DNA from: an uncultured Olleya sp.
Lineage (GTDB): Bacteria > Bacteroidota > Bacteroidia > Flavobacteriales > Flavobacteriaceae
DNA length: 64,000 bases
Direction of reading: 5' to 3'
Assembly: GCA_947503885.1 (NCBI GenBank)
Contig: CANNFD010000009.1
Location: 62,001-126,000 of the forward strand
The notes beneath the pieces were generated by a model. It searched no databases, was not told the origin of the DNA, and saw only the letters and a list, made by a program, of their open reading frames with translations. Both the position numbers and the translations under genes were made by a program. Below, piece by piece: positions 1 through 64,000 of this stretch (within the stretch, counting starts at the first letter, position 1; each line of letters opens with the position of its first letter).

Positions 1-456
1 GATGTATTAATCTACGAGTCAGAAGTTGCAGGATCAGGTTGTGTGCCTAATTTAGTTTATGATTTTGATGCTATTATAGCTCAAGTATATTCAGGTTTAA
101 TTAATAACACTTATGCGTTTTATTTAACAGAAGCAGATGCGCAAGCAGATGTCAATCCAATACCAAACACATATACAGATGATGGCTCAACCAATTCAGT
201 ATTTGTAAAAGCAACTAATACAATCACTAACCAATCAGATATTGCTATGGTTTATTTTTATGAAGAATATATAGACTCAGATGGAGATGGTTTAACAGAT
301 TGTGAGGAGACTACAGGTGTAAACAGTCCTAATTCTAATTGTGATCCAAACGGAAACATTACAGATCCTAACAATGCAGATAGTGATGGAGATATGGTTG
401 ATGATTGTGTAGAAGCACAGCAAGGGACTGATCCAAACGATCCATTAGATTTTTAA
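1..456 (+). CDS. C-terminal end of a large surface protein with calcium-binding repeats (5' partial)
   Basis: The reading frame is open from the first base of the window, so the gene begins upstream and only about 151 C-terminal residues are visible. The GTG at 43 is an internal valine codon, not a start. The last 55 residues carry two thrombospondin type 3-like, Asp-rich calcium-binding repeats (DSDGDGLTDCEE and DSDGDMVDDC). The part before them (SVFVKATNTITNQSDIA) resembles the short repeat units of large flavobacterial adhesins. The protein stops at DPNDPLDF with no recognisable type IX secretion C-terminal domain after the repeats. A surface or secreted adhesin role is inferred. A strong terminator follows directly. 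Confidence 0.7.
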   Translation, partial: DVLIYESEVAGSGCVPNLVYDFDAIIAQVYSGLINNTYAFYLTEADAQADVNPIPNTYTDDGSTNSVFVKATNTITNQSDIAMVYFYEEYIDSDGDGLTDCEETTGVNSPNSNCDPNGNITDPNNADSDGDMVDDCVEAQQGTDPNDPLDF

Positions 457-478
457 TATATAATATGCATTACATAAA

Positions 479-508
479 AAAAAAGCTTCCGTTTAGGAAG
501 TTTTTTTT
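479..508 (+). terminator. Rho-independent terminator after the adhesin-like gene
   Basis: The stem CTTCC/GGAAG has loop GTTTA. It is flanked by an A-run before and eight T after, so it can also work in the opposite direction. It lies 23 bases after the stop codon at 456. Confidence 0.8.
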
Positions 509-593
509 GTAAAAACTCAATTGTTTGATAAATATAGTTTCAGGTTATTTTTTTTCATAAATTTATACCTCAACATTTAAATTATACAATATT

Positions 594-968
594 ATGGCAT
601 TGACAGGTTTACTATTAGACATCGCAAACATTTCAGGAGGTGTATTATTAGGTTTAGCAACTTTAGACAAATGGGATGGAGAGGCTAACTATTTTAATAA
701 AATAGCAGGTGTATTAGCTCCTTTTCAAACTGTAATTGGTGGAGCATTAATTGTTTTGCCAATATTAGGAATCCTTTTTGGAGGATTTAGTATTTTTTGG
801 ATTGTCAGTATTATTGGAGGTTTACTATTACTAACTCATGTTTTTGGAAAAGTTCCAGCTTTTGAAGAAACGTTAAGAAAACTATCCGACAGATTGATGC
901 CTTTTAAAGCCATAATTGGTATTGTATTATTAGCAATTGGTGTTTTAAGCTTATTACAGATTTTATAA
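594..968 (+). CDS. Small integral membrane protein of unknown function
   Basis: This 124-residue protein consists mostly of hydrophobic stretches, with about four membrane segments (roughly residues 8-22, 45-62, 66-83 and 103-123). It contains an internal two-fold similarity: 'VLAPFQTVIGGALIVLPILG' in the first half resembles 'RLMPFKAIIGIVLLAIGVLS' in the second, which suggests an ancient duplication of a two-helix unit. I do not recognise a named family. It stands alone between a terminator and the patatin gene, 102 bases before the latter, so it may be monocistronic. Function unknown. Confidence 0.7.
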   Translation: MALTGLLLDIANISGGVLLGLATLDKWDGEANYFNKIAGVLAPFQTVIGGALIVLPILGILFGGFSIFWIVSIIGGLLLLTHVFGKVPAFEETLRKLSDRLMPFKAIIGIVLLAIGVLSLLQIL

Positions 969-1070
969 GCATTCTATATAGTATTTGATTTTCTCAGAAT
1001 TGACTTTTTATTTTATTATAAAAAGCCAATTTTTTAACTAATTTATTGTAAATTTAGTTAAATTAACTGT

Positions 1071-2069
1071 ATGTATATCAAGAACTTAGCTCTTAAAGGA
1101 GGAGGCGTTAAAGGTATCGCTTATGTTGGTGCTTTAAAAGAATTAGATAAAGCGGGGCTTTATAAAGGGCTTGAGCGAGTCTCTGGTACGTCTGCAGGCG
1201 CTATAGTTGCGTTAATGATTGCATTACAGTTGTCGCCCTCTGAAATTGAAGGGTTGATGAGAAAGCTTAATTTTAAAGCGTTTAAAAGCGGATGGAATCC
1301 ATTAAGGATATTTACAAAATATGGATTGTATAGTGGTGATGAAATTCTAAAATTCATCTATAAGTGTTATGAAGCCTCTTCCAAAAACTTAACCAAAATA
1401 GCCACATTTGAAGATTTTAAAAACGCAGGCTGTAAAGAAATTATTGTTTTTGCCTCAGACCTTAATACACATAATATTTGCGAGTTTTCCTATTATAAAA
1501 CACCAAAATGTATCGTAGCAGAAGCAATTAGAGCTTCCATGTCAATTCCACTATTCTTCAAGGGATGGCAATTTTCTAATAATATTCCAAATAATCATAT
1601 TTATGTTGATGGTGGTGTTATGTTTAACTACCCATTGTCATTTTTTGATAAACCTCGTTTTCATGACAATAAGGTAGAATATCATCAAGAGTCTTTAGGT
1701 CTTTTTTTAGAGCCCAAAAAGGTCTATGAATTAAATCAAGATTATGACGAAACTGAATTAGCAACAGAGAAAATACATGGGTTTAAAAAGTTAGTTTATA
1801 AGGTCGAATTTAAATATGGAATGTGGATTTTTTTATACATAAAACATCTATTTGAAGCCCTAATGAACTCTCAAGATGTGGATTTATTTGAAGAGAGTCA
1901 CCTTGTAGATCGGACTATTTTTATTGACGATTTAGGGATATCTGCAACTAATTTTAATCTTACCGACCAAGAAAAAACTAATCTTGTTAATTCAGGTAGT
2001 GCTGGAGCAATAAAGTATTTTGAATATAAAAAACGACAACAAGACGCTAATCAACCAATTGTAAAATGA
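1071..2069 (+). CDS. Patatin-like phospholipase
   Basis: This 332-residue acyl-ester hydrolase of the patatin fold would cleave acyl chains from phospholipids or other lipids. It shows the glycine-rich oxyanion motif GGGVKG (residues 10-15), the nucleophile elbow GTSAG with Ser41, and the second dyad residue Asp180 in DGG (YVDGGVMFNYP), so the catalytic Ser-Asp pair is intact. There is no signal peptide, so the protein is probably cytosolic or peripherally bound to membrane. Its stop codon overlaps the next start (ATGA at 2066-2069), giving translational coupling with the membrane protein and, 4 bases after that, the DyP peroxidase. The three genes form one operon. Confidence 0.9.
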   Translation: MYIKNLALKGGGVKGIAYVGALKELDKAGLYKGLERVSGTSAGAIVALMIALQLSPSEIEGLMRKLNFKAFKSGWNPLRIFTKYGLYSGDEILKFIYKCYEASSKNLTKIATFEDFKNAGCKEIIVFASDLNTHNICEFSYYKTPKCIVAEAIRASMSIPLFFKGWQFSNNIPNNHIYVDGGVMFNYPLSFFDKPRFHDNKVEYHQESLGLFLEPKKVYELNQDYDETELATEKIHGFKKLVYKVEFKYGMWIFLYIKHLFEALMNSQDVDLFEESHLVDRTIFIDDLGISATNFNLTDQEKTNLVNSGSAGAIKYFEYKKRQQDANQPIVK

Positions 2070-3394
2070 GCCAGCAAAATCCATTAACGCTTATTACACC
2101 AATAATTCCTGAAAAAATAGGACAACTATATCAGTTGCTTTCTGATATGAAATATAAATTAGAAAAAGGAGAGCATGAGCTGTTTGAAAAGTCTAATAAC
2201 ATACATTATTTAAGATGGCTTATTATTGACGATAAAAATAGTGTGTTTTTTGAAGGCACTAAGCGGTTACCAAAATTAATTTTTTCTTCTAATTTTGATG
2301 GTAGTATAGAAGGGCATATCGATGATTTGTGTGGAGATATGGAGCACCATTTAATTGATCAGATTTATTCCTGCTGTGTAAATTTTCCAGATGTAGCCAA
2401 TCGTAACTTAATATCTAGAGCAGATTATTTAAAAAAATCAATGATTAAAGTCTCTGCCTTTTATAAAGGAAGTCCAGGAAGAAGTCTAGTACAAATTAGA
2501 CAAGAACAAGATTTAAGGATGTTTTTAAGGCAAAAATTAGACACCCAAAACTGGGAAGGTAAGTCCGCTTTACAAATACATAAACAATTAAAAAAAGAAG
2601 TGAAGTCAGAGTCCCGTTTTGAATGGTTAAAAGAGCCCTTTAAAATGCCTAAAATGAACTGGTTTAAGTTTGCTTTGCTTGTACTTGTATTACTTGCTTT
2701 GTTACCAATAATAATCATTTGGATATTAATTGTCGAGTTTGGTTATGAAAGAAAAGACGAATATTTTACTAAAACTAGAAGCGAGCTTGATCCTAAAAAG
2801 ATTAAAGTGCTAGAAGAGTATGAAGACTTGACAAGTGGTGAAGATTTAGGTAAAAGAAATTATGAAGGTGATTTGGTAAAAAATAAACAAATTAATTATC
2901 AAAATCAGTTTTCGCAATTAGTAGAAATGAAACCCGGTAAAGTCCGTTTGATTACATTTAAAGGGATGATGCTGTTTGCTAAAAATTTAATTCCTATAAA
3001 ATTTGTTGATGGCGAGCTAATGGGGATTCCAACCATACATTTTGCACGTTGGGTGTTGTTTGATGACAATAAACGGGTTTTGTTTTTTAGTAATTTTGAT
3101 GGAAGCTGGCAGCAATACTTAGGGGATTTTATTGATCAAAGTGGCTGGGGACTAACCGGTATTTTTTCTAACACAAAAGTGTTTCCTAAAACTAGGTTTT
3201 TATTTACTGGAGGAGCATACGACGAAGAGCATTTTTTAGCATGGAGTAGAGCCACAGAGCTATCCACACAAATATGGTACTCTGCTTATCCTAGTTTGTC
3301 AATTAAAAATGTAAACAACAATTCGCAAATAAGAGTGTTGTTTTCTAAAAACCTTAATAATAAAAAAGTATTAAAGCTTTTTCAATTAATATAA
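2066..3394 (+). CDS. Membrane-anchored protein with a duplicated unnamed domain, in the patatin-DyP operon
   Basis: I do not recognise a named family for this 442-residue protein. It has one clear transmembrane helix at about residues 201-223. The regions on either side carry copies of the same motif: residues 46 onward read IHYLRWLIIDD...FSSNFDGS, and residues 324 onward read IHFARWVLFDD...FFSNFDGSW, so a domain has been duplicated on both sides of the membrane anchor. The C-terminal copy is longer and better kept (SAYPSLSIKNVNNN near the end). From memory, proteins with this C-terminal type are seen beside DyP peroxidases in other bacteria; this should be checked. It overlaps the patatin gene by 4 bases and lies 4 bases before the peroxidase. 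Confidence 0.75.
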   Translation: MSQQNPLTLITPIIPEKIGQLYQLLSDMKYKLEKGEHELFEKSNNIHYLRWLIIDDKNSVFFEGTKRLPKLIFSSNFDGSIEGHIDDLCGDMEHHLIDQIYSCCVNFPDVANRNLISRADYLKKSMIKVSAFYKGSPGRSLVQIRQEQDLRMFLRQKLDTQNWEGKSALQIHKQLKKEVKSESRFEWLKEPFKMPKMNWFKFALLVLVLLALLPIIIIWILIVEFGYERKDEYFTKTRSELDPKKIKVLEEYEDLTSGEDLGKRNYEGDLVKNKQINYQNQFSQLVEMKPGKVRLITFKGMMLFAKNLIPIKFVDGELMGIPTIHFARWVLFDDNKRVLFFSNFDGSWQQYLGDFIDQSGWGLTGIFSNTKVFPKTRFLFTGGAYDEEHFLAWSRATELSTQIWYSAYPSLSIKNVNNNSQIRVLFSKNLNNKKVLKLFQLI

Positions 3395-3398
3395 TACA

Positions 3399-4820
3399 AT
3401 GGATACAATAGAACTAGAAGACGTACAAGGTTATATAATTAGAGCCTATGGAAACATGCAATATTCTAGGTTTACTTTGTTAAAAATTATTGACCCAATT
3501 GCAGCAAAACACTGGATAAATTCTATTAGCAGTCAATTAACCAATGCGTCAATTGTTGCTAAAGACCAATTGCCAGATACGTGTCTAAATATAGCTTTTG
3601 CACCTGCAGGTCTAAATAAATTAGGCTTATCACAAACAAATATTAATACATTTTCTCCACCGTTTAAGGAAGGGATGATTACAGAGCATAGAAGCAGTTT
3701 GTTGGGGGATATTGATAGTAGTTCGCCTGAACATTGGGTTTGGGGAGGATTAAAAACCGAAGCTGTTCATCTTATTTTATTAACTTTTGGAAAAGACGAA
3801 ACCACTTGTTTAAACTATTATAACACTTTAAAAACAGGATTTGAATCTCATGGATTAGAAGTGCAAAAAAATCTTGATGGTCTATCACTAAAAGATAATA
3901 AAGAGCATTTTGGGTTTAGGGACGGTATTGCACAGCCAACAATTAAAGGAAGCGGAAGGACAGGGCCAGAGCATAATTGTGTAAATCCTGGCGAGTTTAT
4001 TTTAGGCTATAAAAACAATTATAAAGTATATCCGGACTCTCCAACAATTTTAGAGCCACAAGGTAATATGAATTTATTATCCCCAAACCCTGCGCGACCA
4101 GGTAAAAAAGATTTAGGTAAAAACGGAAGCTATTTTATAGTCAGACAAATGCAACAAGATGTTGAGGGTTTTTGGGAGTTTATGAATGCACGTACAGCAG
4201 ATAAAGATGGTACGTTAAATGAAGCTGAAAGTATAAAGCTGGCTTCAAAAATGGTGGGAAGATGGCCTAGTGGTGCACCACTTTCTAAATTCCCAGATAA
4301 AGACCCTGGAGGAGCAAGTGATGAAAACGATTTTTTATACGCTAAAGATGATCCAAAAGGTTTAAAATGCCCTTATGGGTCACATTTAAGACGCATGAAT
4401 CCTAGAGATAATTTTGAAATGGATACCCCAAAAAAATCATTATTATTAAGTAATAGACACCGATTAATACGTCGGGCAAGAATGTATGGGGATCAAATTA
4501 TTGGGACGCCAACACATAATAAGCCTAAAGGCGAAGTAGGGCTGTATTTTAATTGTTTTAGTGCAGATATAAGCAGACAGTTTGAGTTTTTACAATACAC
4601 TTGGTCTAATTATCCAAAAATCAAACAATTATATAGTGATCCAGATCCTATAATTGGAGTGGTAGAAAACCCAGAAAAAGACGAAGAGCAACAGTTTACA
4701 ATACAAGGCGATCCAATAAATAAAACGGTTAAAAACTTAAAACGATTTGTTACTATAAAAGGTGGTGCTTACTTCTTTTTTCCTTCTATAACCACTATTA
4801 GATACTTTTGTAGTTTATAA
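3399..4820 (+). CDS. DyP-type heme peroxidase
   Basis: This 473-residue dye-decolorizing peroxidase family protein would use heme and H2O2 or organic peroxides. The diagnostic GxxDG motif is present as GFRDG at residues 172-176, with the distal catalytic Asp175. The proximal heme ligand is His329 in PYGSHLRRMNPR, and the following RLIRRARMYGD segment provides the conserved distal arginine region. No Tat or Sec signal is visible, so it is predicted to be cytosolic, and no encapsulin gene lies beside it. It is the third gene of the patatin operon. That context suggests lipid hydroperoxides as a substrate, which is inference. The family assignment is secure. Confidence 0.92.
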   Translation: MDTIELEDVQGYIIRAYGNMQYSRFTLLKIIDPIAAKHWINSISSQLTNASIVAKDQLPDTCLNIAFAPAGLNKLGLSQTNINTFSPPFKEGMITEHRSSLLGDIDSSSPEHWVWGGLKTEAVHLILLTFGKDETTCLNYYNTLKTGFESHGLEVQKNLDGLSLKDNKEHFGFRDGIAQPTIKGSGRTGPEHNCVNPGEFILGYKNNYKVYPDSPTILEPQGNMNLLSPNPARPGKKDLGKNGSYFIVRQMQQDVEGFWEFMNARTADKDGTLNEAESIKLASKMVGRWPSGAPLSKFPDKDPGGASDENDFLYAKDDPKGLKCPYGSHLRRMNPRDNFEMDTPKKSLLLSNRHRLIRRARMYGDQIIGTPTHNKPKGEVGLYFNCFSADISRQFEFLQYTWSNYPKIKQLYSDPDPIIGVVENPEKDEEQQFTIQGDPINKTVKNLKRFVTIKGGAYFFFPSITTIRYFCSL

Positions 4821-4838
4821 CCAAGTTATTGTTAATAA

Positions 4839-5423
4839 TCATTGGTTTAAAGTTAATAGTTGCTTTAAATGTTTTTGTTTTCTATGAGATTTATAACGTT
4901 TACAGAAATCAGTATGGTATTTATGGTTTTGTAAAAACTCAATTTGTATAGCGTCCCATGCTTTTCTAGTTAATTCTGGTTTAAAATGTTTCATCTCTTG
5001 GAATAATAAGTCACCAAAGGGTTTAAAGTTATTTGTAGATAGATATTCTAAATCGGCATCTGTAAATATCATTTCTAATTTAGACCTAGGGTTATGTGGT
5101 AACTTAGTAGCTCTAATTAAATCACAAACGACTTCAATTTCGTCTTTAGAAATATTATAATTTTTTAATTCATATTTTGCTATTCTACAACTTTCTTCTT
5201 CATGTCCATCATAGGTGTTGATGTAACCAGTATCATGAAATAAAGCTGCGATTTTTAATAATAACAACTCGTTTTTTGAAACCCCTTCTTTATTAGCGAT
5301 ATAAATTGTTTTTTCTAAAACATATAATGTGTGTTCGCTATTATGATATGTCAAATAACTTGGTAGCTTTTTATCAAGCATACTAATTATATGATTTTGT
5401 AATGATTTAAAACTTTTAAACAT
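4839..5423 (-). CDS. HD-domain metal-dependent phosphohydrolase
   Basis: This 194-residue HD-superfamily protein has His31 (HNSEHT), the His63-Asp64 doublet (ALFHDTGY) and a later Asp in IFTDADLEYL, which together would bind a metal. HD proteins of this size cleave nucleotides or other phosphate esters, and the substrate cannot be read from the sequence. It starts 2 bases after the stop of the yitT-like gene, so the two are co-transcribed. The 3' end faces the DyP gene tail to tail with an 18-base gap. The adenylate cyclase is two genes upstream on the same strand, so a role in cyclic nucleotide turnover is possible but unsupported. Confidence 0.8.
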   Translation of the reverse strand: MFKSFKSLQNHIISMLDKKLPSYLTYHNSEHTLYVLEKTIYIANKEGVSKNELLLLKIAALFHDTGYINTYDGHEEESCRIAKYELKNYNISKDEIEVVCDLIRATKLPHNPRSKLEMIFTDADLEYLSTNNFKPFGDLLFQEMKHFKPELTRKAWDAIQIEFLQNHKYHTDFCKRYKSHRKQKHLKQLLTLNQ

Positions 5424-5425
5424 AT

Positions 5426-6316
5426 CTAATGATGGCTTTTTCTACTAGTGACTCCGCCTCCCACTTCTTTTATATTTAAAACAAACATAAAAGCTCTAGG
5501 GTCTATTGCTTTAATAGCTTTTTTTATTTTATGTACTTCTAGCCTTGTTACAACAGTAACTACAATATCGCAATCGTGTTTAACGCCAAAATGACCTGGT
5601 AAATTACCACGTTCTCCTTTATAAACGGTAATGGCTTTGTTAAAATCATTAACGATAAGTTTTTTAATTATTTCAGGGTTTGGGGATATAATAGTTAGAG
5701 AAATCATTTTTTCAAAACCATCAACAACATAATCAGATACTTTTACAGCAGTAAAAAATGTTAAGATAGAATACATTGCTTTTTCTATACCTAAATAAAA
5801 AGCAATGACTAAAAATACTAGGGTATTAATGGCTATTATAATTTCTGAGGTGCTTAGTCCAAATTCTTTATGTGTAAAATCTGCAAGCACTTCTAAACCA
5901 TCAATTACGCCACCACCCCTAATTACAAAACCAATACCAAGTCCAACAAAAACACCTCCAAATGCTGCTGTTAAAAAATGATCGTTAGTAACAGTAGGTA
6001 CAGGTAAAAAACTAATTAAAATACCAAGTAGCAATAAAGAAAGTAATGAGTGGATACCGAAGTTTTTACTAATTTTATTATAACCAAGATATACAAACGG
6101 AATATTAAGTAGGATTAATGGGATTGCAACATTAATATGATAAAATTCGTGTACAAGTATTGAAATACCTAACAAACCACCATCTAAAAAGTGATTAGGT
6201 ATCATAAAGCCTTTAATGGCAATCACAGCAAATGTGACTCCAAATACTTTCCATAATATGGATTTAAGCGAAAAAATATTTTGTAAGTTTATTGGATCGG
6301 TGTTAGTTTTTTTCAT
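5426..6316 (-). CDS. YitT family membrane protein (DUF161 + DUF2179)
   Basis: This 296-residue protein has an N-terminal membrane part of about five helices (residues 20-185), including the conserved GGLLGIS, GLGIGFVIRGGGVIDGLEVLA and VSDYVVDGFE segments of the YitT/YczE group. It ends with a soluble C-terminal DUF2179 domain (residues about 205-290, ending KEVGGGVTSRK). Members are thought to be transporters, but the substrate is generally unknown. It is followed after 2 bases by the HD gene on the same strand. The catalase-like gene ends 62 bases upstream, so all four minus-strand genes from 9934 down may be transcribed together. Confidence 0.85.
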   Translation of the reverse strand: MKKTNTDPINLQNIFSLKSILWKVFGVTFAVIAIKGFMIPNHFLDGGLLGISILVHEFYHINVAIPLILLNIPFVYLGYNKISKNFGIHSLLSLLLLGILISFLPVPTVTNDHFLTAAFGGVFVGLGIGFVIRGGGVIDGLEVLADFTHKEFGLSTSEIIIAINTLVFLVIAFYLGIEKAMYSILTFFTAVKVSDYVVDGFEKMISLTIISPNPEIIKKLIVNDFNKAITVYKGERGNLPGHFGVKHDCDIVVTVVTRLEVHKIKKAIKAIDPRAFMFVLNIKEVGGGVTSRKSHH

Positions 6317-6378
6317 GCTGTTATAATTTATTAAAAGTAGTTTTCTGTAATACGAAATTTGAAAGATTTTAAATGAAG

Positions 6379-7986
6379 TTAATCACCATTTTCAATATAG
6401 GCTTTCGCGTTATTTAAGCTTGACTGCATAAACTTTTTAAACACAAAAGTTAAAATGAAACTTAGTATAAGTCTTGAAAATATGTTTTTATACTTAAACG
6501 TGTAGTCCCAAGTAATTCTGGTTTTATCATCTATAGTGTCAAACCAAACTTGCGCATAAGCAACTTTAGAAAAATGCCTTAATGCAGTTGTAAACTCTGT
6601 TATTCTGTAACTATAATTGGCATAAGGATTGTAACTTAAAAGCTCCTCTAAAGTAGACGCGTTATGGTCAAAATAGACCCTCCGTTTAGCGCCTATAAAA
6701 TCATAGGTTTTAGTGATTTTTTCTGTATATAAAGCAGCAGGTATCGAACCATGTTTTTTTAACCAATTAGGCAATTCTTCATCACTAGAAATAAATTGAA
6801 ACGCAATTTTATTTGAACAATTAACAGTTACTTGAGCAGTCCGACTTATTACTTGCTTTTTAGGAATTTCTACATTAATAATATCCATATTAAGATGATG
6901 TGTATCTGCTAAAAAATTAGCATCATCTTTAGGTTCAACTTCCGGGATTCCATTTTTTTTATGTCGATAACTAGACATATAATCATACACACGTTTTCTT
7001 GCCCGATTAAAGCTTCCTAATGGTCTATGTTCTGGTAGCGCATGCCAACTGTTAAAAGATAGATTTTCGCCAAATTCTATTTGTTTTTTGCTGTTAAAAC
7101 GCTGTGGCGGAATTTCTAAAGTGGCTAATTTTATATATTGAGAATCCCATGGTACGGTTGGATCCTCAATAGGCATGTTATTAGCGTCGGTTTGAAATTG
7201 CACAAAAAAATCAAACTTAATACAGTTATTGTGTAGTGTTTGCGCCATGTTATATCTTAAGTAATTTGGATCCTTAAGACTTTGGTTTAATATATAATTA
7301 TCGGGTGATGGTTTTATTAAATACTTAACTGCTTTGTCTAAAGCACCAAAACGATAGGGTTGTGTGCTCCAATAGGGTATGTTTAAAGGGTTGTCGCATT
7401 TAATAAAAGTGCCTATTAGCCTTTTTAAAATACTCCAGTGTTTTGGGTTTAAAAAATAAAGGGCAAGTTTTAATTTGCTTTTTGCGGTTGATGCTTTTAG
7501 TGTGCCTCTAAATTCTTTTATATTTTTTGAAAAGAACGTTTCACTACTCATTAATAAAAAATCGTGTGTTGTTTCGTCTTTTTTATTGTTTAGAATTTTC
7601 TCGCCTGGAACCCCTAAAAGTTTTATTGCAATCCCTCTAATATCCTTTTTTTTATCTGCTTGCGGTTTAGATTGTGAGTTGGAAAAACGCACCCAACAAT
7701 TATAAGTTTTAGGGTCTTTAAACACACCGACTTTTAAATTATTAGTCAGTTTTGATTCTATTATAAATTTTGCTTTTACACACCCATGCATTTTGGTGTG
7801 TATTTGACGTGGCATTTTTTTGTCTACATATAACCGGTCCATTTGTGCCTCCATTTGGTCAATCATTTCTTTAATGATTGCATCTTCATTAGCTAAAACG
7901 TATTCTTGCCCTAATTCTAAACTACTGGAGGGTTGTTTTTTCATGATTGTATGATTTGCATTTTTAGTATTACGTTTGGTTTTCAT
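6379..7986 (-). CDS. Catalase-like heme protein fused to a SRPBCC lipid-binding domain
   Basis: From the ATG at 7986 this is a 535-residue protein. Residues about 60-330 match the catalase-like family seen in y4iL-type proteins: TKMHG with candidate distal His67, WVRFSNSQSKP, DIRGIAIKLLGV, THDFLLMSSETFF and QPYRFG. Residues about 385-535 look like a SRPBCC (polyketide cyclase/START-like) hydrophobic-pocket domain, with a hydrophobic stretch near the end. The 5' end overlaps the cyclase stop (7970) by 17 bases, with GAGG before the ATG. A TTG at 8004 or an ATG at 7944 are alternative starts. Relatives of such catalases act on fatty-acid hydroperoxides, so a lipid substrate is plausible but inferred. 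Confidence 0.8.
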   Translation of the reverse strand: MKTKRNTKNANHTIMKKQPSSSLELGQEYVLANEDAIIKEMIDQMEAQMDRLYVDKKMPRQIHTKMHGCVKAKFIIESKLTNNLKVGVFKDPKTYNCWVRFSNSQSKPQADKKKDIRGIAIKLLGVPGEKILNNKKDETTHDFLLMSSETFFSKNIKEFRGTLKASTAKSKLKLALYFLNPKHWSILKRLIGTFIKCDNPLNIPYWSTQPYRFGALDKAVKYLIKPSPDNYILNQSLKDPNYLRYNMAQTLHNNCIKFDFFVQFQTDANNMPIEDPTVPWDSQYIKLATLEIPPQRFNSKKQIEFGENLSFNSWHALPEHRPLGSFNRARKRVYDYMSSYRHKKNGIPEVEPKDDANFLADTHHLNMDIINVEIPKKQVISRTAQVTVNCSNKIAFQFISSDEELPNWLKKHGSIPAALYTEKITKTYDFIGAKRRVYFDHNASTLEELLSYNPYANYSYRITEFTTALRHFSKVAYAQVWFDTIDDKTRITWDYTFKYKNIFSRLILSFILTFVFKKFMQSSLNNAKAYIENGD

Positions 7987-9934
7987 AAACCTCAGGATAG
8001 CCAATTTGCTCTAAAAGCATATCAAATCTTGGGTCGTTACGTAAAGGGTCAAATTCAGGTCCAAATTTTAGAGATACCATCCAAATATCTTTGTAAACAA
8101 TAGCTTTGTTGAGGTAAAAAAAAGCTTTGTCAAAGTCGTTTAAATAGGTGTAAATAAGCCCGATACCTAAAGGCGAAATATTAACCTGATCTTGGTTTGA
8201 TTGTAAATTATTTAGAATTGTAAACGCTTCTTCTTTTTCTCCGTTTTGTGCTAAAGCAATACTTAATGTTATCTGTGACCAGCCTAACCCATGTGCTAAT
8301 TCTACCGCTTTTCTAGCTTCTTTAACCGCTCTTGCGCTATCGTTTTCTAGCAAGCTATTGTATGCTAATAAACGTTGTGCGTCCGAGTGGTTAGGGATTG
8401 CTAGTAATAAGTTGTTTAATACCTCTCTAGCTTTAAAGGCTTGTCTCCCCCAGGTGTAATAACAGCTTAATAAAAACTGATAAAAATAGGATAGTGGATT
8501 GGTTTCCATAATTGTTAAAGTAGCATTTACAGCACTTTCAAAATCGCCTTTAACAAAAGCATAGTACCAGGGGTCCATTGTTACGCCTGTAAAGTAAAAA
8601 GGCACACTAGCCTGTGTTGCTTTTATGTATTGTTCTTTAGCTTTATGGAAGTCCCAATGAAACCAAAAATTAATCTGACCAATTAAAAAATGGGCTTCAG
8701 CAATTTCATTGTTAATGGATAGGGCTTTGTTTGCATAATGTTGTGCTCTTTTAAAGCCATCTCTAGGAGGATGGATTAAATACATTGTAAACAGAAAATG
8801 TATGTTTGCTAAAGCAGAATAAGCTTCGGCATAGTCAGGTTCTAATTCTATTGCTCTTGTATAGCAGGCAAGTGCTTTGTCAAATCCTTGAATAAATTTG
8901 TCTTCGTAATATCTTCCTTTCAGAAGCATCTCATAAGCTTCCATGTTTACAGGGTTTACTTTTTTGGAATTGTCTATTAAGGTTACTTTAAGTTTTTTTG
9001 AAATTTTTGAAGCAATATCATCTTGGATTTCAAAAATATCGATTAACTCTCTATCGTAGCGCTCTGCCCAGATTTGCCTATTTTCTGTTGTGTTGATCAG
9101 ATGCGCATTTATCCTTAATCTATTACCGCTTCTTCTTACGCTTCCTTCTAAAATATTATTAACGTTAAGTATTGTACTAATTTCTTTTTGAGATAAATCA
9201 CTGTTTTTAAATTGAAATGAAGAGCTTCGACCAACAATTTTCAAGTCCTTTACATTAGATAGGATAATTAAAATATCCTCTGCAATTCCTTCGCAAAAAT
9301 AATCTTGATCGGGGTCATTAGTCATGTTTAAAAAAGGCATGACTGCAATACTTTTTTTTAAGGTTTCTGTATTTTTAGGATCAAAACTGTCTTCTTTTAT
9401 ATCGATAAGGCTTTCAAACTCATCAGTAACTAATACTTGATAAATTTTCATGTCATCTTTGACATTTTTTAAATTTACTTCTCCTATAAATTTAGTTTCA
9501 ATACCTTTTTTATTGTAAAGATTGCTAAATACCGAATGTGTGATATGTGTCCCGCCAGAAGGCGCAGTAGGTTCTACTCTAGCAGCAATATTTACCCCAT
9601 CTCCAAAAATATCGCCATTTTCGTAAATTATTTCACTAAGGTGTATTCCAATTCTGATGTTTAGATTGGTGTTTTTTTTTGTTGCAAGATGTATTTCGGA
9701 AGCAGCAGAAACAGCAGCTGTGGCAGTAGAAAATATGGCTAGTACACCATCACCAAGTTCTTTAATAAACTCGCCCTCATATTTTTTTATGATTGCACGA
9801 TGGATTAATCTATTTTCATCAAGTGTTTTTAACGCTAAACCTTCATCTTTAGACATTAAAGAAGTAAAGCTAACAATGTCTGTAAACATGATACAGGCCA
9901 ATTGCCTTTTTTTTACTTGAGTATTGATTAACAT
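7970..9934 (-). CDS. Class III adenylate cyclase with TolB-like and TPR domains
   Basis: This 654-residue soluble protein has a cyclase homology domain at residues 11-170, with both metal-binding aspartates (Asp19 in FTDIVSF and Asp62 in KELGDG). It also has the transition-state pair Asn115/Arg119 (VNIAARVE) and the adenine-selecting pair Lys58/Asp108, so it should make cAMP rather than cGMP. Residues about 190-315 form the TolB/FlgO-like segment (IAVMPFLNMTNDPDQDYF...GRSSSFQF) common in such cyclases. The rest holds TPR repeats for protein contacts. It overlaps the catalase-like gene and therefore probably controls or serves the same pathway. No membrane or receiver domain is present. Confidence 0.9.
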   Translation of the reverse strand: MLINTQVKKRQLACIMFTDIVSFTSLMSKDEGLALKTLDENRLIHRAIIKKYEGEFIKELGDGVLAIFSTATAAVSAASEIHLATKKNTNLNIRIGIHLSEIIYENGDIFGDGVNIAARVEPTAPSGGTHITHSVFSNLYNKKGIETKFIGEVNLKNVKDDMKIYQVLVTDEFESLIDIKEDSFDPKNTETLKKSIAVMPFLNMTNDPDQDYFCEGIAEDILIILSNVKDLKIVGRSSSFQFKNSDLSQKEISTILNVNNILEGSVRRSGNRLRINAHLINTTENRQIWAERYDRELIDIFEIQDDIASKISKKLKVTLIDNSKKVNPVNMEAYEMLLKGRYYEDKFIQGFDKALACYTRAIELEPDYAEAYSALANIHFLFTMYLIHPPRDGFKRAQHYANKALSINNEIAEAHFLIGQINFWFHWDFHKAKEQYIKATQASVPFYFTGVTMDPWYYAFVKGDFESAVNATLTIMETNPLSYFYQFLLSCYYTWGRQAFKAREVLNNLLLAIPNHSDAQRLLAYNSLLENDSARAVKEARKAVELAHGLGWSQITLSIALAQNGEKEEAFTILNNLQSNQDQVNISPLGIGLIYTYLNDFDKAFFYLNKAIVYKDIWMVSLKFGPEFDPLRNDPRFDMLLEQIGYPEVYENQT

Positions 9935-10147
9935 ATATTACTAGATTAAATTAAGTGTAATTTATTCTAACATAATAGTCATCGTTGGTAGAAAGGGATA
10001 ATGTTTGCTACTAATCAATCTCTATTGTAAATATAGTTAAAAACTTGATAAATAACATGTAATTTGCTCTAAATCAGCATTGTTGTGGTTTTTAAGACGA
10101 TTGTTTTTTGTAATAAATTAATTATTTTGTACCATCAATTAAATAAA

Positions 10148-10510
10148 ATGAATCCAGCAGAAGATTACATATTAAAACAAAAGGAACCCTATCGATCAAT
10201 ATTAATACATCTAAAAGTAGTAATTGAAGCCACTTTGCCTACTACAGAATTAAAATATAAATGGGCTATGCCTTGCTATTATTTTGGGAAGCGCCCTATT
10301 TGTTATTTGCATCAATCTAAAGATTATATTGATGTAGGTTTTTGGCATTCAGCTTACATTACTAAACATTTAGAGTGTTTGGTTACTGAAAACCGTAAGG
10401 TTGTAAAATCACTTCGTTATAGGACGCTTGAAGATATTAATGATGTTGTTTTAAAAGATGTACTTAAAGAAGTGTATTATTATAAAGACAAAAGTTTTTA
10501 TAAAAAATAA
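10148..10510 (+). CDS. DUF1801 domain protein
   Basis: From the ATG at 10148 this is a 120-residue protein of the small DUF1801 (YdhG-like) fold: N-terminal DYILKQKEPYRSILIHLKVV, then KWAMPCYYFGKRPICYL and a C-terminal helix. Function is not established for the family. An earlier in-frame start at 10085 would add 21 residues that do not look like the family N terminus, so the later ATG is preferred. It stands alone, between the divergent cyclase and the convergent kdsA gene. Confidence 0.8.
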   Translation: MNPAEDYILKQKEPYRSILIHLKVVIEATLPTTELKYKWAMPCYYFGKRPICYLHQSKDYIDVGFWHSAYITKHLECLVTENRKVVKSLRYRTLEDINDVVLKDVLKEVYYYKDKSFYKK

Positions 10511-10582
10511 TTACAATACTGGTGTTTTTGTTTATTAGAATATTTAAGCTTTAAAATGATATATCTTAAAATTTCAAACTTA

Positions 10583-11404
10583 CTATTTAAAGCTAGTTAC
10601 TAATTTTCTAATAGCGGTTAAGTTAGTCAGTAAACCTTCCAAGTTATCTAAATGTAACATGTTTGCACCATCACTTTTAGCATTAGCAGGATCAAAATGT
10701 GTTTCTATAAATAAACCATCAACGTTGTTTACGATTCCTGCACGCGCAATAGTTTCAATCATATCTGGTCGCCCACCAGTTACACCAGCACTTTGGTTAG
10801 GCTGTTGTAAAGAGTGTGTAACATCTAAAACCGTAGGTGCAAATTGACGCATAGTAGGGATGCCTCTAAAGTCTACAATCATATCTTGGTAGCCAAACAT
10901 TGTCCCTCGGTCTGTAATCCAAGCTTTGTCACTTCCGGCATCTTTTACCTTTTGTACTGCGTGTTTCATAGCTTCAGGGCTCATAAATTGACCTTTTTTA
11001 AGGTTAACTACTTTTCCTGTTTTTGCAGCAGCAACAACTAGATCTGTTTGACGTACTAAAAAAGCGGGGATTTGTAAAACATCCACATATTGTGCAGCTT
11101 TTGCAGCGTCACTAACTTCATGTATGTCTGTAACGGTTGGGACGTCAAATTTTTCAGATACTTTAGCTAGAATCTCTAAAGCTTTTTCGTCACCAATACC
11201 AGTAAAACTATCTATTCTACTTCTGTTAGCCTTTTTAAAACTGCCTTTAAAAATATAAGGAATTTCAAGCTTATTGGTAATGTTTAAAACTTTTTCGGCA
11301 ATTCTAAAAGCCATGTCTTCTCCTTCAATAGCACAAGGCCCACAAAGCAAAAAGAAATTATTACTATCTGTATGTTTTATTTTAGGAATATCTTGAAGTG
11401 TCAT
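10583..11404 (-). CDS. kdsA: 3-deoxy-8-phosphooctulonate synthase (KDO-8-P synthase)
   Basis: This 273-residue enzyme condenses phosphoenolpyruvate with arabinose 5-phosphate to give KDO 8-phosphate, the first committed step to the KDO of LPS. It is cytosolic. Family motifs are CGPCAIEG near residue 22, KGSFKKANRSR, VLQIPAFLVRQTDL, the KKGQF loop, and a C-terminal FIETHFDPANAKSDGANML with the His and Asp used for binding. Length and start agree with the family. A clear -7 box (TATCTTTG on the minus strand) sits 20 bases before the start, so it can be expressed independently of the ABC genes upstream. Confidence 0.97.
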   Translation of the reverse strand: MTLQDIPKIKHTDSNNFFLLCGPCAIEGEDMAFRIAEKVLNITNKLEIPYIFKGSFKKANRSRIDSFTGIGDEKALEILAKVSEKFDVPTVTDIHEVSDAAKAAQYVDVLQIPAFLVRQTDLVVAAAKTGKVVNLKKGQFMSPEAMKHAVQKVKDAGSDKAWITDRGTMFGYQDMIVDFRGIPTMRQFAPTVLDVTHSLQQPNQSAGVTGGRPDMIETIARAGIVNNVDGLFIETHFDPANAKSDGANMLHLDNLEGLLTNLTAIRKLVTSFK

Positions 11405-11424
11405 AATTATGATAATTTAAAGTG

Positions 11425-11432
11425 CAAAGATA
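11425..11432 (-). promoter_or_regulatory. Promoter -7 box for kdsA
   Basis: CAAAGATA on the + strand reads TATCTTTG on the minus strand, a full match to the Bacteroidota -7 consensus TAnnTTTG. It lies 20 bases before the kdsA start at 11404. I see no good TTG at the -33 position, so this is a half-supported promoter. Confidence 0.5.
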
Positions 11433-11434
11433 AG

Positions 11435-12628
11435 TTAATTTTCAGTAGTTAAAAGACTCGTGTTTGGACTAATCATTTGCTGTATTTTACTGTTTGTATG
11501 TTTACGATAATAAAGCGCTAAACCAATAAAAATAAATAAACTTAAAATTATTAAATATAGTATAGAGGTCAACGTGTGTTCTACTTGTAAAACACTTAAA
11601 TAAGGTGAAAAAATAAACTTACAGATAATACTTAATAATAAGGCAACTACAATTGAAATAGCTAAGATTTTATACGCAATAGCATGATATACTTTTGCTA
11701 TTTGAGTCTTAGAATAACCTAAAAAATGAAGCTGAGTAATTGTTTGTTTATTTTTTAATATTAGTAAGTTAATATTTGTAATAACAAGATAAATTGAAAG
11801 TATAGTGATTAATAAACCAATCCCTAAAACAATACTTAGTATTAGCTTTAATACATAACTAAGTTTAGAGTTTTGGATGTCGTTAGATAAATAATTGTAT
11901 TTTTTTGAAGCTAAAAACTCTAATAATTTTGGGTCTGACGGATTGATAACATCCAGAATGATTCTTGAAACTTTATGCTCTTTATTTGGGCTTAGTTTAC
12001 TATTAGTATAGTTTAAAAAAGACTCCGGCACTAATATAGAGTTGATTTTTTCTGAAGCATCTAAAATATAAGCACGATAATTTTGAGTGTAATGAGTTCC
12101 GGTTAGGGTTAAATCTATTGGTACTTGTCTTATAATTTTCTCGTTAACTTGTGGTAATCCAGAACTAGCTGCATAACCAAAATTGTACAAATTAATATAA
12201 TTTTTAGGGATAATTATAGGGACTTCTTTATCTCCAGGTTTCCATTTCCAATCTTTATTGGTAATATCTATAAATTGGTCAGAGACTGCTTCCAGAAACA
12301 TTTCGGTAGAAATGCCTGCATGATTGGGAAAAGTTACACTAGCTAAAACCCTGTAAGTGCCATGCGTAAAACTTCCCGTTTTATTAATAAAGTCTTGTGC
12401 ATTTAATGTTTCAATTTCTGATGCTGTAAATGCATTGTCACGACCTAAATCTTTATAAATAATTAGGTTTTGGTTGCCTAACAAATCGTTTTTAGAATTA
12501 AAAATAGATTGTGTGTCAATAAATAATTGGACCACGATTAACAATATAGCTAATCCTAAACTAGAGCTTAATGCAAAAAATAGGAGTTGAGATTTGTGGA
12601 CTTGCTTTTTTAATAATTGCTCAATCAT
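11435..12628 (-). CDS. FtsX-like ABC transporter permease
   Basis: This 397-residue protein has one N-terminal membrane helix (about residues 17-37), a large extracytoplasmic domain (about 40-255) and three further helices near 258-285, 312-340 and 353-375, the topology of MacB/FtsX/LolE-type permeases. It overlaps the ATPase gene by 4 bases (ATGA), so the two form a transporter. Members move lipids, lipoproteins or peptides, or act as mechanical couplers. The substrate here is unknown. The gene ends about 30 bases before kdsA. Confidence 0.8.
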   Translation of the reverse strand: MIEQLLKKQVHKSQLLFFALSSSLGLAILLIVVQLFIDTQSIFNSKNDLLGNQNLIIYKDLGRDNAFTASEIETLNAQDFINKTGSFTHGTYRVLASVTFPNHAGISTEMFLEAVSDQFIDITNKDWKWKPGDKEVPIIIPKNYINLYNFGYAASSGLPQVNEKIIRQVPIDLTLTGTHYTQNYRAYILDASEKINSILVPESFLNYTNSKLSPNKEHKVSRIILDVINPSDPKLLEFLASKKYNYLSNDIQNSKLSYVLKLILSIVLGIGLLITILSIYLVITNINLLILKNKQTITQLHFLGYSKTQIAKVYHAIAYKILAISIVVALLLSIICKFIFSPYLSVLQVEHTLTSILYLIILSLFIFIGLALYYRKHTNSKIQQMISPNTSLLTTEN

Positions 12629-13257
12629 AACAATAGTGTTTTTGTATAATTGATATTGTATGTGTCGCCCAAACTAGCGATAATTAAAGTTGCTTTATTG
12701 TTTTCTACTTCTTGATTAACTAGTTTAATTGCGTTTGTTATTTGAGCTTGGTCTATATGGCTAAAAGGTTCGTCTAGTAATAGTACTTTAAATGGCTGGC
12801 ATAATGCTCTGACAATTGCAACACGTTGTTGTTGTCCATAGGATAGTGTTTCAGCTTTTTTGTTTGCCAATTGGTCCACATCTAATTGTGACATCATTTT
12901 TAAAATATCGGTTTCGGATTTATGATGTGTTAAAACGTTTTTTAGCTGAATGTTTTCCAAAGCAGTCAACTCTGGAAACAACCTTAATCCTTGAAACACA
13001 ATTGATATTTTTTCTTTTCTAATAGTGGTCCAATCACTTTCCGCTAATGAAGCAATTGCAGTATTATTAAATAAAATAGTTCCAGAAAACCTGTTGTTTA
13101 ATCCGTAAATAAAGTTAAATAAAGAGCTTTTTCCACTTCCTGAAACTGCTTTAACTAAGTATTTAGAGTTAGGTTGAAACTCAAAATTTTTACTCCAAAC
13201 TTCTGATGAGTTTGGAGTAAAATATTCTGGTATAATAGATTGTATAGTTATTTGCAC
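12625..13257 (-). CDS. ABC transporter ATP-binding protein with altered motifs
   Basis: This 210-residue nucleotide-binding protein partners the FtsX-like permease that overlaps it. The Walker A is AVSGSGKS at residues 37-44, with Ala instead of the usual first Gly. The Q-loop is SIVFQ, the signature is LSYGQQQR instead of LSGGQ, and the Walker B is VLLLDEP. At the H-loop position the sequence is LIIASLGDTYN, with no histidine. The core Lys43, Gln, and Asp-Glu are present, so nucleotide binding is likely, but the missing H-loop His suggests slow or altered hydrolysis. The N terminus is short and unlike LolD. The upstream DUF4836-like gene is on the same strand, 64 bases away. Confidence 0.85.
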   Translation of the reverse strand: MQITIQSIIPEYFTPNSSEVWSKNFEFQPNSKYLVKAVSGSGKSSLFNFIYGLNNRFSGTILFNNTAIASLAESDWTTIRKEKISIVFQGLRLFPELTALENIQLKNVLTHHKSETDILKMMSQLDVDQLANKKAETLSYGQQQRVAIVRALCQPFKVLLLDEPFSHIDQAQITNAIKLVNQEVENNKATLIIASLGDTYNINYTKTLLL

Positions 13258-13321
13258 CTAAACTAGTTTGAATTGTGAGTCTTTAATGTACTTTTTTTCT
13301 TTGAAATTAATAAATCAATTA

Positions 13322-15007
13322 TTAATCTTCTATATCACTCATTATTTTAGAAAGCTCATCACCATATAAAATGGTTTGTATTAATGAGTTTTTATCACCT
13401 TTAGTGTAAGTAAAAGATTCCGCCCCATCAGTATCGATAAAATAGTGATTATCTCCAAAATATTTGCTGTATAGTACTCCGCTTTTTTCAGACAACTCAT
13501 CAATTGCATCATTGTTTTGATAAGATCTATATCTGTTGTAAGGGTTAATTATTTTGTTTAAATCTTTAGAAAAGTCATCACTAAACTCTGCAAAGTTTTC
13601 CTTTGTGTATAAGTATAAAGGATGTGCAAATTTGTCCTTATGTTTAAAATCAGAAAGGTTACTTGCTAGTTTTCCATTGTTTTTAACTTCATCTGCTTTA
13701 TTTGCATTATTAGTAAAAAAGATAAAATCACCGTTTATAACCATAAAAATATCGGATTCTATTTGATAATAATCTTTACTAATTTCTTTAATATCAGAGT
13801 TTTTTTCTTTGATTTTGCTAAATAGCCTATCAAACTTAGCTCTATCATTTAATGCAATGGTACTATATATATAAGGTGTGTTTTTTGTAACTATTTTAAA
13901 GTTCTCTTTTCTGTTATAATAATTGTAACTATATACAGTGTCTTTAGTAGATATGCCTTTAGTCATTGCAAATAATAATGAACCTTCAAAAATTTTAGTA
14001 AAATCTTTGATATCCATGCCTATGTCTTTTTGAAATTCACGATTGGCTCTTTTTATGTTTTTCTTTAGTTCTTCTCTGACTTCTACTGGAAGTATTCTGT
14101 TTTCTTCTAAATTTACAATATGCTGAAATAAATTTTGAGTGTCTAACGATAGCTTTGCAACTAGTATTGGGTTATTTGGCAAAGCATTTAACATAGACCT
14201 GTTGTATGAAGTTTTAATCCACTTGTCATAACCAATTAAAGATTTGATATCTTTATTAAGTTTTAATTTAGTGTCTGTGTGTATATGGTCATCTTCAAAA
14301 CTACCATAATAGGTTAGGTTGTTATTTTCTAAATCAATATCTAAACCTGCATAAGCATTTAGTAAACCGTCAAAAGCATCGCCTAAGGGAGTAGAGGTAA
14401 TATGTAATCCTATGTCTTGATCTGTATCAAAAAAAGAGTTATAATAACTTGTAGATAATATACAATCTTCTTTGTCTAAGTTTGTTAGGTCTTTTAATTC
14501 TGCAGCAGCATATTTATTAGCCCCAATTATTAGCGCAGTTTTATCGTTAAACCCAATAGCTAATTCTCTAGTAGAGTAAACCGTGAAGGCTTCATTTTTA
14601 CCAACATTAGTTTCCTTTTCTATATTAGGTACTTTGTCTAACATTGGTTTTATAAAATTCTCAAAAGAAGCAGCATCTTTAATAGGTAGGATAACACCAC
14701 CAACAGCAGATAGTCTTTTATAGGTTGTAAAACCTAGGATATAATCTTTTCTAAAGGTGTTGTTTAAATTTTCAGAGGACATCAATTTATTAGTAAATTG
14801 TTTTAACTCTTTTGGGGCTTTGTCTTTTATTAAAGAATTGATAGTTAAATTGTTAAAATCTAATTTTTTACTTTTTTTAGATAAATTTTCAAGATTAATA
14901 TACATTACTCCAATTGCATCTTTAGGGATAAAATAGGACTCTTCAACTGTCTTACTGCAACTAGAAAATAGAAAAGTGATGGCAATTAGATAAATAAATT
15001 TTCTCAT
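13322..15007 (-). CDS. DUF4836-like lipoprotein
   Basis: This 561-residue secreted lipoprotein has signal peptide MRKFIYLIAITFLFSSC with the lipidated Cys17. The mature part begins SKTVEESYFIPKDAIGVMYINLENLSKK, which resembles Bacteroidota DUF4836 proteins, where 'P.DA..V..I....L' opens a repeated alpha/beta domain. The rest is polar and without membrane segments. Function is unknown for the family. It would sit on the periplasmic face of a membrane; no acidic surface-export signal follows the Cys. It is transcribed toward the ABC pair. The family assignment rests on the N-terminal pattern and overall size only. Confidence 0.7.
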   Translation of the reverse strand: MRKFIYLIAITFLFSSCSKTVEESYFIPKDAIGVMYINLENLSKKSKKLDFNNLTINSLIKDKAPKELKQFTNKLMSSENLNNTFRKDYILGFTTYKRLSAVGGVILPIKDAASFENFIKPMLDKVPNIEKETNVGKNEAFTVYSTRELAIGFNDKTALIIGANKYAAAELKDLTNLDKEDCILSTSYYNSFFDTDQDIGLHITSTPLGDAFDGLLNAYAGLDIDLENNNLTYYGSFEDDHIHTDTKLKLNKDIKSLIGYDKWIKTSYNRSMLNALPNNPILVAKLSLDTQNLFQHIVNLEENRILPVEVREELKKNIKRANREFQKDIGMDIKDFTKIFEGSLLFAMTKGISTKDTVYSYNYYNRKENFKIVTKNTPYIYSTIALNDRAKFDRLFSKIKEKNSDIKEISKDYYQIESDIFMVINGDFIFFTNNANKADEVKNNGKLASNLSDFKHKDKFAHPLYLYTKENFAEFSDDFSKDLNKIINPYNRYRSYQNNDAIDELSEKSGVLYSKYFGDNHYFIDTDGAESFTYTKGDKNSLIQTILYGDELSKIMSDIED

Positions 15008-15212
15008 GGGTTAATGGGGTTTTTTAATATTATTGATTAATAAGATAACAAATCTAATGATTTATTTTTTTAAGAAATATAATTGATTTAAACGCAGTTA
15101 ATACCCGTTATATAGTCATAAGTATCTGTATCTGTATGGTTATAAATGTTACACTGTTTTATATTGAATTTGTCAAAATAAAATAAAATAGCTATTTTAT
15201 TTAAAAAATAAG

Positions 15213-15220
15213 TACCTTTG
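15213..15220 (+). promoter_or_regulatory. Promoter -7 box for typA
   Basis: TACCTTTG matches TAnnTTTG fully and lies 23 bases before the typA ATG. The region before it is AT-rich, and no clear TTG lies at the expected distance. Confidence 0.5.
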
Positions 15221-15243
15221 CACGCTTAAAATAAGGCACACAT

Positions 15244-17043
15244 ATGGCTAATATTAAAAACATTGCAATTATTGCACACGTTGACCACGGTAAAACGACG
15301 TTGGTTGATAAAATCATGTATCACTGTCAACTGTTTCGTGAAAACGAAAATACGGGAGATTTAATTTTGGATAATAATGATTTAGAACGTGAAAGAGGAA
15401 TTACAATTACCTCTAAAAACGTTTCAGTTATTTATAAAGACACTAAGATTAATATTATTGATACACCAGGTCACGCCGATTTTGGAGGAGAAGTAGAGCG
15501 TGTATTAAACATGGCAGATGGTGTTGTGTTATTAGTTGATGCTTTTGAAGGACCAATGCCTCAAACGCGTTTTGTATTACAAAAAGCGATTGACTTAGGT
15601 TTAAAACCTTGTGTGGTTGTAAATAAAGTAGATAAAGAAAACTGTACTCCAGAAGAAGTACATGAAAAAGTTTTTGATCTAATGTTCGAATTAGGAGCAG
15701 AAGAGTGGCAGTTAGATTTTCCAACCGTTTACGGATCGGCTAAAAATAACTGGATGAGTGATGATTGGAAAGTAGAAACTAAAAATGTTGAACCATTATT
15801 AGATATGGTTATAGAGCATGTTCCTACACCAGTTTTTGAAGAAGGAACAACACAAATGTTAATTACATCTTTAGACTTTTCATCTTTTACAGGTCGTATC
15901 GCGATTGGTAGATTACAAAGAGGAAGTCTTGTTGAAGGTCAGCAAATAGCACTTGTAAAAAGAGATGGTTCTATAACTAAAAGTAGAGTTAAAGAATTAT
16001 TTGTATTTGAAGGATTAGGACGTAAGAGAGTAGAAAGCGTTCAAACTGGAGATATCTGCGCATTAGTTGGTATTGAAGGATTTGAAATTGGAGATACTAT
16101 TGCAGATATTGAAAACCCAGAAGGTTTAAAATCTATCGCAATTGATGAGCCTACTATGAGTATGTTATTTACAATTAACGACTCTCCTTTCTTTGGTAAA
16201 GATGGTAAGTATGTAACGTCTCGTCATATCAAAGATCGTTTAGAAAAAGAATTAGAAAAAAACTTAGCACTTAAATTAGGAGAAACTGGTAGTGCAGATA
16301 AATTTATGGTTTTTGGACGTGGTGTCTTACACTTATCGGTATTAATCGAAACTATGCGTCGTGAAGGTTATGAGTTACAAATTGGCCAACCACAAGTAAT
16401 CATTAAAGAAATTGATGGTGTTAAATGTGAGCCAATTGAAGAGTTAACAATTGATCTTCCAGAAACTGTTTCTGGAAAAGCTGTAGAATTTGTTACGATG
16501 CGTAAAGGTGAAATGTTAAGCATGGAGGCTAAAGGAGAACGTATGATATGTGAGTTTTTAATCCCTTCTCGTGGTATTATTGGTTTACGTAACCAATTAC
16601 TAACAGCTACTGCTGGAGAAGCAATTATGGCACACCGTTTTAAAGAGTATCAACCTTTAAAAGGTGATATTCCTGGACGTATTTCAGGCTCTTTAATATC
16701 TATGGAAAATGGTACAGCTATCCCTTACTCTATTGATAAATTACAAGATAGAGGTAAGTTTTTTGTTGAACCTGGAGAAAATATTTACGAAGGTCAGGTA
16801 ATTGGAGAAAACTCTCGTCAAGATGATATGGCTGTAAATATTACTAAAGCTAAAAAGCAAAGTAATGTACGTAGTTCTGGAGCAGATGATAAAGCTAAGA
16901 TTGTACCAGCAATTAAATTTAGTTTAGAAGAAGCTTTAGAATATATCCAAAAAGATGAGTATGTTGAGGTAACACCAAACCATATTCGTTTACGTAAAAT
17001 CTGGTTGACAGAAAACGATCGTAAGAGAAATAAGATTGCTTAA
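15244..17043 (+). CDS. typA: Ribosome-associated GTPase TypA/BipA
   Basis: This 599-residue translational GTPase of the EF-G/LepA type binds the ribosome and supports 50S assembly and growth under stress or cold. The G domain begins at once: G1 AHVDHGKTT (residues 10-18), G2 region ERERGITI, G3 DTPGHADFGGEVER and G4 NKVDKENC. Domains II and III follow, and then the BipA-specific C-terminal part (IPSRGIIGLRNQLLTATAGEAIM, YSIDKLQDRGKFFVEPG). Length is normal. The PnuC-like gene follows after 3 bases. Confidence 0.97.
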   Translation: MANIKNIAIIAHVDHGKTTLVDKIMYHCQLFRENENTGDLILDNNDLERERGITITSKNVSVIYKDTKINIIDTPGHADFGGEVERVLNMADGVVLLVDAFEGPMPQTRFVLQKAIDLGLKPCVVVNKVDKENCTPEEVHEKVFDLMFELGAEEWQLDFPTVYGSAKNNWMSDDWKVETKNVEPLLDMVIEHVPTPVFEEGTTQMLITSLDFSSFTGRIAIGRLQRGSLVEGQQIALVKRDGSITKSRVKELFVFEGLGRKRVESVQTGDICALVGIEGFEIGDTIADIENPEGLKSIAIDEPTMSMLFTINDSPFFGKDGKYVTSRHIKDRLEKELEKNLALKLGETGSADKFMVFGRGVLHLSVLIETMRREGYELQIGQPQVIIKEIDGVKCEPIEELTIDLPETVSGKAVEFVTMRKGEMLSMEAKGERMICEFLIPSRGIIGLRNQLLTATAGEAIMAHRFKEYQPLKGDIPGRISGSLISMENGTAIPYSIDKLQDRGKFFVEPGENIYEGQVIGENSRQDDMAVNITKAKKQSNVRSSGADDKAKIVPAIKFSLEEALEYIQKDEYVEVTPNHIRLRKIWLTENDRKRNKIA

Positions 17044-17046
17044 TAA

Positions 17047-17814
17047 TTGAAATCAATTCAGTTATCAAACCCAACACTTAGACGTGTAGTCCACTCTAAA
17101 TATATTGATATAATTGGAGTTGTTTTGGTAACCGTAATCTGTTTTTACAGAGGATTTCATGAAACTATATATTATCAGGGAGGTATCCAATTTGGGGTAC
17201 CTCTTTCTGGTTTTAGTGATTACATATCTAAAGGTGCTTTTCCAATTGGTTTGCTATCCACATTTGGAGCAGTAATCTCTTTGTTAGCAGCCCGGATGAT
17301 TGTAAAACAACAAAATCTAGGAAATCTTATAGGGGTATTTACTACTGTAAACTCTGGGGTGATCGATTACCTGTTTGGAAACCATTCAGCCATTATAACC
17401 TATCCTTTAACTTTTATTATTGCTATTATTGCCACAAAAAAGTGGAGTGATGGTGAGCAAGTAAAAAAAGCAGATGCTAAATACTGGTTGCTAATTGTTT
17501 TGGCTTTTACAGTGTCTTATTCTTTAGTGTTTTTAGGTTTTTATTGGTTTGGAACAAGTATTACTAACCCATTTTTTAAACACACAGTCGCCATTATATT
17601 TGGTATATCTTTAGTTGGTAATGTAAGTACAGCCTTTAAATATGAACAAACATTTTTAACTTGGTCCTTTTATAATCTAGCTCAAATTATTAAAAATGTT
17701 ATTCAAGGTAACCTAGCAAATGTGGTTAAGTACATGTTTTATATTGTTAATGCAATACTTACTTATTTTGATTGGCGTATTAATGGAGATGTTAAAACAA
17801 AAAGCATTAATTAA
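17047..17814 (+). CDS. PnuC-like nicotinamide riboside/mononucleotide transporter
   Basis: This protein has 255 residues and about seven membrane helices. The C-terminal stretch TFLTWSFYNLAQIIKNVIQG...YIVNAILTYFDW matches the end of PnuC proteins, which import nicotinamide riboside by facilitated diffusion. No ATG is available before residue 82, and an in-frame stop lies just before the TTG at 17047, so TTG is taken as the start. The gene lies 3 bases after the typA stop and is probably coupled to it. The family call is good at the C terminus and weaker elsewhere. The downstream gene is separated by 119 bases. Confidence 0.7.
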   Translation: MKSIQLSNPTLRRVVHSKYIDIIGVVLVTVICFYRGFHETIYYQGGIQFGVPLSGFSDYISKGAFPIGLLSTFGAVISLLAARMIVKQQNLGNLIGVFTTVNSGVIDYLFGNHSAIITYPLTFIIAIIATKKWSDGEQVKKADAKYWLLIVLAFTVSYSLVFLGFYWFGTSITNPFFKHTVAIIFGISLVGNVSTAFKYEQTFLTWSFYNLAQIIKNVIQGNLANVVKYMFYIVNAILTYFDWRINGDVKTKSIN

Positions 17815-17933
17815 AGTTAGTACTTCTTAGAATTAATTTTTATTACCTAAACTTCAAGAAAAATTAGTACTTTCAAGGCTTAAATAAAAGATTTACTATT
17901 TTTTCTATAATTAAATATTCCGTCAATTCAAAA

Positions 17934-18872
17934 ATGCTTTGGAACAGTTTTATCGCTGCATCCAATAATGCCACATTTTTATTTGATAGAAACTTTATGG
18001 ATTACCATAAAGACAGATTTGAAGATTATTCTTTACTAATTTATAAAGCAGAAAAACTTGTTGCTGTACTACCAGCAAATAGGGTTGGTGATACGGTTTT
18101 CACTCATCAAGGATTAACTTATGGGGGATTAGTAACACATCCGTCATTAAAATTAAAAGAGGTCTTAGAAGTCTTTAAATCAATTCTTATTTTTCTTAAT
18201 AATCAAGGCGTTTTAGTTTTAAATATAAAATCTTTACCCTCTATTTACGCGTCGACACCTAATAATCAATTAGATTATTTAATGTTTTTAATTAAAGCGA
18301 CATTAAAAAGACGGGATGTGTTGTCTGTATTAGATTGTAGATTTAAGTCTGTAAAACTATCAAATAATAGAAAAAGAGGGGTGAAAAAAGCTAAAGCAAA
18401 TAGTTTGATAGTAAAGGAAGAAGTAGATTTTGAAGGGTTTTGGAACTCAGTGTTGATTCCAAATCTAAAATTACAACACAAGGCAGACCCAGTACATTCT
18501 CTTGCTGAGATAAAGTTGCTACATTCACTTTTCCCTAAAAATATTAGACAATTTAATGTTTATAAAGACCAACAAATAGTAGCAGGAGTTACTATTTTTG
18601 AAACTAAAACAGTCGCCCATGCCCAATATATTTCTGCTACAGAAAACAAACAAGAATTAGGAAGTTTAGATATTTTATTTCAACATTTAATTAATGATGT
18701 GTTTGCTGATAAATTATATTTTGATTTTGGGATATCTAATTTAAATCAAGGTTTAAATATAAACGACGGTTTGTTATATTGGAAAGAAAGTTTTGGAGCT
18801 AGAACAATTACTCAAGATTTTTATTCAATTAAGACTACAAATCACCATCTTTTAAATTCGGTTTTTATATGA
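17934..18872 (+). CDS. FemAB/GNAT-like N-acyltransferase in the polysaccharide cluster
   Basis: This 312-residue protein shows a FemAB/GNAT-type pattern: an N-terminal half (LLIYKAEKLVAVLPANRVGDTVFTHQG), a basic SNNRKRGVKKAK segment, and a C-terminal GNAT-like half (NVYKDQQIVAGVTIFETKTVAHAQYISA, GSLDILFQHLI, YFDFGIS, LLYWKESFGA). Such enzymes pass acyl or aminoacyl groups to amines. Its stop overlaps the start of the DegT aminotransferase by 4 bases, so it may acylate the amino sugar that enzyme makes. That is inference from context. No membrane segments. Confidence 0.75.
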   Translation: MLWNSFIAASNNATFLFDRNFMDYHKDRFEDYSLLIYKAEKLVAVLPANRVGDTVFTHQGLTYGGLVTHPSLKLKEVLEVFKSILIFLNNQGVLVLNIKSLPSIYASTPNNQLDYLMFLIKATLKRRDVLSVLDCRFKSVKLSNNRKRGVKKAKANSLIVKEEVDFEGFWNSVLIPNLKLQHKADPVHSLAEIKLLHSLFPKNIRQFNVYKDQQIVAGVTIFETKTVAHAQYISATENKQELGSLDILFQHLINDVFADKLYFDFGISNLNQGLNINDGLLYWKESFGARTITQDFYSIKTTNHHLLNSVFI

Positions 18873-19972
18873 TTAAGTTTTTAGACTTACCAAAAATAAA
18901 TGCACGTTTTGAATCGCAATTTAAAACTGAGTTTTCATCATTTTTAGATTCAGGACATTATATTTTAGGAGAGGGTGTAAAAATATTTGAAACAAATTTT
19001 GCATCCTTTTGCGGCACAAAATATTGCATTGGAGTCAGTAACGGTTTTGATGCTTTAACATTAATATTTAAAGGCTATTTAGAGCTTGGTTTACTAAAAA
19101 AAGGAGATGAAGTTTTAGTGCCCGCTAACACATTTATAGCTTCGGTTTTAGCGCTTATTGAAGCAGGTTTACAACCTGTTTTTGTCGAGCCAAATTCTGA
19201 AACTTTTAATATAGAAGCTTCAGAAATTAAAAAACATATATCTAAAAAAACCAAGGCGATTTTGATAGTGCATTTATATGGACAATTATGTAATACTGAA
19301 GCTATATTAAAACTAGCTAATCAAAATAAATTGTTAGTTGTCGAGGATGCAGCACAAGCACATGGGGCTTTAAATGAATCTTTAAATGCAAAGGCTGGTA
19401 ACCTAGTTAATGCAGCAGCCTTTAGTTTTTACCCTAGTAAAAACTTAGGCGCTTTAGGCGATGCGGGTGCAATCACCACCAATAATACAGATTTGGCTAA
19501 AGTTATTTTAAAATTAAGAAACTACGGTACCTCTTCTAAATATAAAAATGATGTTTTAGGTGTAAATAACAGACTTGATGAAGTTCAAGCATTGTTTTTG
19601 AATGTTAAATTGCAGGCATTAAACAATGATAATTTACATAGGCAAACTATTGCTAAAAGATATATTGCAGAGGTTAATAACAATAAAATAAAGCTTCCGC
19701 AATATAATGGGACACAAAACCATGTGTTTCATTTGTTTGTGGTGTTAGTTAAAAATCGTGAGGATTTTATTCAATATTTATTTAAAAACGGTATAGAAAC
19801 TGGTATTCATTACCCAATTCCGCCACATAAACAAAAGGCGCTAAAACGATTTAATCATTTAAAATTTCCTATAACAGAAAAAATTCACGAAACTTGTGTA
19901 AGTTTGCCTATCAGTCCTGTAATGACTGATTTAGAAGTAGATAAAGTAATTAAATCCCTTAATAGTTACTAA
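18869..19972 (+). CDS. DegT/DnrJ/EryC1-family sugar aminotransferase (FdtB-like)
   Basis: This 367-residue PLP-dependent aminotransferase acts on nucleotide-linked keto-sugars. The PLP-binding lysine is Lys191 in FSFYPSKNLGALGDAG. Other family segments are GVSNGFDALTLIFKGYL, DEVLVPANTFIASVLALIEAGLQPVF, VEDAAQAHGA and a C-terminal HYPIPPH. With an FdtA-like ketoisomerase at 23302 in the same cluster, the most likely product is dTDP-3-amino-3,6-dideoxyhexose, but substrate specificity is inferred. The gene overlaps the acyltransferase by 4 bases and is directly followed by the flippase. The rml precursor genes are not in this window. Confidence 0.88.
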   Translation: MIKFLDLPKINARFESQFKTEFSSFLDSGHYILGEGVKIFETNFASFCGTKYCIGVSNGFDALTLIFKGYLELGLLKKGDEVLVPANTFIASVLALIEAGLQPVFVEPNSETFNIEASEIKKHISKKTKAILIVHLYGQLCNTEAILKLANQNKLLVVEDAAQAHGALNESLNAKAGNLVNAAAFSFYPSKNLGALGDAGAITTNNTDLAKVILKLRNYGTSSKYKNDVLGVNNRLDEVQALFLNVKLQALNNDNLHRQTIAKRYIAEVNNNKIKLPQYNGTQNHVFHLFVVLVKNREDFIQYLFKNGIETGIHYPIPPHKQKALKRFNHLKFPITEKIHETCVSLPISPVMTDLEVDKVIKSLNSY

Positions 19973-21280
19973 TTGAAAAAAGTCCTAGCATATATAAATA
20001 ATAACGTCTTAGTTAAGGTGGCATCACTTAATTCGGTGTCTGTAATTATAAAAATTATTGCTGGGTTTTTAACTTCAAAATTTATTGCACTTTTTGTGGG
20101 GTCGGAAGGTATGGCGCTAGTTGGTAACCTCCGTAACTTTGTTGGATCTGTCCAATCACTTTCTATTTTAGGATTATATAAAGGGGTTGTAAAGTACATC
20201 GCCCAATTTAAAAATGACACTCTTCAGTTAAGTAAAACATTATCTACTGTATTTTATTTAGGATTTACTTCTACTATATTAATGTCTATAGTGGTGTATT
20301 TTAAATCAGAATATATTAATGATCTTATTTTTAAAGAGTATAATAATTACGCCTATATTATTAGGATTTTTGCAGTAGCGCTTCCGTTTTATTCATTAAA
20401 CATGTTTGCGTTTTCAATAATGAATGGCTTTGCTAAGTATAAATACCTGATTATATTCAACATTTTTGGACAAATATTAGGAGCTGTCATTACTATTTTA
20501 TTGATATGGCAAGAAAAAATTGATGGCGCTTTAATAGCAGTTGTTGTTGCAGAATCATTATTATTTTTAATAACATTGGTTGGTATTGCCAACAGAAAAA
20601 ACTTTATACCATTAATTAAAGCAAGTCGATTTGATTTTAGCTTTGCAAAAAAATTGGGTTCATATTCTGGAATGGCCTTGTTTTCAGCAATTATATTACC
20701 ATTAGTAGCAATATTAATTAGAAGTTATATAATTGATAATATAGGTTTAAAAGAAGCTGGTTTTTGGGAAGCCATGAATAGAATCTCTAAGTACTATTTG
20801 TTGTTTGTTAGTACTTTACTTACCATGTATATTTTGCCTAGGTTTTCTGAAATTGATAATATTAAAGATTTTAGAAAAGAAGTATTTAGCTTTTATAAAA
20901 CCATAATCCCCATATTTGGATTAGGTTTAATCGTGGTTTATTTTTTACGAAGCTTTATAATTGCAATTGTTTTTACTGAAGAATTTAAGCCTGTTGAAGA
21001 CCTGTTTTTATGGCAGTTATTAGGTGATTTTGTCAAGGTCTTATCAATTGTAATTGCTTATCAATTTTTAGCAAAACGTATGTTTTGGCATTATATAATA
21101 ACTGAAGCATTCTCTGTAACGACGCTGTATTTTACTAGTAAATATTTAATTGACGAGTTTGGTGCGGTTGGTGCAAATATGGCGCATTTTGTTACTTACG
21201 TTATGTATTATGCTATTATTTTACTAATATTTTACTCTTCATTATTTGGCGTTTTACCAGATAAAGATGAGGACGAATAA
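19973..21280 (+). CDS. Wzx-type polysaccharide flippase / O-antigen translocase
   Basis: This 435-residue protein of the MATE-like polysaccharide export family has about twelve membrane segments. It starts with the typical SVSVIIKIIAGFLTSKFIALFVGSEGMALVGN. It would flip undecaprenyl-diphosphate-linked glycan units across the inner membrane. The codon right after the aminotransferase stop is TTG (19973), and the frame from there gives the family N terminus. No ATG precedes the conserved region, so TTG is taken as the start, with strong coupling. Its end abuts the convergent glycosyltransferase (21280/21281) with no gap. Confidence 0.88.
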   Translation: MKKVLAYINNNVLVKVASLNSVSVIIKIIAGFLTSKFIALFVGSEGMALVGNLRNFVGSVQSLSILGLYKGVVKYIAQFKNDTLQLSKTLSTVFYLGFTSTILMSIVVYFKSEYINDLIFKEYNNYAYIIRIFAVALPFYSLNMFAFSIMNGFAKYKYLIIFNIFGQILGAVITILLIWQEKIDGALIAVVVAESLLFLITLVGIANRKNFIPLIKASRFDFSFAKKLGSYSGMALFSAIILPLVAILIRSYIIDNIGLKEAGFWEAMNRISKYYLLFVSTLLTMYILPRFSEIDNIKDFRKEVFSFYKTIIPIFGLGLIVVYFLRSFIIAIVFTEEFKPVEDLFLWQLLGDFVKVLSIVIAYQFLAKRMFWHYIITEAFSVTTLYFTSKYLIDEFGAVGANMAHFVTYVMYYAIILLIFYSSLFGVLPDKDEDE

Positions 21281-22423
21281 TTACGTTTTACTCCAAGTTA
21301 GTAAATATTTTTCTGCTATTTTTTTATAATTATGATGTGTTTCTATAAATGCATTAGCTTGCGTTGAAATGGTTTCAATTTGTTTAGGATTATTTATCAA
21401 CCATTCTAAGGTATTAACTAAATAAATAACATCTGGTAATGCGTTTATAGCTACTGTGTTTTCTTTTAAATTATAATATTCAAGCCATTCTTTTTCTGCA
21501 CCCGTAAAGATAATTTTTCCTTTTGCCATAGCTTCTAATGCATTATATCCTTGGTCGTAAGAGTAAACTTGATCAAGTACAATATGTGCTTTGTCGTAGC
21601 TTTTTATGTATTTTTTATAGGGTAAATCTACAGTGCTAGTAATTGAGATTTGATTAGCATATTTAGACTTAATTATAGTCAATGCTTCTGTGAAAAAATC
21701 AGCACCTTTTTTTAAACTTGATGTTGAGTTTATACCATGAAAAATATTAATTTTATCTTCAATTTTAATTGGCTTAAAGTCTAATAAGTCTGTATTAATT
21801 GGGTTTGGTATTAACCCTAAATATTTAGGATTATCCTTAAAAGCCCTATGGTAATCAATATCAGAGCAAATAATACCATTAATATTATGAGTTACATATT
21901 CGTGTAAATTTTTGTAGGCTTTATTTGTGTATTTTAATGAAAATTCAAAAGTATGTTTTAAACGTTTATCTTTTAAGTAAGGGCTTAAAACTGAATATCC
22001 ATTCTCTGGATTTAAAAAATAATTAACTGTTGTATAATCCTCTCCGCAACATAATAAAAAGGCCTTTTTGTTTTGCTTAAACAGCTGCGAGTAAAGCTTA
22101 ATAGATTGTTTTGGGTTAGCGCCGATAGCATCTTCGTTAATAAGCTGTACAACGTCAAAGTTGGATAATTTAGGAAGTAATTTTTTAAACTGGTTAGCGT
22201 ATTCAGTTTTAATAAAATCAACGCCTAAAAATTTAATGGATAGTTTGTTTAAAAACCTGAAAAGCTTATATTTTTTTATTTTAGAAATTAATAAAAAATC
22301 AGATTCAAACTGTTTTAAGCCATCGCCAGAGCTAACTAAGGTCACTTGATGTCCAAGCGCAACTAATCCTTCTTTTAAAGAATTATGTAGCCTGCTATAC
22401 TCTCCAATTAATAAAATCCTCAT
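21281..22423 (-). CDS. Glycosyltransferase, GT-B fold (family 4-like)
   Basis: This 380-residue protein begins MRILLIGEYSRLHNSLKEGL, the usual first strand and loop of a GT-B enzyme. It has a C-terminal donor-binding region (LDQVYSYDQGYNALEAMAKGKIIFTG, followed by EWLEYYNL), as in GT4-type transferases that use nucleotide sugars. It has no membrane helix and is probably a peripheral cytosolic enzyme. It is transcribed against the flippase and divergently from the next glycosyltransferase, from overlapping promoter boxes at 22434-22452. Donor and acceptor are unknown. Confidence 0.8.
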   Translation of the reverse strand: MRILLIGEYSRLHNSLKEGLVALGHQVTLVSSGDGLKQFESDFLLISKIKKYKLFRFLNKLSIKFLGVDFIKTEYANQFKKLLPKLSNFDVVQLINEDAIGANPKQSIKLYSQLFKQNKKAFLLCCGEDYTTVNYFLNPENGYSVLSPYLKDKRLKHTFEFSLKYTNKAYKNLHEYVTHNINGIICSDIDYHRAFKDNPKYLGLIPNPINTDLLDFKPIKIEDKINIFHGINSTSSLKKGADFFTEALTIIKSKYANQISITSTVDLPYKKYIKSYDKAHIVLDQVYSYDQGYNALEAMAKGKIIFTGAEKEWLEYYNLKENTVAINALPDVIYLVNTLEWLINNPKQIETISTQANAFIETHHNYKKIAEKYLLTWSKT

Positions 22424-22433
22424 TTATATTTTA

Positions 22434-22441
22434 TACATTTG
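22434..22441 (+). promoter_or_regulatory. Promoter -7 box for the glycosyltransferase at 22454
   Basis: TACATTTG matches TAnnTTTG fully and ends 12 bases before the ATG at 22454. Only 3 bases separate it from the opposite-strand box at 22445-22452. Confidence 0.5.
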
Positions 22442-22444
22442 TTT

Positions 22445-22452
22445 CAAAGATA
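22445..22452 (-). promoter_or_regulatory. Promoter -7 box for the glycosyltransferase at 22423
   Basis: CAAAGATA reads TATCTTTG on the minus strand, a full match to the -7 consensus, 21 bases before the minus-strand start at 22423. It overlaps the likely transcription start region of the + strand gene. Confidence 0.5.
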
Positions 22453-22453
22453 G

Positions 22454-23299
22454 ATGTTAATGGGCAATGCCAAAAAAAAAGATGTAAAATTAGAATTGTT
22501 AGTTGCAACAATGTTTCAGACATCTTTAGATTTTTTAGCTAAAATGTTTCCGCTAAGTCAGTTTCAAAATTATAATATTCTTGTTGTTAACCAAACTGAT
22601 AGCTCTAAACTACTTAAATCAGATTATGATAATATTAGGGTTATAAATAGTTTTGATAAAGGATTGGCTAGAAGCCGAAACAAAGCCATACAAAACGCAA
22701 TCGGAGAGTTTTGTTTATTTGTAGATGATGATGTTGTATTTAAACCTAATTTTGATGTAGATATTATTGAAGCTTTTAAAAGCAATCCTAATGCAGCTAT
22801 TATTACTTTTAAAATGGAAGATTTTGAAGGTAACCTGTTTAAAAATTATCCTTCTATTAAATATCATAACTTAGAGTCTATAAAAGAAGTAAACTCTGTA
22901 GTTATAGCGTTTAAAACAGCATTAATTTTAAAAAACAAACTACTATTTGACGTTAATTTTGGTTTAGGTTCTATATTTGAAACTGCAGATGAATATATTT
23001 TTATTCGGGAAGCTTTAAAATTAAAATTGCGCACTATATTTGAACCTAAAATTATACTTTCGCATCCTTCATTTAGTTCTGGTCAAGATTCTGGAAATGA
23101 TAGGTTGATTTTTGCTAGAAGCGCTTTGTATTATAAATATTCAGGTTATTTAGGATATCTTAAATTATGTAAATATTTATATATTGTCAACCAACAGGGC
23201 CATATTAAAAGCAATCAATTATTAAAAAAGTTTAACGTAGGTTTACAAGGTATAAAAACATATAAATCGATTATTAAATCTCAAAAAGAAAAGGTTTAA
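22454..23299 (+). CDS. Glycosyltransferase family 2 (GT-A fold)
   Basis: This 281-residue protein has the GT-A core: LVATMFQTSLDFLAKMFP, then GLARSRNKAIQNAIGEFCLFVDDDV, whose DDD is the metal/nucleotide-sugar-binding motif. The C-terminal region (FGLGSIFETADEYIFIREALK) corresponds to the acceptor/catalytic part, with the ETADE acidic cluster. It has no membrane helix. An ATG two codons later (22460) is an equally good start. The FdtA-like gene follows after 2 bases, forming a two-gene operon. The sugar is unknown. Confidence 0.85.
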   Translation: MLMGNAKKKDVKLELLVATMFQTSLDFLAKMFPLSQFQNYNILVVNQTDSSKLLKSDYDNIRVINSFDKGLARSRNKAIQNAIGEFCLFVDDDVVFKPNFDVDIIEAFKSNPNAAIITFKMEDFEGNLFKNYPSIKYHNLESIKEVNSVVIAFKTALILKNKLLFDVNFGLGSIFETADEYIFIREALKLKLRTIFEPKIILSHPSFSSGQDSGNDRLIFARSALYYKYSGYLGYLKLCKYLYIVNQQGHIKSNQLLKKFNVGLQGIKTYKSIIKSQKEKV

Positions 23300-23301
23300 A
23301 G

Positions 23302-23727
23302 ATGAAATTAAAAACTACTACAGTTGACACTGTGTCTATAATAGAAATTCCAAAAATCACTGACAAAAAAGGACGTGGTAATTTGTCTGTTATAGAAAAC
23401 GATTGTGTTCCTTTTGATATTAAGCGAGTGTATTATTTGTACGATGTACCCAGCGATGCTTATAGAGGCGGACATGCACATAAGGCGCTGTATCAATTTT
23501 TAATTCCTTTAAGCGGAAGCTTTGATGTGATCTTAAAAGATGGTGAAAACACCAAAAAGGTTAGTTTAAATAAACCTAATAAAGGTTTGATGATTGTCCC
23601 TGGAATTTGGAGAGAACTTGAAAATTTTTCTTCAGGAGCAGTTTGCTTAGTATTAGCTTCTGAAGTTTATGACGAAAATGATTACATAAGAAGCTATAAC
23701 GACTTTAAGCTATTTAAAAGCAGATAA
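23302..23727 (+). CDS. FdtA/QdtA-like dTDP-4-keto-6-deoxyhexose 3,4-ketoisomerase (WxcM-like cupin)
   Basis: This 141-residue single cupin-type protein has the family features KGRGNLSVIEN, VYYLYDVPSDAYRGGHAHKALYQFLIPLSGSFDV and IVPGIWRELENFSSGAVCLVLASEVYDENDYIR. Enzymes of this type shift the keto group of dTDP-4-keto-6-deoxyglucose from C4 to C3 so that a DegT-type enzyme (here at 18869) can add an amino group. The His in GGHAHK is the expected catalytic region. FdtA and QdtA cannot be told apart by eye. The last 18 bases overlap the convergent glycosyltransferase gene. Confidence 0.87.
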   Translation: MKLKTTTVDTVSIIEIPKITDKKGRGNLSVIENDCVPFDIKRVYYLYDVPSDAYRGGHAHKALYQFLIPLSGSFDVILKDGENTKKVSLNKPNKGLMIVPGIWRELENFSSGAVCLVLASEVYDENDYIRSYNDFKLFKSR

Positions 23728-24645
23728 ATAAATGTTTTTTTTAATTAAAAAGCGTTGTGTTTTTTTTAAGTATACTAATATATTGGCTGGAAGCAGTGCT
23801 AATATTTTTTGTTTAAAATTAAGATTACTAAAGTCAATCTCTTTTATAACCTTTTTAGCCTCCTTGGTTTGACCTAATAATTTGTAACGTATGGCCAAAG
23901 CGTATCTATTAATATCTAAATATAGTTTTAAAGAGGCATTATCTTTTTCTTGAAGTTTATAGTTGCTAATTAGTAAATATCTGTCCTCATTATAATTGCT
24001 ATTTGATAAGCTAGTTTGGTCGTAATAGTTATATAGCATCGTTGTTTTAGGATTAAATGCGATTGCTCCCATTAATCCAAACTTAATCCATAAATCAATA
24101 TCTTGTCCGGTTCTTAAATTAGTATTGTAGCCATTAATCTTTAAAAAATCTTCTTTTTTAAATGCAACAGAAGATGATGTTGGTATAAAATTAATGATAT
24201 TGGCTTTAAAAAAATCATCTATTATTAAGCAATCTTGGTCAAATTGAAAATTAAATTTAGTATTTGTTATAAAGGCATTATGACGTTTAATATTGTAATT
24301 GGTACAAAATAAAACTGCTTTACTAAAGCTTGTTATGCATTTTTTTAATTCAGAAAGGTGGTTGTTTTGCCATTCATCATCTGAATCTAAAGTTGCAATA
24401 TACGTTCCATTTGAGGCATTAATTGCATTGTTTCTAGCAACAGACGCGCCTTGATTTACCTGTTTAATCAGTTTAATCTTTTCACTTTTTATACTTTTAA
24501 TAATGTTTACACTATTATCAGTACTGCCATCATCAACTATTATAATTTCAAAATCCTGAAAAGTCTGATTCAAAATCGATTTAATCGTTTTTAAAACATA
24601 TTTTTCCTTATTAAAAAGAGGTATGATTACAGAAAAATAGGACAT
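23710..24645 (-). CDS. Glycosyltransferase family 2 (GT-A fold)
   Basis: This 311-residue classical GT2 protein begins FSVIIPLFNKEKYVLKTI. The nucleotide-binding motif is IIIVDDGSTDNS, followed by GASVARNNAINASNGTYIATLDSDDEW with the DSDD (DxD) motif, and a later GYNTNLRTGQDIDLW catalytic region. No membrane segment is visible. It is on its own on this strand, convergent with the FdtA-like gene with an 18-base 3' overlap. A candidate -7 box (CAAATCTA at 24686-24693, TAGATTTG on the minus strand) lies upstream. Likely one of several transferases building the same glycan. Confidence 0.87.
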   Translation of the reverse strand: MSYFSVIIPLFNKEKYVLKTIKSILNQTFQDFEIIIVDDGSTDNSVNIIKSIKSEKIKLIKQVNQGASVARNNAINASNGTYIATLDSDDEWQNNHLSELKKCITSFSKAVLFCTNYNIKRHNAFITNTKFNFQFDQDCLIIDDFFKANIINFIPTSSSVAFKKEDFLKINGYNTNLRTGQDIDLWIKFGLMGAIAFNPKTTMLYNYYDQTSLSNSNYNEDRYLLISNYKLQEKDNASLKLYLDINRYALAIRYKLLGQTKEAKKVIKEIDFSNLNFKQKILALLPANILVYLKKTQRFLIKKNIYLSAFK

Positions 24646-24773
24646 TGTTTTTATAAGTACAAGATGATTGTAAGTGGCTTTTTTTCAAATCTAATCAAAA
24701 TTATAGATTAACAATTAGACAAAGTAATAATTTTCAAATTGATATATTTACAATTGTTATTTTTAAACTTTTA

Positions 24774-25688
24774 ATGAATTCATTTTTAAAAAACATTTTA
24801 TATTTTCTTGTTCCAATAACTTTGGCAATTATTGCTATAGAGTGTTTTTACCGGTTTGTCCCAAATAACTATTCCTATAAAAACAAACAAATAAAATCTT
24901 ATTATAAATCTGCTGAAACATTAGCTTTTGGTGACTCTCATGCTTTTTATGGTTTAAACCCAAAGTATTTAGATACTAAAACTTTTAATTTTTCTAATGT
25001 TAGTCAATCCATATATTTTGATAAGTTACTATTTGAAAAACACATAGATAGTTTTCCTAAATTAAAAAACATTATTCTAACTATTGCTTACACCACTTTA
25101 AGTGAAGAAGATGATAAATTAGATTTAAAATGGCGAAAGTATTTTTATAAAAATCAGATGGGGTTAGAGATTCCGTTAATATCTAAATACGATCCTAAGC
25201 AATACAGTTTGACATTAGTACACCAATTGCCTAAAACTATTAAATATATCAGAGATTATATAAAAGAGGGTGCATTGGTTACAAGTTATCCAAATGGATT
25301 TATTACTACTAACTTGGTTGAAGATAGTACTAAAGATTTAGATGATTTTGCTAAGCGTGTTACTAAAAATCATGAAGATGGTTTAATGGACTTTAAGAAA
25401 AACACAGTTCGGATCCAGGACATTATAACACAATGTAAAGCAAAAGGGATTACGGTTTATTTAGTTAGTTTTCCGGTTAATTATAGGTATGTAAATTTAG
25501 TTAACTCTAAAAAAGTTAATAAAATGTACAGCACAGTTGATAGCTTAGTTAAAAACAACGCAAATGTCAATTATATCAATTTATTTGAAGATAAGCGTTT
25601 TGAAGATTCAGATTTTTTTGATGCTAATCATTTAAATATTAAAGGTGCAGAAAAATGTACTAAAATATTAAATACGCTTATACTGTAG
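24774..25688 (+). CDS. Membrane-anchored SGNH/GDSL-type protein
   Basis: This 304-residue protein has one N-terminal membrane helix (residues about 7-26). The rest has the SGNH hydrolase pattern: GDSHA with Ser55 as nucleophile, and FFDANHLNIKGAEK with Asp283 and His286 as the other triad members. Such periplasmic-facing proteins in polysaccharide clusters often add or remove O-acetyl groups. That function is inferred here from the context and the fold. I see no acyltransferase-3 membrane partner. The last 11 bases overlap the convergent ftsE gene. Confidence 0.78.
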   Translation: MNSFLKNILYFLVPITLAIIAIECFYRFVPNNYSYKNKQIKSYYKSAETLAFGDSHAFYGLNPKYLDTKTFNFSNVSQSIYFDKLLFEKHIDSFPKLKNIILTIAYTTLSEEDDKLDLKWRKYFYKNQMGLEIPLISKYDPKQYSLTLVHQLPKTIKYIRDYIKEGALVTSYPNGFITTNLVEDSTKDLDDFAKRVTKNHEDGLMDFKKNTVRIQDIITQCKAKGITVYLVSFPVNYRYVNLVNSKKVNKMYSTVDSLVKNNANVNYINLFEDKRFEDSDFFDANHLNIKGAEKCTKILNTLIL

Positions 25689-26367
25689 TTTTGCGCTGTA
25701 CTACTTCAAAAATCCTATTGTCATCACATTTTAAAGTTTTACTAGGGTACTTTAAAAGCAGCGCATAATCATGAGTAGCCATTAAAATAGTATTACCATT
25801 TTTATTAATGTCTTGTAATACTTCCATAACTTCAATACTTGTTTGAGGGTCTAAATTACCAGTAGGCTCATCCGCTAATATTAATTCTGGATCGTTTAAT
25901 AAGGCACGTGCAATCGCGATACGTTGTTGTTCTCCACCAGATAATTCATGCGGAAACTTAAAACCTTTGGTTTTCATGTCTACTTTTTCTAAAACGGAAG
26001 CAACGCGTTCTGCCATTTTAGTTTTGTCTTTCCAACCAGTTGCTTTTAATACAAATAATAAGTTGTCGTTAATAGTCCGATCAGTTAGTAATTTAAAGTC
26101 TTGAAACACAATGCCTAATTTTCTTCTTAAAAACGGAATGTCTTTCTCTTTTAAAGTTGGTAGGTCAAATTCTACAATATGTCCTTCGCCTTGCGTTAAT
26201 TTTAAATCACCATATAAAGTTTTCATAAAACTACTTTTTCCAGAACCTGTTTTACCAATCAGGTAGACAAAATCTCCTTTTTTTACTTCCAGATTAACTT
26301 CTGAAAGGATTAGGCTTTTACCTTGAAAAATAGAAGCGTTTTTTAATTCTAAGACAGTGTTTGACAT
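25678..26367 (-). CDS. ftsE: Cell-division ABC ATPase FtsE
   Basis: This 229-residue ABC ATPase has Walker A GKTGSGKS at residues 38-45, Q-loop VFQDFKLL, signature [15 protein letters not shown], Walker [13 protein letters not shown] and H-loop MATHDY. The FQDFKLL and [10 protein letters not shown] style and the small size fit FtsE, which works with FtsX to control peptidoglycan hydrolases at the septum. No ftsX is adjacent; in Bacteroidota the two genes are commonly apart. It lies 9 bases after the start of the GT-C gene region on the same strand, so it may be transcribed with the two genes upstream. Confidence 0.9.
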
Positions 26368-26376
26368 AAAGTAATT

Positions 26377-27732
26377 TTATTTTTTAGCTGTAATAACGCC
26401 TTTATAAGCGTAAATATTATAGATGACAAAGTAAACAATTAATGGGAAAAAAGGAAAACAAAATCGACTATTTGAACCATAGGCAACTAAGGCTTGTGCT
26501 AAGGATCCAGAAAGCACAATGCAAACGATAAATAGGTTGTAATCAAAGTGAGATTTATAATCTTTAAAAAATTTAAATAACTTAATTACTGAAAATAATA
26601 AGAACAGAAGATTAAACAACACTAAAATATACCGTTGAAAATGCAACCAAAAAGGTGTCGCTAATGTTTTAAATACCTTTTGTTTAATTTTACTGTATTC
26701 CCATTTTAAACTGTCTTGATTACCCCAAAACAAAAGCCATGACGTTGCGACTTGTTTAAGGTATAGTGTTGGGTGTGCTTTAAATAGGTTTTTAGAGATT
26801 TCTCCAAGCTGGTTTGAGAGTTCAATTTCTGATAATTGTGTTTTTTCTAATAGCTCTTCATGGGCTAACCAAACACTCATTGGTAATAAAGTTGGTTTTA
26901 TTTTTAAAATAGAATCTCTGTGTTTAACTATAATGTCTCTAATTAAGGCGTGTTGTTTTGGTGCTTTTTCAAAAAAAGGAGTTGCAGTTTGTGCTAGATT
27001 AATTCCAAAATATTGTGTGTTAGTAAAATATCCTATTGTTTGTTTGTTATGATTATTCCATAAAAAATAACTTAGTAACGGAATTAATAATACAAGACTA
27101 CTTTTAAAAAAAGCATTTTTAAATCCCGACTTACCCGACTTAATAGATTTTACACTGTAAAAGATTGCAAAACCAACAGGGATATATATATAAAGAGGTC
27201 TAGTTAGATACAACCAAGCCAATACAATAGATAAAAAGATATAGTACAGTTTGTTTTTATTGCTTTCAAATAATTGAAATTTAACAATTAACCACACGCT
27301 AGCTAAGACTAAAAAAACAGTTAAGGCTTCTGTTAAAACAGCAAAGTCATAAAGCACAACATGCATAAATGAAGTATATATAATTGCAACCCAGAAACCA
27401 ATAGATTTACTTTTACTTAATTTTTTAGAAATATCAAATAGTAATAACGTGCTTAAAATACCAAGTAGTAATTGTAAAAAAATTAATGCTATTAGATTGT
27501 TTTGCAATATTGATAATAATATTGGATACCCTGGAGTCCGTTTACCGGAGTAGGTGCTTAAATCAAAAGAAGATATTTGTTTTGCTAAAAAAATATAATC
27601 ATGAGAGTCAGGGAAAATAGTAATGGCGTAATAACCAAAAAATAAAACAACCCTAATTAAAACAGAATAGCCAATAAGAACCAATAATGTTTTGGAGTCA
27701 ATAGCTGCTTGTATTTTTTTTAAAAACACCAT
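26377..27732 (-). CDS. Polyprenyl-phosphate-sugar-dependent GT-C glycosyltransferase (GT39/ArnT-like)
   Basis: This 451-residue protein has about ten to twelve membrane helices. Near the N terminus is the acidic loop IFPDSHDYIFLAKQ and, after it, GKRTPGYPILLSI, the RTPGYP pattern typical of GT39/GT83 enzymes that take sugar from a polyprenyl-phosphate carrier on the outer side of the inner membrane. It shares one base (TAATG) with the preceding GT2 gene. That gene probably makes the lipid-linked donor, so the two are a donor-synthase/transferase pair. Confidence 0.8.
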   Translation of the reverse strand: MVFLKKIQAAIDSKTLLVLIGYSVLIRVVLFFGYYAITIFPDSHDYIFLAKQISSFDLSTYSGKRTPGYPILLSILQNNLIALIFLQLLLGILSTLLLFDISKKLSKSKSIGFWVAIIYTSFMHVVLYDFAVLTEALTVFLVLASVWLIVKFQLFESNKNKLYYIFLSIVLAWLYLTRPLYIYIPVGFAIFYSVKSIKSGKSGFKNAFFKSSLVLLIPLLSYFLWNNHNKQTIGYFTNTQYFGINLAQTATPFFEKAPKQHALIRDIIVKHRDSILKIKPTLLPMSVWLAHEELLEKTQLSEIELSNQLGEISKNLFKAHPTLYLKQVATSWLLFWGNQDSLKWEYSKIKQKVFKTLATPFWLHFQRYILVLFNLLFLLFSVIKLFKFFKDYKSHFDYNLFIVCIVLSGSLAQALVAYGSNSRFCFPFFPLIVYFVIYNIYAYKGVITAKK

Positions 27733-28451
27733 TAGTAATATCTATAGATTTTAAGTAAATCTAGAGGTGTTTTTAAAAACTCAAAAAAAGTAATTCTAGT
27801 ATCACCAGCGTCATGCCATTCTAGTAATGGGATTTCTCTAATATTAGATTTTGTATAAGCAATCCCTTTTTCTTGTTTTAGTCTTGCTAGAAGTTCGACA
27901 TCAAAAAGCCATTTTGTTTTAAAAGGAGCTTTAAAAAGGGTTTGCGCTAATTCATTTTTTATAATCTTAGCCCCACACTGTGTGTCATAGATTTCAAGTT
28001 TTAAAATAACCGAATCTATACATGTCGCTACAACACGTCCAAAAAAGTGTCTATACGCTTTTCGTTTAATAGAGCTGCCAATAATTTTAATCCTTGAGCC
28101 TAAAACAAACTCTAAAGACTCATGTTTTGCGATATCTAATAATCTTGAAATTTCAGAAAGTGGTGTTGATAAATCGGCATCCAAATAGCCCAAATAACTA
28201 TAGTCTTTTAGTTGTAAAACGCCTTGTCTAATTGCTTCAGCTTTGCCAACATTATTCTTTAAATGGATAACAGTAATACGCTTAGTTGTTTTTGCAAATG
28301 CCTGTAAAATTTTAAGAGTATTGTCCTGGCTACCGTCATTAACAAAGCACAAATCAAAACTAATGCTACTATCCTGAAAAGCTTTAAATGCATCAATGTT
28401 TAGCCTATTGGCTTCATTGTAACAGGGTATAATAATACAGCTTTTAGGCAT
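27732..28451 (-). CDS. Dolichyl-phosphate sugar synthase-like GT2
   Basis: This 239-residue GT-A enzyme has CIIIPCYNEANRLN at the start, then FVNDGSQDNT, VGKAEAIRQGVLQ, YLGYLDADLSTP (DxD), VLGSRIKI and TQCGAKIIKN, the pattern of Alg5/DPM1-type enzymes that transfer glucose or mannose from a nucleotide sugar to a polyprenyl phosphate. It lacks C-terminal membrane helices. It is translationally coupled to the membrane GT-C gene that follows. The sugar is unknown. Confidence 0.85.
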   Translation of the reverse strand: MPKSCIIIPCYNEANRLNIDAFKAFQDSSISFDLCFVNDGSQDNTLKILQAFAKTTKRITVIHLKNNVGKAEAIRQGVLQLKDYSYLGYLDADLSTPLSEISRLLDIAKHESLEFVLGSRIKIIGSSIKRKAYRHFFGRVVATCIDSVILKLEIYDTQCGAKIIKNELAQTLFKAPFKTKWLFDVELLARLKQEKGIAYTKSNIREIPLLEWHDAGDTRITFFEFLKTPLDLLKIYRYY

Positions 28452-28591
28452 TGTTAAATAATGGTGTTTTTTAAACTAGTTGTAAATGTATTGTTTAAAA
28501 CGCAATACCCAAAATAACTAGTGTTTTTTCGTTTTTAATGTGATGGTATATAATTATTAGTTAAATCTATCGTTAGACATATAGATTAATT

Positions 28592-28599
28592 TATCTTTG
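28592..28599 (+). promoter_or_regulatory. Promoter -7 box for the TPR/outer-membrane pair
   Basis: TATCTTTG is a full TAnnTTTG match, 24 bases before the ATG at 28624. Its final TTG coincides with a possible TTG start codon at 28597, which argues against that start. Confidence 0.55.
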
Positions 28600-28623
28600 A
28601 TTTTGAATTTAAAAATAGCATCA

Positions 28624-31600
28624 ATGTTAGTAAAAAAACAACTTACATTTTTCATTACCCTAGCGTTTTGTTTTCAGTTACTTGGACAAGAATCAGCAGT
28701 GTACACAAACAGTTTAGGTGATTACCAAAAGGCGCTTCAGCTTTATAACAGTCAGCAATATTTAGCATCTCAAAATTTGTTTAGTCAAATTAAAAAGGAA
28801 ACTCAAGACCAAAATATACAAAGCAATTGTGCGTTTTATATTGCTAATGCAGCCATTAGATTAAATCAGCAAAATGCAGATGTTTTAATGGAGCGTTTTG
28901 TTGAAGATTATCCAACAAGCACCAAAAAGAATACTGCGTTTTTAGATGTAGCCGAGTATTATTTTACCAACGGTAAATATGCTTACGCTCAAAAATGGTA
29001 TGCTAAAGTAGACGAGAGATCGCTTGCTAGAGCAGATAAAGAAACCTATAATTTTAATAATGGGTATGCTTCCTTTACTACCAAAAACTATAAAGACGCT
29101 AAAAAGTATTTAACACGTGTAGAAACCTCTCAAAAATATGGGTCTCAAGCTAAGTACTACTTAGGGTTTATGTCTTATGAGGGTGATGACTACGATGGTG
29201 CTAATAAGTATTTTGAGCAAGTTGGTGATGAGGAAAAGTACAAAGAAAAACTAAGCTATTATCAAGCGGATTTAAACTTTAAATTAGGAAAATTTGATAA
29301 GGCTATCCAGTTGGCTAAATCTAAATTAGAGACTAGTGATAGAGGCGAAGTTTCAGAATTAAATAAAATTATTGGTGAAAGTTACTTCAACTTAAAAAAA
29401 TATGACGAAGCAATTCCATACCTAACAGGTTATAAAGGGAAAAAAGGAAAATGGAATAACACCGATTATTACCAATTAGGATATGCTTATTATATGCAAA
29501 AAGACTATGATAAAGCAATCTCAGAGTTTAATAAAATTGTAAGTGCAGATAATAGCGTAGCGCAAAATGCTTACTATCATTTAGCAGAAAGTTATGTAAA
29601 TGTAGGTAAAAAGCAAGAGGCGTTAAATGCTTTTAGAAACGCGTCGCAAATGGATTATGATTTAAAAATCCAAGAAGACGCTTGGTTAAATTATGCTAAA
29701 ATTAGTTATGAGATTGGTAATGCCTATCAATCTGTGCCACAGGTGTTAACGGGTTATATCGAAAAATATCCAGACACACCTTATAAAGAAGAAGTAGAGA
29801 CTTTATTAATTGACTCGTACATTACTTCTAAAAATTACAAAGAAGCCTTAGAGCTTTTAAAAAATAAAAACAGTTTTGAAAGCAAAGTAGCGTATCAAAA
29901 AGTTGCTTTTTATAGAGGTTTAGAGTTGTTTAACGAAGCTAAATATCAAGAAGCAGAAGACCTTTTTGATAAATCATTAAAAGAACAACAAGATCAAAAA
30001 TTTACTGCTAGAGCAACCTTTTGGAAAGCAGAAACCGATTACAATCTTACTAATTATGAAGATGCTTTAATTGGCTTTAAACAATTTAAACAACAGGCTG
30101 AAGCAGCTACTACTAAGGAGTTTGATAATATATATTACAATATTGCATACACCTATTTTAAGCAAAAAAACTACGACCAGTCTACCGCATTTTTTAACCA
30201 ATTTATCAATAAAAATCAAACTGATAAAGTCAGATTAAACGATGCCTATTTACGTTTGGCAGATGGATATTTTGTATCTAGTCGTTATAATCAAGCTATT
30301 GCAGCGTATGATAATGCGATGCAAGTTGGGAAAATAGAAAATGATTATGCATTTTTTCAAAAAGCAATGAGTTATGGATACAATGGTAATGAAGCAAATC
30401 AGACCAACCAATTAGAACAGTTTATTGCTAAATATCCAAAATCAAAACTACGTGATGATGCTATGTATGCATTAGGGAATAGTTATGTTAAATCAGGTAA
30501 AGATGCTAAAGCAATTGCAATTTATAGTCAATTAAAAAAAGAATATAGTACAAGTCCATTTACCAGTAAAGCACAGTTGCGTCAAGGGTTAGTATATTAT
30601 AATTCTAATCAAAACCAACAAGCTTTAACTACATTTAAAGCAGTTGCAAAAGACTATCCAAGTACGCCAGAAGCTAATCAAGCAGTTGCAACAGCAAGAC
30701 TAATTTATATAGATTTAGGTAAAGTAGACGAGTATGCAACTTGGGTTAGAACCTTAGATTTTGTAGAAGTGACAGATGCCGATTTAGATAATGCAACTTA
30801 TCAAGGAGCAGAGAAACAATATTTAGACGAGGATGTAAACGAAGCAATTAAGCAATTTAATGGGTATTTAAACCAATTTCCTAATGGGTTGCATGCTACA
30901 CAAGCTCATTTTTACTTAGGACAATTATATTTTAAAAAGGACTTAAAAGCTAATGCAGAACCTCATTATGCCTATGTTGTAAGTAAGTCGCAAAGCGAGT
31001 TTTCAGAAGAAGCATTATTGCGTTTGTCTCAAATTCAATTAGATAAAAAAGATTGGAACGCAGCCATCCCGACACTAAAACGTTTAGAGGTAGAGGCTAA
31101 CTTCCCACAAAATAGTTTATTTGCACAATCTAATTTGATGCAAGCTAATTACCAATTAGATAATTATAATCAAGCAGTCGCTTACGCGGAAAAAGTGCTT
31201 AGTAACAATAATTTGGACAATAAAATTAGAAGTGATGCCCACGTGATTATTGCACGTTCGGCAATCAAAACTAACGACCCTGCTAAAGCAAAAGCTGCTT
31301 ATGCACAAGTCGAAACATTTGCAACCGGCGAAACTGCTGCAGAAGCCTTGTATTACAATGCTTATTTTAAAAATAAAGAAGGACAGTTTAAAGCATCTAA
31401 TCAAGTAACCCAACGTTTAGCAAAAGATTATTCAGGTTATAAATATTATGGCGCAAAAGGATTGGTTATCATGGCTAAGAATTTTTATGCTTTAGGTGAT
31501 GCGTTTCAAGCCACTTATATCTTAGAAAGTGTGATTAAAAACTTTGGCAATTTTGAAGATGTGAAACAAGAGGCTCAAACCGAATTAAATAAAATAAAAA

Positions 31601-31644
31601 CTGAAGAAGCTAAGACTAATTCATCAGTAATATCTGAAGACTAA
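28624..31644 (+). CDS. Secreted TPR-repeat protein
   Basis: This 1006-residue protein has signal peptide MLVKKQLTFFITLAFCFQLLGQ, beginning at the ATG at 28624; an upstream TTG lies in the promoter box. The mature protein is a long array of tetratricopeptide repeats, visible as recurring units such as AIPYLTGYKGKKGKWNN, YYQLGYAYYMQKDYDKAISEF and YDEAIPYL, from near residue 30 to 990. It is predicted to be periplasmic, and the TPR solenoid would bind other proteins. The next gene, a barrel protein 40 bases later, is likely its membrane partner. No enzyme domain is seen. Confidence 0.85.
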   Translation: MLVKKQLTFFITLAFCFQLLGQESAVYTNSLGDYQKALQLYNSQQYLASQNLFSQIKKETQDQNIQSNCAFYIANAAIRLNQQNADVLMERFVEDYPTSTKKNTAFLDVAEYYFTNGKYAYAQKWYAKVDERSLARADKETYNFNNGYASFTTKNYKDAKKYLTRVETSQKYGSQAKYYLGFMSYEGDDYDGANKYFEQVGDEEKYKEKLSYYQADLNFKLGKFDKAIQLAKSKLETSDRGEVSELNKIIGESYFNLKKYDEAIPYLTGYKGKKGKWNNTDYYQLGYAYYMQKDYDKAISEFNKIVSADNSVAQNAYYHLAESYVNVGKKQEALNAFRNASQMDYDLKIQEDAWLNYAKISYEIGNAYQSVPQVLTGYIEKYPDTPYKEEVETLLIDSYITSKNYKEALELLKNKNSFESKVAYQKVAFYRGLELFNEAKYQEAEDLFDKSLKEQQDQKFTARATFWKAETDYNLTNYEDALIGFKQFKQQAEAATTKEFDNIYYNIAYTYFKQKNYDQSTAFFNQFINKNQTDKVRLNDAYLRLADGYFVSSRYNQAIAAYDNAMQVGKIENDYAFFQKAMSYGYNGNEANQTNQLEQFIAKYPKSKLRDDAMYALGNSYVKSGKDAKAIAIYSQLKKEYSTSPFTSKAQLRQGLVYYNSNQNQQALTTFKAVAKDYPSTPEANQAVATARLIYIDLGKVDEYATWVRTLDFVEVTDADLDNATYQGAEKQYLDEDVNEAIKQFNGYLNQFPNGLHATQAHFYLGQLYFKKDLKANAEPHYAYVVSKSQSEFSEEALLRLSQIQLDKKDWNAAIPTLKRLEVEANFPQNSLFAQSNLMQANYQLDNYNQAVAYAEKVLSNNNLDNKIRSDAHVIIARSAIKTNDPAKAKAAYAQVETFATGETAAEALYYNAYFKNKEGQFKASNQVTQRLAKDYSGYKYYGAKGLVIMAKNFYALGDAFQATYILESVIKNFGNFEDVKQEAQTELNKIKTEEAKTNSSVISED

Positions 31645-31684
31645 AAACATCAATCGACACAATCGTAATTCATAAATAAAAATT

Positions 31685-33412
31685 ATGTTTAGTACAAAAA
31701 AACAAATCATATTAGCGATAGTATCATTATTAATAACTGTTTTTGCGTTTGCTCAAGAAAGAGAAGGCGACACCATCCAAACAGGAGTTATTGACGTTGT
31801 TAAACCATATACACCAACTATTTCTGACGCCTTTAAAGTAAAAGAAACACCATCGTTGGACGACACAGATACTGCGACTAAAAAAGAAGTAAAATATAAT
31901 ATTTTTTCTTTTCCCGTAGCCTCAACATTTACACCAGCAAAAGGAAAAGCAGCAGTAGTAGATAAAGCAAAAAAAGTAAAACTTTATGATAACTACGCTA
32001 CTTTAGGAGTTGGGACTTATACAACAGTGTTAGGCGAAGCTTATCTAAACCAGGCAATTGGAAGAGATCAAGTTTTTAGCGCTTACATTGGGCATCACTC
32101 CTCACAAGGTGATATAGAAAATGTATTAACAGATAATGGGTTTTCTGACTCAAAACTTAACTTAAATTACACCAAAAAAGACCGTGATTATAGTTGGTCT
32201 GTTTTAGGTGGTTTTCAATACCAAACCTATAATTGGTACGGATTACAACAACCACTATTTAATCAAGCTACAGCAGATAATATAGATGTTGGACATAGTT
32301 TTATTAATGGTTATGTTGGAGGAGATATTACATTTCAAGATGCTATTGTTTCTTCTGGAAGTGTTTTTTATAGACGATTTGGAGATGATTTTGGTTCTGG
32401 AGAAAATAGGTTTAAAGCTAATGCTATTGGGACAATTAATATTCAGGATAACGATGTAGATATAGAAGTGTTTACAGATTATTTAGGTGGTAGTTTTGAT
32501 AAAGCGTATGCAGCACCTAGTCAACTTAATTACGGAAACTTTCAAGTAGGTGTAGCACCTAAGTTTCAATTAAAGGAGGATGATTTAACAGTTGATTTAG
32601 GTGTTAAAGCTGTCTATTTAAACGATACCGAGGCTAGTAAAAGTAAATTCTTTATCTATCCAAATATTGCAGCTAGTTACAGGTTAGTAGATGAGGTTTT
32701 AATCGTCTTTGGAGGTGTAACCGGTGGGTTAAACCAGAACTCTTATTATGACTTTGCACAAGAAAACCCTTTTGTGTCACCAAATCTTTTTATTGCACCA
32801 ACAGATCAACAATATAAAGCGTTTGCAGGTATAAAAGGTAAACTGTCTAATACGATGAGTTATTCTGTAAGCGGTAATTATAAGTCAGAAAAAAACAAAC
32901 CATTATTTGTAAATAATGATATCACACAAACATCAGAACCTTACACCTACGGAAACTCATTTGGAGTGACTTATGATGATGTAACTACTTTTGGTTTTGC
33001 TGGAGAATTAAATGTTGATATTAACAGAAACTTTACTTTAGGAGTTAAGGGGGAATATTTTTCTTATGATGTTAAAAACGAAGCTGAAGCATGGAACTTA
33101 CCAGAATTAAAAGCCTCTTTATTTTTAGATTATCAAATTAACGAGCAATGGTTTGCAGGTGCAAATCTATTTTATGTCGGAGAGCGTAAAGACCAATATA
33201 ACATCCCTAATCTAATCACTCCTATGTCTGGAGTGGTAACTTTAGACGCTTATTTTGATGCTAATGCACATGCAGGATATCATATTAATGACCGTTTTTC
33301 GGTATTTGTAAAAGCTAATAATATTGTAGGAGAAGAATATGCTAAATGGCAAAATACACCTGTACAAGGGATTCAGTTTTTAGCCGGAGCGACTTACAAG
33401 TTTGATTTTTAA
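31685..33412 (+). CDS. Outer-membrane beta-barrel protein (TonB-receptor-like, without plug)
   Basis: This 575-residue protein has signal peptide ending FAFAQ (residues about 1-23), a short conserved periplasmic segment TGVIDVVKPYTPTISDAFKV, and then alternating aromatic/polar strands to the end. It finishes VQGIQFLAGATYKFDF with a terminal Phe, typical of an outer-membrane barrel. It is related in style to TonB-dependent receptors but too short to hold the plug domain, and no CarboxypepD-like or TonB-box region is visible. It is in an operon with the TPR protein and ends at a terminator. The specific function is unknown. Confidence 0.8.
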   Translation: MFSTKKQIILAIVSLLITVFAFAQEREGDTIQTGVIDVVKPYTPTISDAFKVKETPSLDDTDTATKKEVKYNIFSFPVASTFTPAKGKAAVVDKAKKVKLYDNYATLGVGTYTTVLGEAYLNQAIGRDQVFSAYIGHHSSQGDIENVLTDNGFSDSKLNLNYTKKDRDYSWSVLGGFQYQTYNWYGLQQPLFNQATADNIDVGHSFINGYVGGDITFQDAIVSSGSVFYRRFGDDFGSGENRFKANAIGTINIQDNDVDIEVFTDYLGGSFDKAYAAPSQLNYGNFQVGVAPKFQLKEDDLTVDLGVKAVYLNDTEASKSKFFIYPNIAASYRLVDEVLIVFGGVTGGLNQNSYYDFAQENPFVSPNLFIAPTDQQYKAFAGIKGKLSNTMSYSVSGNYKSEKNKPLFVNNDITQTSEPYTYGNSFGVTYDDVTTFGFAGELNVDINRNFTLGVKGEYFSYDVKNEAEAWNLPELKASLFLDYQINEQWFAGANLFYVGERKDQYNIPNLITPMSGVVTLDAYFDANAHAGYHINDRFSVFVKANNIVGEEYAKWQNTPVQGIQFLAGATYKFDF

Positions 33413-33461
33413 CAAGTAGTATCATTTAATAATTGTTATAGAATCACACCAACATAATTAT

Positions 33462-33490
33462 AAAAAAAGCCTCAAAATGAGGCTTTTTTT
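33462..33490 (+). terminator. Rho-independent terminator after the barrel gene
   Basis: Stem GCCTCA/TGAGGC has a 3-base loop, with a run of A before and seven T after. It closes the TPR-barrel operon and lies 30 bases before the amidohydrolase gene. Confidence 0.88.
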
Positions 33491-33520
33491 ATTCTTATAT
33501 TTACTCAAAATTTATAAAAT

Positions 33521-35143
33521 ATGAAAATCACCAAAATCCTTTTTTTATTTTTAATAGTAATGTCATGCGCTTCAGATAAAACAGAAGTCGATACAATTAT
33601 TACAAATGCAATGGTTTATACAGTAGATTCAGATTTTAATAACGCTGAAGCTTTTGCAATAAAAAACGGAAAATTTGTTGAGGTCGGGACGTCAGCTGAT
33701 ATTATTAATAAATATCAAGCTGCTAATATTGTGGATGCTAAAGGTCAAACTATTCTTCCAGGTTTTATTGATGCTCACTGTCATTTTTATGGTTTAGGGC
33801 TAAACCAGTTACGTGTTAATTTAGTAGGTACAACTAGTTTTGATGACGTCATGAAAAAAGTCATAGACTTTCATAATCAAAAACCCTCTAATTTTATAAT
33901 AGGAAGAGGTTGGGATCAAAACGACTGGGAAGACAAAACCTATCCAAATAAAGCACTTTTAGATAAGCTATACCCTAATACACCCGTTGCTTTGACAAGA
34001 ATAGATGGACATGCCATGTTATGTAATCAAGCAGCTTTAGACTTAGCTAAAATTGATGTAAATACTAAGGTTGAAGGTGGAGAGATATTAAAAGAAAACA
34101 GACAACTAACTGGAATTTTAATTGATAATCCAATGGAGTTGGTGTATGCAACCTTGCCTAAGCCAACAAAGCAACAGCAAGTAGATGCACTGTTAGAAGC
34201 ACATAAAATTTGTACAGATTTAGGACTGACCACTGTGTCTGATGCAGGGTTAGATAAACAAGTTATCCAGTTGATTGATAGTTTACAACAAGCAGGAAAA
34301 TTGGACATGCGTATTTACGCGATGATAAGTAACAATAAAGCAAACCTAGATTACTATTTGTCTAAAGGAAAAATTAAAACAGACCGACTAAATGTGCAAT
34401 CTGTAAAAGTATACGCAGATGGTGCATTGGGATCTAGAGGTGCAGCTTTAAAACAAGATTATTCTGATCAGCACGAGCATTTTGGCGCATTGGTTATTGG
34501 TACAGACGCTTATAAAAACTTAGCCGACCGTATCGCAAAATCTGATTACCAAATGAATACGCATGCTATCGGAGACTCGGCTAATAGATTTGTATTACAG
34601 ACTTATGATAAAATTTTAAAAAATCAGACCAATAGACGTTGGAGAGTTGAGCATGCTCAGGTAATTACTGATAATGATTTTGATTATTTTAAAAACGAAA
34701 ACATTATACCTTCCATACAACCAACACATGCAACAAGTGATATGTATTGGGCGGAAGACCGTTTAGGGAAAGACCGAATTAAAGGTGCTTATGCCTATAA
34801 AACATTATTAGAAAAAAGTGGACGTGTAGCCTTAGGAACAGATTTTCCGATAGAGCAGGTTAGTCCTTTTTTAACCTTTTATGCAGCGGTAGCTAGACAG
34901 GATACAAAACAATTTCCGGAAGGTGGATTTAATAAAGAAGAAGCCTTAACAAGGGAAGAAACTTTAAAAGGAATGACCATTTGGGCAGCTTATGCTAACT
35001 TTGAAGAAAAAGAAAAAGGAAGCATTGAAGCAGGTAAATTTGCCGATTTTATTATCTTAGACAATAATATAATGACCGTTAATCAAAAGGACATCCCAAA
35101 CATTAAGGTAAATCACACCTACATAAATGGAGTGGCACAATAG
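33521..35143 (+). CDS. YtcJ-like amidohydrolase, lipoprotein
   Basis: This 540-residue metal-dependent hydrolase of the amidohydrolase superfamily is exported as a lipoprotein: signal MKITKILFLFLIVMSC with lipidated Cys16. Metal ligands are visible as the HxH motif in PGFIDAHCHF, later TRIDGHAMLC, a Lys in SVKVYADGALGSRGA, His in MNTHAIGDS and RVEHAQV, and the catalytic Asp in ALGTDFPIEQ. The C-terminal EAGKFADFIILD region completes the composite beta-sandwich. The substrate is unknown. It lies directly upstream of the DUF2059 gene. Confidence 0.87.
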   Translation: MKITKILFLFLIVMSCASDKTEVDTIITNAMVYTVDSDFNNAEAFAIKNGKFVEVGTSADIINKYQAANIVDAKGQTILPGFIDAHCHFYGLGLNQLRVNLVGTTSFDDVMKKVIDFHNQKPSNFIIGRGWDQNDWEDKTYPNKALLDKLYPNTPVALTRIDGHAMLCNQAALDLAKIDVNTKVEGGEILKENRQLTGILIDNPMELVYATLPKPTKQQQVDALLEAHKICTDLGLTTVSDAGLDKQVIQLIDSLQQAGKLDMRIYAMISNNKANLDYYLSKGKIKTDRLNVQSVKVYADGALGSRGAALKQDYSDQHEHFGALVIGTDAYKNLADRIAKSDYQMNTHAIGDSANRFVLQTYDKILKNQTNRRWRVEHAQVITDNDFDYFKNENIIPSIQPTHATSDMYWAEDRLGKDRIKGAYAYKTLLEKSGRVALGTDFPIEQVSPFLTFYAAVARQDTKQFPEGGFNKEEALTREETLKGMTIWAAYANFEEKEKGSIEAGKFADFIILDNNIMTVNQKDIPNIKVNHTYINGVAQ

Positions 35144-35176
35144 TTGCTCTTTTGTAATAACATAAACATAATTAAA

Positions 35177-35704
35177 ATGAAAAAAATTATCGCAATAGTA
35201 TGCTTTTTAGCTATAGGGACAGTCAGTTTTGCGCAAGCAGATCAGTATAGTAAGGATGTTAAAACCTGTATAAAAAGTAACGGAACAATTACTTATTATG
35301 AAGGTGTAATTGATCAAATGTTTTCTATGTTAGAAGAGCAGTTTGCGTCTCAAAATGTACCTGATTCTGTTTGGACAGAGCTTAAAATGGTAAAATCTAG
35401 CTCGATGGATGAATTATCACAAATGATTGTATCTGCTTACCGAGCACATTTTACTCATGAAGATGTAAAAAACATGAACGCCTTATATAAAACTAAAGCT
35501 GGAAAAAACATGTTTAAACCAGAAGCTTTATCTGAAGGCGATAAAATTGTATTAAAAGAGTTTTATCAAAGTGATACAGGTCAAAAAATTGTCAGCTCTC
35601 AGGACTCTATGAATGCCTCTATGAGTGATATTTCTGTAATGTGGAGTGGTGATTTATACAAAAATATGATTGCAAAACTTTCAGCAAAAGGTTTTGATCT
35701 TTAA
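35177..35704 (+). CDS. Secreted DUF2059 protein
   Basis: From the ATG at 35177 this is a 175-residue protein with signal peptide MKKIIAIVCFLAIGTVSFAQ. The mature part has the DUF2059 helical features MIVSAYRAHFTHEDVKNMNALYKTKAGKN and EFYQSDTGQKIV. An in-frame TTG at 35144 would add 11 residues before the signal peptide and is rejected. The domain is periplasmic, and the function is not established. It follows the amidohydrolase by 33 bases. The last 4 bases overlap the convergent methyltransferase gene. Confidence 0.85.
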   Translation: MKKIIAIVCFLAIGTVSFAQADQYSKDVKTCIKSNGTITYYEGVIDQMFSMLEEQFASQNVPDSVWTELKMVKSSSMDELSQMIVSAYRAHFTHEDVKNMNALYKTKAGKNMFKPEALSEGDKIVLKEFYQSDTGQKIVSSQDSMNASMSDISVMWSGDLYKNMIAKLSAKGFDL

Positions 35705-36399
35705 TTAGATAGCTTTGCTAAATAGTCATAATGCTCGCCTTCCGCGAGCATTTCGCATTTTAGACCAATAGCAGTACAAGCATCATTCAATAATTTAAAA
35801 TCAAGATACAACCATTTCATTGGTGCTTCTTTTTCGTTTTTATAACTTAAAAAATAATCTAATTCGCCATAATAATTAGCATTCATATCTTGCCAAAAAC
35901 CACCGTCTTCATCTAAATACATATACTTAATATCACTAGAATCAATTAGTATTTGTCCCCCTTTGTTTAGCAGTGATTTTAAATGTTTTAAATATTTAGA
36001 GACTTGATCTAAAGTTTGAAAAATTCCGGTACCATTCATTAATACTAAAATAGTATCAAATGTTTCAGTTTCGTCTAAAAGCGCAATATGCTCAGCGTTA
36101 ATTACACCTCTAGCTTTGCTAACTTTAATTGCTCCTTCAGAACTATCAATTGCTTTTACCGTCAGTCCTTGGTTTTGCAAATACAAACTATGACTACCGG
36201 AGCCACACCCTACATCCAAAACAGTGCCTTTAGATAATTGTAAAGCCTTTTGCTCTAGTTTAGGCATGTCTTTATAATCTCTAAAAAGATAGGGTAGCGG
36301 TAACTCATCTTCGTCAGAGATGTTGGTCGATGTGACTAAATCTTCAGTATAATTATCATTTTGATAATCTAATAATGCTTTTCCGAAAAGGTCTTTCAT
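35701..36399 (-). CDS. Class I SAM-dependent methyltransferase
   Basis: This 232-residue protein has the SAM-binding motif I VLDVGCGSGSHSLYLQNQG, motif II AIDSSEGAI and a later QILIDSSDIKYMYLDEDG. The remaining residues look like a small-molecule methyltransferase, and the substrate is not recognisable. It is convergent with the DUF2059 gene (4-base overlap) and divergent from the YkgJ gene, with only 21 bases between the two starts. Confidence 0.85.
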   Translation of the reverse strand: MKDLFGKALLDYQNDNYTEDLVTSTNISDEDELPLPYLFRDYKDMPKLEQKALQLSKGTVLDVGCGSGSHSLYLQNQGLTVKAIDSSEGAIKVSKARGVINAEHIALLDETETFDTILVLMNGTGIFQTLDQVSKYLKHLKSLLNKGGQILIDSSDIKYMYLDEDGGFWQDMNANYYGELDYFLSYKNEKEAPMKWLYLDFKLLNDACTAIGLKCEMLAEGEHYDYLAKLSN

Positions 36400-36408
36400 T
36401 TAAAATAC

Positions 36409-36416
36409 TATTTTTG
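36409..36416 (+). promoter_or_regulatory. Promoter -7 box for the YkgJ-family gene
   Basis: TATTTTTG fits TAnnTTTG and ends 4 bases before the ATG at 36421. The transcript would start at or very near the start codon, which suggests a leaderless or nearly leaderless mRNA. Confidence 0.4.
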
Positions 36417-36420
36417 TGTT

Positions 36421-36912
36421 ATGGAAGAATTTTTAAATGGTCTCCCAAAGCTTGCCAAAGATAAGCATAAGGAAAATAAAACCTTTTTTACAAAGCTAAA
36501 AAAGAGACCACCAAAACAATTAGATTATTTGATGCAGGAGCTGCATGAAGACGAGTTTAAAAAAACCGATTGTCTGACTTGCGCTAATTGTTGTAAAACC
36601 ACAGGGCCTTTATTTACAGATAAAGACATACAGCGTATTTCTAAACATTTTAGACTAAAACAACAACAGTTTATTGACACCTATTTACGTCTTGACGAGG
36701 AGAATGATTACGTATTACAATCCGTACCCTGTATTTTTTTAGGAGCGGATAATTACTGTTCAATATATGATGTTCGTCCAAAAGCATGTGCCGAGTTCCC
36801 GCATACGGATCGTAAAAAATTTCAGCAAATATCTAATTTAACTTTAAAAAATGTAGCTATTTGTCCCGCAGCTTTTAATATTGTAGAAAAGATGAAAACC
36901 TTAATTAAATAA
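36421..36912 (+). CDS. YkgJ-family cysteine cluster protein
   Basis: This 163-residue protein has an N-terminal CLTCANCCKTTG cluster, a second group VPCIFLGADNYCSIYDVRPKACAEFPH and a late ICPAA. These cysteines are arranged as in YkgJ proteins (CxxCxxCC...C...C...C), which are predicted to bind zinc or an iron-sulfur cluster. Function is unknown. It has no signal peptide. An imperfect hairpin follows at 36914-36942. The sterol desaturase gene is 81 bases away. Confidence 0.88.
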   Translation: MEEFLNGLPKLAKDKHKENKTFFTKLKKRPPKQLDYLMQELHEDEFKKTDCLTCANCCKTTGPLFTDKDIQRISKHFRLKQQQFIDTYLRLDEENDYVLQSVPCIFLGADNYCSIYDVRPKACAEFPHTDRKKFQQISNLTLKNVAICPAAFNIVEKMKTLIK

Positions 36913-36993
36913 AGTTGAAGACTTCTTAAGGAAATCTTCGACTAAATATTTAGATATATGTCAAGTGTATTATTAACTAATAAATTTTAATTA

Positions 36994-37821
36994 ATGGAAA
37001 ACCTAATTAATTATTTTGAAACAATTCCCTCTACTCATAGAGCATTAATTCTTGTAGGTGGTATTACCTTGTTTTGGGTGTTAGAAGGTGCATTGCCATT
37101 ATTTAATTTTAACTATAAAAAGTGGTCCCACGCTTGGCCAAACTTGTTTTTTACAGCAACTACTGTTGTAATAAACTTTGCACTAGCAGGTCTGTTAGTT
37201 TTTACATCATTTTGGGTAACACAAAATAATTTTGGTATTATTAATTGGCTTCCAGAAATGCCACTTTGGTTATATGTTATGTTTGGGGTCTTGTTTTTAG
37301 ATTTTTTTGGTGCATATTTAGCGCATTATGTAGAGCATAAAATCAAACCCTTATGGATGATACACTTAGTGCATCATTCGGATCATAAAGTTGACACAAC
37401 TACAGCAAATAGACACCATCCTTTAGAGAGTGTGATACGTTTTGTTTTTACTTTAGCTGGCGTATTTATTGTTGGTACACCAATAGCAATAGTCTTTTTG
37501 TATCAATCATTATCTTTAATTGCAACACAATTTTCTCATGCTAATATAAAATTACCAAGAACGGTTGATAAAGTATTAAGTTTTGTGTTAGTTTCTCCAG
37601 ATATGCACAAAGTACATCATCATTATAGATTACCATATACAGACTCTAATTACGGAAATATATTTTCTATTTGGGACCGCCTATTTGGTACTTTTATGGT
37701 TTTAGATAGAGATGAAATTGTTTATGGTGTCGATACATTTCCAAACGAAATAGAAAACAGTAGCCTAAAGCATTTATTAAAACAACCTTTTCATAAATAT
37801 CGAAAACCAACTTCCGAGTAA
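36994..37821 (+). CDS. Sterol desaturase / fatty acid hydroxylase superfamily protein
   Basis: This 275-residue integral membrane protein has about four helices and the diiron-type histidine clusters of the superfamily: HYVEHK, HLVHHSDHKVDTTTANRHHP and HKVHHHYRLP. It would hydroxylate or desaturate a lipid at the inner membrane. The substrate (a fatty acid or a hydroxylated lipid component) cannot be read from the sequence. It appears to be monocistronic. Long hydrophobic runs LFFTATTVVINFALAGLLVF and MFGVLFLDFFGAYLAHYV separate the His clusters as expected. Confidence 0.88.
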   Translation: MENLINYFETIPSTHRALILVGGITLFWVLEGALPLFNFNYKKWSHAWPNLFFTATTVVINFALAGLLVFTSFWVTQNNFGIINWLPEMPLWLYVMFGVLFLDFFGAYLAHYVEHKIKPLWMIHLVHHSDHKVDTTTANRHHPLESVIRFVFTLAGVFIVGTPIAIVFLYQSLSLIATQFSHANIKLPRTVDKVLSFVLVSPDMHKVHHHYRLPYTDSNYGNIFSIWDRLFGTFMVLDRDEIVYGVDTFPNEIENSSLKHLLKQPFHKYRKPTSE

Positions 37822-38008
37822 TTTTGATAAATTCTTTGGATTTGGTGTAAATTAATAGTAAAAATGTATCGTCTTGGTATGTTTTTTGAGTATATGTTAA
37901 GTAGTTGCTCTTAAAGGCTACAAATCATTGATAATCAGTTAAATTAACTATTCATCGACTATTTTACGTAGTTTGGCTAAAATTAATTAATTTATACTAA
38001 GATTAATA

Positions 38009-38020
38009 TGGAATATTCCA
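38009..38020. promoter_or_regulatory. 12-bp palindrome, possible operator
   Basis: TGGAATATTCCA is a perfect 12-base palindrome in the 262-base intergenic region, 64 bases before the ATG at 38084. It could bind a dimeric regulator. No more than position and symmetry supports this. Confidence 0.3.
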
Positions 38021-38083
38021 ATTTCAATCTACATTTGGTATCCCCTTAAACTGATTTTTAGCGTAACTATTCAATTTAAGTTA

Positions 38084-39064
38084 ATGATTATGCAAAAAAT
38101 AACATACATATTACTTTTCACCTTAATGATTGGTGCATCTGCGTTTTCTCAAACCAGAAGTAGAACAACTATAGTTGAAAATGTAAATGCTACAAAAGCT
38201 GGTCTTGTTCATGTACTAAATAGAACAGGAGATACTATTATACTTAAAAGTAGCACGCCTATTTTTAGATTTAGCTTTTTATTTCACACACAAAAAGAAT
38301 CTGTTTTAATGGATTTAGATAGTAAAGAGGCTAAAATACCTTTACATCATTTTGAAGTAGGTCGTTACACTGTTGTAGCTTACAGAGAAGATGCTGTATA
38401 CCCTATTTCTTTAAACAGGGTTGAGGTTATTAATAAACCAGCAGATGCCATAGCAGATTTAGAAGAAGATATTTTAAGAGCAAGTTTGTCTAAAGACGAA
38501 CAACGTAAAAGAAACATCAAGCCTAGAGTTGCACCAGAAAGAGACACGCGTTTAGCAGAGGTGACATCAAAGCAAAATAGAGCAGAAACTGAAGCAAAAG
38601 AAAGAGAGCAAAGAGAATTAATTAAAAGACAAGCCGATGATGCTGCTAAAAGAGAGCGTGCATTAGCGGAAGCAGAAGCTGAAAAGCAAAGAGCATTAAT
38701 TAAAAAAGAAGCTGAAGAAAAAGCTAAAAAAGAACATGCTTTAGCGGAAGCTAATAGAGTGAGAGCAGAAAAAGAAAAAGCAGAAAGACAGTTAGCACAG
38801 ATTGAAGCAAACAGAAAAGCAATTAAAGAACGAGAAATTGCTGAAGCTAGAAATCAAGAGTTAAGAGCTATTGCTGAAGCAGAAAGAAAAGCATCTAATA
38901 AAACTGTAGCTGATAATACTAGTTCTAGACCGAATAGTGAAATTGATAAAAAATCTATTAAGTACAATATTTCTATAATCAATGACGACTCTGTTGATAA
39001 ACAAACAAGAGAAGACTATAGAAAACAAAACTTAAGACCTAACGGTAAAGCTTACGACGAATAA
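38084..39064 (+). CDS. Secreted protein with a charged coiled-coil region
   Basis: This 326-residue protein has signal peptide ending GASAFSQ (about residues 1-23) and a first domain of about 100 residues (LVHVLNRTGDTIILKSSTPIFRF...GRYTVVAYREDAVYP) that looks beta-rich. A long charged helix follows (about 150-270) with recurring AEAE, KEAEEKAKKE and REIAEARN blocks, then a low-complexity tail. No family is recognised. It faces NamZ tail to tail, with a gap of 6 bases. A periplasmic structural or envelope role is possible but not shown. Confidence 0.7.
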   Translation: MIMQKITYILLFTLMIGASAFSQTRSRTTIVENVNATKAGLVHVLNRTGDTIILKSSTPIFRFSFLFHTQKESVLMDLDSKEAKIPLHHFEVGRYTVVAYREDAVYPISLNRVEVINKPADAIADLEEDILRASLSKDEQRKRNIKPRVAPERDTRLAEVTSKQNRAETEAKEREQRELIKRQADDAAKRERALAEAEAEKQRALIKKEAEEKAKKEHALAEANRVRAEKEKAERQLAQIEANRKAIKEREIAEARNQELRAIAEAERKASNKTVADNTSSRPNSEIDKKSIKYNISIINDDSVDKQTREDYRKQNLRPNGKAYDE

Positions 39065-39070
39065 CCAATA

Positions 39071-40336
39071 CTATTTATATAACAAATAAGGTTTACGTTT
39101 AACCATAAAAGCATTCAAGCCACTTGTCCAAGTGGCTTTTATTTTGTCCACACTCCAACCCGCTTCTATTTGTTGTTGTAATTTTTTTGTTCCAGCTAGT
39201 TTTGTAAAAAATCCATTCTTAACAAAAAAATCAGATGGATTACTTGTGGACTTATAAGCTTCGATTAAGTAGCTTAAGTTTAAACCATTTAGTGGCTCAA
39301 CTTCACTTAAATTATAACCGTTACAAGCTATGTTTTTATGTTTTGGGTATTTAGCACCGTCATTAGATTTTGGAGTAAACACATAGTCCGTTTTAGGTAA
39401 AAACGGAGAGCCATAAACCTGAAACTGTAAATCTGTACCACGACCAGCACTAACATTAGTGCCTTCAAAAAAGCACAGACTAGGGTATAAGTTTATAGCC
39501 TGGGCATTTGGTAAATTAGGCGAGGGTTTGATAGGTAAATCATAAGCCATTTGTCTGTTGTAATTTTTTAAGGTAATAACTTTTAAATCACATTGCACCG
39601 CATTATTTAGCCATTTTTCGCCATTAATTAATTGTGCATACTCACCAATAGTTAATCCATGAACAACCGGTACAGGATGCATGCCAACAAAACTGGTATG
39701 TTCCATTTCTAAAATAGGACCATCAATATAATGTCCGTTAGGGTTTGGTCGGTCCAATACAATTAAAGTCTTGTTTTGTTCGGCACAAGCTTCCATAACA
39801 TAATGTAATGACGATATGTAAGTATAAAAACGTGCGCCAACATCTTGGATATCAAAAATTACAACATCAAGATCTTGTAATTGGGCAACAGTAGGCTTTT
39901 TATTTTTTCCGTAAAGCGATATAATTGGTAGGCCAGTTTTGGTGTCAATACCATCTTTAACTACTTCTCCAGCATCTGCAGTCCCTCTAAAACCATGTTC
40001 TGGAGCAAATACTTTTTTAACCGCAACGCCTATCTCTAAAAGCGAATCCACAATATGTACATTACTATCAAAACTTGGTGTTTTACTATTAGTTTTAAAT
40101 AACACACTAGTTTGGTTAGCAACAATCCCAACACGTTTACCTTTTAATAACGGTAAATAGGCTGCAGTTTGGTTAGCACCAACAATAATTTGCTTTGTAG
40201 TAGGGTTATCTATTTCAGTTTCAGTTTTAGCCAAAACAGTATTAGTTTCACTTATATTATTTTTCGTTTTAGAAGCACAAGAAATTAATACTAAAACAAA
40301 TAATAAAACTGTATTTTTGAAAACATTAAATTGCAT
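39071..40336 (-). CDS. namZ: Exo-beta-N-acetylmuramidase NamZ (DUF1343), lipoprotein
   Basis: This 421-residue protein has lipoprotein signal MQFNVFKNTVLLFVLVLISC. The body matches DUF1343/NamZ: KGKRVGIVANQTS, KKVFAPEHGFRG, DVVIFDIQDVGARFYTYISSLHYVMEA, VLDRPNPNGHYIDGP and EGTNVSAGRGTD. NamZ enzymes remove MurNAc from the non-reducing end of peptidoglycan fragments, so this serves cell-wall recycling. The start lies only 8 bases from the divergent TTG start of the permease, so its promoter must overlap that gene. Confidence 0.92.
   Translation of the reverse strand: MQFNVFKNTVLLFVLVLISCASKTKNNISETNTVLAKTETEIDNPTTKQIIVGANQTAAYLPLLKGKRVGIVANQTSVLFKTNSKTPSFDSNVHIVDSLLEIGVAVKKVFAPEHGFRGTADAGEVVKDGIDTKTGLPIISLYGKNKKPTVAQLQDLDVVIFDIQDVGARFYTYISSLHYVMEACAEQNKTLIVLDRPNPNGHYIDGPILEMEHTSFVGMHPVPVVHGLTIGEYAQLINGEKWLNNAVQCDLKVITLKNYNRQMAYDLPIKPSPNLPNAQAINLYPSLCFFEGTNVSAGRGTDLQFQVYGSPFLPKTDYVFTPKSNDGAKYPKHKNIACNGYNLSEVEPLNGLNLSYLIEAYKSTSNPSDFFVKNGFFTKLAGTKKLQQQIEAGWSVDKIKATWTSGLNAFMVKRKPYLLYK
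40312..40319 (+). promoter_or_regulatory. Promoter -7 box for the permease at 40345
   Basis: TATTTTTG matches TAnnTTTG. It lies inside the signal-peptide codons of namZ on the opposite strand, 25 bases before the TTG start at 40345. No clear -33 TTG is seen. Confidence 0.4.
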
Positions 40337-40344
40337 AATCTAGT

Positions 40345-41580
40345 TTGAATTTCGAGTTTTTTATAGCTAAACGCATAATTGATAGTAAAGCGTATAAAAG
40401 TAGTATATCGGCACCAATAATAAAAATTGGTATCGTAGCAATTGCATTGGGTATAATTGTAATGATGATAGCTATTGCAACAGGTATTGGTTTGCAGCAA
40501 AAAATTAGAGAAAAAGTAATTGCCTTTAATGGGCACAGTATTATCCAAAATTACGATAATAACAACTCGCAAGAAAGTATCCGACCAATTACAACAGATC
40601 AAGATTTTTATCCAGAGTTTAAAAACGTACCAGAAGTAACACATATCCAAGGTACAGCAACAAAATCCGGGATAATTCGATTAGAAAACGATTTTGAGTA
40701 CATCATTGTCAAAGGGGTTGGTGCAGATTATGACTGGCAATATTTTAAAGACTTTTTAGTACAAGGACGTTTGCCGGATTACACCAAAGCCCGTAACCAG
40801 GATATTTTAATCTCGCAATACCTAGCCAACAGACTGCAATTAAAATTAAACGATCGAATAAATACCTATTTTTTAAAGGACGACACCACAAGACCACCAA
40901 ATGTAATTACCTATAATATAGTTGGTATTTACGATTCTGGTTTGCAGGAATTTGACCAACTTTATGTAATTGGAGACCTTAGACACATCCAACGATTAAA
41001 CAAATGGGACGATAATCAAGTAGGACGTTTCGAGGTTTTTATAGACAATTATAACACGCTAGAAAAAACAGGACTTGCCATTTTTAAAGAGGTGCCCTCC
41101 AACCTAAATGCCAAAACGGTAGATAAAGAATATCCCTTTATTTTCGAGTGGATTAAAATCTTTGACAATAACATTTACGCCATAATCGGCATCATGATAC
41201 TGGTAGCAGGTATTAATATGATTACCGCACTGCTTGTACTAATATTAGAGCGCACGCAAATGATAGGTATCCTAAAAGCCTTAGGAAGCAATAACCTAGC
41301 AATCCGTAAAATATTTTTATACAACGCAGGCTATCTGATCCTAAAAGGACTGTTTTGGGGTAACCTAATCGGGTTAAGTTTATTACTGCTACAAAAATAC
41401 TTTGGACTATTCCCATTAGACCCAAAAACCTATCACGTCTCGGCAGTACCAGTATACATAAACATCGGTTATATTATCGCGTTAAACGTTGGGACCTTTG
41501 TATTATGTTTACTAATGCTACTAGTACCCTCGTACATTATTTCAAAAATATCACCAGTAAAAGCCATACGTTTTGATTAA
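40345..41580 (+). CDS. LolC/LolE-like lipoprotein-releasing ABC permease
   Basis: This 411-residue protein has the FtsX/LolE topology: one N-terminal helix (about residues 22-45), a large periplasmic domain, and three C-terminal helices (near 278-305, 325-350 and 370-400). It starts MNFEFFIAKRI from a TTG codon. The FEFFIAKR start is what this family has, and no ATG lies closer, so TTG is taken as real. These permeases work with LolD to release lipoproteins from the inner membrane. No ATPase gene is adjacent. An intergenic repeat element follows at 41588. Confidence 0.87.
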   Translation: MNFEFFIAKRIIDSKAYKSSISAPIIKIGIVAIALGIIVMMIAIATGIGLQQKIREKVIAFNGHSIIQNYDNNNSQESIRPITTDQDFYPEFKNVPEVTHIQGTATKSGIIRLENDFEYIIVKGVGADYDWQYFKDFLVQGRLPDYTKARNQDILISQYLANRLQLKLNDRINTYFLKDDTTRPPNVITYNIVGIYDSGLQEFDQLYVIGDLRHIQRLNKWDDNQVGRFEVFIDNYNTLEKTGLAIFKEVPSNLNAKTVDKEYPFIFEWIKIFDNNIYAIIGIMILVAGINMITALLVLILERTQMIGILKALGSNNLAIRKIFLYNAGYLILKGLFWGNLIGLSLLLLQKYFGLFPLDPKTYHVSAVPVYINIGYIIALNVGTFVLCLLMLLVPSYIISKISPVKAIRFD

Positions 41581-41587
41581 ATAATTA

Positions 41588-41678
41588 GGGCGTTACCACA
41601 AGGGTCGCGTCATCCACTATATCTTTTTTGCGCATAAGCGCGCACAAAAAAGGATGTCGTTACTACCGCTAACGCAAC
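41588..41678. repeat. Nested palindromic intergenic element
   Basis: Three nested complementary arm pairs occupy the region: outer GCGTTA (41590-41595) with TAACGC (41670-41675), middle CATCC (41611-41615) with GGATG (41652-41656), and inner CTTTTTTGCGC (41623-41633) with GCGC and CAAAAAAG (41638-41652), loop ATAA. It is non-coding and lies between the permease and the CBS-type gene. The composition is much richer in G+C than its surroundings. From memory, similar GGGCGTTACC...TAACGC sequences are scattered between genes in Flavobacteriia. Confidence 0.6.
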
Positions 41679-41720
41679 CAACCAAAGTAAAGTCATAAAA
41701 TAAATTAATGTAGTTTTAAC

Positions 41721-41750
41721 TTTCAGTTTTAGACAATTACTGTACTTTTG
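41721..41750 (+). promoter_or_regulatory. Promoter for the leader ORF and CBS-type gene
   Basis: The -7 box TACTTTTG (41743-41750) fully matches TAnnTTTG. A TTTC at 41721-41724, 18 bases before it, is a near match to the -33 TTTG. The transcript would begin near 41757, shortly before the 23-codon ORF at 41769. Confidence 0.55.
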
Positions 41751-41768
41751 CACAGTTAAAAATCCGAA

Positions 41769-41840
41769 ATGAAACAAGCCATATACAAACGCTTCAGTTT
41801 GATAAGTTACAACCTATTAAACGGAATCATTTCATATTAA
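41769..41840 (+). CDS. Possible 23-residue leader peptide
   Basis: A short ORF (MKQAIYKRFSLISYNLLNGI plus three more residues) begins 18 bases after the -7 box and stops 23 bases before the CBS-type gene. Its start region GAAATGA (41766-41772) can pair with TCATTTC (41827-41833). The overlapping ATTTCAT (41829-41835) can instead pair with ATGAAAT at the start of the next gene (41864-41870). The arrangement resembles a leader ORF controlling translation, but no codon bias for Cys, Met or Ser stalls is obvious. It may also be a chance ORF. Confidence 0.3.
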   Translation: MKQAIYKRFSLISYNLLNGIISY

Positions 41841-41863
41841 AAAAAGAATAATAAATCACCCTA

Positions 41864-42844
41864 ATGAAATACGCAAATAACATATTAGAAACTATCGGTA
41901 ACACACCATTAGTAAAACTAAACAAGTTAACAGCAGAGTTACCCTGTCTAGTATTATCTAAATACGAAACCTTTAATCCAGGAAACTCTGTTAAAGACCG
42001 TATGGCATTACAAATGATAGAAGATGCAGAAGCAGATGGACGCCTAAAACCAGGAGGAACAATAATAGAAGGGACTTCAGGTAATACTGGGATGGGATTA
42101 GCATTAGCAGCCATAATAAAAGGATACAAATGTATTTTTGTAATGGCAGACAAACAAAGTAAAGAAAAGGTAGACATGCTTAAAGCAGTAGGTGCAGAGG
42201 TAGTAGTTTGCCCAACAGCAGTAGAGCCTGACGACCCAAGATCATACTACTCTGTATCAAAACGATTAGGAGAAGAAACACCAAACAGTTGGTACGTAAA
42301 CCAATATGATAACCCAAGCAACGCAAAAGCGCATTACCTAAGTACAGGTCCAGAAATCTGGGAACAAACAGAAGGTAAAATTACACATTTTGTAGTAGGT
42401 GTTGGTACCGGAGGGACAATCTCTGGTGTTGGAAAATACCTAAAAGAGCAAAATCCTAACATTAAGGTTTGGGGTATTGATACTTACGGATCGGTATTTA
42501 AAAAATACCACGAAACAGGTATTTTTGACGAAAACGAAATCTACCCATACGTCACAGAAGGTATTGGAGAAGATATCCTACCAAAAAACGTAGACTTTAG
42601 CATTATCGATGGATTTACAAAAGTAACCGATAAAGATGCAGCAGTATATACACAAAGACTATCTAAAGAGGAAGGTATGTTTTTAGGTAACAGTGCTGGA
42701 GCAGCAATTAAAGGCGTATTGCAATTAAAAGAACACTTTACTAAGGACGATGTTGTTGTGGTATTATTCCATGACCATGGTAGCAGATATGTAGGTAAAA
42801 TGTTTAATGACGACTGGATGCGTAAAATGGGATACATAGATTAA
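41864..42844 (+). CDS. PLP-dependent cystathionine beta-synthase/cysteine synthase family enzyme
   Basis: This 326-residue fold-type II PLP enzyme has the PLP lysine Lys44 in NPGNSVKDR and the phosphate-binding loop GTSGNTGMG. The GVGTGGTISGVGKYLKE segment and the C-terminal NSAGAAIKG are also present. The sequence from DDPRSYYSVSKRLGEE to GKMFNDDWMRKMGY looks more like the catalytic core of cystathionine beta-synthase than CysK, but the heme domain and the tandem CBS domains are missing. It would act in sulfur amino-acid metabolism, making cysteine or cystathionine. It ends at a strong terminator. Confidence 0.87.
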   Translation: MKYANNILETIGNTPLVKLNKLTAELPCLVLSKYETFNPGNSVKDRMALQMIEDAEADGRLKPGGTIIEGTSGNTGMGLALAAIIKGYKCIFVMADKQSKEKVDMLKAVGAEVVVCPTAVEPDDPRSYYSVSKRLGEETPNSWYVNQYDNPSNAKAHYLSTGPEIWEQTEGKITHFVVGVGTGGTISGVGKYLKEQNPNIKVWGIDTYGSVFKKYHETGIFDENEIYPYVTEGIGEDILPKNVDFSIIDGFTKVTDKDAAVYTQRLSKEEGMFLGNSAGAAIKGVLQLKEHFTKDDVVVVLFHDHGSRYVGKMFNDDWMRKMGYID

Positions 42845-42866
42845 TCCTAATTTATTTTAATATATT

Positions 42867-42901
42867 AAAAAGCCCACTAAGTAACTTGTGGGCTTTTTTT
42901 G
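42867..42901 (+). terminator. Rho-independent terminator after the CBS-type gene
   Basis: Stem GCCCAC/GTGGGC (872-877 with 888-893 within 42 kb) is extended by A:T pairs and followed by seven T. Confidence 0.88.
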
Positions 42902-43153
42902 TGAGCATTATAGACTAGCAATCTATACTTTAGATTTTGCAGATATGGCACATAATTTTAATAGTTAGGGCTTTAACTGACATATTTTCTGCTTTTTTAA
43001 AAGCATAAAAACTTTATTTTAAATAGGGGATTAATGTTGTAGTTTACTGCTATTAAAGGGTTGAGACTCAATTTTTTGCTAAAACCACTCCGTTTTTTAG
43101 GAATATAAAATTATATTTTAAGGTTTGGCTTGATTTTGGCGTTTAGTGTGTCA

Positions 43154-43202
43154 GTACGTTTAAACTATAATAATTACAGCATAAAAATTATGCAAAACGT
43201 AC
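43154..43202. promoter_or_regulatory. Inverted repeats upstream of the FKBP gene
   Basis: GTACGTTT (43154-43161) is complementary to AAACGTAC (43195-43202), and inside it GCATAA (43179-43184) pairs with TTATGC (43188-43193) around an AAA loop. The second arm ends 22 bases before the FKBP ATG. It could be an operator or a structured 5' leader. Confidence 0.3.
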
Positions 43203-43224
43203 GTTTTAAAATTTTATATATAGT

Positions 43225-43653
43225 ATGAATCAAGTTAAAGAAAACAACACAGTTAAAGTAAATTACACAGGTAAATTATCTGATGGACAAATTTTTGATA
43301 CTTCAGAAGGAAGAGAGCCTTTAGAGTTTACTTTAGGTCAAGGACAATTAATTCCTGGTTTTGAAAAAGGAGTTATTGATATGAAATTAAACGAAAAAAA
43401 GACCATCACAATTGCTAAAGAAGAAGCTTATGGTGATGTTAACCCAGAATTAATTCAGGAAGTAAGTAAAGCGGATTTACCGCAAGATATGACTCCAGAA
43501 GTTGGTATGGGATTAGTTTCTAAAACTCCAGATGGACGCGAAACTAACTTATTAGTAGTTGAGGTAAAAGACGAAACTATTGTTTTAGATGCCAACCACC
43601 CATTAGCTGGTAAAGATCTTGTTTTTGATCTAGAAGTGGTAGACATTAAATAA
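43225..43653 (+). CDS. SlyD-like FKBP-type peptidyl-prolyl isomerase
   Basis: This 142-residue protein has the FKBP start VKVNYTGKLSDGQIFDTSE, then PLEFTLGQGQLIPGFEKGVIDMKLNEKKTITI and EEAYGDVNPELI. The insert-in-flap domain (SKADLPQDMTPEVGM...VVEVKDETIVLDANHPLAGKDL) is typical of SlyD. The His-rich metal-binding tail of E. coli SlyD is missing. It is a cytosolic chaperone and proline isomerase. It is monocistronic, with two hairpins after it. Confidence 0.92.
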   Translation: MNQVKENNTVKVNYTGKLSDGQIFDTSEGREPLEFTLGQGQLIPGFEKGVIDMKLNEKKTITIAKEEAYGDVNPELIQEVSKADLPQDMTPEVGMGLVSKTPDGRETNLLVVEVKDETIVLDANHPLAGKDLVFDLEVVDIK

Positions 43654-43664
43654 TTTAAGTCACT

Positions 43665-43746
43665 TTATAAAATAAGCCACTTATTTTATAAGCATCCTAA
43701 TACTTTTTGTTGCAATATCGTAACAAAAAGTATTAGGATTTTTTTT
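43665..43746 (+). terminator. Double hairpin terminator after the FKBP gene
   Basis: The first hairpin TTATAAAATAAG/CTTATTTTATAA (43665-43691) is followed by a second, 16-bp stem CCTAATACTTTTTGTT/AACAAAAAGTATTAGG (43696-43737) and eight T. The second is the real terminator. Confidence 0.88.
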
Positions 43747-43817
43747 GTTTAGAATTTTGAGGTTTGGTTTGCTATTAGAAGCAATAGGCTGATTGTCTTA
43801 GTTTTTATACTAGTTTT

Positions 43818-44561
43818 TTATAATTCGTTTTTTATTAATTCAATATATTCTTGAACTATTTTTTTTGTATCTCCATAATTTTCAGATTTTTCATTTGTTC
43901 CTTCTTTTAAATAAAGTTTTCTATTTATTTCGAGCATTATAGATTCAACATTTTTATTTTTTTGATAATATTCCATCGGAACAATTGACCCGCTAAAAGG
44001 GTAGTCAATTCCAAGGGTAAGGTTCCTTTTCTTAAAGAAATTTACGGATATATCTATTAATTTTTTAGGTGTATGAAATTTATCCGTTCCTATATTATAA
44101 TCAGGTCTTGGAACAATTTTATGTAGACTTCTTTTCATTGGTATTTCTGGGAAAGGGTGACAATCAAGAATTAATGCTCTATTATTTAAATCTATTTGTT
44201 TTTTTACAGCATTATTTAATTTTGAATGATGTTTAAAATAATACTCATTCAAAATTTTTTCTCTCAATTCTGACGAAATTACTCTCATAACTTCATTTTC
44301 ATCTGTTTTTTTATACAAAACCCCCATACCTACTTTAGACATAGGTTCTTTTGAATCGTCAGAAAATCTTTCAGGATCGCAGAAAATTCTTGAATATTCA
44401 AAAATTATTTTATCACAGTCTTTAGAGTTATATAAGTCTTCAGTATGCCAATCTGTGAGTTTTAAAATTTCATTATTAATCTTTTCTTTACTTAGAACAT
44501 AACCTTCTGTTATTGGAATTTTTTTTGCAGAATGTGGAATGTGTAAAATTAATTTTTTCAT
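43818..44561 (-). CDS. N-formylglutamate amidohydrolase family protein
   Basis: This 247-residue protein has HIPHSAKKIP at the start, DWHTEDLY, FCDPERFSDD, LILDCHPFPE and DYPFSGSIVP, and ends with LEINRKLYL. These are the metal-ligand and substrate-binding regions of the N-formylglutamate deformylase (HutG2) family, zinc-dependent amidohydrolases. No hut genes are near, so the true substrate may differ. It is alone on its strand. Base composition looks slightly more AT-rich than neighbouring genes, but I cannot quantify this. Confidence 0.8.
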   Translation of the reverse strand: MKKLILHIPHSAKKIPITEGYVLSKEKINNEILKLTDWHTEDLYNSKDCDKIIFEYSRIFCDPERFSDDSKEPMSKVGMGVLYKKTDENEVMRVISSELREKILNEYYFKHHSKLNNAVKKQIDLNNRALILDCHPFPEIPMKRSLHKIVPRPDYNIGTDKFHTPKKLIDISVNFFKKRNLTLGIDYPFSGSIVPMEYYQKNKNVESIMLEINRKLYLKEGTNEKSENYGDTKKIVQEYIELIKNEL

Positions 44562-44757
44562 ATTTATCTTTGATTAATAAGTTGTTTGTTATTAATTTAA
44601 AATAGCGCTTTTGGTTTGTCTTCTTGTCTTCTCATTTATCTTTACTACAGATAAGGTGCTCTAAATTGTAAAAAAGATACTTTACTTAAAAAGTAGGATA
44701 GAATAACATCTAGGTTATCAGTACTTGTATAACTTATAGTGATTACTGTATTTAGTT

Positions 44758-45343
44758 TTATTGTTTAGTTAATAAAATTTTTTCGGTGGGTAAAACTTGT
44801 TTGGCTAAGCCAGTTTGACAGTCACTATAAACTTCATGGTTTGGGTATAGTAAAAAATACATTTGCGTGTTGTTATTTGTTAATGTTATAAAAACATCTC
44901 CGTTTTGACCACAAGACACTTTATCTTCTTTAACGCCAATATAACTAAAAATATAGGTCAGACCTGGTTGAGACGTTATTCTGTATAGCATACCAGTAGA
45001 TGGTGCTTCAATAACAGTGAAGCTAGTTGTGTCCTCAATGACTTCCAATGTATTAGCATTAACAATCAAATGCTTCATTATTAGTATGTCTTGCAGGATA
45101 TTATATTCCTCATCAAATACAATGGTAGTTTTACTTATAATAAAAGTATAATTTTTATTTTGTTGTGTACCTGTCCAGGTACCAGTATAATCATTAAAAA
45201 CATTATTTACATCTTTAATATATGCATTTTCATCAGGAACATTACCTGCTCTACTGCAACAATTTGTTGTATGGGTGTAATTTGTGCCTTACAGCTTAAA
45301 AAAAAGCTAGGGTAAATAACCCAAATAGTATTGTTTTTTTCAT
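44758..45343 (-). pseudogene. Frameshifted DUF6705-like lipoprotein gene
   Basis: Only the 3' 106 codons (45078 to 44758) form an open ORF. In-frame sequence continues further 5' (NVPDENAYIKDVNN, TGTWTGTQQNKNYTF), and the N terminus is found in other frames: MKKTILFGLFTLAFF from the ATG at 45343, then LSCKAQITPIQQIVA. Two single-base deletions explain it: one in the run of eight T (minus strand, near 45300), one near 45255. A lipobox, the DxxN(D)Y.GTW pattern and the end ILLTKQ fit the flavobacterial DUF6705 family. The first shift lies in a homopolymer, so phase variation or a sequencing error is possible. Confidence 0.6.
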
Positions 45344-45498
45344 TTTATGAAGTTTTAGTATGGTGTTACTTTTCTACTAAATTTGTCATTCAGTTTTTTC
45401 ATTTCATCAAATGTTCACCCAAGTTAGTAGTTTTAATTTTAGAAATCAATACGTATAACTACGTATTTTTCTTACATAAAAATGTGTAACTTTAAGCC

Positions 45499-46779
45499 AT
45501 GCAAGAAGATTTTTTACACTACCTCTGGAAACTTAAAAAATTTGATACCTTAAATCTCCAGACAACCAAAGGAGAGCAAGTTGTTATCCAAAATGTAGGT
45601 ACGCATAATCATCATACTGGTCCAGATTTTTTTAATGCGCAACTTATAATTGCTGGTCAATTATGGGCAGGCAATGTAGAGATACATATTAAATCTAGCG
45701 ATTGGTATGTGCATAACCACGAGGTAGATCCAAATTATGATAATGTAATTTTGCATGTGGTTTGGGAACATGACACAGCTGTTTTTAGAAAAGACAACTC
45801 GCAAATCCCAACCATCCAGCTTAAAGACTATGTTGCTTTAAGTGCTATAAATAATTACCGTAAATTATTTAATAGTAATCAAACATGGATTAATTGCCAG
45901 AACACAATTACAGAGGTTAGCCCTTTTGTCATTAATAATTGGCTAGAGCGGTTGTTTTTTGAACGTCTAGAACGTAAAGCTACAGCTATTCAAGCAACAC
46001 TAAAAGCGTCAAACAATAATTGGGAAGCTGTATTATTTAAACTACTAGCTAAAAATTTTGGGTTAAAAGTTAATAGCGATGCGTTTTTAAGCTTGGCAAA
46101 TAGTTTTGATTTTTCGGTAGTTAGAAAACAACAAAGTAATTTGCAAAGTTTAGAGGCTTTATTTTATGGTCAAGCAAATATGCTAGAGGACGATATACAA
46201 GAGGCGTATTATATTGCACTACAAAAAGATTATGCTTTTTTAAAACAAAAATTTAAAATTGATAATGCTAGTGTCAGTCCTTTTCAGTTTTTTAGACTGC
46301 GTCCACCAAATTTTCCAACTATAAGATTGTCTCAATTAGCCAATTTGTACCATTTACATCATAGCTTGTTTTCAAAAGTTATCGCTTCGGATAATTTAGA
46401 GGACATTTATAAGTTATTTTCCGTGCCAACGTCTTCCTTTTGGGATAGCCATTACACGTTTGATAAAACCTCAAAAACTAGTAAAAAGAGAATTACTAAA
46501 GCTTTTATTGACTTGCTATTAATAAATACAATCATTCCGCTTAAATTTTGCTACGCAAAACAACAAGGGAAAACTATTGAAGATGATATTGTAAGCTTAA
46601 TGGAGCAGTTAAATCCAGAAAGAAATAGTATTGTAGATAAGTTTAAAACACTAAAAGTGGCTTCTAAATCTGCATTACAAAGTCAGGCAATTATTCAATT
46701 AAAAAATGAATATTGCGATAAAAACCGATGCTTAAAATGTGCAATCGGTAATACAATACTAACCCAAAATTTACCCTAA
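45499..46779 (+). CDS. DUF2851 family protein
   Basis: This 426-residue protein is typical of Bacteroidota DUF2851: MQEDFLHYLWKLKKFDTLNL, VGTHNHHTGPDFFNAQL, WAGNVEIHIKSSDWYVHNHEVDPNYDNVILHVVWEHD. It has C-terminal NEYCDKNRCLKCAIG with a CxxxxxCxxC-like cluster. The function of the family is not known. The conserved NVEIHIKSSDW...HVV core is reminiscent of nuclease-like folds, but I would not assign activity. It has no signal peptide or membrane helix. A hairpin repeat follows. Confidence 0.9.
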   Translation: MQEDFLHYLWKLKKFDTLNLQTTKGEQVVIQNVGTHNHHTGPDFFNAQLIIAGQLWAGNVEIHIKSSDWYVHNHEVDPNYDNVILHVVWEHDTAVFRKDNSQIPTIQLKDYVALSAINNYRKLFNSNQTWINCQNTITEVSPFVINNWLERLFFERLERKATAIQATLKASNNNWEAVLFKLLAKNFGLKVNSDAFLSLANSFDFSVVRKQQSNLQSLEALFYGQANMLEDDIQEAYYIALQKDYAFLKQKFKIDNASVSPFQFFRLRPPNFPTIRLSQLANLYHLHHSLFSKVIASDNLEDIYKLFSVPTSSFWDSHYTFDKTSKTSKKRITKAFIDLLLINTIIPLKFCYAKQQGKTIEDDIVSLMEQLNPERNSIVDKFKTLKVASKSALQSQAIIQLKNEYCDKNRCLKCAIGNTILTQNLP

Positions 46780-46814
46780 AATAACAGTCAATATTATAAT
46801 ATTAAATAACAACA

Positions 46815-46846
46815 ATTAGTATTCTCGCAAAAGCGGGACGCTAATT
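46815..46846. repeat. Hairpin-forming intergenic repeat
   Basis: TCTCGC-AAAA-GCGGGA (46823-46838) is enclosed by AATTAG (46815-46820) and CTAATT (46841-46846). The core resembles the CCCGC-GAAA-GCGGG repeat common between flavobacterial genes, and this looks like a degenerate copy. An AT-rich palindrome follows at about 46843-46871. Together they may end DUF2851 transcription. Confidence 0.45.
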
Positions 46847-46880
46847 ATAAAATTATAAAATTTTATAATTACCTTGCAGT

Positions 46881-47108
46881 ATGCAATTTTTATATAAACC
46901 ATTACACTATTTTCAAAAACGAGGCTACCATGTGTGCCAGCGTATTGGAGACCGTCTAGGTATTAGAGCCAAGGTGGTGCGTACTAGTTTTATGTACCTA
47001 ACTTTTGCAACACTTGGTTTTGGATTTGCACTATACTTATTTTTAGCCTTTTGGATGAGAATTAAGGATATAGTCTATACAAAACGCTCTTCTGTGTTTG
47101 ACCTATAA
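46881..47108 (+). CDS. PspC-domain small membrane protein
   Basis: This 75-residue protein has GYHVCQRIGDRLGIRAKVVR, a PspC-type start, followed by one membrane helix (about residues 39-58). PspC proteins contribute to envelope stress sensing, but this single-domain form has no known role. It precedes the potassium channel gene by 3 bases, so it is part of a two-gene operon. Confidence 0.8.
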   Translation: MQFLYKPLHYFQKRGYHVCQRIGDRLGIRAKVVRTSFMYLTFATLGFGFALYLFLAFWMRIKDIVYTKRSSVFDL

Positions 47109-47111
47109 ATT

Positions 47112-48137
47112 ATGACAAACCCTTTAATTACACTCTACAGATCTAAAATTTACACTGCTATTACACTGCTAATAATATTGTTAATAGTAGGTGTATTAGG
47201 GTTTAGATTTATGTCTAATTACTCTTGGGTAGACGCTTTGTATATGACGGTAATTACTATAACTACCGTAGGTTTTGGAGAAGTACAACCTTTGGATGAT
47301 GTCTCAAAAGTATTTACAATATTTTTAATCTTAACTAGTGTTATAATTGTTGGTTTTGCTTTAACTGTTATTACCGAGTTTATTTTAAGCAAAAACAATC
47401 TTGAAGAACTAAAACAAAAGAAAATGCAGAAAAAAATTGATGCACTTAATAACCATATTATTATTTGTGGTTATGGTCGAAACGGAAAACAAGCTGCTAC
47501 AAAGTTGTTGGCGCACAAACAACCTTTTGTAATAGTAGAAAGAAATAAAGATATTATAGAAAAATTTCAGAATGAAGACACGCCTTTTGTATTAGGTAAT
47601 GCTAATGAAGATGAAGTTTTAATGCAAGCCGGAATTAATCGTGCGACAACTTTAATTTCTGCTTTACCAAATGACGCAGATAATTTGTTTGTTGTGCTAT
47701 CGGCACGACAAATCAAAAAAGAGTTAAGAATAATTAGTCGCGCCTCTCAAGAAACCTCATATGAAAAGCTAAAATTAGCGGGTGCTAATAATGTGATTTT
47801 ACCCGACCGTATTGGTGGTGACCACATGGCGTCGTTAGTTGTTGTGCCTGATTTAATCGAGTTTATTGATAACCTAGCTATTGTAGGAGAAAGCAATATT
47901 AATATTGAAGAAGTCCAAATAGAAAAATTATACGACCCTAAAACAGGTGTTAAAACAATTAAAGATCTTGATTTACGCCGTAAAACAGGATGTACAGTTA
48001 TTGGCTTTAAAAATGGTAACGGAGAGTATGTTGTTAATCCCGAAGCCGATGTAAAACTAGTACCTAATTCTAAGATAATAGTGCTTGGTAGACCAGAGCA
48101 AATTAAAAAACTAAACACTGTTTTTAGTTTGGACTAA
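47112..48137 (+). CDS. Potassium channel with RCK/TrkA domains
   Basis: This 341-residue protein has two membrane helices (about residues 12-30 and 72-93) around a pore with the selectivity filter TTVGFGE. The RCK/TrkA-N Rossmann domain starts IIICGYGRNGKQAATKLL, and the TrkA-C domain is at the end (about 260-340). It forms a ligand-gated K+ channel of the MthK/Kch type, probably opened by a nucleotide or divalent ion. It is coupled to the PspC gene. Confidence 0.9.
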   Translation: MTNPLITLYRSKIYTAITLLIILLIVGVLGFRFMSNYSWVDALYMTVITITTVGFGEVQPLDDVSKVFTIFLILTSVIIVGFALTVITEFILSKNNLEELKQKKMQKKIDALNNHIIICGYGRNGKQAATKLLAHKQPFVIVERNKDIIEKFQNEDTPFVLGNANEDEVLMQAGINRATTLISALPNDADNLFVVLSARQIKKELRIISRASQETSYEKLKLAGANNVILPDRIGGDHMASLVVVPDLIEFIDNLAIVGESNINIEEVQIEKLYDPKTGVKTIKDLDLRRKTGCTVIGFKNGNGEYVVNPEADVKLVPNSKIIVLGRPEQIKKLNTVFSLD

Positions 48138-48230
48138 TTACGTATTTAATAGAATTTTTTTTAAAAAATTCATCATTTTTTTGCATCTTGCTAATCTTAA
48201 CTTAAAATTTAACTAACTAATAACTAAATT

Positions 48231-49847
48231 ATGAAGAAATATCTTCTTTCAATTTTCACTTTAATACTACCACTGTTAACATTTGCTCAAAGCAGTACAG
48301 CAGATAATATTGATGCAATATTTAAAAAATATACAGGATGGTTTGTAGAAGGGATTTTCTCTGAAATACCTTTCACAGATACTATTAGAATACCTTGGGT
48401 TTTAATAGTGCTAATTGGAGGAGCATTGTTTTTTACTTTATATTTCAAGTTTATTAATTTTACAGGGTTTAGAACAGCATTAAAGGTTGTTCAAGGTAAA
48501 TATGAAGATATTGAAAAGCACGGTGTTGATACGTTATATGGTGATCAAACACCAGGAGGCGATGTTTTTGAAACAATAAAAGATGAAGGTGCTGATGGAG
48601 AGGTGTCTCACTTTCAAGCATTAACAGCTGCATTATCTGCAACTGTAGGTTTAGGTAATATTGCAGGTGTTGCAGTAGCATTATCTATTGGTGGTCCAGG
48701 TGCTACATTTTGGATGATTATTGCCGGATTACTTGGTATGGCGTCTAAATTTGCAGAGTGTACTTTAGGTGTAAAATATAGAGATGTTGGTGCAGACGGT
48801 ACTGTTTATGGTGGTCCAATGTATTACTTAACTAAAGGTTTAAAAGAAAAAGGAGCTGGAGGATTAGGTAAAGTATTAGCTGTCTTATTTGCAATATTTG
48901 TTGTTGGTGGATCTTTTGGAGGTGGTAATATGTTTCAAGCTAATCAAGCTGCAGCACAGTTTACTAAATTATTTGATTTAACAGGAGAAAATGCAGGTAT
49001 GTACTTTGGTGTTGTAATGGCTGTTTTAGTAGCTGTTGTAATTATTGGAGGTATTAAGCGTATTGCTTCTGTAACAGAAAAAGTGGTGCCATTTATGGCA
49101 GGTATATATGTATTAGCAGCTTTAATTATTTTGTTTGCTAACTTCACTTTAATTGATGATGCTTTTATGGCTATTTTTAATGGAGCATTTACACCAACTG
49201 CAGGTTTAGGTGGTGTAATTGGAGTAATGATTCAGGGTGTACGTCGTGGAGCCTTCTCTAACGAAGCAGGTGTAGGTTCTGCTGCTATTGCACACTCTGC
49301 AGTACGTACAAAATATCCAGCTAGTGAAGGTATTGTTGCATTATTAGAGCCTTTTGTAGATACAGTAGTTATTTGTACAATGACAGCTTTAGTAATTGTA
49401 ATTACAAACTTTGATGGTGGATTTATGGAATATGGAGTAGAAATCAAACAAGGGGTGGAAATTACAGCTACTGCTTTTGATACAGTTATTCCTCACTTTT
49501 CAATAGTATTAACAATAGCGGTTATCTTATTTGCTTTTAGTACTATGATATCTTGGTCTTACTACGGTATGCAAGGTTGGGTGTTTTTATTCGGAAAAGG
49601 TAAAATCACTGATTTAGTATATAAAATATTATTCTTATTATTTGTTGTTGTTGGTGCGTCAATAAGCTTAGGAGCTGTTATTGACTTCTCTGATGCAATG
49701 ATTTTTGCGATGGTAGTACCAAATATAATTGGTGTTATTATGTTGTCTCCAGTAATTAAAAAGGAGCTGACTAAGTATATGAATGCTATCAATAAAAAAG
49801 AAGATGCTATTGAAGATGGAGCAACTGACTTAGTTGACGAAATGTAA
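48231..49847 (+). CDS. Sodium:alanine/glycine symporter (AGCS family)
   Basis: This 538-residue transporter has about ten to eleven helices. AGCS features are FQALTAALSATVGLGNIAGVAVALSIGGPGATFWMI, YGGPMYYL and GVRRGAFSNEAGVGSAAIAHS. It imports alanine or glycine with Na+. The N terminus (MKKYLLSIFTLILPLLTFAQ) looks like a cleavable signal peptide placed before the usual first segment, which is seen in some Bacteroidota members. A terminator-like hairpin lies in the start of the following gene. Confidence 0.92.
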   Translation: MKKYLLSIFTLILPLLTFAQSSTADNIDAIFKKYTGWFVEGIFSEIPFTDTIRIPWVLIVLIGGALFFTLYFKFINFTGFRTALKVVQGKYEDIEKHGVDTLYGDQTPGGDVFETIKDEGADGEVSHFQALTAALSATVGLGNIAGVAVALSIGGPGATFWMIIAGLLGMASKFAECTLGVKYRDVGADGTVYGGPMYYLTKGLKEKGAGGLGKVLAVLFAIFVVGGSFGGGNMFQANQAAAQFTKLFDLTGENAGMYFGVVMAVLVAVVIIGGIKRIASVTEKVVPFMAGIYVLAALIILFANFTLIDDAFMAIFNGAFTPTAGLGGVIGVMIQGVRRGAFSNEAGVGSAAIAHSAVRTKYPASEGIVALLEPFVDTVVICTMTALVIVITNFDGGFMEYGVEIKQGVEITATAFDTVIPHFSIVLTIAVILFAFSTMISWSYYGMQGWVFLFGKGKITDLVYKILFLLFVVVGASISLGAVIDFSDAMIFAMVVPNIIGVIMLSPVIKKELTKYMNAINKKEDAIEDGATDLVDEM

Positions 49848-49859
49848 AAATAAATTATA

Positions 49860-50747
49860 ATGACAAATATTAAATCCCACCTCATGTTTACTAAAAAACA
49901 AAGAAGTGGGATTTTTTTATTGCTATTACTTATTTTGTTGCTTTTGTGCTTTTATCATTTTGTTCTACCAAAAGTAATAAAGACTAATCATGATTTTTTA
50001 ACTAACGACTCAGAGGTTTCTGCATTTGTAAAACAAGTGGACTCGCTTAAAGCTATCGAAGTTGAAAACCGAAAACCAAAAATCTACCCCTTCAACCCTA
50101 ATTTTATTACAGATTATAAAGGGTACACTTTAGGAATGACTAATCTAGAAATAGATAGGTTATTAGAGTTTAGAAAGCAGGACAAATGGGTGAATTCGGT
50201 TAAACAGTTTCAGGAAGTGACTAAGATTTCTGATTCATTATTGGCAAAAATTTCACCTTACTTTAAATTTCCAGATTGGGTCACAAACCCTAAACCTAAA
50301 CAAGCATTTAGTAAGTCGTTTTCTAACGCTCCAAAAACGGAAAGTCAAAAACTTGATTTAAATTCAGCTACAGCTGTACAGCTTCAAAAAGTATATGGTA
50401 TTGGTCCTTCATATTCAGAACGTATTGTGAAATTTAGACGCAAAATTAATGGGTTTCATTCGTTTATAGAGCTACAAGAAGTATATGGATTGACACCAGA
50501 AGTCATTGATAATATAAAAGATAATTTTAGTATTAAAACACCAAGAGCAATTACTAAAGTGGCATTAAATACAGCAACCAAAGCACAATTAGTAACTATT
50601 AAGTTTATTGATTATGAAGTTGCTCATAATATTATTGAAGCGCGTACTTTGCGCGATGGATTTAAATCTTTAGACGAATTAATAAAAGTTAAAGATTTTC
50701 CAATAAAAAAAATAGAGATAATTAAGTTATCTTTACAACTAGATTAG
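49860..50747 (+). CDS. Helix-hairpin-helix membrane protein (ComEA-like)
   Basis: This 295-residue protein begins MTNIKSHLMFTKKQRSGI with a membrane helix right after it (about residues 17-37). The C-terminal two thirds hold helix-hairpin-helix motifs, e.g. LDLNSATAVQLQKVYGIG followed by RIVKFRRKINGF, and LNTATKAQLVTIKFIDY, of the ComEA type that binds DNA without sequence preference. A role in DNA uptake or repair is possible, but there is no other competence gene nearby. The start at 49860 is preferred over 49884 because the KSH...RSGIF segment appears conserved in the family. Confidence 0.85.
   Translation: MTNIKSHLMFTKKQRSGIFLLLLLILLLLCFYHFVLPKVIKTNHDFLTNDSEVSAFVKQVDSLKAIEVENRKPKIYPFNPNFITDYKGYTLGMTNLEIDRLLEFRKQDKWVNSVKQFQEVTKISDSLLAKISPYFKFPDWVTNPKPKQAFSKSFSNAPKTESQKLDLNSATAVQLQKVYGIGPSYSERIVKFRRKINGFHSFIELQEVYGLTPEVIDNIKDNFSIKTPRAITKVALNTATKAQLVTIKFIDYEVAHNIIEARTLRDGFKSLDELIKVKDFPIKKIEIIKLSLQLD
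49872..49918 (+). terminator. Terminator-like hairpin inside the HhH gene start
   Basis: AAATCCCAC (49872-49880) is complementary to GTGGGATTT (49906-49914), followed by a T-run. The 25-base loop contains the alternative ATG 49884. It may terminate symporter transcription or attenuate the HhH gene. Confidence 0.5.
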
Positions 50748-50768
50748 AACCAAACAAAACATTAGATT

Positions 50769-51938
50769 ATGGAAAATATGTACTTCAGTGAAGAGCATAA
50801 TTTATTTAGAGAAAGTTTACGCGATTTTTTACAAAAAGAAGTAGTGCCACATATAGATAAGTGGGAAAAAACAGGTAGCATAGAACGCTTTATTTGGAAA
50901 AAATTTGGCGACATGGGCTTTTTTGGTATTAGTTACCCAGAGCAATATGGCGGAATGGATTTAGACATTTTCTACATGGTAATTTTACTTGAAGAGTTAC
51001 AAAAAATAAACTCGGCTGGTTTTGCAGCTGCAATGTGGGCGCATGCTTACCTTGCAATGACCCATTTAAAAGCAGAAGGTAGCGACGCTATTAAAGAAAA
51101 ATATTTATCAGCTAGTATAGCAGGAGACATGATAGGATGTCTTTGTATTACAGAACCTTTTGGAGGTAGTGATGTTGCAGGAATGCGATCTACTGCAGTT
51201 AAAAAAGGAGACAATTATGTAATTAATGGATCAAAAACATTTATTACAAACGGAATATATAGCGACTATTTAGTAGTGGCTGCAAAAACAAACCCAGAAT
51301 TAGGTAATAAAGGAATTAGTATTTTCTTAATTGATAGAGACACGCCTGGCGTATCTGCAACTAAATTGGATAAATTAGGTTGGAGAGCATCGGATACTGG
51401 AGAGATCGCATTTGATAATGTAACAATACCTGCTACTAATTTAATGGGAGAGGAAAACAAAGGATTTGCGTATATCATGCAACATTTTGCTACTGAGCGT
51501 TTAATTATGGGGGTAAATGCCCATGCTAGAGCAGAATATGCTTTAGAGTACACAATGCAATATATGTCAGAACGTACCGCTTTTGGAAAAACCATAGATC
51601 GTTTTCAAGCATTAAGACACCGATTAGCAGATCATATAACAGATGTCGAAATCTGTAAAACATTTAATTATACCATTGCAGATAGATTGGGTAAGGGCGA
51701 GTATGTTGTTAAAGAAGCAACGATGTCAAAGCTTAAATCTACTAAAGTTGCAGACCAAGTTATATACGACTGTCTTCAGTTTTTAGGAGGATACGGTTAC
51801 ATGGAAGAATATCCATTGGCACGACTATTGCGTGATAGCAGACTAGGACCAATTGGTGGTGGTACATCAGAAATTCTTCGAGAAATTATCGCTAAAATGG
51901 TAATTGACGGAAAAGATTACAAACCTGCAACCAAATAA
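50769..51938 (+). CDS. Acyl-CoA dehydrogenase (isovaleryl/long-chain type active site)
   Basis: This 389-residue FAD enzyme has WAHAYLAMTHLKAEGSDAIKEKYL, CITEPFGGSDVAG, GSKTFITNG, ERTAFGKTIDRFQALRHRLAD and LQFLGGYGYMEEYPLARLLRD. The catalytic base of the medium/short-chain position is Gly here (PIGGGTSEI), as in isovaleryl-CoA dehydrogenase. The alternative Glu is present as Glu243 in ATERLIM. Substrate chain length is uncertain. It follows the HhH gene by 21 bases and is followed by a hairpin. Confidence 0.92.
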   Translation: MENMYFSEEHNLFRESLRDFLQKEVVPHIDKWEKTGSIERFIWKKFGDMGFFGISYPEQYGGMDLDIFYMVILLEELQKINSAGFAAAMWAHAYLAMTHLKAEGSDAIKEKYLSASIAGDMIGCLCITEPFGGSDVAGMRSTAVKKGDNYVINGSKTFITNGIYSDYLVVAAKTNPELGNKGISIFLIDRDTPGVSATKLDKLGWRASDTGEIAFDNVTIPATNLMGEENKGFAYIMQHFATERLIMGVNAHARAEYALEYTMQYMSERTAFGKTIDRFQALRHRLADHITDVEICKTFNYTIADRLGKGEYVVKEATMSKLKSTKVADQVIYDCLQFLGGYGYMEEYPLARLLRDSRLGPIGGGTSEILREIIAKMVIDGKDYKPATK

Positions 51939-51949
51939 TTTGATTAGCT

Positions 51950-51983
51950 TTTTAGCGAAAATGATCCGTCATTTTCGCTAAAA
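51950..51983. terminator. Perfect 15-bp hairpin after the acyl-CoA dehydrogenase gene
   Basis: TTTTAGCGAAAATGA (51950-51964), loop TCCG, then TCATTTTCGCTAAAA (51969-51983). No T-run follows on the + strand, but five T precede it, so it may terminate in the reverse sense or stabilise the transcript 3' end. Confidence 0.6.
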
Positions 51984-52041
51984 TAGTAATCGATATAAAT
52001 GGTTACAAATACGCTAACAAATAATATTTAAAATTTTTAAA

Positions 52042-53469
52042 ATGAAGATTACCCAAATCAAATCCTTAGTAATTATTTTCTTTTTACTTTTAGGAAGCTT
52101 CGCTGTGGCTCAAACCGAATTAAAAAATAAAGTCGTTGACTTTATGAGTATGATGCCGATTGAAAACGCAAGCGTATATGTCCAAAACACCACAATCGGA
52201 ACAATTACAAATGCAGACGGTAAGTTTGTGTTATTAGTGCCTAAAGAGTTTGAAAAGGATACTCTTATAATTTCTTCGATAGGTTTTAAAAGTTTTAAAT
52301 CAACAATAGATCTGTTTGATAATGGTTTTGATGTTTTTTTAGAAGAAGATATTGCCTCCTTAGATGAGATATTGATTGTTGCAGAAAATAGACCAAAAAC
52401 AGGAAACGATATTGTAATAAGAGCATTAGAAAGATTGCAAACCAACCTTCCAGAACAACCTTATCTTCAAAAAGGATTTTTAAGACACAAGGAGCGTAAT
52501 AAAAAACAATTTAAATGGTTGGTCGAAAGTGCAATCACATTATATGACGATTCTAGTTATGTTTCCGGAGGAAAAGATAATTTAAAAATAAATGTAGATC
52601 AAGTAAGAAAAAGTTACGATTTACGTGATGTAGATAGCTTGTTTTCTCACTCTACTTACTTAAAATATAATGCTAATGTTAATTTGAAGCCTAAAAACTT
52701 AAGAAGAGACACAATAGCAAAAGCAGATTTGATAAAATCAATAAAATGGAATGATACTCGCGTAAATGGATTAGAAAATTTATTTAGGGGAAAACTTAAT
52801 TTGGTTAGAAACTCTAAAAGTTCAAAAGCATTATTAGGTGAAGATGTATTAAAAACACACCAGTTTAAGTTGGATACAGTATTGGTAGATAACGAAAGGA
52901 AAATTTACAAAATTAAGATTAATAAAAGTGAAGACTTTGTTGGTTTAGATACAGAAGGTATATATAACGAAGGGTATATTGCAGAGGGTTGGATTTATAT
53001 ATACTGGGATAATTTTGCAATTAAGAAGATAGAATACCAACTTAAAGCAGGTTCTAATGCTCAAAAAACTAGAAGTAAAACCTTGTTTGACACTCAAATT
53101 AATCACAAGTTAGTAATATCTTATATAGAGTATCAAGACAGGATGTATCCAAATTATATATACTATGAAACACCAAAGCTTGTCAATGTAGGTTATAAAC
53201 CAACGGGTAAAATTGATAAAGAAGAACAAGCGCTGTTTAATAAAGAAGAGCGCTACTATTACACTGTACAAGAAATATTGTTTACGGAAATTGTACAAGA
53301 CCCAGAAAAAGTTGAAGCAGCTTTGCAACAAGATTGGGATGCAGATATTTTTTCCGTAAAACCTTATAATAAAGAGTTTTGGGATAATTATAATACATTA
53401 TTAGAAAGTGAAGAAGACGAGAAGTTAATTAAAGATTTAACTAAGCGTTCAACACTTTTTAAGCAATAA
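52042..53469 (+). CDS. Secreted carboxypeptidase-like regulatory domain protein
   Basis: This 475-residue protein has signal peptide ending SFAVAQ (residues about 1-24). It then has a CarboxypepD_reg-like beta domain (KVVDFMSMMPIENASVYVQNTTIGTITNADGKFVL, about 28-105), typical of Bacteroidota outer-membrane-associated proteins. The rest (about 110-475) is an uncharacterised acidic domain, without TonB plug or barrel-like end. Probably periplasmic or surface-associated; the partner is unknown. It is monocistronic and ends just before the rpsU promoter. Confidence 0.82.
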   Translation: MKITQIKSLVIIFFLLLGSFAVAQTELKNKVVDFMSMMPIENASVYVQNTTIGTITNADGKFVLLVPKEFEKDTLIISSIGFKSFKSTIDLFDNGFDVFLEEDIASLDEILIVAENRPKTGNDIVIRALERLQTNLPEQPYLQKGFLRHKERNKKQFKWLVESAITLYDDSSYVSGGKDNLKINVDQVRKSYDLRDVDSLFSHSTYLKYNANVNLKPKNLRRDTIAKADLIKSIKWNDTRVNGLENLFRGKLNLVRNSKSSKALLGEDVLKTHQFKLDTVLVDNERKIYKIKINKSEDFVGLDTEGIYNEGYIAEGWIYIYWDNFAIKKIEYQLKAGSNAQKTRSKTLFDTQINHKLVISYIEYQDRMYPNYIYYETPKLVNVGYKPTGKIDKEEQALFNKEERYYYTVQEILFTEIVQDPEKVEAALQQDWDADIFSVKPYNKEFWDNYNTLLESEEDEKLIKDLTKRSTLFKQ

Positions 53470-53480
53470 AATTATTTTGA

Positions 53481-53510
53481 TTGTACAATTAAAATAACTT
53501 AGTATATTTG
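53481..53510 (+). promoter_or_regulatory. rpsU promoter
   Basis: TTG at 53481-53483 (-33 element), a 19-base spacer, and TATATTTG at 53503-53510 (-7 element), a full match to the Bacteroidota promoter consensus. The leader is about 32 bases. Confidence 0.75.
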
Positions 53511-53530
53511 CACCTCAAAATTTTAAAAGA

Positions 53531-53538
53531 GAGGAGGT
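53531..53538 (+). promoter_or_regulatory. Strong Shine-Dalgarno of rpsU
   Basis: GAGGAGGT lies 9-10 bases before the rpsU ATG at 53548. Such full anti-SD complements are rare in Flavobacteriia, where bS21 itself helps to hide the anti-SD. It is therefore a probable autoregulatory site. Confidence 0.8.
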
Positions 53539-53547
53539 TAAGACACT

Positions 53548-53736
53548 ATGTTAGTAATTCCAGTAAAAGAAAATATAGAAAGAGCTTTAAAGCAGTACAA
53601 ACGAAAGTTTGATAAAACAGGTACAAGACGTGCTCTACAAGTTCGTAAGCAGTTTACAAAGCCTTCTGTAGAAAACAGAGAAAAAACTCAAAAAGCGCAA
53701 TACATTCAGCATTTAAGAGATCAAGAAGCGGTTTAA
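53548..53736 (+). CDS. rpsU: 30S ribosomal protein bS21
   Basis: This 62-residue basic protein (LVIPVKENIERALKQYKRKF...TGTRRALQVRKQFTKPS) has the size and sequence of bS21. It binds near the 3' end of 16S rRNA. In Flavobacteriia it is known to help sequester the anti-Shine-Dalgarno, and its own mRNA carries a strong SD, as seen here. It has its own promoter and terminator. Confidence 0.95.
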   Translation: MLVIPVKENIERALKQYKRKFDKTGTRRALQVRKQFTKPSVENREKTQKAQYIQHLRDQEAV

Positions 53737-53754
53737 ATAGCTTCATTAATATTA

Positions 53755-53787
53755 AAATCCCATTAATTTTTTAATGGGATTTTTTTT
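53755..53787 (+). terminator. Rho-independent terminator after rpsU
   Basis: ATCCCATTAA/TTAATGGGAT has a TTTT loop and is followed by seven T. Confidence 0.9.
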
Positions 53788-53847
53788 GTTTTACAAGTAA
53801 TCTAATTCAAAATGGTATATTTAACAAGACTAAAATCTTCAACAATA

Positions 53848-54738
53848 ATGTTATTAAAAGCCTTTTTAGATTATTTGTTACTCGAAAAAAAATATTCCGC
53901 ACTAACAGTTAATGCATATAAAAAAGACATAGAAGCTTTTCTATTTTTTTTAAAAGAAGAAGAACAGACAAACACAATTAAAGAAGTTAATTACTCGCAA
54001 ATTAGAAGTTGGATTATAAGTCTAGTAGATAATAAAATTTCTAATAGAAGTATAAACAGAAAAATATCAGCTTTAAATAGCTTTTATAAATTTCTATTAA
54101 AAATTGAAGAAGTCCAAACCAACCCACTTTCAAAACATAAAGCACTTAAAACAAGTAAAAAAGTGCAAATTCCATTTTCAGAACAAGAAATTACAACAGT
54201 ATTAGACCAGATAAACCATCAACAAGACTTTGAAGGTTTAAGAAACAAATTAATGATTGAATTGTTTTATTCAACAGGAATTAGAAGAATAGAATTAATA
54301 AATATTAAGCTAAAAGACGTTGATATAGAAAACAATACAATTAAGATTTTAGGAAAAAGAAACAAAGAACGTATTATACCATTATTAAACATGGTTACAG
54401 ATAGTATTAATAAATATAAATCAGAACGTATTCAATTAGAAAGGATTAAGGATCAAGAGTTTTTGTTTTTAACAAAAAAGGGCGTTAAAATTTACGAAAC
54501 TCTTGTTTACAGGATTATAAATGATTACTTTAGTAAAGCTTCTAGCAAAGTAAAAAAGAGTCCACATATACTTAGACATTCTTTTGCAACACACCTGCTA
54601 AATCAAGGTGCAGAGTTAAATGCAGTTAAAGAGTTATTAGGGCATTCAAGCTTAGCAGCTACTCAAGTGTATACTCATAATAGTATATCAGAATTAAAAA
54701 AAGTATATGCTAAAGCACATCCTAGGAGCAAAAAATAA
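53848..54738 (+). CDS. xerC: Tyrosine recombinase XerC
   Basis: From the ATG at 53848 this is a 296-residue protein. It has an N-terminal SAM-like core-binding domain (LLKAFLDYLLLEKKYSALTVNAYKKDIE) and a catalytic domain with Arg146 (STGIRR), the Lys in LGKRNKERI, His240/Arg243 (HILRHSF), His266 (LGHSS) and Tyr275 (VYTH). All active-site residues are intact. It resolves chromosome dimers at dif with its partner. It lies in the housekeeping block and next to hpf, as in related genomes, so it is not a mobile-element integrase. The ATG at 53812 is an alternative start. Confidence 0.9.
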   Translation: MLLKAFLDYLLLEKKYSALTVNAYKKDIEAFLFFLKEEEQTNTIKEVNYSQIRSWIISLVDNKISNRSINRKISALNSFYKFLLKIEEVQTNPLSKHKALKTSKKVQIPFSEQEITTVLDQINHQQDFEGLRNKLMIELFYSTGIRRIELINIKLKDVDIENNTIKILGKRNKERIIPLLNMVTDSINKYKSERIQLERIKDQEFLFLTKKGVKIYETLVYRIINDYFSKASSKVKKSPHILRHSFATHLLNQGAELNAVKELLGHSSLAATQVYTHNSISELKKVYAKAHPRSKK

Positions 54739-54762
54739 ATGTTTAATCATAAAATTTATAGT

Positions 54763-55077
54763 ATGAACGTAAACACACAGGCAGTCAATTTTAATGCCGA
54801 ACCCCAATTGTTAGAATTCATTCAAAAAAGAATGGACAAGTTAGAAATGTATTATGATAAAGTCATAGAATCTGAAGTCTATTTAAAAGTAGAAAAGAGT
54901 AGTAATGGGTTAAATAAAATTTTTGAAGCTAAAATAAATATACCTGGAGACAGTCTAATTGTTAAAAAGCAATGCAAGTCTTTTGAGGAAGGTGCAGATA
55001 CTGCTGTAGCCTCTCTTGAAAGACAGTTGAAAAAGCGAAAACAAAAATTACGAGAAAAAAATAAAAATATTTCATAA
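54763..55077 (+). CDS. hpf: Ribosome hibernation promoting factor (HPF/RaiA, short form)
   Basis: From the ATG at 54763 this is a 104-residue protein of the S30AE family: MNVNTQAVNFNAEPQLLEFI, EVYLKVEKSSNG, EAKINIPGDSLIVKKQCKSFEEGADTAVASLERQLKKRKQ. The short form lacks a dimerisation tail. It binds the 30S decoding region in resting cells. The upstream ATG at 54739 directly after the xerC stop would add eight residues that do not match the family start. It is probably co-transcribed with xerC. Confidence 0.88.
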   Translation: MNVNTQAVNFNAEPQLLEFIQKRMDKLEMYYDKVIESEVYLKVEKSSNGLNKIFEAKINIPGDSLIVKKQCKSFEEGADTAVASLERQLKKRKQKLREKNKNIS

Positions 55078-55083
55078 AAATGT

Positions 55084-55113
55084 TTTGAATAAATAAATAA
55101 ATATATACATTTG
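55084..55113 (+). promoter_or_regulatory. Promoter of the tRNA-tuf operon
   Basis: TTTG at 55084-55087 (-33), an 18-base spacer, and TACATTTG at 55106-55113 (-7). It is a full-consensus Bacteroidota promoter 52 bases before the first tRNA. A small hairpin CCGTTA/TAGCGG (55118-55133) with a T-run follows, and may act as attenuator. Confidence 0.75.
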
Positions 55114-55165
55114 CAGTCCGTTAGAAATAGCGGGCTTTTTTTAGAAGTAAAAAGAGCAGCAAAAA

Positions 55166-55239
55166 GCCGATGTAGCTCAGCTGGCTAGAGCAGCTGATTT
55201 GTAATCAGCAGGTCGTGGGTTCGAGTCCCTCCATCGGCT
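55166..55239 (+). tRNA. tRNA-Thr (anticodon TGT)
   Basis: A 74-base cloverleaf with acceptor GCCGATG/CATCGGC, D loop AGCTCAGCTGGCTAGAG, anticodon arm CTGAT-TTGTAAT-CAG with TGT, and T arm GTGGGTTCGAGTCCC. First of four tRNAs before tuf. The 3' CCA is not encoded. Confidence 0.95.
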
Positions 55240-55313
55240 CAAAATAAAGTGACAACAAATTAATACTTGTTTAGCTTTGTTAAGTTCTTTAAAAGAGTGA
55301 AAAATTTAAAATT

Positions 55314-55395
<82 letters not shown>

Positions 55396-55443
55396 CTTTT
55401 TTTATAAAAAGAGGATTTTAAATTTAAAAGGATTTAAATAATT

Positions 55444-55516
55444 GCGAGAGTAGCTCAGTTGGTAGAGCGTCAGCCTTCCAAGCTGAATGTCGCCGGTTCG
55501 AACCCGGTCTCTCGCT
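55444..55516 (+). tRNA. tRNA-Gly (anticodon TCC)
   Basis: A 73-base cloverleaf with acceptor GCGAGAG/CTCTCGC, anticodon arm CAGCCTTCCAAGCTG (TCC), and T arm GCCGGTTCGAACCCGGT. The D arm is AGCTCAGTTGGTAGAGC. Confidence 0.95.
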
Positions 55517-55528
55517 CTAATTATTTAA

Positions 55529-55600
55529 GCCGGTGTAGCTCAGGGGTAGAGCGTTTCCTTGGTAAGGAAGAGGTCACGGGTTCAATTCCCGTCATTGGCT
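55529..55600 (+). tRNA. tRNA-Thr (anticodon GGT)
   Basis: A 72-base cloverleaf with acceptor GCCGGTG/CATTGGC (two G:U pairs), anticodon arm TTCCTTGGTAAGGAA (GGT), and T arm CACGGGTTCAATTCCCGT. Last tRNA before tuf, 68 bases upstream of its start. Confidence 0.95.
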
Positions 55601-55668
55601 CTGATAAAAGACATAAAAATTAAGAATACACTAATATTATTATATAACTAAGATTAAATTATTAAAAC

Positions 55669-56856
55669 ATGGCAAAGGCAACTTTCGATCGTTCAAAACC
55701 ACACTTAAATATTGGTACAATTGGACACGTAGATCACGGTAAAACAACTTTAACTGCTGCTATTACTAAAGTATTAGCTGATGCAGGTTTATCAGAAGCA
55801 AGATCATTCGATCAGATTGATAACGCTCCAGAGGAAAAAGAAAGAGGTATTACAATTAATACATCACACGTAGAATATTCAACAGCAAATCGTCACTATG
55901 CACACGTAGATTGTCCAGGTCACGCCGATTACGTAAAAAACATGGTAACTGGTGCTGCACAAATGGATGGAGCTATATTAGTAGTAGCTGCAACAGATGG
56001 TCCAATGCCACAAACTCGTGAGCACATCTTATTAGGTCGTCAAGTAGGTATCCCAAGAATCGTAGTATTCTTAAACAAAGTGGATATGGTTGATGATGAA
56101 GAGCTTTTAGAATTAGTTGACATGGAGGTTAGAGAATTATTATCATTCTATGAGTATGATGGTGATAATGGACCTGTAGTTTCTGGTTCTGCTTTAGGAG
56201 CTTTAAATGGTGAGCAAAAATGGGTTGATACAGTAATGGAGTTAATGGAAGCTGTAGATGCTTGGATTGAAGAGCCAGTACGTGATATGGACAAGCCTTT
56301 CTTAATGCCTATTGAAGATGTATTTTCTATTACAGGTCGTGGTACAGTAGCAACTGGACGTATCGAAACTGGTGTAGCTAATACTGGAGATCCAGTTGAG
56401 ATCATCGGTATGGGTGCTGAAAAATTAACTTCTACTATTACAGGAATTGAAATGTTCCGTCAAATATTAGACAGAGGAGAAGCAGGAGATAATGCAGGTA
56501 TCTTATTAAGAGGTATTGAGAAGTCTCAAATCTCTAGAGGTATGGTAATTACTAAGCCTGGTTCAGTAACACCACATGCTAAATTTAAAGCTGAGGTTTA
56601 TATCCTTAAAAAAGAAGAAGGTGGACGTCACACTCCATTCCATAATAACTACCGTCCTCAGTTCTACGTACGTACAACTGACGTAACAGGAAACATTGCG
56701 TTACCTGAAGGAGTAGAGATGGTTATGCCTGGTGATAACTTAACAATCCACGTTGATTTAATTCAGAAAATTGCAATGAATGTTGGACTACGTTTCGCTA
56801 TACGTGAAGGTGGTAGAACAGTAGGTGCAGGTCAGGTAACTGAAATTTTAGACTAA
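55669..56856 (+). CDS. tuf: Elongation factor Tu
   Basis: This 395-residue GTPase carries aminoacyl-tRNA to the ribosome. The G1 motif GHVDHGKT, G2 region [10 protein letters not shown]3 DCPGHADY, G4 NKVD and G5 SAL are all present, followed by domains II and III ([44 protein letters not shown]). It is transcribed with the tRNAs on both sides; the order tRNA-Thr, Tyr, Gly, Thr, tuf is widely conserved. Confidence 0.99.
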
Positions 56857-56917
56857 ATTATAGTTTATAAAATATAGAATTAAGGCGCTTCATATCGAAG
56901 TGCCTTGATTCATATTT

Positions 56918-56990
56918 ACGGGTTTAGCTCAGTTGGTAGAGCACTGGTCTCCAAAACCAGGTGTCGGGAGTTCGAGTCTCTCAACCCGTG
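56918..56990 (+). tRNA. tRNA-Trp (anticodon CCA)
   Basis: A 73-base cloverleaf with acceptor ACGGGTT/AACCCGT, anticodon arm CTGGTCTCCAAAACCAG (CCA), and T arm CGGGAGTTCGAGTCTCTC. The discriminator is G. It sits between tuf and secE as in many bacteria. A hairpin AAGGC...GCCTT (56882-56906) lies just before it and may be a processing site. Confidence 0.95.
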
Positions 56991-57072
56991 CAACTTAAAA
57001 TAAACGGAATAAGTTTGTTTTATAAAAATATTAAAGTTGTCCGCTCCAAAGGAAGACATAAAATAAAATAAC

Positions 57073-57267
57073 ATGGCTGGAATAGTAAACTATATTAAAG
57101 AATCATTCGGAGAGTTAAAAAACAATGTAACATGGACACCATGGTCTGAAGCGCAAAGTTTAACTATCCTTGTGGCTGTTTTCTCAATTATTTTCTCTTT
57201 AGCTGTCTGGGGTATAGATACTGTTTTTAGTAAAGTAATTAGTTTATACTTTAACCTAATAGGATAG
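57073..57267 (+). CDS. secE: Preprotein translocase subunit SecE
   Basis: This 64-residue short-form SecE has an amphipathic N-terminal helix (IVNYIKESFGELKNNVTWTPW) and one membrane helix (about residues 34-60). It stabilises SecY in the translocon. It lies 6 bases before nusG. Confidence 0.94.
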   Translation: MAGIVNYIKESFGELKNNVTWTPWSEAQSLTILVAVFSIIFSLAVWGIDTVFSKVISLYFNLIG

Positions 57268-57273
57268 ATTGAT

Positions 57274-57828
57274 ATGGCTGAAGTTGGAGAAAAAAAATGG
57301 TACGTAGTAAGAGCTGTAAGTGGTCAAGAAAATAAGATTAAAACTTATATCGAAAATGAAATCGCTAGATTAGGTCTACAAGATTATGTAGAACAAGTGC
57401 TAGTGCCTACTGAAAATGTCGTTCAAATTAGAAATGGTAAAAAAGTAAACAAAGAAAAAGTTTACTTCAGTGGTTACATTATGATTAAAGCTAATCTATC
57501 AGGAGAAATTCCTCATATTATAAAATCAATAACAAATGTAATTGGTTTTTTAGGTGCAACTAAAGGAGGGGATCCTTTACCTTTAAGACAATCAGAAGTT
57601 AATAGAATGTTAGGTAAAGTAGATGAACTATCTGTTGACGCTGATGTAAATGTAGCAATACCTTTCACTAAAGGAGAAACTGTCAAAGTTATTGATGGTC
57701 CTTTTAATGGTTTTGACGGTACGATTGAAAACATAAATGAAGAAAAACGTAAGTTAGAAGTAATGGTTAAGATTTTCGGAAGAAAAACTCCATTAGAGTT
57801 AAGTTACATGCAAGTTGAAAAAATATAA
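57274..57828 (+). CDS. nusG: Transcription termination/antitermination factor NusG
   Basis: This 184-residue protein has KKWYVVRAVSGQENKIKTYIE at the start (NGN domain), GYIMIKANLSGEIPHIIKSI, and the C-terminal KOW domain KGETVKVIDGPFNGFDGTIE. It binds RNA polymerase and couples it to the ribosome or Rho. It is in the secE-nusG-rplK operon; a 71-base spacer follows before rplK. Confidence 0.97.
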   Translation: MAEVGEKKWYVVRAVSGQENKIKTYIENEIARLGLQDYVEQVLVPTENVVQIRNGKKVNKEKVYFSGYIMIKANLSGEIPHIIKSITNVIGFLGATKGGDPLPLRQSEVNRMLGKVDELSVDADVNVAIPFTKGETVKVIDGPFNGFDGTIENINEEKRKLEVMVKIFGRKTPLELSYMQVEKI

Positions 57829-57899
57829 TAATTGTTACACTAATAATAAATGCTTTTTTAAGCTTCCACTTAAACTAGCATCAAATTAATTTATTTAAA

Positions 57900-58340
57900 A
57901 TGGCAAAAGAACTAGGAAAAGTAGTTAAACTACAAGTTAGGGGAGGTGCAGCGAATCCTTCGCCACCGGTTGGACCCGCTCTAGGTGCTGCAGGAGTAAA
58001 TATCATGGAGTTTTGTAAGCAATTTAATGCTAGAACCCAAGATAAAGCTGGTAAAGTATTACCAGTGGTGATTTCTGTTTACAAAGACAAATCATTTGAC
58101 TTTGTAATCAAGACTCCACCTGCTGCTGTACAGTTACTAGAAGCGGCCAAAGTAAAAAAAGGTTCTGGTGAACCACACGTTAAAAAAGTAGCAAAAGTTT
58201 CTTGGGATCAAGTCAAAACTATTGCAGAAGACAAAATGGTAGATTTAAATGCATTTACGATAGATTCTGCAATGAAGATGATTGCTGGTACTGCAAGATC
58301 TATGGGTATAACTGTTAAAGGTGGTGATGCACCAAATTAA
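57900..58340 (+). CDS. rplK: 50S ribosomal protein uL11
   Basis: This 146-residue protein has the Pro-rich N-terminal domain ([20 protein letters not shown]), [10 protein letters not shown], and the rRNA-binding C-terminal part ([30 protein letters not shown]). It forms the GTPase-associated centre with 23S rRNA. Confidence 0.98.
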
Positions 58341-58359
58341 CCTAAAAAGATTTTAAAAA

Positions 58360-59049
58360 ATGGCAAGATTAACAAGAAAACAAAAAGAAGCTGTAGCAAA
58401 AATTGATAAGGATAAAATATATTCTCTTCAAGAAGCTTCAGTATTAATAAAAGATATCACAAACACTAAGTTTGATGCGTCTGTAGATTTAGCAATTCGT
58501 TTAGGGGTTGACCCAAGAAAAGCTAATCAAATGGTTAGAGGTGTAGTATCTCTTCCCCATGGAACTGGTAAGGATACTAAAGTATTAGCTTTAGTTACTC
58601 CGGACAAAGAAGCAGAAGCAAAAGAAGCTGGTGCTGATTATGTTGGTTTAGACGAGTACCTTGACAAGATCAAGAGTGGTTGGACAGATGTAGATGTAAT
58701 TATTACTATGCCTAGTGTTATGGGTAAATTAGGTCCTTTAGGACGTGTATTAGGTCCTCGTGGTTTAATGCCTAACCCAAAAACAGGAACGGTTACTATG
58801 GATGTTGCAAAAGCTGTAACTGAAGTTAAAGCTGGTAAAATTGACTTTAAAGTTGATAAAACAGGTATCGTTCATGCTTCAATTGGAAAAGCATCTTTTA
58901 GTGCTGATAAGATTAAAGACAATGCAAACGAATTATTAACAACAATAATGAAGCTTAAACCGACTTCAGCTAAAGGAATTTATGTAAAAAGCATTTTCAT
59001 GTCTTCTACAATGAGTCCTAGTATAGCTGTTGACACTAAAATAGGTTAA
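58360..59049 (+). CDS. rplA: 50S ribosomal protein uL1
   Basis: This 229-residue protein has [33 protein letters not shown] at the start and [25 protein letters not shown] later, ending with the rRNA-binding [14 protein letters not shown] region. It forms the L1 stalk and, in some bacteria, represses its own operon. No separate L1-binding leader is visible here. Confidence 0.98.
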
Positions 59050-59069
59050 GTAGTTAAAAACTTTATATT

Positions 59070-59591
59070 ATGACTAGAGAAGATAAATCACAAGTAATTA
59101 AAGAATTAACTGCACAATTAGCCGAAAACTCAAATATCTATATAGCAGATATTTCAGGTTTAAACGCAGGAGTTACTTCTGACTTACGTCGTGCTTGTTT
59201 TAAAGCAAACATACAGTTATCAGTAGTTAAAAATACATTACTTGAAAAAGCGATGGAAGCATCTGAAAGAGATTTTGGAAACTTACCATCAATATTAAAA
59301 GGAAATACATCAGTGATGTATTCAGAAACTGGAAATGCTCCAGCTAAATTAATCAAAGCTTTCAGAAAAAAATCTGAAAAACCTTTATTAAAAGGTGCTT
59401 TTATTGAAGAAGCAGTTTATTTAGGAGACGACCAGTTAGATATGTTAGTAGACATCAAGTCTAGAGAAGAGTTAATTGGTGATATAGTAGGATTATTACA
59501 ATCGCCAGCTAAGAACGTTATTTCGGCTCTTAAATCTAGTGGTGGAACACTTTCAGGTATCTTAAAAACTTTATCTCAAAAAGAGGGATAA
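59070..59591 (+). CDS. rplJ: 50S ribosomal protein uL10
   Basis: This 173-residue stalk base protein has SQVIKELTAQLAENSNIYIADISGLNAG at its start and a C-terminal helix (SPAKNVISALKSSGGTLSGILKTL) that binds L7/L12 dimers. It starts 20 bases after rplA. Confidence 0.97.
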   Translation: MTREDKSQVIKELTAQLAENSNIYIADISGLNAGVTSDLRRACFKANIQLSVVKNTLLEKAMEASERDFGNLPSILKGNTSVMYSETGNAPAKLIKAFRKKSEKPLLKGAFIEEAVYLGDDQLDMLVDIKSREELIGDIVGLLQSPAKNVISALKSSGGTLSGILKTLSQKEG

Positions 59592-59650
59592 TTTCAAATT
59601 AGGCACTTTTACAATTATATATTATTAAAATTTATTAAAACGATAGAAAA

Positions 59651-60025
59651 ATGGCAGATTTAAAAGATTTCGCAGAACAATTAGTTAACCTTACAGTTAA
59701 AGAAGTAAATGAGTTAGCAACTATTTTAAAAGATGAGTATGGTATCGAGCCTGCTGCTGCTGCAGTAGCTGTTGCAGCTGGACCAGCTGCAGGTGGTGAA
59801 GCTGCTGAAGCTCAAACTGAATTTGATGTTATTTTAAAAGCAGCAGGTGCTTCTAAATTAGCAGTAGTAAAATTAGTTAAAGAATTAACTGGTTTAGGTT
59901 TAAAAGAAGCTAAAGGTTTAGTTGATGATGCACCAAGTGCAATCAAAGAAGGAGTTTCTAAAGACGAAGCTGATGCATTAAAAACTTCATTAGAAGAAGC
60001 AGGAGCAGAGGTTGAGCTTAAGTAA
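59651..60025 (+). CDS. rplL: 50S ribosomal protein bL12 (L7/L12)
   Basis: This 124-residue protein has the N-terminal dimerisation region ([20 protein letters not shown]), an Ala-rich hinge ([19 protein letters not shown]) and the C-terminal factor-binding domain ([24 protein letters not shown]). It is present in several copies on the ribosome stalk and recruits translational GTPases. Confidence 0.98.
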
Positions 60026-60047
60026 GCTTACCAAATAATTTTACAAA

Positions 60048-60084
60048 GGTTTAGGTCTGAAGCACGCGCTTTACGACCTAAACC
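60048..60084 (+). promoter_or_regulatory. Hairpin between rplL and rpoB
   Basis: GGTTTAGGTC (60048-60057) is paired with GACCTAAACC (60075-60084), and an inner AAGC/GCTT pair closes the loop. There is no T-run at its end. In other bacteria this gap holds an attenuator and an RNase III site, and this may be the same. Confidence 0.55.
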
Positions 60085-60149
60085 ATTTGTCGTATATAGT
60101 CATAAGCTATATATAATCACATTTTTTTTAATCAAAATTTCGTCCATTG

Positions 60150-63100
60150 ATGTTAGTAACACAAGCTGAAAGATTAAATTTCTCGTCTATTGTAAATAGA
60201 ACAGAATACCCAGATTTCATGGATATTCAGATTAAATCCTTTCAGGATTTTTTCCAGTTAGAAACAAAATCTGAAGAAAGAGGTGATGAAGGTCTATATA
60301 ATACCTTCATGGAGAACTTTCCAATTACAGACACACGTAATCAATTCGTATTAGAATTTTTAGATTACTTTATTGATCCACCAAGATATACCATTGAAGA
60401 GTGTATTGAAAGAGGACTAACCTATAGCGTTCCGCTTAAAGCAAGGTTAAAGTTATATTGTACAGACCCTGAACATGAGGATTTCGAGACCATTGTCCAG
60501 GATGTGTATTTAGGAACTATACCTTACATGACACCATCTGGTACATTTTGTATCAATGGAGCAGAACGTGTTGTTGTTTCTCAATTACATAGATCTCCGG
60601 GTGTATTTTTTGGACAGTCTTTCCATGCAAATGGAACCAAATTATATTCAGCTAGAGTTATTCCTTTTAAAGGATCATGGATAGAATTCGCTACAGATAT
60701 TAACCAAGTAATGTATGCTTACATTGATAGAAAGAAAAAGTTACCTGTAACTACTCTCTTTAGAGCTATTGGTTTTGAGCGTGATAAAGATATTTTAGAA
60801 ATTTTTGACTTAGCAGAAGAAGTTAAAGTTTCTAAATCAGGTCTTAAAAAAGTAATCGGTCGTAAACTTGCTGCACGTGTACTTAACACTTGGCATGAAG
60901 ATTTCGTTGATGAAGATACAGGTGAAGTTGTATCTATCGAGCGTAACGAGATTGTATTAGACCGTGATACAGAATTAGATAAAGAAAATATTGAGGAAAT
61001 CCTTGACATCGATGTAAAAACAATTCTTTTACATAAAGAAAGTGCACAACAAGGAGACTATGCAATCATACATAATACACTTCAAAAGGATCCAACAAAT
61101 TCTGAAAAAGAAGCTGTAGAACATATCTATAGACAATTACGTAATGCTGAGCCGCCAGATGAGGAAACAGCACGTGGTATTATAGATAAATTATTCTTTA
61201 GTGATCAACGTTACTCTTTAGGAGAAGTAGGTCGTTATAGAATGAACAAAAAATTACAATTAGATATCGGAATGGATAAGCAAGTGCTTACCAAAGAAGA
61301 TATTATTACTATAATTAAATACTTAATTGAATTAATCAACTCTAAAGCAGAGATTGATGATATTGACCACTTATCTAACCGTCGTGTACGTACAGTAGGT
61401 GAGCAATTATCTTCTCAATTTGGTGTTGGATTAGCACGTATGGCGCGTACAATCCGTGAGCGTATGAATGTTCGTGATAACGAAGTGTTTACACCTATCG
61501 ATTTAATTAATGCTAAGACGTTATCGTCTGTAATTAATTCTTTCTTTGGTACAAACCAGTTATCTCAATTTATGGATCAAACCAATCCACTTGCTGAAAT
61601 TACGCACAAGCGTCGTTTATCAGCATTAGGACCAGGTGGTTTATCAAGAGAGAGAGCAGGATTCGAAGTACGTGATGTTCACTATACACACTACGGAAGA
61701 CTTTGTCCAATTGAAACTCCAGAGGGACCAAACATTGGATTAATTTCATCTTTATCTGTATATGCTAAAGTAAATTCTATGGGATTCATTGAAACACCAT
61801 ATAGAAAAGTTACTGATGGTGTTGTTGATATTAAAGGAGAGCCTATTTACTTAAGTGCTGAAGAAGAAGAAGAGAAACTAATTGCACAAGCAACAGTTAA
61901 AGTTGATGATAAAGGTAAAATTTTACACGACAAAGTAATTGCTCGTATGGAAGGTGATTTTCCAGTAATAGATCCAAAAGAGATTCATTACACGGATGTT
62001 GCACCAAACCAAATCTCATCTATATCAGCATCTCTAATTCCATTCTTAGAGCATGATGATGCCAACCGTGCATTGATGGGATCAAACATGATGCGTCAAG
62101 CAGTACCTTTATTACGTCCACAAGCACCAATTGTTGGTACTGGATTAGAAAGACAAGTGGCTTCAGATTCTCGTGTGTTAATTAATGCAGAAGGAGATGG
62201 TGTTGTACAATATGTAGATGCTAATGAAATTGTAATTAAGTACGAAAGAACAGAAGATGAAGCTAAAGTTAGTTTTGATAGTGATATTAAAACATACCCA
62301 TTAGTTAAGTTTAGAAAAACTAACCAAGGAACTTCTATAAATTTAAAGCCTATTGTTAAAAAAGGTGATAAAATTACTAAAGGACAAGTATTATCTGAAG
62401 GTTATGCAACTCAAAAAGGAGAGTTAGCTTTAGGAAGAAATATGAAAGTAGCCTTTATGCCTTGGAAGGGGTATAACTTTGAGGATGCAATTGTAATTTC
62501 TGAAAAAGTTGTACGTGAAGATATTTTTACTTCTATTCATATTGATGAATATTCTTTAGATGTTAGAGATACTAAATTAGGTAATGAAGAATTAACAAAT
62601 GACATTCCTAACGTTTCTGAAGAGGCTACTAAAGACCTTGATGAAAATGGAATGATTCGTATTGGAGCAGAAGTTAAACCTGGAGATATTTTAATTGGTA
62701 AGATTACACCTAAAGGTGAATCTGACCCAACTCCTGAAGAGAAACTTTTACGTGCAATCTTTGGTGATAAAGCTGGAGATGTTAAAGATGCTTCATTAAA
62801 AGCATCACCTTCTTTACATGGTGTAGTAATTAATAAAAAATTATTTTCTAGAGCAGTAAAAGACAAGAGAAAGAGAGCTCAAGATAAAGAAGATATTGCT
62901 AAATTAGAAAACTTATATTATACTAAGTTTGACGAATTACAATCAGTTTTAGTTGAAAAACTATTTACTATTGTTAATGGTAAAACATCTCAAGGTATAT
63001 TTAATGATTTAGGAGAAGAAGTATTACCAAAAGGTAAAAAATTCACTTTAAAAATGTTAAATGCTGTTGATGATTATACGCACTTAACAGGAGGGACATG

Positions 63101-63962
63101 GACTACAGACGAGCATACTAATAAATTAGTTGCTGATTTAATACATAACTATAAGATTAAAGAAAACGACTTACAAGGGTCTTTAAGACGTGAGAAGTTT
63201 ACTATTTCTGTAGGAGATGAGTTACCAGCAGGTATCATTAAATTAGCTAAAGTTTATATCGCTAAAAAACGTAAGTTAAAAGTTGGTGATAAAATGGCTG
63301 GACGACATGGTAACAAAGGTATTGTTGCACGTATTGTACGTCAAGAAGATATGCCTTTCTTAGAAGATGGAACTCCGGTTGATATCGTATTAAATCCATT
63401 AGGTGTACCGTCTCGTATGAACATTGGTCAAATTTATGAAACTGTTTTAGGTTGGGCTGGTCAAGATTTAGGTCGTACATATGCAACCCCAATTTTTGAT
63501 GGAGCAACTATAGATCAAATTAATGAATTAACTGACGAAGCTGGTATACCAAGATACGGACATACTTATCTTTATGACGGTGGTACAGGAGATCGTTTTG
63601 ATCAACCTGCAACTGTTGGAGTTATCTACATGCTTAAATTAGGGCATATGGTAGACGATAAGATGCACGCACGTTCAATAGGACCATACTCTTTAATTAC
63701 ACAACAACCTTTAGGTGGTAAAGCACAATTTGGAGGACAACGTTTTGGAGAGATGGAAGTATGGGCACTAGAGGCTTACGGAGCATCTGCAACATTAAGA
63801 GAAATCTTAACAGTAAAATCTGATGATGTAGTTGGTAGAGCTAAAACTTACGAAGCAATCGTTAAAGGAGAGCCAATGCCAGAACCTGGATTACCAGAAT
63901 CTTTCAACGTATTAATGCACGAATTGAAAGGATTAGGATTAGACATTAGATTAGAAGAATAA
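60150..63962 (+). CDS. rpoB: RNA polymerase beta subunit
   Basis: From the ATG at 60150 this is a 1270-residue protein. An in-frame TTG just before is not needed. The rifampicin-binding region is wild type in all main positions ([20 protein letters not shown], followed by LSALGPGG). [27 protein letters not shown] and the C-terminal [18 protein letters not shown] are also present. It forms the catalytic core with RpoC, whose gene should start right after the window. It is transcribed from the operon upstream. Confidence 0.99.
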
Positions 63963-64000
63963 TTTTAAGTGAGTAGAGCAGTTTTAATTTATTTTAAAAC

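What the first reader, a model, noticed from the sequence alone, without database searches (positions are those of the whole stretch)
1071..9934. Candidate undescribed heme/lipid module: patatin, duplicated-domain membrane protein, DyP peroxidase, cyclase and catalase-SRPBCC fusion
Seen directly: a tightly coupled operon (patatin, a membrane protein with unnamed repeated domain, DyP; overlap 4 bases and gap 4 bases) faces a second group (adenylate cyclase with TPR, catalase-like/SRPBCC fusion, YitT, HD phosphohydrolase) running toward it. Known: patatins release fatty acids; DyP and catalase-like heme proteins act on peroxides, in some relatives fatty-acid hydroperoxides. Inference: the set may release, oxidise or detoxify lipid peroxides, with cAMP as a signal and HD/cyclase as opposing steps. 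No such named system is known to me.
Basis: partly seen in the sequence, partly recalled or inferred. Interest (0 to 1): 0.72.

Follow-up and report, generated by a model that had tools for sequence, protein, structure and literature searches.

The report
Widespread DyP peroxidase partner gene module
A little-understood kind of bacterial peroxidase (DyP) travels, in several bacterial phyla, with an undescribed partner protein and often a second heme-type enzyme, which gives a concrete lead on what these peroxidases do, most likely oxidising fatty acids.

Summary
In detail: patatin, an unnamed duplicated-domain membrane protein ("X") and a DyP peroxidase form a tight + strand group facing cyclase-TPR, catalase-like/SRPBCC, YitT and HD genes. 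The module idea holds for the core and reaches wider than proposed. X is followed by DyP in 31 of 32 related Bacteroidota loci (the 32nd contig ends). X relatives sit beside DyP in Proteobacteria, Deinococcota, Actinomycetota, Acidobacteriota and Cyanobacteria; P450, X and DyP are one protein in Pararhizobium, Sulfitobacter and Novosphingobium. X matches no Pfam or NCBIfam family; its model resembles alpha+beta barrels. A catalase-like protein or a P450 is the usual third component. The Deinococcus member is DrDyP (8RE2/8RE3), reported inactive at neutral pH, substrate unknown. Patatins, oleate hydratase, thioesterases and one 3-hydroxyacyl-CoA dehydrogenase type (beside the module in 10 of 18 plasmid records holding it) suggest lipids; a few iron-related neighbours do not. 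A cyclase protein lies near X in 24 of 32 loci. HD and YitT are minor. Most likely: DyP with X oxidises a fatty acid and the third enzyme converts the product. Linkage is shown; substrate and order are inferred.

The parts
1071..2069 (+). patatin-like phospholipase, 332 aa; GGGVKG, GTSAG (Ser41) and DGG (Asp180) present
   Evidence: PF01734 E 5.9e-31; motifs; 0-32 bases upstream of X in 12 of 32 related loci
2066..3394 (+). protein X, 442 aa: two copies of an undescribed alpha+beta domain around one long predicted hydrophobic helix
   Evidence: no Pfam, NCBIfam or PADLOC match; X domains as a set; AF2 pLDDT 83.9, pTM 0.83; Foldseek to ABM/SchA-like barrels
2660..2755 (+). long helix of X (residues 199-230), hydrophobic, likely membrane anchor between the two copies
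   Evidence: AF2 secondary structure and sequence; no membrane predictor was run
2837..3391 (+). C-terminal copy of the X domain, the better conserved one (T-x-H-x-x-R ... DG-x-W-x-x-Y-x-x-DF)
   Evidence: alignments A1 and A3; profile hits across phyla
3399..4820 (+). DyP-type peroxidase, 473 aa; GFRDG at 3912-3926, proximal-type His at 4458-4460
   Evidence: PF21105, PF20628, TIGR01413; best PDB match 8RE3, E 2.9e-51; motifs
4839..5423 (-). HD-domain protein, 194 aa; accessory
   Evidence: PF01966 E 1.2e-11; in 3 of 32 related loci
5426..6316 (-). YitT-family membrane protein; accessory
   Evidence: PF02588 E 8e-52; in 4 of 32 related loci
6379..8004 (-). catalase-related domain fused to an SRPBCC/Bet v 1-like domain (SRPBCC about 6391-6840); Tyr340 at 6985-6987 aligns with the catalase heme ligand
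   Evidence: 3e4w E 5e-5 by sequence, 3e4y E 5e-13 and coral AOS 1u5u E 8e-11 by fold; PF10604; residues
7970..9934 (-). class III cyclase domain (about 9434-9913) followed by a TPR region, with a weak FlgO-like match between
   Evidence: PF00211 E 4e-16, TPR, FlgO E 0.016 below cut-off; KELGDG and DIFGDGVNIAARV motifs

Best explanation
This is a conserved oxidative module whose core is X + DyP, usually completed by a catalase-related protein or a P450. Most likely it oxidises fatty acids. Proposed working: patatin frees an unsaturated fatty acid from membrane lipid (here); X, an alpha+beta barrel that is probably membrane-anchored in Bacteroidota, holds the substrate and docks on DyP; DyP oxidises it to a hydroperoxy or hydroxy product; the catalase-related protein (or P450) rearranges, cleaves or reduces that product; the SRPBCC domain (or a separate SnoaL-like protein) binds or cyclises it. 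A class III cyclase protein regulates the module or senses its output. Shown: conserved linkage, fusions, exchange of the third component, retained heme-ligand residues in most members. Inferred: lipid substrate (about 0.6), order of steps (about 0.35), signalling role (about 0.4).
For: X is followed by DyP in 31 of 32 Bacteroidota loci. On plasmids X lies within 3 kb of a listed DyP in 45 of 55 X records; of the other 10, 7 are Sulfitobacter (the one opened is an X-DyP fusion), 2 are Streptomyces (the one opened, L056, has a second X copy beside its DyP), 1 (S. medicae) has no listed DyP row. P450, X and DyP domains in one protein in three genera. Catalase-like and P450 never together in the 32 loci (21 and 4); the P450 label changes at least 4 times on the DyP tree. 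In 14 genomes that I chose, a catalase-like gene is within 10 kb of X in 12, against 0.07 expected; a cyclase in 13, against 0.23. Fatty-acid genes near part of the loci: patatin, oleate hydratase and 3-hydroxyacyl-CoA dehydrogenase, thioesterases, acyl-CoA dehydrogenase. The catalase half folds like 3e4y and coral allene oxide synthase 1u5u, and like true catalases. Desaturases in 14 of 14 genomes (5 of 14 control genomes).
Against: No substrate is shown. Fatty-acid neighbours are annotation names and occur in part of the loci; patatin is tight in 12 of 32. Iron-related neighbours exist too (TonB receptor and Fur in L047; transferrin-binding-like and surface lipoprotein assembly genes in L035). 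The P450s resemble ordinary bacterial P450s; in Methylorubrum populi ferredoxin and FAD-dependent oxidoreductase genes, a P450 and the catalase-family gene stand together, which suggests a monooxygenase and breaks strict exclusivity. Five of 49 X-linked DyP relatives lack the aligned proximal His (L047, L054, L055, L059, L061), and L017 and L023 have Glu for the GXXDG Asp. L007's catalase-like protein lacks the distal His; the coral AOS distal Thr is absent in all 31 proteins, and the putative distal Asn is Ser or Thr in 13 of 14 SRPBCC-fused rows. Seven of 32 loci show neither catalase-like nor P450 (some contigs short). Of 60 listed catalase-family plasmid records, 41 have no X match beside them, so that family also works without X.
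Confidence: 0.5

Rival explanations
1. Detoxification: DyP and the catalase-like protein destroy lipid hydroperoxides formed by stress; patatin cuts damaged acyl chains out of membranes.
For: Catalase-type hydrophobic residue rather than the coral AOS Thr before the distal His in 30 of 31 proteins; patatin beside heme enzymes; the module occurs in Deinococcus radiodurans.
Against: Exchange of the catalase-like protein for a P450, even in one fused protein, and rare, patchy presence (1 of 395 phylum and 5 of 299 family genomes) fit specialised metabolism better.
Confidence: 0.2
2. Xenobiotic, aromatic or carotenoid oxidation, with DyP attacking a non-lipid substrate.
For: DyPs act on beta-carotene and aromatic compounds (PMC10820274, passages); ABA4-like gene near DyP in 3 of the 4 GST-P450 loci; GST-P450 fusion.
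Against: Patatin, oleate hydratase, thioesterase and hydroxyacyl-CoA dehydrogenase neighbours point to acyl chains.
Confidence: 0.15
3. Heme or iron handling: DyP as deferrochelatase and X as an IsdG-like heme-degrading barrel.
For: X folds like barrels of the broad superfamily that includes IsdG and DyP (PMC4835899, passages). TonB-dependent receptor and Fur near the Granulicella module; transferrin-binding-protein-like and surface lipoprotein assembly genes downstream of the Sulfitobacter fusion.
Against: These neighbours were seen at two loci only; the idea does not explain the catalase-like protein, P450 or patatin; best Foldseek matches are polyketide enzymes, not IsdG.
Confidence: 0.09
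4. Anti-phage signalling of Pycsar or CBASS type, cyclase plus patatin or membrane effector.
For: PADLOC: phospholipase effector E 7e-16 and Pycsar cyclase E 4e-6; SIR2-TIR and nSTAND genes in 4 of 32 loci.
Against: Patatin scores 43 bits against a CBASS_lipase cut-off of 200; X, DyP, HD, YitT and catalase-like have no PADLOC match; the cyclase shows residues typical of adenylate cyclases (residue meaning recalled).
Confidence: 0.04

Closest known systems
Fungal DOX-P450 fusions (linoleate diol and allene oxide synthases) and coral LOX-catalase-like AOS fusions
   Same: An oxidising enzyme paired or fused with a P450 or a catalase-like protein (PMC13049297 and PMC5617202, passages); here both kinds of partner occur with one DyP lineage
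   Different: The oxidising partner is a DyP plus the undescribed X; no lipoxygenase or cyclooxygenase-like domain showed in the module's Pfam scans; activity untested
DrDyP of Deinococcus radiodurans (8RE2/8RE3)
   Same: It is the DyP of the X-DyP-catalase-family group in D. radiodurans and the closest solved relative of the window's DyP
   Different: Published work studied it alone as far as the passages show; 'operon' and 'catalase' do not occur in its held main text; its fifth GXXDG residue is Met
MAP 33-kDa catalase-related protein (3e4w, 3e4y)
   Same: Best sequence and fold match of the catalase-like half
   Different: No SRPBCC domain; its own gene neighbourhood was not examined
ABM/SchA-like barrels (WhiE-ORFI 9lmn, Abx(+)O 9ltx)
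   Same: Best fold matches of X
   Different: Foldseek E only 1.6e-3 and 0.012, 6-9% identity; X has a membrane-type helix and its own motifs

Membership tests
DyP-type peroxidase | DyP domains with GXXDG motif, proximal His and distal Arg | tested here: met
   Window: PF21105, PF20628, TIGR01413 above cut-offs; GFRDG, NRHRLIRR, VGRWPSG
Catalase-related (AOS/HPL-like) proteins | Catalase core with distal His and proximal Tyr | tested here: met
   Distal His in 30 of 31 and Tyr in 31 of 31 aligned proteins; fold match 3e4y, 1u5u
Catalase-related allene oxide synthase | Distal Thr66 and Asn137 of coral cAOS | tested here: not met
   I, V, A, L or Q at the Thr position in the 31 proteins, and Ser at the putative Asn position of the window protein (residues from PMC5617202, passages; the alignment of the Asn is mine)
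LOX/DOX oxylipin cascade | Lipoxygenase or COX-like dioxygenase | tested here: inconclusive
   Lipoxygenase PF00305 in 0 of 14 genomes, but no control genome rang; COX-like domains were not searched genome-wide
LOX/DOX oxylipin cascade | Enzymatic conversion of fatty acid to hydroperoxide and on | not testable with these tools
   needs biochemistry
Patatin-like phospholipase | Gly-rich oxyanion motif, GXSXG, DG(G/A) | tested here: met
Class III adenylate cyclase | Catalytic domain with metal, purine-selecting and transition-state residues | tested here: met
   PF00211; FTDIVSF, KELGDG, DIFGDGVNIAARV in the window protein (meaning of residues recalled)
ABM/SchA-like barrel (protein X) | Sequence match to a known family of the superfamily | tested here: not met
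   27 X domains: best Pfam E 0.014 (Pectate_lyase22, 4 members), ABM E 0.051 (1 member); best NCBIfam E 0.074
ABM/SchA-like barrel (protein X) | Fold | tested here: inconclusive
   Foldseek best E 1.6e-3, TM by target 0.45-0.57 for the best three
CBASS/Pycsar | System-specific cyclase and effector above model cut-offs | tested here: not met
   CBASS_lipase 43 of 200 bits; PADLOC matches weak for the cyclase (PADLOC gives no cut-offs here)

The most novel reading that the evidence does not exclude
A third, DyP-based route to oxylipin-like molecules in bacteria: X and DyP together oxygenate fatty acids, and a catalase-related enzyme or a P450 turns the hydroperoxide into allene oxides, aldehydes or epoxy alcohols, whose product is caught by the SRPBCC domain and coupled to cAMP. 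This would explain why DyPs such as DrDyP look inactive when studied without X.
Probability: 0.28. Interest if true: 0.92.

Novelty: new variant of a known kind. Interest (0 to 1): 0.74.

Why it matters
The natural substrates of DyP peroxidases are an open question; the DrDyP authors found it inactive at neutral pH and suggested that partner proteins might matter (PMC10820274, passages). A constant partner protein, fusions and an exchangeable third enzyme name candidate partners and make the question testable in ordinary laboratory bacteria. X would be a new protein family.

Tried and rejected
HD and YitT as core parts: rejected, HD in 3 and YitT in 4 of 32 loci. Defence system: rejected as first choice. 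CYP74-type P450: not supported, best matches are ordinary bacterial P450s. Strict exclusivity of catalase-like and P450: dropped after M. populi. Lipoxygenase absence: not usable, control silent. Promoter and terminator scans: no excess over shuffles. A first run of the X profile printed no hits for a reason I did not establish; the rerun worked. Literature: no paper on this linkage was found in searches (open-licence PMC only), so absence from print is not proved. The p-values treat genomes as independent; seven of the 14 are one family or its listed genera, so they are far too small, though the direction is safe.

Rows left out: the DyP tree and motif table hold 54 DyPs; left out were L005 (cut by contig end), L011 and L013 (near copies), L026 (broken frame), L020 (no DyP), L033 (the window's own gene again), L048-L051, and L066, L067 (fetched later). 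In L035 the GXXDG part was lost by my cut of the fusion. Of 33 rows, one (L033) is the window's own genome and is not counted.
Full report
OBSERVATION. The seven genes lie as described. Patatin (1071-2069), X (2066-3394) and DyP (3399-4820) run on the + strand with a 4-base overlap and a 4-base gap. HD, YitT, catalase-like/SRPBCC and cyclase-TPR run on the - strand toward them. Family scans confirm patatin, DyP, HD, YitT, SRPBCC, cyclase and TPR; X matches nothing in Pfam (E up to 1), NCBIfam or PADLOC (E up to 0.01) and nothing meaningful in the PDB by sequence (best E 0.75). The catalase-like half is recognised through PDB 3e4w.

NEIGHBOURHOOD IN BACTEROIDOTA. One scan of genome contigs with X gave 32 loci; the scan uses short exact peptide patterns and will miss distant relatives. 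X is followed at once by DyP in 31 of 32; in L020 the contig ends, in L005 the DyP is cut by the contig end and in L026 its frame is broken. Among the 32 (the 33rd row is the window's own genome): catalase-like protein 21; a cyclase protein 24, of which 6 are the window's 650-aa type and 18 a 1,700-aa kinase-AAA-GAF-cyclase type, never both; patatin immediately upstream (0-32 bases) 12; GST-P450 fusion 4; HD 3; YitT 4; separate SnoaL-like protein 7; ABA4-like 3; SIR2-TIR plus nSTAND 4. Of the 18 large proteins 17 show the cyclase domain; in L020 the contig ends before it, and in L026 the gene is in two pieces. Catalase-like and P450 never occur together in these 32; seven loci show neither, some on short contigs.

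CHANCE. In 14 genomes that I picked (13 behind the 32 loci, plus the window's own), class III cyclases number 0-8 per genome (48 in all), catalase-like proteins 0-2 (15 in all), patatins 3-9 (76 in all). A cyclase lies within 10 kb of X in 13 of 14 (0.23 expected); the fourteenth genome, L012's, has none. A catalase-like gene lies there in 12 of 14 (0.07 expected); L012's genome, which has the P450, has no such gene, and in L029's it lies elsewhere. Patatin is tight in 9 of 14. Several of these genomes are close kin, so the formal p-values are too small. X is rare: 1 of 395 genomes in a phylum sample (the window's own) and 5 of 299 in the family, the window's own included; the one same-genus genome shown lacks it.

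OUTSIDE BACTEROIDOTA. tblastn on plasmids found X relatives in 45 records with the window's C-half and 51 with a Sphingomonas X, 55 in union. A listed DyP lies within 3 kb in 45 of 55. Of the other ten, seven are Sulfitobacter, where the one opened (L035) is a P450-X-DyP protein; two are Streptomyces, where the one opened (L056) has a second X copy beside its DyP; one (S. medicae) has no listed DyP row. From the DyP side, 68 records were listed (60 of 81, plus 8 more); 45 had X within 3 kb by BLAST. Of the 23 others I opened 12: the X profile found X in 7 (L054-L059, L061; weakest first-pass E 2e-8) and none in 5 (L060, L062-L065); 11 were not opened. In a DyP tree the five without X form one side of a branch (98/91), so X seems to mark a DyP lineage; several long branches make the deep order unsure. 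Most rows are plasmid records of related bacteria, so they are not independent counts.

FUSIONS AND THE THIRD COMPONENT. Pararhizobium (L034), Sulfitobacter (L035) and Novosphingobium (L036) carry P450, X and DyP domains in one protein. In L034 and L035 the DyP match just passes Pfam's cut-off (20.2 against 20 bits); L036's P450 match (20.2 bits) is under its cut-off of 22.8, but the region matches L012's P450 at E 9e-20. Skermanella has X, DyP and P450 as adjacent genes. Rhodococcus, Deinococcus, Agrobacterium, Microvirga, Sphingomonas, Acinetobacter and Paracoccus loci have X, DyP and a catalase-family gene together. Methylorubrum populi has ferredoxin, FAD-dependent oxidoreductase, P450, catalase-family, X and DyP in one row, so the two are not strictly exclusive. 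On the DyP tree the P450 label needs at least four changes. The catalase-like family also occurs without X: 19 of 60 listed records have X beside it, 41 do not (56 further records were not listed).

LIPID LINK. Beyond patatin: the type of 3-hydroxyacyl-CoA dehydrogenase seen beside the Agrobacterium module occurs in 18 plasmid records at E below 1e-60; 10 of the 18 are X records, with gaps of 63-1,300 bases to the module. Oleate hydratase, thioesterases and acyl-CoA dehydrogenase also appear nearby. A relative of the catalase-like half in Sinorhizobium NGR234 stands with a di-heme peroxidase and a patatin, without X. Fatty-acid desaturases are present in 14 of 14 genomes, and in 5 of 14 control genomes. 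These are annotation-level links. Against them: TonB receptor and Fur genes near the Granulicella module, transferrin-binding-like and surface lipoprotein assembly genes after the Sulfitobacter fusion, and loci without any such gene.

STRUCTURE. X is modelled at pLDDT 83.9, pTM 0.83; best folds are ABM/SchA-like barrels 9lmn (E 1.6e-3) and 9ltx (E 0.012), modest scores; none of the matches reached E 0.001. The catalase-like/SRPBCC protein is modelled at pLDDT 84.4, pTM 0.80; best folds are 3e4y (E 5e-13), then true catalases and coral allene oxide synthase 1u5u (E 8e-11), and for the SRPBCC part Bet v 1/PR-10, PYL receptors and the aromatase/cyclase BexL. Distal His is kept in 30 of 31 and the Tyr ligand in 31 of 31 catalase-like proteins; the coral AOS Thr is absent from all 31, and the putative distal Asn is Ser or Thr in 13 of 14 SRPBCC-fused rows (compared with PMC5617202 passages). 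Of 54 DyP rows, 49 are X-linked; the aligned proximal His is missing in 5 of these (L047, L054, L055, L059, L061) and the GXXDG Asp is Glu in L017 and L023, so some members may be inactive or different.

SIGNALLING. The window's cyclase-TPR has a relative (28% over 431 aa) directly upstream of the Pararhizobium fusion. There the purine-selecting residues differ. In Sulfitobacter and Novosphingobium the same place holds TPR proteins, the latter annotated as a SARP regulator. A relative of the 1,700-aa protein (28% over 1,381 aa) is divergent from X in Bradyrhizobium; its last part, about 310 aa, lay outside the fetched stretch, so a cyclase there is unknown.

KNOWN BACKGROUND. The Deinococcus DyP in L040 is DrDyP: it matches 8RE2/8RE3 over their full length. 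Its paper reports inactivity at physiological pH and speculates on partner proteins; I read passages, and neither 'operon' nor 'catalase' occurs in its held main text. The analogy with DOX-P450 fusions rests on passages of PMC13049297, that with coral AOS on passages of PMC5617202, fold background on passages of PMC4835899. For PMC11719350 a word search of the held part returned no passages. Other papers were seen as search listings only.

VERDICT. Module: very likely real (about 0.95 for X-DyP, about 0.9 for the catalase-like or P450 partner). Lipid substrate: about 0.6. DyP-first oxylipin-type cascade: about 0.3. The most testable claim is that X is the missing partner of these DyPs.

Noticed in passing
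L010, L023, L024, L026 (3-9 kb from X): A SIR2-TIR protein, an nSTAND ATPase and a second kind of patatin follow each other near the catalase-like gene in four loci; looks like a defence-type cassette.
   Followed up: partly
L054:7371-8399 and L041:6478-7491: A protein of about 340 aa with no Pfam match, 61% identical between Nostoc and Streptomyces, sits beside X and DyP in both.
   Followed up: partly
L047, L054, L055, L059, L061: X-linked DyP relatives that lack the aligned proximal heme His.
   Followed up: partly
L053 (Sinorhizobium fredii NGR234 pNGR234a): Catalase, hypothetical protein, di-heme peroxidase and patatin-like gene in one row, without X.
   Followed up: partly
L046:8685-9932: Next to X-X-DyP, a DUF4331-SRPBCC fusion protein; SRPBCC recurs with a different partner.
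   Followed up: no
L035:10750-13187 and L047:8838-12435: Iron-related neighbours: transferrin-binding-like and surface lipoprotein assembly genes (Sulfitobacter); TonB receptor and Fur (Granulicella).
   Followed up: no
window 1071-2069: The patatin's highest NCBIfam match, far under its cut-off (71 of 1000 bits), is a type IV secretion effector patatin; read as general patatin similarity.
   Followed up: no
window 41599-41687, - strand: Flavo-1 RNA above Rfam's gathering score (44.5 against 42 bits).
   Followed up: no
window 55166-56991: Five tRNA genes (Thr, Tyr, Gly, Thr, Trp).
   Followed up: no
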